The translations under genes were made by a program, and so were the position numbers. From a bacterium (GTDB lineage Bacteria > JACRDZ01 > JAJRWM01): 20,304 nt of DNA. The stretch is from positions 1-20,304 of the forward strand of contig JAJRWM010000123.1 of NCBI GenBank assembly GCA_024276815.1, given 5' to 3'. Positions 1-20,304 of this stretch are shown here, in pieces; positions within the stretch are counted from its first letter, which is position 1, and each line of letters starts with the position of its first letter. The notes beneath the pieces were generated by a model. That model saw only the letters and a program-made list of their open reading frames with translations, ran no database searches and was not told where the DNA came from.

Positions 1-45
1 CAGGGCGGGGTCAGCACTTTTCAGGGCGGTTGCGGATGCAAGTGA
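1..45 (+). CDS. 3' end of probable DUF4266 small lipoprotein (partial)
   Basis: Frame 1 is open from the window edge to a TGA at 43-45 and encodes the tail QGGVSTFQGGCGCK. A glycine-rich tail ending in GCGC plus one residue is how I remember DUF4266 proteins ending; these are short secreted or lipoprotein-like proteins usually encoded immediately upstream of a DUF3570 gene. The next gene here is DUF3570 and its ATG at 36 overlaps this stop by 10 bases, which supports translational coupling and the assignment. Only 14 codons are visible, so the call depends on the tail motif and the neighbour. The rest of the gene, including any lipobox, lies outside the window. Confidence 0.55.
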   Translation, partial: QGGVSTFQGGCGCK

Positions 46-1136
46 AAGCAAGGCTTTTCTGGCTATTCCTGATATTTTTTTTCTGCCTGGTCAACCTTCA
101 AGCCGTTGAGCTGACCGACGAGTTAAGCGTTTCCTACAACTCTTACTCGGACAACAACAGCAACCGGACCGCGACAACCAAGATATCGCTTGCCAGGAAA
201 CTGTTGCAGCGGTTTGGGATCAGCGTTGACCTGGGAGTGGACACCATTACCTCGGCGACACCGCGAAACGCGGAGACCACCGCGGCGGTGAAGGATTCCA
301 GCAGTCGGAGAAATTACGCCAGGATTGCCGGTATTTACGATGACCGGATCAATAATGTCGTCCTGGGAGGATACAACTCCTCTGAAAACGATTACCTGGG
401 GACCTCGTATTTCGTCAATTATACCCGGCTCATTAACCTTGAAAACACAGCTCTTGGGGTCGGCCTCAGTCAGTCATCCGACACCTGGAGGCTGGACGGC
501 CTGCCCGGAAATGACCGCCGGGAACGGGACCTGAACTTTTCTTTGACCCAGTTCCTGTCGCCCGGCGCCAAGGTCCAGTTAGGCTACACCAGCATCGAAT
601 CCCGAGGATTGCTGGCCTCGCCTTATCGCAGCTTGGGGGAAGGAAACAACACGATAAAAGAGAAATTGCCTTCTTCCCGAAATGGCAACGCCTACGCGGT
701 CTTTTTCGCGGCCTTGCTGAATCGCCCCACCAGCGCGCATCTGAAGTACCGTTATTACGCCGACAACTGGGACATCCGCTCGCATACGGCCAACCTGGAA
801 ATTTATCGCGAGCTATTTAAGCACGCGGTTCTCGGCGGCCGCTACCGGTATTACACCCAAACCAAAGCGTCCTTCACCAGGGACCCGGATCAATATGAAC
901 CCGGCGACAGTATCGTCGCGATTGACCAAAAATACAGCGACCTGGCCTCCCGCGCCCTGGGAGCGGTCTTTATGTATGAGCCGCAATGGCATAACAAGAC
1001 CAGCCTTAGCGACATAAAGCTCAAGGCCAGCTATGACTTATACCGTACCTCCGGCAATAAATTTATCGAAAAAATATATGGCCATAAAAACATTCGGGCC
1101 GATATTTATTCCCTGAGTCTTGAATATTTGTACTGA
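36..1136 (+). CDS. DUF3570 family outer-membrane beta-barrel protein
   Basis: About 366 residues from the ATG at 36; a TTG at 30 is also in frame, but the ATG gives a cleaner signal peptide. The N-terminus has basic residues, a hydrophobic stretch (FWLFLIFFFCLV) and a likely signal peptidase I site after LQA. The mature part is rich in alternating polar/hydrophobic beta-strand-like segments and ends with LEYLY, an aromatic C-terminus typical of barrels inserted by the BAM machinery. The segments LKYRYYADNWDIRSHT and GGRYRYYTQ match conserved DUF3570 blocks as I know the family. DUF3570 genes are usually clustered with a thioredoxin-like gene, DUF4266 and an ApbE-type FMN transferase, suggesting a role in extracytoplasmic redox or flavinylation, but no function is established. 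The DUF4266-like tail upstream fits; any ApbE or thioredoxin gene would lie outside the window, since nothing similar follows. Confidence 0.85.
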   Translation: MQVKARLFWLFLIFFFCLVNLQAVELTDELSVSYNSYSDNNSNRTATTKISLARKLLQRFGISVDLGVDTITSATPRNAETTAAVKDSSSRRNYARIAGIYDDRINNVVLGGYNSSENDYLGTSYFVNYTRLINLENTALGVGLSQSSDTWRLDGLPGNDRRERDLNFSLTQFLSPGAKVQLGYTSIESRGLLASPYRSLGEGNNTIKEKLPSSRNGNAYAVFFAALLNRPTSAHLKYRYYADNWDIRSHTANLEIYRELFKHAVLGGRYRYYTQTKASFTRDPDQYEPGDSIVAIDQKYSDLASRALGAVFMYEPQWHNKTSLSDIKLKASYDLYRTSGNKFIEKIYGHKNIRADIYSLSLEYLY

Positions 1137-1206
1137 CCGCCCGGGAGCCTAATCATGCGCCTGCTTTTAGCTGAAAATAAATACTCCTGTCCTGATTTTA
1201 AGCGCC

Positions 1207-1242
1207 GCCAAGCGCTCCGTTGGCTTCCCGCGGATGCGGAAG
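1207..1242. other. Two consecutive short hairpins after the DUF3570 gene
   Basis: GCCAA (1207-1211) pairs with TTGGC (1220-1224), and CTTCCCGC (1224-1231) pairs with GCGGAAG (1236-1242) around a GGAT loop with one bulged C. They lie about 70 bases after the DUF3570 stop. No T-run follows, so they are not a classical intrinsic terminator. The rest of 1137-1334 shows no credible coding frame, no recognised RNA family and no insertion sequence. Confidence 0.35.
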
Positions 1243-1334
1243 GGCTACGATTGAAGCGGGTGTTGTAACAGGCGGGGGAGGCAAGTAAGGCCCACCTGAA
1301 TGGTCGTAAAACGCTCCAATTGAATCGTGGCCGC

Positions 1335-1376
1335 GAGGTTTAAGGCCGGCCCGTTGCGGCCGGCCCCTTAAACCTT
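1335..1376. terminator. Strong GC-rich hairpin between convergent genes
   Basis: AGGTTTAAGG-CCGGCC (1336-1351) pairs with GGCCGG-CCCCTTAAACCT (1358-1375) with a two-base bulge and a short loop around GTTG. It lies between the convergent DUF3570 gene (ends 1136) and the minus-strand secreted-protein gene (ends 1406), where a bidirectional terminator is expected. There is no strong T-run on either side, so termination would be weak or factor-assisted. The stem could instead be a repeat or an mRNA 3'-end stabiliser. Confidence 0.5.
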
Positions 1377-1405
1377 CACCTCATAAAAGAAAAGATCCTT
1401 CAGGT

Positions 1406-1930
1406 TTATTTCTTTCTCTTTCTTCTTTTCCTTCTTTTTTTGCCACGAGAGCCTTTTTTGAGATTTTCAGTAGCTTCAATTTCTTTCATGGTCTTGCCTT
1501 GATAAGCTTCCACACCATTAATTACCGCCGGCACAATTCCCACAATCGGCACCAGCCGGACCCATTCAACCACCCGGATCTTCCTCGAATCCAGTTCCAT
1601 GCCAACCCGTGGACCAATAAAACACCCGGTCAGGAATCCCTTGACGCCGTTCTTGTTCCCGGCCTCGGCCGCTAAAATTACGCGGGGAATAACACCTACA
1701 ATACCCACGACTGGCACCAGGGAAATATATTGCAGATATTCCATCGTGCTGACTGATTGTCCGTCGTTCATCTCAATCCCAATCCGGGGCCCCAGGATAC
1801 AACTGTTAAAAAAACCTTCGATTCCCGCTTTGCTGCCCGCTTTCTTAGTAGCGGCAAAAACGGATGATGTCGCGAGTGAAAGCGTCAACAAGGTGACTAA
1901 AACACCAACCACCACTTTCTTTCTGACCAT
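1406..1930 (-). CDS. Secreted protein of unknown function with internal duplication and Lys/Arg-rich tail
   Basis: 174 residues. The start is supported by AAAGGAGG just upstream on the minus strand. A signal peptide is clear: MVRKK, a hydrophobic core, and a likely cleavage after VFA at residue 26. The mature part contains two copies of a roughly 50-residue unit (about 35-90 and 95-145). Each has the pattern G-[IV]-x-G-F-x-x-x-C-x-[LI]-G-P-R-[IV]-G-x-E-[ML], then a hydrophobic segment containing LVPVVGIV or LVPIVGIV. One Cys per repeat (residues 44 and 103) is conserved. The last 15 residues are almost all Lys and Arg (GKKRRKRRKRKK). The hydrophobic segments could be membrane-associated. I do not recognise a characterised family and assign no function. 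It lies 139 bases downstream of the lolA-like gene on the same strand without a clear promoter of its own, so the two may be cotranscribed. Confidence 0.85.
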   Translation of the reverse strand: MVRKKVVVGVLVTLLTLSLATSSVFAATKKAGSKAGIEGFFNSCILGPRIGIEMNDGQSVSTMEYLQYISLVPVVGIVGVIPRVILAAEAGNKNGVKGFLTGCFIGPRVGMELDSRKIRVVEWVRLVPIVGIVPAVINGVEAYQGKTMKEIEATENLKKGSRGKKRRKRRKRKK

Positions 1931-2069
1931 TTGTGTTCCTCCTTTGTAATTTTTAATTCCCCGTGGGGATGATAGCCCTGTTGTTCTGCCAAAAAACCGG
2001 CAACGGAGATAAGACTTTTTTTATACCAACCAGTTCCGATACCTCGCAGGCATCTCCCCGAAGCCGGAT

Positions 2070-2855
2070 TCACTTCTTCCGCAGATCAGCGCGGGTAATG
2101 ACTTTAGCGCCCGGAGGCGGCGTAAACTGGAACTGGTTATCAGCCAGGGATTTATTGAATTCCAGGCGAAAAAACTCCGCTGTCTGGGACATAGTCTGGT
2201 TGGGCCCGACAATACTTTTAACCATTATTTTTTGAGGGTAGTAAATGTCGCCCTCGTATTTTCGATAACCTTCCAGCTTTATCTGGTTAGTAAGAGCGTT
2301 GTTGGGCGCGAAAGTTTCGTAAGCCAGGATCGCGCCCTTGTCGGCCTCAACCTTAACCAGGATTCTGGCCACATAAGGATTGGCGCTTTTGGGCTTAATC
2401 TCCAACACGCCGATATTTTCATCCCGGTTTAGCAAATCGATGGTGTAGGCTGACGATTCGGCCATGTCATCCAGCAGATAATTAATATCGAAACGCTGCA
2501 TGGTCGCCAGTTCATCTTCGGACAAATTATCAAAGCGGATCACCTCGTTTTTCGCTTCCGAATAGCTCCAGAGAGTTTCCCCATCTGAAATCAGCTGCTG
2601 GCGGGGCGTGGTCGTAAACTCCAGGAAAACCTTGTGGGGCACTTCCTGGGCGAAGAACCCTTCGGAAGCTTCCTCGCTGGTCCCGAAAGTAATAACCCTT
2701 TTAATCTTGCCCTGAATGGTTTTTATTTTATGAAAATTATTCTGTACGGAATGTATCAGTGCTTTAACTTCGGCGGAACGCTCAGCGCAAGGCGCGTACA
2801 CAGAGGAAGACAACATGAATAAAACCATGAGTATCCTTTGTCCCGTACGCCGCAT
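2070..2855 (-). CDS. LolA-like outer-membrane lipoprotein carrier
   Basis: About 261 residues from the ATG at 2855, chosen because GGAAGG lies directly upstream; a TTG at 2879 gives an 8-residue extension with no better support. The N-terminus is a signal peptide (MRRTGQRILMVLFMLSSSVYAPCA, likely cleaved after APCA). The mature part follows the LolA pattern: an initial helix (VKALIHSVQNNFHKIKTIQGKIKR), then antiparallel strands with PHKVFLEFTTTPRQQLISDGETLWSYS, equivalent to the family's substrate-cavity strands, and C-terminal strands ending FQFTPPPGAKV, a common LolA ending. LolA proteins ferry lipoproteins through the periplasm to the outer membrane, so the gene supports a diderm envelope. 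The protein is longer than E. coli LolA, as is usual in non-proteobacterial homologues. The family is inferred from pattern and could be a broader LolA-like or sigma-E-regulator-type lipoprotein-binding protein. Confidence 0.8.
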   Translation of the reverse strand: MRRTGQRILMVLFMLSSSVYAPCAERSAEVKALIHSVQNNFHKIKTIQGKIKRVITFGTSEEASEGFFAQEVPHKVFLEFTTTPRQQLISDGETLWSYSEAKNEVIRFDNLSEDELATMQRFDINYLLDDMAESSAYTIDLLNRDENIGVLEIKPKSANPYVARILVKVEADKGAILAYETFAPNNALTNQIKLEGYRKYEGDIYYPQKIMVKSIVGPNQTMSQTAEFFRLEFNKSLADNQFQFTPPPGAKVITRADLRKK

Positions 2856-2898
2856 AAGCTTCCTTCCAACTGTTGACAATGTTTGCAGATTACTTATG

Positions 2899-2928
2899 AT
2901 TGTAAGTTAGCGCAGGCAGGTATGTCAA
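2899..2928 (-). promoter_or_regulatory. Sigma-70-type promoter for the lolA-like gene
   Basis: On the minus strand, TTGACA (2928-2923) is a perfect -35 box, followed after 18 bases by TACAAT (2904-2899), five of six matches to the -10 consensus. The predicted transcript begins about 35 bases before the ATG at 2855. The box sequences and spacing are seen directly; activity is inferred. Confidence 0.65.
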
Positions 2929-3080
2929 TAAAATATTTTGACCGGCTGTAACCCGTCAAGGAAGCGGGAGCCCCCCTGTCATTCCCGTTGGCAGCGGAAG
3001 CGCGGAGTGCTTCACACCATCAAACAATTGAAGGCCCTGGTCCTCCCTGGGGAGAAATAGACCTGGAAGGAAAAGTGAGC

Positions 3081-3086
3081 TATAAT
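3081..3086 (+). promoter_or_regulatory. Perfect -10 box (TATAAT) upstream of the lipocalin-like gene
   Basis: TATAAT lies 24 bases before the ATG at 3111, with TAGACC (3058-3063) at 17-base spacing as a weak -35 (four of six matches to TTGACA). GGGGAAAGG (3097-3105) is the likely ribosome binding site. This promoter would drive the 3111 gene and mfd. Confidence 0.5.
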
Positions 3087-3110
3087 AGCTGAACTCGGGG
3101 AAAGGTTTTT

Positions 3111-4037
3111 ATGCGAGAATCATTAGCGATTGTTAAGCGGCTCAAAGACTCCTGGCAGAAGACCTGGAACTTCAATTACCGCGGCTGGAATTTTTTTGAG
3201 GCCGTGGTTCATGATGAGGAGGGCGAAAGCTATACCGTAAGCGCCGGCGTAATGGGCAATAAATATCTGTCCATCTCAACCGCCTGGATTGTCACTAAAG
3301 ATGGCTGGCGCTTTCTGAACAAGAATTTTACCGCGCATGTTGGCCATTCCAGCGATGGCTGGCGCACGGCTGACGGTCAACTGGAAGCTTTTTTCGACTA
3401 TGAGTGCGGTTACGAAATAATGGCGCAGGCTGACGCCGGCAAGATTGACTTAAGGTTCGAACCAAACCCGGATTACTCTTTGCTTGATGAGATAAAACAC
3501 GGCAATACCGATTTCGATCTCTTTTTGTTCAACCATTGCCGGGTAAAAGGATATCTTCTGGTCGCCGGAGAGAAAAAAAGAGTGGCCGGCATCGGCTCGA
3601 TCGAGCACTTTTACGGCCGGCTGGGAGAAAGACTGTTTTGGGAATATTTTTCCCTGAAAGGCGAAGCGGCCTCCGTTTACTTTCGCACCAGCCGCAATCA
3701 GGATCAGTACTTCTTCCGCACGGCGGTGATTTATACCGCGGAGCGGGCTTACCAGATGTATGAGCCGCAAACCACCTGGGAAGAAATCGCCCCAAACCAG
3801 ATCAGGGTCAGCGCGAAACAGGACAACATGGAACTGGAAGTCAGGCTGACTTTACGTCTCGCCAACCCAGATAATGACAAACAACCGTATATTAACTTCC
3901 ACTTCCCGCCCTTCAAACAAATCTCGGCTACCATTTTCGAATACTGCGCTAATATCGAGGGCCGGTTTTTTGTTGCCGGCAGAGAACTGGAACTCAAGGG
4001 GGAAGGGATCTGCCATTTAACCGAAGCTGTTTGGTAG
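3111..4037 (+). CDS. Uncharacterised protein, possibly lipocalin-like (AttH/CrtC type)
   Basis: 308 residues, ATG with GGGGAAAGG upstream. There is no signal peptide or membrane segment, so it is probably cytoplasmic. The sequence is rich in Trp, Tyr and Phe and in alternating strand-like segments. The central block around residues 160-182 (GIGSIEHFYGRLGERLFWEY) and the closing block GEGICHLTEAVW resemble the second lipocalin-like domain of the AttH/hydroxyneurosporene-hydratase (CrtC) and tocopherol-cyclase-like group. That link is by general pattern only and no catalytic residues can be confirmed. The gene lies 19 bases before mfd and is probably its operon partner, but nothing indicates a role in repair. 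Coding status is secure; function is not. Confidence 0.85.
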   Translation: MRESLAIVKRLKDSWQKTWNFNYRGWNFFEAVVHDEEGESYTVSAGVMGNKYLSISTAWIVTKDGWRFLNKNFTAHVGHSSDGWRTADGQLEAFFDYECGYEIMAQADAGKIDLRFEPNPDYSLLDEIKHGNTDFDLFLFNHCRVKGYLLVAGEKKRVAGIGSIEHFYGRLGERLFWEYFSLKGEAASVYFRTSRNQDQYFFRTAVIYTAERAYQMYEPQTTWEEIAPNQIRVSAKQDNMELEVRLTLRLANPDNDKQPYINFHFPPFKQISATIFEYCANIEGRFFVAGRELELKGEGICHLTEAVW

Positions 4038-4056
4038 TGAATCAAAGTATTATAAA

Positions 4057-7000
4057 ATGCTGATTAAACAAGTTTACCCCGGTCTCGTTAATTCACCGGC
4101 CTTCATTCAAAGCTTGTCTCTCTTGAACAGAGAAGACCGGGCTGTGGGTTTCACCGGTATCACCGAAGGGCTGACGGCTCCTTTGCTGGCCGCGTTCTGG
4201 CAGGCCTTAAACCGGCCTCTGTTCTGCCTTACCCCGGACCAGGAAACGGCGGAAAGTATTTACGATGACCTGGTTTGTCTGATTGAGACGGCTGTCTCTT
4301 TCCTGCCGGCGCCTGAAATACTGCCCTATGAAAAAGATTTAACCCATGTTTCGGTTGCCAGGGAAAGGCTTAAAACGTTATCGGCCCTGGCGGCGGGGAA
4401 CTTCAAGGGCATTATCATCGCGCCGGTGGAGGCTGTTTTCTACCGTACCATCCCCAGTGAAAAACTAAAACAGGAGACCGTTACTTTAGCGGTCGATCAG
4501 GAATTAGACAGCGACGATCTGTTACGGCGGCTGGTCGAAGGCGGCTATGAACCGGCCGAACTGGTGGAAATGAGCGGGGAATTTTGCCGTCGGGGCGGGA
4601 TCGTCGATGTTTTCGCCTCCTCCTGTGAGCTTCCGGTCAGGATAGAATTTTTTGGCGATACGATTGAGTCCATCCGCCAGTTCGATCCTTTGAGCCAGCG
4701 CTCCAAAGAGCGCTACCAACAAATCAGCTTGTTGCCGCACAAAGAAAACTTCTCCTTTTCAGAGGAAACAGAACAATATCAACCGCTGTCCTTTTTTAAT
4801 TACCTGCCGGCCGAAACCCTGATCCTGTTCCGGGACAAAACGTCTGTAATGGCAAGATTAAAAAAACTCACCGCTGATCTTTCGGCTGTTTACCGGGAAA
4901 AACAGGAACAGGGGGTAACCGTCCTGGCCCCGGAGCGGCTGATTGTTGGCGAGGAAGAGTTCCGGGAGGAAACCGGCCTCTGGCAAAACTGCGACTGGGA
5001 TCCTTTTCAGGGCGAAATTGACTTTGCCAGCGAGCCTACTAATTTCTTTTCTCACCGTATTGATCACCTGGCTGAGTCTTTGCGAGGCTATCTTGACCGG
5101 CAATATAAAATAATTATCTGGGCCAGCGGTAACAAGGAAGCCGACCGGCTTGAGGAACTCATCACCGCTCACCTGGGCGATTCAGCCGGGGTGATCCATT
5201 TCGCCGTTGGCAAGTTTAAACAAGGTTTTCTGCTGGCCAAAGAGAAGCTTCTGGTTTTAAGCGAGCGGGAGATCTTTCATCGTTTCACGACCCCGCACCG
5301 GTTCCGCCGGGTCAGCGCCGGCGCTCCTTTAAAATCATTCACTGAACTGAAGAAAAACGATTATGTTGTGCATCAGGATCACGGAATCGGGCGTTATCTG
5401 GGAATCGAACACCTGGTAATAGATAACAAGGGTATGGATTTTATCACCATAGAATACGCCGGCGAAGATAAATTATTTCTGCCGGCTTCGCAAATCAGGG
5501 AAATTGAAAAATACCTGGGCTCGGATCACAAATCGCCCGCGCTAAACAAGCTGGGAACGGCGACTTTCGCCCAGCTCAAGACCCGTGTCAAGGCCGGTCT
5601 GTTAAGCATGGCGAAAGAGCTGCTGGAGCTTTACGCGGCCCGGGAGAGCCAGACCGGGATTTGTTATGAACCTGATAATGTCTGGCAGAGGGAATTTGAA
5701 ACAGCTTTTCCCTATGAGGAGACACCCGATCAATACCAGGCAATCCTGGACGTGAAAAAAGACATGGAAAAGGCCAAACCCATGGACCGTCTGGTCTGCG
5801 GCGATGTCGGTTACGGCAAAACGGAAGTCGCCATGAGAGCGGCCTTTAAAGCTGTTATGAATAACCGCCAGGTCGCGGTTCTCGTTCCGACGACGATCCT
5901 GGCCCAGCAGCATTTTAACACTTTCAGCAAAAGGATGGCTGAATACCCGGTAAAAGTGGGATTGCTTTGCCGCTTTCTGAACCGGGCGGAACAAGCCAAA
6001 AACATCACGAAGATCAAAAGCGGCGATCTTGATATCGTAATCGGAACGCACCGTATTTTATCCGGCGATATCCGGTTCAAAAACCTGGGCCTGTTAATTA
6101 TCGACGAAGAACAACGTTTTGGCGTTCGCCACAAAGAAAAAATCAAGCAGCTTAAAACCAATGTCGACGTTCTGACTTTAACCGCGACGCCGATTCCCCG
6201 CACCCTGCACCTGGCTTTAAGCGGCTCCCGGGATATGAGCGTAATCAATACCCCGCCGGCCGACCGGCTGCCGATAAAAACCTTTGTCCTGCCCTATGAA
6301 TCAGAAATGGTGCGGGCGGCAATCGTCCAGGAATTAAAACGGGGGGGGCAGGTGTTTTTTGTTCATAACCGGATTGAGGATATCGAAAAGATCGCCCATC
6401 AGATAAAAAAGCTGGTCCCGGAAACAGAAATTGGCATTGCCCACGGGCGGCTGCCGGAAAAAGAGCTGGAAGAAATGATGCGGGCCTTTTTGGCCAAAGA
6501 GTTTAACGTCCTGCTGGCGACCACGATTATTGAAAACGGCCTGGACATGCCCAACGTTAACACCATTATCATTACCAAGGCGGATCGTTTTGGCCTCAGT
6601 CAGTTATACCAGCTTCGGGGTCGGGTTGGCCGGGCGGGTATCCAGGCTTTCGCTTACCTGTTTTATTCATCGCATGAGGCTTTAACGTCCGACTCCAGGA
6701 AGCGTCTCGCCGCCATCAGCGAGTTTGACGCCCTGGGGGCCGGTTTCAAGATCGCCATGAAAGACCTTGAAATCCGCGGCACCGGCAACCTGCTGGGGAA
6801 AGAACAGCATGGCAAGATCGCCCAGGTCGGCTTTGATCTTTACTGTAAACTCTTGGCCCAGACAATAAACGAGTTGAAAGGGGACAACATCAATCCGCTG
6901 ACCGAACCGGAAATCAAGCTGACTCTGAACGCTTTTCTGCCTGATGATTACATAACCAGTTCCGAACTCAAGATAGATATCTACAAAAACATCGCCGCCA

Positions 7001-7344
7001 TCAGCAGCGAGGAAGAAAAAGAAAACCTGGTTAATGAGTTGGTTGACCGTTTTGGCGCTTTACCGGAGCCGGCGTTGGAGTTATTCCGGGCGGTCGACTT
7101 ACGGCTGCTTTGCTCGAAAGCCGGCGTTGAATCGCTCAATATGCGTGGCCGGGAGATCATCGTCCGGTTCGCGCCCACCGCCGTTTTAAAGGTTGAAGCT
7201 CCCTGGTTTCTAAAAAGATTCCGTCCCCAGGTCCGCTTTTTATCCGCCTCGCCGCCCCAGCTTGAGATCAACACAGTCAACTTTGATGATAAGGAAGTCA
7301 TCAATTACCTGCTGGATGCGCTGGCTCATTTTTCCAACCAATAG
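4057..7344 (+). CDS. mfd: Transcription-repair coupling factor Mfd
   Basis: 1095 residues, a little shorter than the E. coli and B. subtilis proteins but with the full domain order. Mfd is an ATP-driven DNA translocase that pushes RNA polymerase stalled at lesions off the template and recruits UvrA. The N-terminal third is the UvrB-like module (EILPYEKDLTHVSVARERL, then FCRRGGIVDVF). The RNA-polymerase-interaction (CarD-like) domain is at about 428-495 (DYVVHQDHGIGRYLGIEH). The RecG-like motor has Walker A GDVGYGKT at 582-589, the DEEQ box at 683-686, TATPIPRTL, and the QLRGRVGRAG helicase motif. The C-terminal autoinhibitory domain follows. The ATG has a poor ribosome binding site, so it may depend on translation of the upstream gene. 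It ends in TAG and converges on nagA; the 72-base gap shows no clear terminator. Confidence 0.98.
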   Translation: MLIKQVYPGLVNSPAFIQSLSLLNREDRAVGFTGITEGLTAPLLAAFWQALNRPLFCLTPDQETAESIYDDLVCLIETAVSFLPAPEILPYEKDLTHVSVARERLKTLSALAAGNFKGIIIAPVEAVFYRTIPSEKLKQETVTLAVDQELDSDDLLRRLVEGGYEPAELVEMSGEFCRRGGIVDVFASSCELPVRIEFFGDTIESIRQFDPLSQRSKERYQQISLLPHKENFSFSEETEQYQPLSFFNYLPAETLILFRDKTSVMARLKKLTADLSAVYREKQEQGVTVLAPERLIVGEEEFREETGLWQNCDWDPFQGEIDFASEPTNFFSHRIDHLAESLRGYLDRQYKIIIWASGNKEADRLEELITAHLGDSAGVIHFAVGKFKQGFLLAKEKLLVLSEREIFHRFTTPHRFRRVSAGAPLKSFTELKKNDYVVHQDHGIGRYLGIEHLVIDNKGMDFITIEYAGEDKLFLPASQIREIEKYLGSDHKSPALNKLGTATFAQLKTRVKAGLLSMAKELLELYAARESQTGICYEPDNVWQREFETAFPYEETPDQYQAILDVKKDMEKAKPMDRLVCGDVGYGKTEVAMRAAFKAVMNNRQVAVLVPTTILAQQHFNTFSKRMAEYPVKVGLLCRFLNRAEQAKNITKIKSGDLDIVIGTHRILSGDIRFKNLGLLIIDEEQRFGVRHKEKIKQLKTNVDVLTLTATPIPRTLHLALSGSRDMSVINTPPADRLPIKTFVLPYESEMVRAAIVQELKRGGQVFFVHNRIEDIEKIAHQIKKLVPETEIGIAHGRLPEKELEEMMRAFLAKEFNVLLATTIIENGLDMPNVNTIIITKADRFGLSQLYQLRGRVGRAGIQAFAYLFYSSHEALTSDSRKRLAAISEFDALGAGFKIAMKDLEIRGTGNLLGKEQHGKIAQVGFDLYCKLLAQTINELKGDNINPLTEPEIKLTLNAFLPDDYITSSELKIDIYKNIAAISSEEEKENLVNELVDRFGALPEPALELFRAVDLRLLCSKAGVESLNMRGREIIVRFAPTAVLKVEAPWFLKRFRPQVRFLSASPPQLEINTVNFDDKEVINYLLDALAHFSNQ

Positions 7345-7416
7345 GAAATATCCGGGGTACTTGCTTTGCTTTACACCTGTTCGTCGGGAAAGTTTTAATT
7401 TGCCCCAGGCGTGGTG

Positions 7417-8574
7417 TTACTTGAGGCGCAACCCATCAATAAAAACCATTTCCACCTTACCCTTGCGGTCAATGACAATCAAGTCCGCCAGTTTATCCAC
7501 TTCAAGGCTGCCAATTCGCTGATCCCAGCCCATCAGCCGGGCCGGATTGAGGCTGGCCATGTTCACCGCTTCATGCAACGGACAACCGGTTAGCTGGGAA
7601 AAGAAAATTACCGCCGTAGGCAGCGTTAGTATGCTGCCGGCAAGTATTCCCCTGATGGTCATCGGAACGCCGTCCTTGATGATGAATTCTTTTCGGTCCA
7701 AAGAAAAACGCTTGGCCTTGGTGCCTAAGGGTTTCATGGCGTCGGTAGCCAGAATGATCCTTTGCGGTCCCTTGCATTTGTAGAGAATATTCAGAACCGC
7801 CGAATGTACGTGAAGCCCATCGGCGATCACTTCGCAGGTGACCCGCTCGTCGTTGAGTAAAACGCCTAACGGACCGGGATTGCGGTGTAGCAGGGGGGGC
7901 AGGCCGTTAAAGATATGAACCGCGTAACTCAAGCCCAGTTCGACAGCTTTTTTGGCGGTCGGGTAATCAGCGTCTGAGTGCCCCAGGCTGACCATGATTT
8001 TATTTCGTTTTAAATATTGACAAAGTTCCAGTCCACTGTCCAGTTCAGGTGCCAGGGTAACAACCTTGATAAAATCATCATACGAGTTTTTTATTTCCTC
8101 GAAGAACTCCGGCCGGAGAAGTCCCAGAGAAGCCGCGGAGTGAATCCCGCGCCGCCGGGGGTTGATCATTGGGCCTTCCAGGTGCGCCCCGGCGATTTTG
8201 GCCCCGATGGAAGAAGCGTTCTTCACCTGCCGCAAGCGGTCAATGGTTTTAATAAGCCGGGGAACAGAAGCGCTTCTCAGGGTGGGCAGAAAAGTGGTGG
8301 TGCCGAAACGGGCAAGGACTTTGGTCATTTTGTTTAAATCACCGACTTCAGCTCCCATGATATCAACCCCGCCGGCGCCATGGATATGCAAATCAATCAA
8401 CCCCGGCAAAACCACCTTGCCGCTGATATCAATTTTTTCCGCTTCTTTGGGCGGGGTAAGCTGATCCTTGACCCTGAGAATACGGTCGCCCTTCAAAAGC
8501 AGGCAACCATTGCGGATAGTTTCATCAGGCGTTACGATATCGCCGCCATGTAAACAACATAATTTTTCAGACAA
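7417..8574 (-). CDS. nagA: N-acetylglucosamine-6-phosphate deacetylase
   Basis: 385 residues. NagA removes acetate from GlcNAc-6-phosphate to give glucosamine-6-phosphate during amino-sugar use or wall recycling. The amidohydrolase metal and catalytic residues are visible: H63 and H65 (DLHIHG), E133 (HLEGP), H199 (LGHS), H220 (HIFNG), H255 (DGLHVH) and catalytic D278 (ATDAM). HRNPGPLG matches the substrate-loop block of the family. The start is a TTG at 8574, supported by ACAGGAG just upstream; no in-frame ATG lies near the N-terminus. No nagB or sugar transporter is in the window, so it stands alone between mfd and an XRE/S24 regulator on the same strand. It has its own promoter, bracketed by repeated operator-like sites. 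Confidence 0.95.
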   Translation of the reverse strand: MSEKLCCLHGGDIVTPDETIRNGCLLLKGDRILRVKDQLTPPKEAEKIDISGKVVLPGLIDLHIHGAGGVDIMGAEVGDLNKMTKVLARFGTTTFLPTLRSASVPRLIKTIDRLRQVKNASSIGAKIAGAHLEGPMINPRRRGIHSAASLGLLRPEFFEEIKNSYDDFIKVVTLAPELDSGLELCQYLKRNKIMVSLGHSDADYPTAKKAVELGLSYAVHIFNGLPPLLHRNPGPLGVLLNDERVTCEVIADGLHVHSAVLNILYKCKGPQRIILATDAMKPLGTKAKRFSLDRKEFIIKDGVPMTIRGILAGSILTLPTAVIFFSQLTGCPLHEAVNMASLNPARLMGWDQRIGSLEVDKLADLIVIDRKGKVEMVFIDGLRLK

Positions 8575-8580
8575 AGTTGA

Positions 8581-8599
8581 CTCCTGTCAGGTTAACAGG
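8581..8599. promoter_or_regulatory. Operator-like repeat, copy 1 (downstream of nagA -10)
   Basis: CTCCTG-TCA-GGTTAACAGG. The core has CCTGT and ACAGG as inverted halves around 7 bases. It covers the predicted start of transcription and the AGGAG ribosome binding site of nagA. Copy 2 at 8647-8662 carries the same two blocks without the TCA spacer. Confidence 0.45.
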
Positions 8600-8602
8600 A
8601 TT

Positions 8603-8631
8603 ATTATAGCTTAACCACGGATCCGGAACAA
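8603..8631 (-). promoter_or_regulatory. Promoter of nagA
   Basis: On the minus strand, TTGTTC (8631-8626) and a perfect TATAAT (8608-8603) are separated by 17 bases. The -35 matches only at TTG and C, so the promoter may be of moderate strength and suited to regulation. It lies about 29 bases upstream of the TTG start. Confidence 0.6.
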
Positions 8632-8646
8632 AACGTTTATCCCGTC

Positions 8647-8662
8647 CTCCTGGGTTAACAGG
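8647..8662. promoter_or_regulatory. Operator-like repeat, copy 2 (upstream of nagA -35)
   Basis: CTCCTGGGTTAACAGG, with CCTG and CAGG halves around 6 bases. It lies about 15 bases upstream of the -35 box. Its start is 66 bases from that of copy 1, so the two bracket the promoter. Confidence 0.45.
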
Positions 8663-8725
8663 GCGGTTATCAAGCGAGCGGCTGTTTATCAATCCGCCCC
8701 CCTCCGTTCACCCGGCGGAGATTGC

Positions 8726-9526
8726 TTATTCGAAATCACGCCAGAGCAGGCTAATCACCCGCCCGATGACGCAGATTTCATCTTTTGACTTGAAGAGCGG
8801 AGGATACCCTGTCTGATTATCGGAAGTTAAAACAACCTGACCGTTATTCTCTCCGGCCAAACGTTTAAGCGCGATGGAACGATCAAACTGGAACAAACCG
8901 ATCCGACCCGGTTCAACTTCGCCTTTACAGATCACGACAATGTCCTTTTTCTGAATGGCGGGCGCCATAGAATTGTCGCTGGCTGATACGGCAAAGCAGT
9001 GAGGCGTGCCCTTGCCGGGAAACAGAACAACCGGATATTTTGACACTTTGGCGTTGTCAAAGTTCAAACCGTTTTCCATGGCTTTGATTAATGACGCCGG
9101 GTCATAATAGGGAACTTTCTGGTATTCATTGCCCAAATCCTCAATCGCCACAGTATCGAAATAAGAGGGTTTGCCCTTCCAGACGGTACAGCCCAACTCC
9201 TTGAGTTTCGCCAGCATTTCCGCTTCGGTAGGGCCTTCATAGATATGTTTGAATTCGTCAGGGACCTGCTCCCGGAGACACCCCATGTAAAAGCGCTTGG
9301 CATCTTCAATATTAAGCACTTCCGCTAATTTCAAGGTCGTGCCGAGGCCGGGATACCTTACGCCGGTTTCTATGTTGCTGATGTATTCCGGTTTGCAACC
9401 CACCTGTTCAGCCACCTCTTTCTGCTTCAATCCCAATCTTTCTCTTTTTTCACGACAAAGTTCACCAAACTTCATTTTGATTCGACATTTATCCTTCCTG
9501 AAGGATCGCCTTGATCTCGCTTTCAT
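8726..9526 (-). CDS. XRE-family regulator with S24 (LexA/CI-like) peptidase domain
   Basis: 266 residues from the ATG at 9526. The helix-turn-helix is at about 19-75 (LCREKRERLGLKQKEVAEQ, then EYISNIETGVRYPGL), a typical Cro/CI-type DNA-binding domain. The C-terminal half is an S24 fold with Ser186 (DNSMAP) and Lys221 (IALKRL) in the positions of the catalytic dyad, followed by VVLTSDNQTGYPPL. I see no Ala-Gly cleavage site in the linker, so self-cleavage as in LexA is uncertain; the fold may act only in dimerisation. Two starts are possible: 9526 (GAAGGA 12 bases upstream) or 9475 (MKFGEL, nearer the usual HTH start, with AGGAAGG 17 bases upstream). The basic 17-residue extension may not be translated. 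No phage genes are nearby. Being just upstream of nagA on the same strand, it is a candidate regulator of nagA or of itself. Confidence 0.9.
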   Translation of the reverse strand: MKARSRRSFRKDKCRIKMKFGELCREKRERLGLKQKEVAEQVGCKPEYISNIETGVRYPGLGTTLKLAEVLNIEDAKRFYMGCLREQVPDEFKHIYEGPTEAEMLAKLKELGCTVWKGKPSYFDTVAIEDLGNEYQKVPYYDPASLIKAMENGLNFDNAKVSKYPVVLFPGKGTPHCFAVSASDNSMAPAIQKKDIVVICKGEVEPGRIGLFQFDRSIALKRLAGENNGQVVLTSDNQTGYPPLFKSKDEICVIGRVISLLWRDFE

Positions 9527-9558
9527 AGCAGCGGCGGATCCTTCGTTTATTCTTTTTC

Positions 9559-9587
9559 ATTATACATCTTTCTTTATATTTTGTCCA
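9559..9587 (-). promoter_or_regulatory. Strong promoter of the XRE/S24 gene
   Basis: On the minus strand, TGGACA (9587-9582) and TATAAT (9564-9559) are separated by exactly 17 bases: five of six and six of six matches to the sigma-70 consensus. Transcription would begin about 25 bases before the ATG at 9526, leaving room for the GAAGGA site and favouring the longer form of the protein. Confidence 0.7.
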
Positions 9588-9718
9588 CTTTTGACTAACG
9601 CCGGGAGGATATCCAGCTCAGACTCTTTTACCGCGCGTCGCCTTTTATGGTAAAATATTCTTTCCCAATTAAAGATCGGAAATCAGCTTGTTTTTCAGTG
9701 AAAAAGGTATCAGGTAAA

Positions 9719-10714
9719 ATGAACTGGCGGAAACTTCTGCTTCAGAAAAAAATAAAACCTTATTTTGAAAAGGTTCTGGATAACGGCAAACTCCATCACG
9801 CCTATTTATTCAGCGGGCCGGGCGGAGTCGGCAAACGAACCTTCGCGAAACTACTGGCCCGGAAACTAAACTGCCTGGCTCCCGAAACAGATGACGAGCA
9901 AACCTGCCGGCAATGCCTGAAGATTCTGCATAACAATCATCCCGACGTTCAGGTACTCGCGCCCGACGGCGCTTTCATAAAAATCAACCAGATCAGGAAA
10001 GTTATCAGCGACGCTAACCTGAAGCCGCTCGAGGGCAGGAAAAAAGTTTACATCATTACCCGGGCGGACCAGCTCAAAACAGAAGCCGCCAACGCCCTGC
10101 TGAAAGTTTTGGAAGAACCAAACCCCAACGTTCTCTTCATCTTAACCAGTGATAAACCCTTTTCTTTGCTGCCCACGATTATTTCCCGTTGCCTGATGAT
10201 AAACTTTACCCGGCTGAGCAATCAGGAAATTGAGGAACACTTGATTAATCACTATCACCTGCCGGCGAGTGAGGCCGCTCAGGCGGCGCTTTTGGCAGAC
10301 GGCCGGATCGGCCGGGCGGTTGGCTTGCTGGATTCGGACAAAAAGAATGAACGATCTGATTTTTTAAATTTATTTCTCGGTCTGCTGACGGCGGACTCTT
10401 TTCTTAATTACTACAAGCTTATTGGAGAATTACTGGCCGGAACGAAAGAGGAAACAGGAGAAAGGATGCGTTTTTTTACCGGCTGGTTGCGCGACCTGAT
10501 TCTCCTGCAAATGGGCGTTGATGGTCTTTTACTTAATAGCGATCAGGTTGCAAGTCTCCAGAAAATAAAATATCGTTTCCCCAGGGAGGCGTTGGAAAAT
10601 TTGATATACAGAATCAATGGGTTTTGCCAGTTGCAAACTGTCAATCTTAATCAAACACTGTATCTGGAAAACACCTTTCGGGCGTTATTCCTGGATACCA
10701 GGAGAGCGATATGA
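9719..10714 (+). CDS. holB: DNA polymerase III clamp-loader subunit delta'
   Basis: 331 residues from the ATG at 9719 (MNWRKLL). An in-frame ATG at 9647 adds 24 residues that do not fit the family. Delta' is the stator of the clamp loader that places the sliding clamp on primed DNA. Walker A is GPGGVGKR at 33-40, the LLKVLEEP block at 127-134, and the SRC motif at 156-158 (IISRC). The zinc region reads NC...TCRQC followed by NHPDV: three of the usual four Cys ligands are present and a Glu stands where the second Cys normally is, so zinc may be lost or bound differently. The stop overlaps the start of ricT as ATGA, indicating coupled translation. Confidence 0.93.
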   Translation: MNWRKLLLQKKIKPYFEKVLDNGKLHHAYLFSGPGGVGKRTFAKLLARKLNCLAPETDDEQTCRQCLKILHNNHPDVQVLAPDGAFIKINQIRKVISDANLKPLEGRKKVYIITRADQLKTEAANALLKVLEEPNPNVLFILTSDKPFSLLPTIISRCLMINFTRLSNQEIEEHLINHYHLPASEAAQAALLADGRIGRAVGLLDSDKKNERSDFLNLFLGLLTADSFLNYYKLIGELLAGTKEETGERMRFFTGWLRDLILLQMGVDGLLLNSDQVASLQKIKYRFPREALENLIYRINGFCQLQTVNLNQTLYLENTFRALFLDTRRAI

Positions 10715-11568
10715 GTTTAGTTGTCGGTATAAAATTTCGTAACGTCGGTAAAATATATTACTTCGATCCGGCAGGCAATGATCTGAAAAAAAACGAGCAC
10801 TGCCTGGTTGAAACAGAAAACGGCAAGGTTTTAGGCACGGTTGTTTTCCCGGAAAAAGAAATTGACGACGAGGAGGTCGTCTCTCCTTTAAAAAGGGTTC
10901 TCCGGGCGGCGTCAAAAAAAGACCTGGCCAGGCTTGAGGAAAACCGGGCGCTGGAAAAAGAGGCTTACAGGATATGTCAGGCAAAGATTAAAGACCGTGA
11001 GTTGCCGATGAAGCTGGTCAACGTCGAATACGCTTTCGACAAGAGCAAGATTACTTTTTATTTCACCGCCGACGGTCGGATCGACTTCCGGGAATTGGTC
11101 AAGGATTTAGCCTATGTCTTTAAAACCAGGATCGATTTAAGACAAATTGGAGTGCGGGACGAAGCGAAAAAGCACGGCGGCTACGCGACCTGCGGGCGGG
11201 AATATGGTTGTTCCAGTTGGCTTTCCGAGTTCGCCACGGTTTCCATCCGCATGGCCAAGGAACAAAACCTGGTTTTGAACCCGTCGAAAATATCCGGCAC
11301 TTGCGGACGGCTGATGTGCTGCTTGATGTATGAATATAACACTTACCGGTCTTTACGTAAAACGCTGCCTAAAATCGGCAGCATAATTAATACTAAAACG
11401 GGGCAGGCCAAAGTCAAGCGTCTTGATATTCTTCAGGAAAAGATCTGGGTCTTGCTGGAAAACCACGAAGAAGCCTGCCTGTCCAGGGACGATATAATTT
11501 CAGTCGCAAACAGCGATAACCAGCCGGAAAGACCAAGGCCGAATCATAAGAAGGGCAAAAAAAGATGA
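10711..11568 (+). CDS. ricT: PSP1-domain iron-sulfur protein (RicT/YaaT)
   Basis: 285 residues. In Bacillus, RicT (YaaT) acts with RicA and RicF in a complex carrying [4Fe-4S] clusters that promotes RNase Y-dependent mRNA maturation. The family signature is here: GGYATCGREYGCSSW at about 156-170, MAKEQNLVLNPSKISG, and TCGRLMCCLMYE at about 197-208. Visible Cys are C161, C167, C198, C203 and C204. The first motif normally reads CGR-x-x-CC; here the first Cys of that pair is Gly166. The C-terminus is a basic tail (PNHKKGKKR). It overlaps holB upstream and metG downstream by 4 bases each, so holB-ricT-metG is a tightly coupled operon, an order common in Firmicutes and some Desulfobacterota. Confidence 0.93.
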   Translation: MSLVVGIKFRNVGKIYYFDPAGNDLKKNEHCLVETENGKVLGTVVFPEKEIDDEEVVSPLKRVLRAASKKDLARLEENRALEKEAYRICQAKIKDRELPMKLVNVEYAFDKSKITFYFTADGRIDFRELVKDLAYVFKTRIDLRQIGVRDEAKKHGGYATCGREYGCSSWLSEFATVSIRMAKEQNLVLNPSKISGTCGRLMCCLMYEYNTYRSLRKTLPKIGSIINTKTGQAKVKRLDILQEKIWVLLENHEEACLSRDDIISVANSDNQPERPRPNHKKGKKR

Positions 11569-13106
11569 CCACGGACAAGAAATCATATTATCTGACCACG
11601 CCTCTTTATTACGTTAACGGCAAGCCGCATATCGGTCATGCTTATACCACCGTTGTCGCCGACACCCTGGCTCGCTACCATCGGCTTAAAGGCGAGGATG
11701 TTTTTTTCCTGACGGGAACCGATGAACACGGCCAGAAGGTTGAAGGGGAAGCGCGGTCCCGCGGGGTTAAAACGCAGGAGTTGGTCGATGAAATGGCGCT
11801 GGAGTTTAAAGATGTCTGGCAGAAGCTGGGGATAACCTTCGACCGCTTTATCCGCACCACCGAGTCCGCGCATATTGATACAGTACAAAAACTCATCAGG
11901 AAGATTTATGACAACGGCTATATCTACCCCGGCGATTACCAGGGCTGGTACTGCACACCGTGCGAGACCTACTGGACGGAAGAGCAGATGGACGAAGGCA
12001 AGGTTTGCCCCGATTGCAAAAGACCGACCGCAATGCTTTCCGAAAAAAGTTATTTCTTCAAGCTGTCAGCTTTCGCCGAGCCATTACTTCGGTTAATTGA
12101 AAAGAACCCGAATTTTGTGCGGCCGGCGACCCGTCTTAACGAAATTGTCAGTTTTATTAAAATGGGGCTGAACGATCTGAGCATCAGCCGCTCCAGCTTT
12201 GAGTGGGGCATACCGGTTCCCTTTGATGAGGACTATATCATTTACGTTTGGTTCGACGCCCTGATCAACTATATCTCCGGCGTTGACTATCTTAACGAGG
12301 GCGACGTTTTCAAGAAATACTGGCCGGCTGACGTTCACTTGATTGGCAAAGATATTATCAAGTTCCACGCGGTCATCTGGCCGGCGATGCTGATGGCCGC
12401 CGGTCTGGAACCGCCCAAGCAGATTTACGCTCACGGCTGGTGGACTACCGCCGGCGGCAAAATGTCCAAGTCCAGGGGTAACGTTATCGACCCCATGAAC
12501 GTGGTTGATGAATACGGGGTAGACATCTTTCGTTATTTTATCTTGCGGGAAATACCCTTTGGCCTGGACGGCAGCTTCACCAAGGAAGCCCTGATTCTCA
12601 GAACCAACGCGGACCTGGCCAACGATCTGGGCAACCTGTTGCACCGGAGCGGGGCCATGCTGAAAAAATACTCCGCCTCCAGGCTAACCCGGACAATCAG
12701 CAGTCATCCTGACGACCGGGAACTAATCAAGCGAGCGGTTAACCTGCCGGGAAAGGTTGATGAAAAGATGGCCGACCTTCAATTCAGCCTCGCGCTGAAA
12801 GAAATCTGGGAAGTCATTGGCCTGGCGAACAAATATATTGACACCATGGCCCCCTGGAAGCTGTTTAAATCAGGACAGCATGACCGTCTCGATGAAGTCA
12901 TGTACAATATCTTTGAATTGTTGCGGATTGTCTGTATTATGATCTCTCCTTTTATTCCGGGAACCGCGGAGGAGCTTTGGTCCCGTATCGGGAACAGTGA
13001 TTCTCTGGCAAAGCAAACTTTTGCAAACGCGGGCGAGTGGGGGAAGCTGCCTTACAGCGCCACTGTCTCTGTAAAAGACCCGCTCTTCCCCAGGATTGAA
13101 GTCTAG
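11565..13106 (+). CDS. metG: Methionyl-tRNA synthetase
   Basis: 513 residues. It charges tRNA-Met with methionine at the expense of ATP. The class I signatures are HIGH at 22-25 and KMSKS at 299-303. A zinc knuckle has C130, C133, C148 and C151 (WYCTPCETYW and VCPDCKRP). The helical anticodon-binding domain follows and the protein ends soon after it. The C-terminal EMAPII-like tRNA-binding domain found in many homologues of about 650 residues is absent; this is a known natural short form. The ATG overlaps the ricT stop and the TAG stop is 2 bases before the next ATG. Confidence 0.97.
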   Translation: MTTDKKSYYLTTPLYYVNGKPHIGHAYTTVVADTLARYHRLKGEDVFFLTGTDEHGQKVEGEARSRGVKTQELVDEMALEFKDVWQKLGITFDRFIRTTESAHIDTVQKLIRKIYDNGYIYPGDYQGWYCTPCETYWTEEQMDEGKVCPDCKRPTAMLSEKSYFFKLSAFAEPLLRLIEKNPNFVRPATRLNEIVSFIKMGLNDLSISRSSFEWGIPVPFDEDYIIYVWFDALINYISGVDYLNEGDVFKKYWPADVHLIGKDIIKFHAVIWPAMLMAAGLEPPKQIYAHGWWTTAGGKMSKSRGNVIDPMNVVDEYGVDIFRYFILREIPFGLDGSFTKEALILRTNADLANDLGNLLHRSGAMLKKYSASRLTRTISSHPDDRELIKRAVNLPGKVDEKMADLQFSLALKEIWEVIGLANKYIDTMAPWKLFKSGQHDRLDEVMYNIFELLRIVCIMISPFIPGTAEELWSRIGNSDSLAKQTFANAGEWGKLPYSATVSVKDPLFPRIEV

Positions 13107-13108
13107 TC

Positions 13109-14485
13109 ATGTTGGTCGATACCCATATCCATCTGGATTTGAAGGAATTCAAGGCCGATCGTCAGGATGTTATCGAGCGCTCGTTTAAAGAGGGCTTCGT
13201 CCGATTAATAAATGTTGGCCTCAACCCCCAATCGATCGCCGCGTCAAAAAAGCTGGCTGAAGATAACGAACAGGTTTATTTTACGAGCGGCTTTCATCCC
13301 CACGACGTAAAAAACATAACCGCCGCGGACTGGCATTTTCTGGAAGTGGCCGCGGAGCATCCCAAAGCGGTCGCGGTTGGCGAAACCGGGCTTGATTTTT
13401 ATCGGAACATCTCACCTCGCGAGCTTCAAATCAGCGCCTTCCGCCGCCAGCTCGAACTGGCGAAAAAATTAAACAAGCCGGTGGTGATTCACAGCCGGGA
13501 CGCTATGGCTGACACTCTCAAGATAATCAGGGAGATTGGTTTAAGCGAGCGGGGCGGCGTCATGCATTGCTTCAGCGGTAATTATGACGACTTCCTCGCC
13601 TGCGCCGCTCAAGGCTTACACATATCTTTGGGAGGCCCTCTGACCTACCGCAGGAATGACGAACTGCGTGAAATTGTTAAAAAGATACCGCTCGACGCCT
13701 TGCTTTTGGAGACAGACGCTCCTTACCTGGCCCCGCAAAGTAAACGAGGGCGGCGCAACGAACCGGTATTTCTCAGCGAAGTCGTCGCGCTGATCGCTGA
13801 ATTAAAAGGACTGAGCGAGGCTGACGTTAAACGAATAACCACGACCAACGCCGAAAAGCTTTTTTCCCTCGGGATCAACATTCCTTCCGAGACCATCGCC
13901 TATCCGATCCGTAATTCCTTGTACCTGAATATTACCAGTAAATGCACCAACAGTTGCTTCTTCTGTGTCCGTTTTCAAAAGGACCTGCTCAAGGGTTATA
14001 ATCTCTTCCTGGAGCACGAACCGACTGTTGAGGAAATCATCAGGGCGCTTGGCGATTTGCCCAGTCAATACAAAGAAGTCGTTTTCTGCGGTTATGGCGA
14101 GCCTACAGTTCGCCTTGACGAGTTGCTGGAAGTTGCCCGCTATGTTAAAGAACGTTTTAAAAAACCGGTCCGTATCAACACTAATGGCCATTTCTACCTG
14201 CTGCACGACAAAAAACGTTTAAAGGAATTGCAGGGACTTATCGACTCGCTGTCCATAAGTTTCAACACCGCCGATTCGGAACAATACCGCAAGATATGTC
14301 TACCCCGGTTCGAGGGCGATGTCTTGCAAAGTGTAATAGAATTCAGCAAAGACGCCAAGGAGATTATCCCGCAAGTTACCATTACCGCCCTGAACTTGCC
14401 TGAAGTCGATCTCAAGGCGGTAGCGACCCTGGCCAGGGAATTAAAGGTTCATTTTCGCCGGCGTAAAATCAATGAAGCCGGCTAA
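13109..14485 (+). CDS. TatD-family metal-dependent hydrolase fused to a radical SAM domain
   Basis: 458 residues in two domains. Residues 1-255 are a TatD-type 3'-5' DNase/hydrolase barrel with metal ligands H6 and H8 (DTHIHLD), E92 (VGETGLDFY), H128 (HSRDA), H153 (MHCFSG) and D203 (LLETDAPYLAP). Residues 266-458 are a radical SAM domain with C279, C283 and C286 (CTNSCFFC) to bind [4Fe-4S] and GYGEPT at 328-333, the usual SAM-binding region. No frameshift separates them. In many bacteria these are two adjacent genes (tatD and a TatD-associated radical SAM protein); single-chain fusions are known in some anaerobes. What the radical SAM half does is not established. It starts 2 bases after metG, in the same operon. 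The TatD activity is inferred from conserved ligands. Confidence 0.93.
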   Translation: MLVDTHIHLDLKEFKADRQDVIERSFKEGFVRLINVGLNPQSIAASKKLAEDNEQVYFTSGFHPHDVKNITAADWHFLEVAAEHPKAVAVGETGLDFYRNISPRELQISAFRRQLELAKKLNKPVVIHSRDAMADTLKIIREIGLSERGGVMHCFSGNYDDFLACAAQGLHISLGGPLTYRRNDELREIVKKIPLDALLLETDAPYLAPQSKRGRRNEPVFLSEVVALIAELKGLSEADVKRITTTNAEKLFSLGINIPSETIAYPIRNSLYLNITSKCTNSCFFCVRFQKDLLKGYNLFLEHEPTVEEIIRALGDLPSQYKEVVFCGYGEPTVRLDELLEVARYVKERFKKPVRINTNGHFYLLHDKKRLKELQGLIDSLSISFNTADSEQYRKICLPRFEGDVLQSVIEFSKDAKEIIPQVTITALNLPEVDLKAVATLARELKVHFRRRKINEAG

Positions 14486-14504
14486 ACATAAAGGAGAGTA
14501 AAAT

Positions 14505-15833
14505 ATGCCATTTACCAACACCCTGTTTCGCTTTGAGGAATCGATTACCAGTGATGATTACGTTATAGCGACCTATTACCTGGAAACACCCATGAATTTA
14601 AACGAAGCGGCTAACGCGCTGGCCGCTGAGCAGACGACCGGCACCTGGAAAAGAGTCGGCGAGGAAACTGACGAGGTCAGAGCGCGCCACGCCGCCAAGG
14701 TTGTCGGCCTCTACCCGCTGCCTTATGAGGTGACCAAGGGCAACCTGCCAACCGGCATGGATTTAGCCAATTTCCTGCCCGAAGCCAGCGCCTCGCCCAC
14801 GATAAACGCCGCCATCATCAGACTGGCCTTTCCCCACATCAATTTCGGCCCCAAAATACCCAACCTGTTGACCGCGGTTGCCGGTAACCTGTATGAAATG
14901 GGCGCTTTTACGGCGATCAAGCTCCTGGACCTTCAATTTCCGGACAGTTTTCTCAAGCAGTTCAGAGGCCCTCGTTTCGGCATCAAGGGTTCGCAGGACG
15001 TGGTCGGGGTATATGACCGTCCCCTGGTCGGAGCGATCATTAAGCCATGCGTTGGCATTGACGTGGACACGCTGGCCAAACTGGCCTACGAAGGAGCTGT
15101 TGGCGGTCTTGATTTCATTAAGGATGACGAGTTGATCGCGGACCCTGACTATAACCGTATCTCCGAACGGGTCAAAAAAGTAATGACGGCTTTGAAGCAA
15201 GCCGAGGATGAAACCGGTGAGAAAACCATGTACGCTTTTAATATTACGGACCGGGTCGACCGCATCAGGGAACTGTACGACATTGTTATTGGAAGCGGCG
15301 GCAACTGTGTCATGATTAATGTCGCAACCGCCGGCTATTCGGCTATGCGTGTTCTGAGTGATTATACCGAAGTGCCAATTCACTGCCATCGGGACTTCGC
15401 CCCCTGCTACACCAGGTCGCCCTACCTGGGCATCAGCATGGCGGCTTTCACCAAGCTCTGCCGGCTGGCGGGAGCTGACCAGTTGCATTGCGGCGCGATT
15501 CAGGGCAAACTCTATGAGAGCGATGACGAAGTAATGACCAATATGACTGCCTGCCGCATGGAGTTGCCCCATATCCAGCCTTGTCTACCGGTCAGCAGCG
15601 GCGGTCAGTGGGCCGGTAAAGTACCGGTTAATTTACGCAAGATCGGTCACACCAATTTCCTCCATCTAAGCGGCGGCGGTATCTTCGCTCATCCCGACGG
15701 CCCCAGCGCCGGCGCGAAAAGTGTCCGGCTGGCCTGGGAGGCCTCGCTCAAAGGCGTCAAGCTCGAAGAGGCCGCCAAGGAGCATCAGGAGTTACAGAGA
15801 GCTATCGAGTTTTACGGCCGGGTTATCTATTAA
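14505..15833 (+). CDS. RuBisCO-like protein (RuBisCO large-subunit superfamily, probable form IV)
   Basis: 442 residues, ATG with AAAGGAGAG upstream. The N-terminal alpha/beta domain and C-terminal TIM barrel are full length. In spinach numbering these active-site positions are conserved: E60, T65 and W66 (AAEQTTGTW, here 42, 47, 48), N123 (N128), K175 (K180), carbamylated K201 with D203 and E204 (FIKDDE, here 206, 208, 209), H294 and R295 (295, 296), H327 (H328), K334 (K335), S379-GG (365-367) and the phosphate-binding glycines (390-392). Two differ: T173 is Ile178 and K177 is Cys182 (IKPCVG instead of IKPKLG). The motif HRDFAPCYTR replaces the usual HRAMHA. A true carboxylase is therefore unlikely. 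Known RLPs act as enolases or isomerases in methionine salvage or as transcarboxylase/hydrolases of branched sugar acids; I cannot assign this one. It is 19 bases after tatD-rSAM and 25 before glcD. Confidence 0.9.
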   Translation: MPFTNTLFRFEESITSDDYVIATYYLETPMNLNEAANALAAEQTTGTWKRVGEETDEVRARHAAKVVGLYPLPYEVTKGNLPTGMDLANFLPEASASPTINAAIIRLAFPHINFGPKIPNLLTAVAGNLYEMGAFTAIKLLDLQFPDSFLKQFRGPRFGIKGSQDVVGVYDRPLVGAIIKPCVGIDVDTLAKLAYEGAVGGLDFIKDDELIADPDYNRISERVKKVMTALKQAEDETGEKTMYAFNITDRVDRIRELYDIVIGSGGNCVMINVATAGYSAMRVLSDYTEVPIHCHRDFAPCYTRSPYLGISMAAFTKLCRLAGADQLHCGAIQGKLYESDDEVMTNMTACRMELPHIQPCLPVSSGGQWAGKVPVNLRKIGHTNFLHLSGGGIFAHPDGPSAGAKSVRLAWEASLKGVKLEEAAKEHQELQRAIEFYGRVIY

Positions 15834-15858
15834 ATCCCGGGTGAGGTCTTGATACTTT

Positions 15859-17235
15859 ATGTCTAACCAGGCCATCCTCCAATCCTTGCGTAATATCGTT
15901 GGCAAAGAATTCGCGACTGATGTTTACGAAGAGCGGAGCTGTCACTCCTATGACGCCTCCAAACAAACCGGGCTACCCGACTACGTGGTCAGTCCGGGCT
16001 CGACTCAGGAAATATCGAAAATCATGAAGCTGGCCACCAGCAAGCTGATACCGGTTTACCCGCGGGGAGCGGCCAGCGGCCTGACCGGCGGGTCGGTTCC
16101 GACCCGGGGTGGCATCGCCCTGTCTCTGCTGCGCCTGAATCGTATCCTGGAAATTGACGACCGGGATTTAATCGCCGTCGTTGAACCCGGCGTCGTAACC
16201 GCGGCTTTGCAAAAGGAAGCGGCCAAACAGGGACTTTTTTATCCTCCCGACCCGGCCAGCTATAAATTTTGCACCATCGGCGGCAACGTCGCTGAATCAG
16301 CCGGCGGATTAAGGGGGCTAAAGTACGGCGTCACCAAGGACTATGTTCTGGGCCTGGAAGTAGTCTTGCCAAACGGTGAAATTTTAAACTTCGGAGTGAG
16401 AACGCTCAAGGGAGTAGTTGGTTATGACCTGACCCGTCTCTTTGTCGGCAGCGAGGGAACTCTGGGCATAGTCACCAGGGTGACCTTGAAGCTGATTCCG
16501 CTGCCTGAGGCGAAAGAAACCATGGAAGTCTATTTCCCAACCATTCAGGACGCCGCGGCAACGGTTTCCCGGATAATCGGAGAGAAGATAATACCGACCA
16601 CCCTGGAATTTATGGATAAAGAAACCATCGATTGCGTCAGCGGTTTTTTAAAAAAAGATTACCCTGACGAATTGGCGGCAATTTTACTTATTGAAATAGA
16701 CGGCGACCCTGACGTTCTCGACAAGCAACTGAACAAGGTAAAAAAAATCTGTTTAGCCAATAACAGTATCCAAATTAACATGGCCCGGAATGACCGGGAA
16801 CGCGAAGCTTTGTGGGCCGGGCGCCGGGCCATTTCGCCGGCGATTTACACCCTCGGCGGAGCTAAGATAAACGAGGATATTTGCGTGCCCCGGAGCAAAC
16901 TGCCGGCGATGCTGGACCGGATCGACCAGATAAGCCGGGAGCACAATTTGACCATAGTCAATTTTGGCCACGCCGGCGATGGCAATATTCACGTTAACCT
17001 CATTTTGCCTCATAATTTTACTGACACGGACAAGCAAAATGGTTTAGCGGCGATCGAAAAAATCTTTGACGCGACCCTGGAACTGGGCGGCACAATTTCC
17101 GGCGAGCATGGCATATGGCTTTCCAAGGCCGCTTACCTTGGCAAGGAAATTGGCGCCCGGGAAATAAAACTGATGAAGCAGGTAAAAAGACTGTTTGATC
17201 CTCACAACATCATGAATCCCGGAAAAATATTTTAG
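15859..17235 (+). CDS. glcD: FAD-linked 2-hydroxy-acid dehydrogenase (glycolate oxidase GlcD / D-lactate dehydrogenase type)
   Basis: 458 residues. The N-terminal FAD-binding (PCMH) domain shows YPRGAASGLTGGSVP and PPDPASYKFCTIGGNVAE, with RGLKYGVTKDYVLGLEVV and YDLTRLFVGSEGTLGIVT. The C-terminal cap has FGHAGDGNIHVNL and ISGEHGIWLSK, and ends FDPHNIMNPGKIF, the typical family ending. It probably oxidises glycolate, D-lactate or a related 2-hydroxy acid and passes electrons to the iron-sulfur protein encoded next. Substrate cannot be decided from sequence. GGTGAGG lies about 12 bases before the ATG. The stop codon TAG is also the first three bases of a palindromic element. Because RuBisCO-like hydrolases of the OiaX kind release glycolate, a glycolate substrate would fit the neighbouring RLP; this is inference. 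Confidence 0.93.
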   Translation: MSNQAILQSLRNIVGKEFATDVYEERSCHSYDASKQTGLPDYVVSPGSTQEISKIMKLATSKLIPVYPRGAASGLTGGSVPTRGGIALSLLRLNRILEIDDRDLIAVVEPGVVTAALQKEAAKQGLFYPPDPASYKFCTIGGNVAESAGGLRGLKYGVTKDYVLGLEVVLPNGEILNFGVRTLKGVVGYDLTRLFVGSEGTLGIVTRVTLKLIPLPEAKETMEVYFPTIQDAAATVSRIIGEKIIPTTLEFMDKETIDCVSGFLKKDYPDELAAILLIEIDGDPDVLDKQLNKVKKICLANNSIQINMARNDREREALWAGRRAISPAIYTLGGAKINEDICVPRSKLPAMLDRIDQISREHNLTIVNFGHAGDGNIHVNLILPHNFTDTDKQNGLAAIEKIFDATLELGGTISGEHGIWLSKAAYLGKEIGAREIKLMKQVKRLFDPHNIMNPGKIF

Positions 17236-17367
17236 AGCAGGTTGCAATCAAGTGTAATCTTTTCGCCGCCGATCAACTAAAGTTTTTGCAGGGTGTTATA
17301 GGGGGACGGTGTTTTTTCCCCAAAGAGTCCCCCTGACAAAAGACATACTTGATTGCACTTTGCTCTA
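17233..17367. repeat. MITE-like palindromic element 1, between glcD and glcF
   Basis: The 23-base ends (17233-17255 and 17345-17367) form an inverted repeat: 19 Watson-Crick pairs, three G-U pairs if read as plus-strand RNA, and one mismatch. Inside, AGGGGGAC (17300-17307) pairs perfectly with GTCCCCCT (17327-17334), extended by TGT (17294-17296) with ACA (17336-17338). The outermost bases are TA on both sides, as expected for a TA target duplication of mariner/IS630-type MITEs. The inner GGGGGACGGT...GTCCCCC hairpin also resembles REP-type hairpins. The element begins within the glcD stop codon and ends 13 bases before glcF. It has no coding capacity. Confidence 0.65.
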
Positions 17368-17380
17368 GTTGGGTTGAAAT

Positions 17381-18631
17381 ATGTACGACCTGAAATCTTA
17401 CGCTGAGCTGGCCGCGCGTTGCAGCCGCTGTGGTTCCTGTTCGACGATCTGTCCGGTTTTTCAGGTCAGCCGGCAAGAATCTTTGCTGGCCCGGGGAAAG
17501 CTGCATCTGGCGGAAAACGTCTTGCTGGGCAAGCAGAATTTAAACGCGGAAGTTGAGAAGAGATTAAACGCCTGTTTGCTCTGCGCCGCTTGTTCGAAAA
17601 GTTGTCCCAGCAAAGCTGAAGCGGACAAAATCATTCTGGCCGCCCGGGCGGCGGCTGTTAAAAAGCATGGTTTGCCTTTTCTGAAAAACCTGGCCTTCAA
17701 GCATGTCGTGCCAATGCGCAACCGCTTCGAATGGAGTTTGAAAGCGTTAGCTGTCATGCAGAAATATCTGCCGGCGGACCAGTACGCCGGTTCTTTTTAC
17801 CGCCATTTACCTTTTTCCATTTTAAATTTCAGCAGTAAAGTCGCCATCCCCAAGCTGGTGAAAAACTCTCTTTCGGCCCAGTGGCAAGAGGTAAAAGTCC
17901 AGCGGCCGAAGGCCCGGATCGCTTTCTTCAGCGGCTGTTTGACCGAGTTCATCTATCCTGAAATTGGCCTTGCCCTGCAAAGCGTATTAACAAAGTTGGG
18001 GTTTGAGGTAGTTAAACCCAGACAGAACTGCTGTTCGACTCCTGTTATCATGTCAGGAGAAATTGAGGTCGCCGGGGAAATGGCGGAAGAAAACATCCGC
18101 CACTTTTTAAATGAGGATTTTGATTATATTGTGACAGCCTGCGCTTCCTGCGGTTCCGCCTTAAAGAATCATTATCCTCAACTACTTGATGATAATGAAA
18201 CCGCCGCCGATGATTTTTCCGCCTACGTCATGGATATTAACGAGTTTTTGGTCAAGCATACCAAGATCACGGAATATCTGGACAGCAACATAAGGAAGAT
18301 CACTTACCATGACCCTTGCCACCTGGCCCGTCATCAGCTGATTACCGGGGAGCCAAGGCAGCTTATTCAGGCGACCGGAATAAATCTGGTGGAAATGGAG
18401 GCGTCAGACCGCTGCTGCGGCAATGGCGGGACTTTTTCCATTTATTACCCGGAGTTAAGTGAAAAGATACTGGATTTAAAAACCCGGTCCATAATAGCGA
18501 CCGAGGCGGACTACCTAGCTACCGCCTGCCCGGGCTGCCTGATGCAAATGCGGCGTGGTTTGGCAAAGCGCAAGGCGCCCCAAAAAGCGATTCACACCAT
18601 TGAACTCATCAACCAAGCTCTTAAATTATAA
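17381..18631 (+). CDS. glcF: Iron-sulfur electron-transfer subunit of the 2-hydroxy-acid oxidase (GlcF/LldE type)
   Basis: 416 residues. Two N-terminal [4Fe-4S] motifs are seen: C14, C17, C20, C24 (CSRCGSCSTICP) and C65, C68, C71, C75 (CLLCAACSKSCP). Two CCG (cysteine-rich) domains follow: FFSGCL with NCCSTP and TACASCGSAL, then YHDPCHLARH with RCCGNGGTF and TACPGCLMQM. This arrangement is standard for GlcF, the iron-sulfur subunit taking electrons from GlcD towards quinone or another carrier. In the first CCG domain the usual Gly after CC is Ser. The ribosome binding site is weak (TTGGGTTG). A 135-base palindromic element lies between glcD and this gene and may affect their relative expression. 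The pairing with glcD is well supported; the in vivo substrate and electron acceptor are unknown. Confidence 0.92.
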   Translation: MYDLKSYAELAARCSRCGSCSTICPVFQVSRQESLLARGKLHLAENVLLGKQNLNAEVEKRLNACLLCAACSKSCPSKAEADKIILAARAAAVKKHGLPFLKNLAFKHVVPMRNRFEWSLKALAVMQKYLPADQYAGSFYRHLPFSILNFSSKVAIPKLVKNSLSAQWQEVKVQRPKARIAFFSGCLTEFIYPEIGLALQSVLTKLGFEVVKPRQNCCSTPVIMSGEIEVAGEMAEENIRHFLNEDFDYIVTACASCGSALKNHYPQLLDDNETAADDFSAYVMDINEFLVKHTKITEYLDSNIRKITYHDPCHLARHQLITGEPRQLIQATGINLVEMEASDRCCGNGGTFSIYYPELSEKILDLKTRSIIATEADYLATACPGCLMQMRRGLAKRKAPQKAIHTIELINQALKL

Positions 18632-18654
18632 AGCAGTCGAGAAAAACAAATCAC

Positions 18655-18792
18655 TTAAAGCGCGTTGCGATTTGGAAACCTACTTTTTTTCGCTATCTAT
18701 CGACGAGCGTTCATTCAGCGAAGTCTAAAAAGAGGTTTCCAAGGTTCTTTTTTGCCTCATATCTGCCCGTAAATTTGCCTTAAGCGCTTTAA
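18655..18792. repeat. MITE-like palindromic element 2, between glcF and the broken cNMP gene (possible bidirectional terminator)
   Basis: Nested inverted repeats: outer TTAAAGCGC (18655-18663) with GCGCTTTAA (18784-18792); a middle stem, TTGGAAACCT-A-CTTTTT (18672-18688) with AAAAAGAGGTTTCCAA (18727-18742), perfect except for one bulged A; and an inner TTCGCT (18689-18694) with AGCGAA (18717-18722). TCTTTTTT follows the middle stem at 18746-18753, so plus-strand transcripts from glcF could terminate here. Its left end aligns with that of element 1 (12 of 16 bases from the TA: TARAGC..GTTGCRAT), and the two are 135 and 136 bases long measured TA to TA. Its right end supplies the TAA of the minus-strand gene. 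Confidence 0.6.
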
Positions 18793-19256
18793 TGGCTGCG
18801 ATCCCAGACAAATTTCATCATCTCAATGAACTTTTCGTCCATGACCCTGAGAACCTGAATCATCTCGGAAACAATCTTCTTTGATATCTCACAGGCCAGA
18901 AGCGGGTCAGACTCCGCCAGCCGGTCGAAGTCATCTTTGGCTATCTACAACAACTCCGTATCGCGAACAGCGATAATGGTCGCCGAGTGCGCCCGCCCGT
19001 CAACAAACGAAAGCTCCCCGAAAAAACCGCCGGCTTTTATCAGGGTAAGCGTTTCGTCAACCTTGGTGTCTTCGAGTTTCTTTACCACCTTCACCGTTCC
19101 GGCAAGCACGATATACAAACCGGGACTGACCATGTTTTCCTCAAAAATAACCTTACCGGCACCGTACTTTTTCTTGCGGCAAATCTTTTTAATACTGGCC
19201 AACTGGTCACTCGATAAATCTTTAAAAATATTAATCTTCTTCAGGTCTTGAACCAT
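18789..19256 (-). pseudogene. Cyclic-nucleotide-binding-domain protein interrupted by an in-frame TAG
   Basis: The ATG at 19256 has AGAGGA upstream and lies 9 bases after the NuoF-like stop, so it is in that operon. The first 103 residues are a cNMP-binding fold (KKYGAGKVIFEEN, LYIVLAGTVKVVKK, FFGELSFVDGRAHSAT). A TAG at 18947-18945 follows ELL. The same frame then stays open for 51 more codons (IAKDDFDRLAESDPLLACEI..., ending WDRSH) to a TAA at 18791-18789. The tail is exactly what normally completes this domain (LL-x-I-x-x-x-D-F-x-x-L), so a single codon, most likely CAG for Gln, has become TAG. The full protein would be about 155 residues with no DNA-binding domain. In the phosphate-binding segment the usual Arg position appears to be His, so cAMP binding is doubtful. 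It could be a nonsense mutation, a sequencing error, or readthrough. Confidence 0.75.
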
Positions 19257-19265
19257 ATCAATCCT

Positions 19266-20304
19266 CTACGAGATCGCGCCAAAGGGACAGGCCACAATAC
19301 AACTCCGGCACTTGGTGCAGATATCCTTGTTAATGCTGGCAATCTCTTTCTTCTCCCAGGTAATCGCGCCAACTGGACAGGCCTTTTTACACAAGCCGCA
19401 CATTTTGCAAACAGTCGGCGACACCTCAAATTTGATTAACGGCACGCAAACTTTCGCGGGACAGCGTTTCTCCCTGATATGAGCCTCGTACTCCTCTTTG
19501 AAATGCCGCAAGGTACTCAAAACAGGATTCGGAGCCGTTTGCCCCAAACCACAAAGAGACGCCACTTTTATGTTCTGGGCCAAATCCGCCAGCAACTCAA
19601 GATCACCCTCTTCGCCTTTTCCGGCGCAGATTTTTTCCAGCATACCCAGGAGTACCTTGGTTCCAATACGACAGGGCGCGCACTTACCGCATGATTCATT
19701 GGTGGTAAATTGCAGAAAGAACCTGGCAATATCAACCATACAGTTGGCCTGGTCCATAACAACAATCCCCCCGGACCCCATCATGGCGCCGGCGGAGATC
19801 AGCGAATCATAATCAATTGGCGTGTCCAGCAACGAGGTTGGCAGACAACCGCCGGACGGCCCGCCCATTTGAGCGGCCTTGAATTCGGAGCGCCGACTGT
19901 TCATCCCACCGCAGACATCATAGACAATCTCTCGCAGGGTAATACCCATGGGCACTTCAACCAGACCGGTATTCTTGATCTTACCGGTAAGAGCGAACAC
20001 TTTTGTACCCTTGCTTTTAGCGGTACCCTTGGCGGCATACCACTCCCCGCCATTGAGAATTATCAAAGGAACGTTGGCGAAAGTCTCCACGTTATTAATA
20101 TTACTGGGCTTTTGCCATAAACCCTTATGAGCCGGGAAGGGAGGGCGCGGACGTGGCATTCCCCTAGAACCTTCGATAGAAGCCATTAATGCTGTTTCCT
20201 CACCGCAAACGAAAGCTCCAGCGCCTTCATACAGGCTTACTTCAAAATCAAAACCACTGCCTAATATATTTTTACCGATTAATCCGGACTTTTCCGCTTG
20301 CTCA
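19266..20304 (-). CDS. NuoF/HndC/HydB-type NAD(P)H-binding flavin and iron-sulfur subunit, 3' part (partial)
   Basis: The reading frame is open from the window edge ([17 protein letters not shown]) to a TAG at 19268-19266, about 346 residues; the N-terminus is outside the window. The ATG at 20186 is internal, because the upstream codons encode conserved NuoF sequence ([16 protein letters not shown]). Visible parts are the FMN/NADH domain end ([10 protein letters not shown]), the SLBB segment ([19 protein letters not shown]), the N3-type [4Fe-4S] motif ([11 protein letters not shown] with a later SLCGLG), and a C-terminal two-cluster ferredoxin ([13 protein letters not shown] and [13 protein letters not shown]). 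The extra ferredoxin tail is typical of HndC/HydB of NADP-reducing or electron-bifurcating hydrogenases and of related formate dehydrogenase subunits, rather than complex I NuoF. Partner subunits are not in the window, so the enzyme's identity is open. Confidence 0.92.

Follow-up and report, generated by a model that had tools for sequence, protein, structure and literature searches.

What does a protein do that keeps nearly the whole catalytic site of RuBisCO but carries a cysteine in place of Lys177? This question is raised by one gene in a 20,304-nucleotide stretch of bacterial DNA (hereafter the window; Table 1), and it bears on form IV RuBisCO-like proteins (RLPs) in general, which are the presumed source of RuBisCO, yet few of which have known reactions. 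The open reading frame is full-length in profile searches (PF00016, 234.5 bits; PF02788, 49.8 bits), and the AlphaFold model of the protein (pLDDT 92.7) matched solved structures with TM-scores of 0.83-0.90 and Z-scores of 43-50, the best being IV-Photo RLPs (1ykw/1tel, Z 50; 2qyg, Z 49), 3nwr (Z 49) and form III RuBisCO. By its fold and its PF00016/PF02788 domains, the protein is a member of the RuBisCO large-chain superfamily, and the window genome encodes no other. The gene just upstream (13109-14485) encodes a fusion of a TatD nuclease with a TatD-associated radical SAM domain (TIGR00010 and TIGR04038).

Table 1 Features of the RLP gene and its downstream neighbours in the window.
Feature	Position	Strand	Basis
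RuBisCO-like protein (RLP), KPC group, 442 aa	14505..15833	+	ATG start, ORF and PF00016 match
Shine-Dalgarno-like AAAGGAGAG, 5' of the RLP start codon	14490..14498	+	Sequence
IIKPC motif, spinach 173-177 (Ile173, Lys175, Cys177; Cys codon 15048-15050)	15036..15050	+	Alignments
KDDE, predicted carbamate Lys201 and metal ligands Asp203, Glu204	15120..15131	+	Alignments
Asn272 (spinach 268); shared by all KPC proteins, replaced by Asp throughout the carboxylases	15318..15320	+	
C-H-R, spinach 293-295; group-specific Cys293 before His294-Arg295	15384..15392	+	Alignment
SSGG, spinach 378-381; group-specific Ser378, phosphate-loop Ser379-Gly-Gly	15594..15605	+	Alignment
GlcD-type FAD-linked 2-hydroxyacid dehydrogenase	15859..17235	+	25 bp past the RLP stop; TIGR00387, PF01565/PF02913
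GlcF-type Fe-S electron-transfer subunit, two CCG domains, 4Fe-4S dicluster	17381..18631	+	145 bp past glcD; PF02754 and Fer4

Spinach numbering was transferred to the window RLP through an 80-row alignment of 16 carboxylases and 64 other proteins. The residues that the original prediction had listed as retained were each found in the alignment: E60 (E42 in the window RLP), T65 (T47), W66 (W48), N123 (N128), K175 (K180), K201 (K206), D203 (D208), E204 (E209), H294 (H295), R295 (R296), H327 (H328), K334 (K335), S379 (S365) and the phosphate-loop glycines 380/381 (G366/G367) and 403/404 (G390/G391). The metal/carbamate site (K201, D203, E204) is intact and both RuBP phosphate-site residue sets are retained. 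The replacement of Lys177 by Cys (C182) and the loop DFAPCYTR after H294-R295 were confirmed as well, and H298A (A299) is a further change that the first reading had not listed. Two of the predicted peculiarities turned out to be less distinctive than assumed. Ile is indeed present at position 173 (I178), but it is not a departure, since 2/2 form II and 9/10 form III enzymes also have it. The near-complete site is likewise real but does not set the protein apart from other RLPs, as OiaX-type RLPs nearly always keep E60, T65, N123, K175, K201, D203, E204, H294, R295, H327, K334 and S379.

Cys177, on the other hand, was invariant in all 22 aligned members of the group to which the window RLP belongs, drawn from Bacteria and Archaea, and is therefore not a chance substitution. 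We refer to these proteins as the KPC group; all of them keep the metal and carbamate residues and carry the motif I/V173-K-P-C177, and 21 of the 22 share the signature C177-N268-C293-S378 (the exception, L017, has Phe at 293). A published list of RuBisCO active-site residues includes Lys177 (PMC5786004). In our alignment this lysine occurred together with D268 in 16/16 carboxylases and neither residue was present in any of the 64 other proteins, indicating that positions 177 and 268 co-vary with carboxylase status; because this pattern tracks a split in the tree, it represents one or a few events, not 80. The invariant lysines of the KPC group are K180, K206, K317 and K335, none of them newly conserved and group-specific, so that, as far as the sequences tell, another Lys does not appear to have taken over the role of K177.

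One might still regard the protein as a true but divergent RuBP carboxylase that manages with Cys at 177, given that the other catalytic and phosphate-binding residues are nearly all kept and that the genome has a single PF00016 member. We consider this very improbable. The window RLP has C177/N268 where every carboxylase has K177 and D268, and the bacterial KPC genomes contain no ribose-1,5-bisphosphate (R15P) isomerase above cut-off, both of which make the use of RuBP unlikely; moreover, the archaeal hosts G007-G009 also carry other RuBisCO-family genes, and the tree places the protein among form IV.

How widespread are such proteins? When 84,980 species genomes were scanned, the hits comprised three relatives at 63-67% identity (two Nitrospirae MAGs and one Bacillota MAG) and three archaeal relatives at 44-50%, followed by OiaX-type RLPs at 37-45%. 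By direct genome search, the KPC group was present in 9/395 sampled genomes of the Nitrospirota phylum, 2/154 genomes of a Bacillota class and 12/23 genomes of one archaeal phylum, which we take to be, probably, Hydrothermarchaeota. A search of the window RLP against viral contigs gave no relative. KPC is an uncharacterised form IV group found in both Bacteria and Archaea.

Several unusual sequences were seen along the way. Two of the four genomes of the window's own phylum carry a different RLP; L003 and L004, from another genus of this phylum, encode a deep-branching RLP of another kind, marked by MFKPCVG and HPDFAGAM, and its gene is followed by a homocitrate/isopropylmalate-synthase-like gene. 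Three Nitrospirota KPC proteins (L106, L107 and L108), whose genes have no GlcDF, have Leu/Val in place of E60, Val/Met in place of T65 and Glu in place of N123; this N123E change is also present in IV-Photo. L178, from the archaeal genome G599, resembles the archaeal KPC proteins but has Asn177 together with Asn268, Cys293, Ser378 and HCHRDMFAAFTR, and there is no GlcDF nearby. L187 (archaeal genome G787) is an RLP or RuBisCO at the base of the carboxylase clade with KPD177 and Asn268, the other catalytic residues being kept, H298 included. L159 and L160, from small genomes of an alphaproteobacterial class, are RuBisCO homologues of form I length (477 and 463 aa) with a degenerate site without K175 or K201, MRPxTG standing in place of IKPKLG and TCDPT in place of MKDDE.

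The relationships were analysed with IQ-TREE under a mixture model, in a tree that was rooted on DeepYkr as an assumption and that contained no IV-AMC or IV-GOS rows. The window RLP lay outside the clade of forms I-III (support 100/99), outside the OiaX-like clade (22 rows, 100/100) and outside the Archaeoglobi, or IV-Aful, clade (100/100). The bacterial KPC proteins grouped with IV-Photo (100/98), and the two together were joined with the OiaX-like clade (100/99); the archaeal KPC proteins formed one group (100/98) near the base of this superclade, whose own branch had a support of 94/92. Archaeoglobi, L003/L004, MtnW and DeepYkr branched deeper under this root. A single clade of the bacterial KPC proteins alone, next to IV-Photo, is compatible with the data (p-AU 0.695), whereas one exclusive clade of bacterial and archaeal KPC proteins was rejected (p-AU 0.0001), and KPC is therefore a grade that gave rise to the OiaX and IV-Photo branches. 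The exact position of IV-Photo is unsure because it sits on a long branch: a smaller tree placed it at the base of the bacterial KPC proteins, and it may have arisen either within or beside them. An attachment of IV-Photo to the L106-L108 lineage, hinted at by the shared N123E, was not seen in that smaller tree.

The window RLP is thus form IV in the broad sense, lacking carboxylase-invariant residues (K177C and H298A), and KPC is a distinct deep-branching grade within form IV in a comparison that covered IV-Photo, OiaX/NonPhoto, MtnW, DeepYkr and Aful. This is only partly the separate subclass with I173/C177 that had been envisaged: the proteins do group outside forms I-III, MtnW, DeepYkr and OiaX/NonPhoto, but they do not form a single exclusive clade, and Cys177, although invariant within KPC, is shared beyond a single clade. 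Outside KPC it was found in 4/7 Archaeoglobi RLPs, in the MtnW-like protein 4nas and in L003/L004, and for this reason it may be old in the RuBisCO family, depending on the root. Similarly, the supposed lack of a match to known RLP types holds for OiaX/NonPhoto, MtnW, DeepYkr and Aful, with the qualification that KPC adjoins IV-Photo, its nearest described clade. When KPC proteins were compared with curated RLP models, the cut-off of no model was passed.

The best clue to the function of the RLP, which the first reading did not remark on, is its partner genes for GlcD and GlcF. In the window the order is RLP-GlcD-GlcF, all in one direction. GlcD and/or GlcF lay within 4 kb of the RLP gene in 16/25 KPC loci (6 of 13 bacterial and 10 of 12 archaeal), compared with 2/81 OiaX-like and 0/12 Archaeoglobi loci. 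The difference between KPC and OiaX-like loci gives a Fisher p of 7e-11, a value that ignores kinship among the loci and for that reason overstates the case; occurrence in both domains and the differing gene orders are a stronger argument for the link. It recurs with varied order and strand in the window's phylum as well as in Nitrospirota (L016, L128, L129 and, with GlcD only, L127), Bacillota (L220, in a genome of a Bacillota class) and archaea, where several of the ten loci with partners have only GlcF adjacent and two have divergent genes. Beyond GlcF, HdrA/MvhD-like genes were recognised by eye in L138 and L139, and a transaldolase-like gene, also by eye, near four Nitrospirota KPC loci (L015, L016, L128, L129). 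We found no description of the KPC motif, nor of an RLP paired with a glycolate oxidase, in the open-access literature, a body that leaves most subscription journals outside.

It is conceivable that this neighbourhood is incidental or merely regulatory and that the RLP performs an unrelated reaction. Nine of the 25 loci have no GlcD/GlcF (although some contigs, L017, L131, L132 and L141, end close to the RLP), GlcD-type genes are common, and the counts are non-independent because of common descent among the closest loci. We nevertheless think an incidental link unlikely, since GlcDF recurs across two domains in varied orders and strands and is nearly absent beside OiaX-like and Archaeoglobi RLPs.

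The GlcD/GlcF dehydrogenase suggests a short 2-hydroxyacid as a product, and we propose, tentatively and with a little less than even confidence, that the KPC RLP is a Mg/carbamate enediolate enzyme that releases such an acid, probably glycolate; we infer both substrate and reaction. Lys201 would be carbamylated and Mg2+ bound, and, by analogy with RuBisCO and OiaX-type RLPs, an enediolate would be formed from a phosphorylated 3-keto sugar or sugar acid. With the K177-D268 pair lost, part of the carboxylation machinery would be gone. The products would include a short 2-hydroxyacid, most likely glycolate, with D-lactate or D-glycerate as alternatives, and GlcDF would oxidise it to the 2-oxoacid, with quinone as the electron acceptor or, in some archaea, HdrA/MvhD-like partners. 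That the protein keeps a carbamylated Lys and a metal while acting on another substrate had been suggested originally; the residues K201, D203 and E204 are present, and the carbamylation and the substrate are predictions from sequence.

The transcarboxylase/hydrolase reaction of RLPs yields glycolate and 3-phosphoglycerate. Glycolate is our first choice because GlcD scores best with the glycolate oxidase model (TIGR00387, 479.9 bits, under the cut-off of 567.9) and because it is a product of an RLP in the clade next to it in the tree. That a transcarboxylase/hydrolase reaction exists among RLPs has been described (PMC6302742). Lactate is a plausible alternative, as the nearest solved homologues of GlcD are a lactate dehydrogenase (LctD, 7qh2) and a glycolate oxidase (9qgz). 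Against the glycolate reading, GlcD may be a dehydrogenase for lactate or another acid, nine loci have no such neighbour, L106-L108 combine a lack of GlcDF with altered E60, T65 or N123, and some archaeal loci have GlcF only.

Two characterised RLP types act after MtnA. The KPC proteins could similarly be isomerases or enolases downstream of MtnA in methylthioadenosine or 5'-deoxyadenosine salvage, like MtnW and DeepYkr, with GlcDF being secondary, and all searched bacterial KPC genomes except G006 have an isomerase that scores below the R15P-isomerase cut-off and was named MtnA-like by eye. However, MtnW and DeepYkr are without R295, H327 and K334, fitting single-phosphate substrates, whereas KPC retains all three, which suggests a substrate that carries a group at each of the two phosphate ends; in addition, mtnA was unlinked to the RLP in the six loci examined, lying beside unrelated genes such as ileS. 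We therefore judge a salvage role rather improbable.

A place in the apionate pathway, as a 3-oxo-isoapionate-4-phosphate decarboxylase or transcarboxylase/hydrolase, is brought to mind by the OiaX-like proteins of the neighbouring clade and by the OiaX model being the best NCBIfam match, although the 329.3 bits of the window RLP are far from the cut-off of 700 bits (NF042437). We give this role very little weight: none of 21 KPC genomes, the window genome (91% complete) among them, contained the PF07005 four-carbon-acid kinase, which all three OiaX-type genomes have, making apionate catabolism unlikely, and KPC belongs to a different clade with W66 and G380 versus F66 and S380 of OiaX and with differences at 177, 268, 293 and 378. 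An oxygenase acting on 3-keto-ribitol-1,5-bisphosphate, as described for one RLP (PMC10173188), was set aside because it needs O2 while the hosts look anaerobic.

A bolder proposal is that KPC proteins are enzymes of anaerobes, still able to add, remove or transfer CO2 on a non-RuBP sugar-phosphate enediolate (e.g., tetrulose phosphate to 3-phosphoglycerate and glycolate, followed by GlcDF) and that, at the same time, Cys177/Asn268 are ancestral to Lys177/Asp268 of the carboxylases. We regard this combination as a long shot; if it were true, KPC proteins would be living relatives of the intermediate that led from RLP to RuBisCO. The group keeps nearly all that a carboxylase requires and differs at the co-varying pair 177/268, it is basal to two large form IV clades and spans Bacteria and Archaea, and its partner dehydrogenase makes its reaction testable.

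Among the RLP groups described so far, IV-Photo, NonPhoto, AMC, GOS, DeepYkr, Aful and YkrW (PMC10173188), KPC was compared with five; it is outside NonPhoto, DeepYkr, Aful and YkrW and adjoins IV-Photo without being clearly inside it. The accessible part of a report on Hydrothermarchaeota labels some of their coding sequences 'form IV', with methionine salvage or sulfur metabolism as suggested roles (PMC6759336); these are probably the same proteins as our archaeal KPC group, and that part describes neither the motif nor a GlcDF link. MtnW/YkrW forms a separate clade, and the window RLP reached 220 bits against the TIGR03332 cut-off of 513.6; IV-DeepYkr is also separate, and its E204H is absent from the window RLP. 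Archaeoglobi RLPs (IV-Aful, including the second RuBisCO homologue of A. fulgidus) share Asn268 and, in 4/7, Cys177 with KPC, three A. fulgidus-type copies having Asp177 (KPD) and related copies KPC, but they differ in M295, V327 and P378, branch deeper and have no GlcDF; in L207 and L213 the RLP gene is preceded, in the same direction, by a saccharopine-dehydrogenase-like gene (by eye). Form III RuBisCO has Ile173, the same metal and phosphate residues and a similar fold (Z 45-47), but it possesses K177 and D268 and forms a separate clade. OiaX/IV-NonPhoto RLPs (apionate pathway; 3nwr) are 34-45% identical to KPC, keep most catalytic residues and belong to the same superclade; unlike KPC, they have F66, S/N/G/A177 and S380, with the four-carbon-acid kinase adjacent or in the genome. 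A published Leptospirillum RLP was likened by its authors to the form IV protein of 'Chromatium tepidum', the work cited there being on Chlorobium tepidum (PMC2607301). The IV-Photo RLPs of Chlorobium tepidum (1tel/1ykw) and R. palustris (RLP2, 2qyg) are the structures closest to KPC (38% identity, Z 50) and its supported neighbours in the tree, with Asn268 and Arg278 common to both; they nevertheless lie on a long branch (1.49) and have N177, Q65, F295, I327, R334, G379 and R404, where KPC keeps the residues of RuBisCO.
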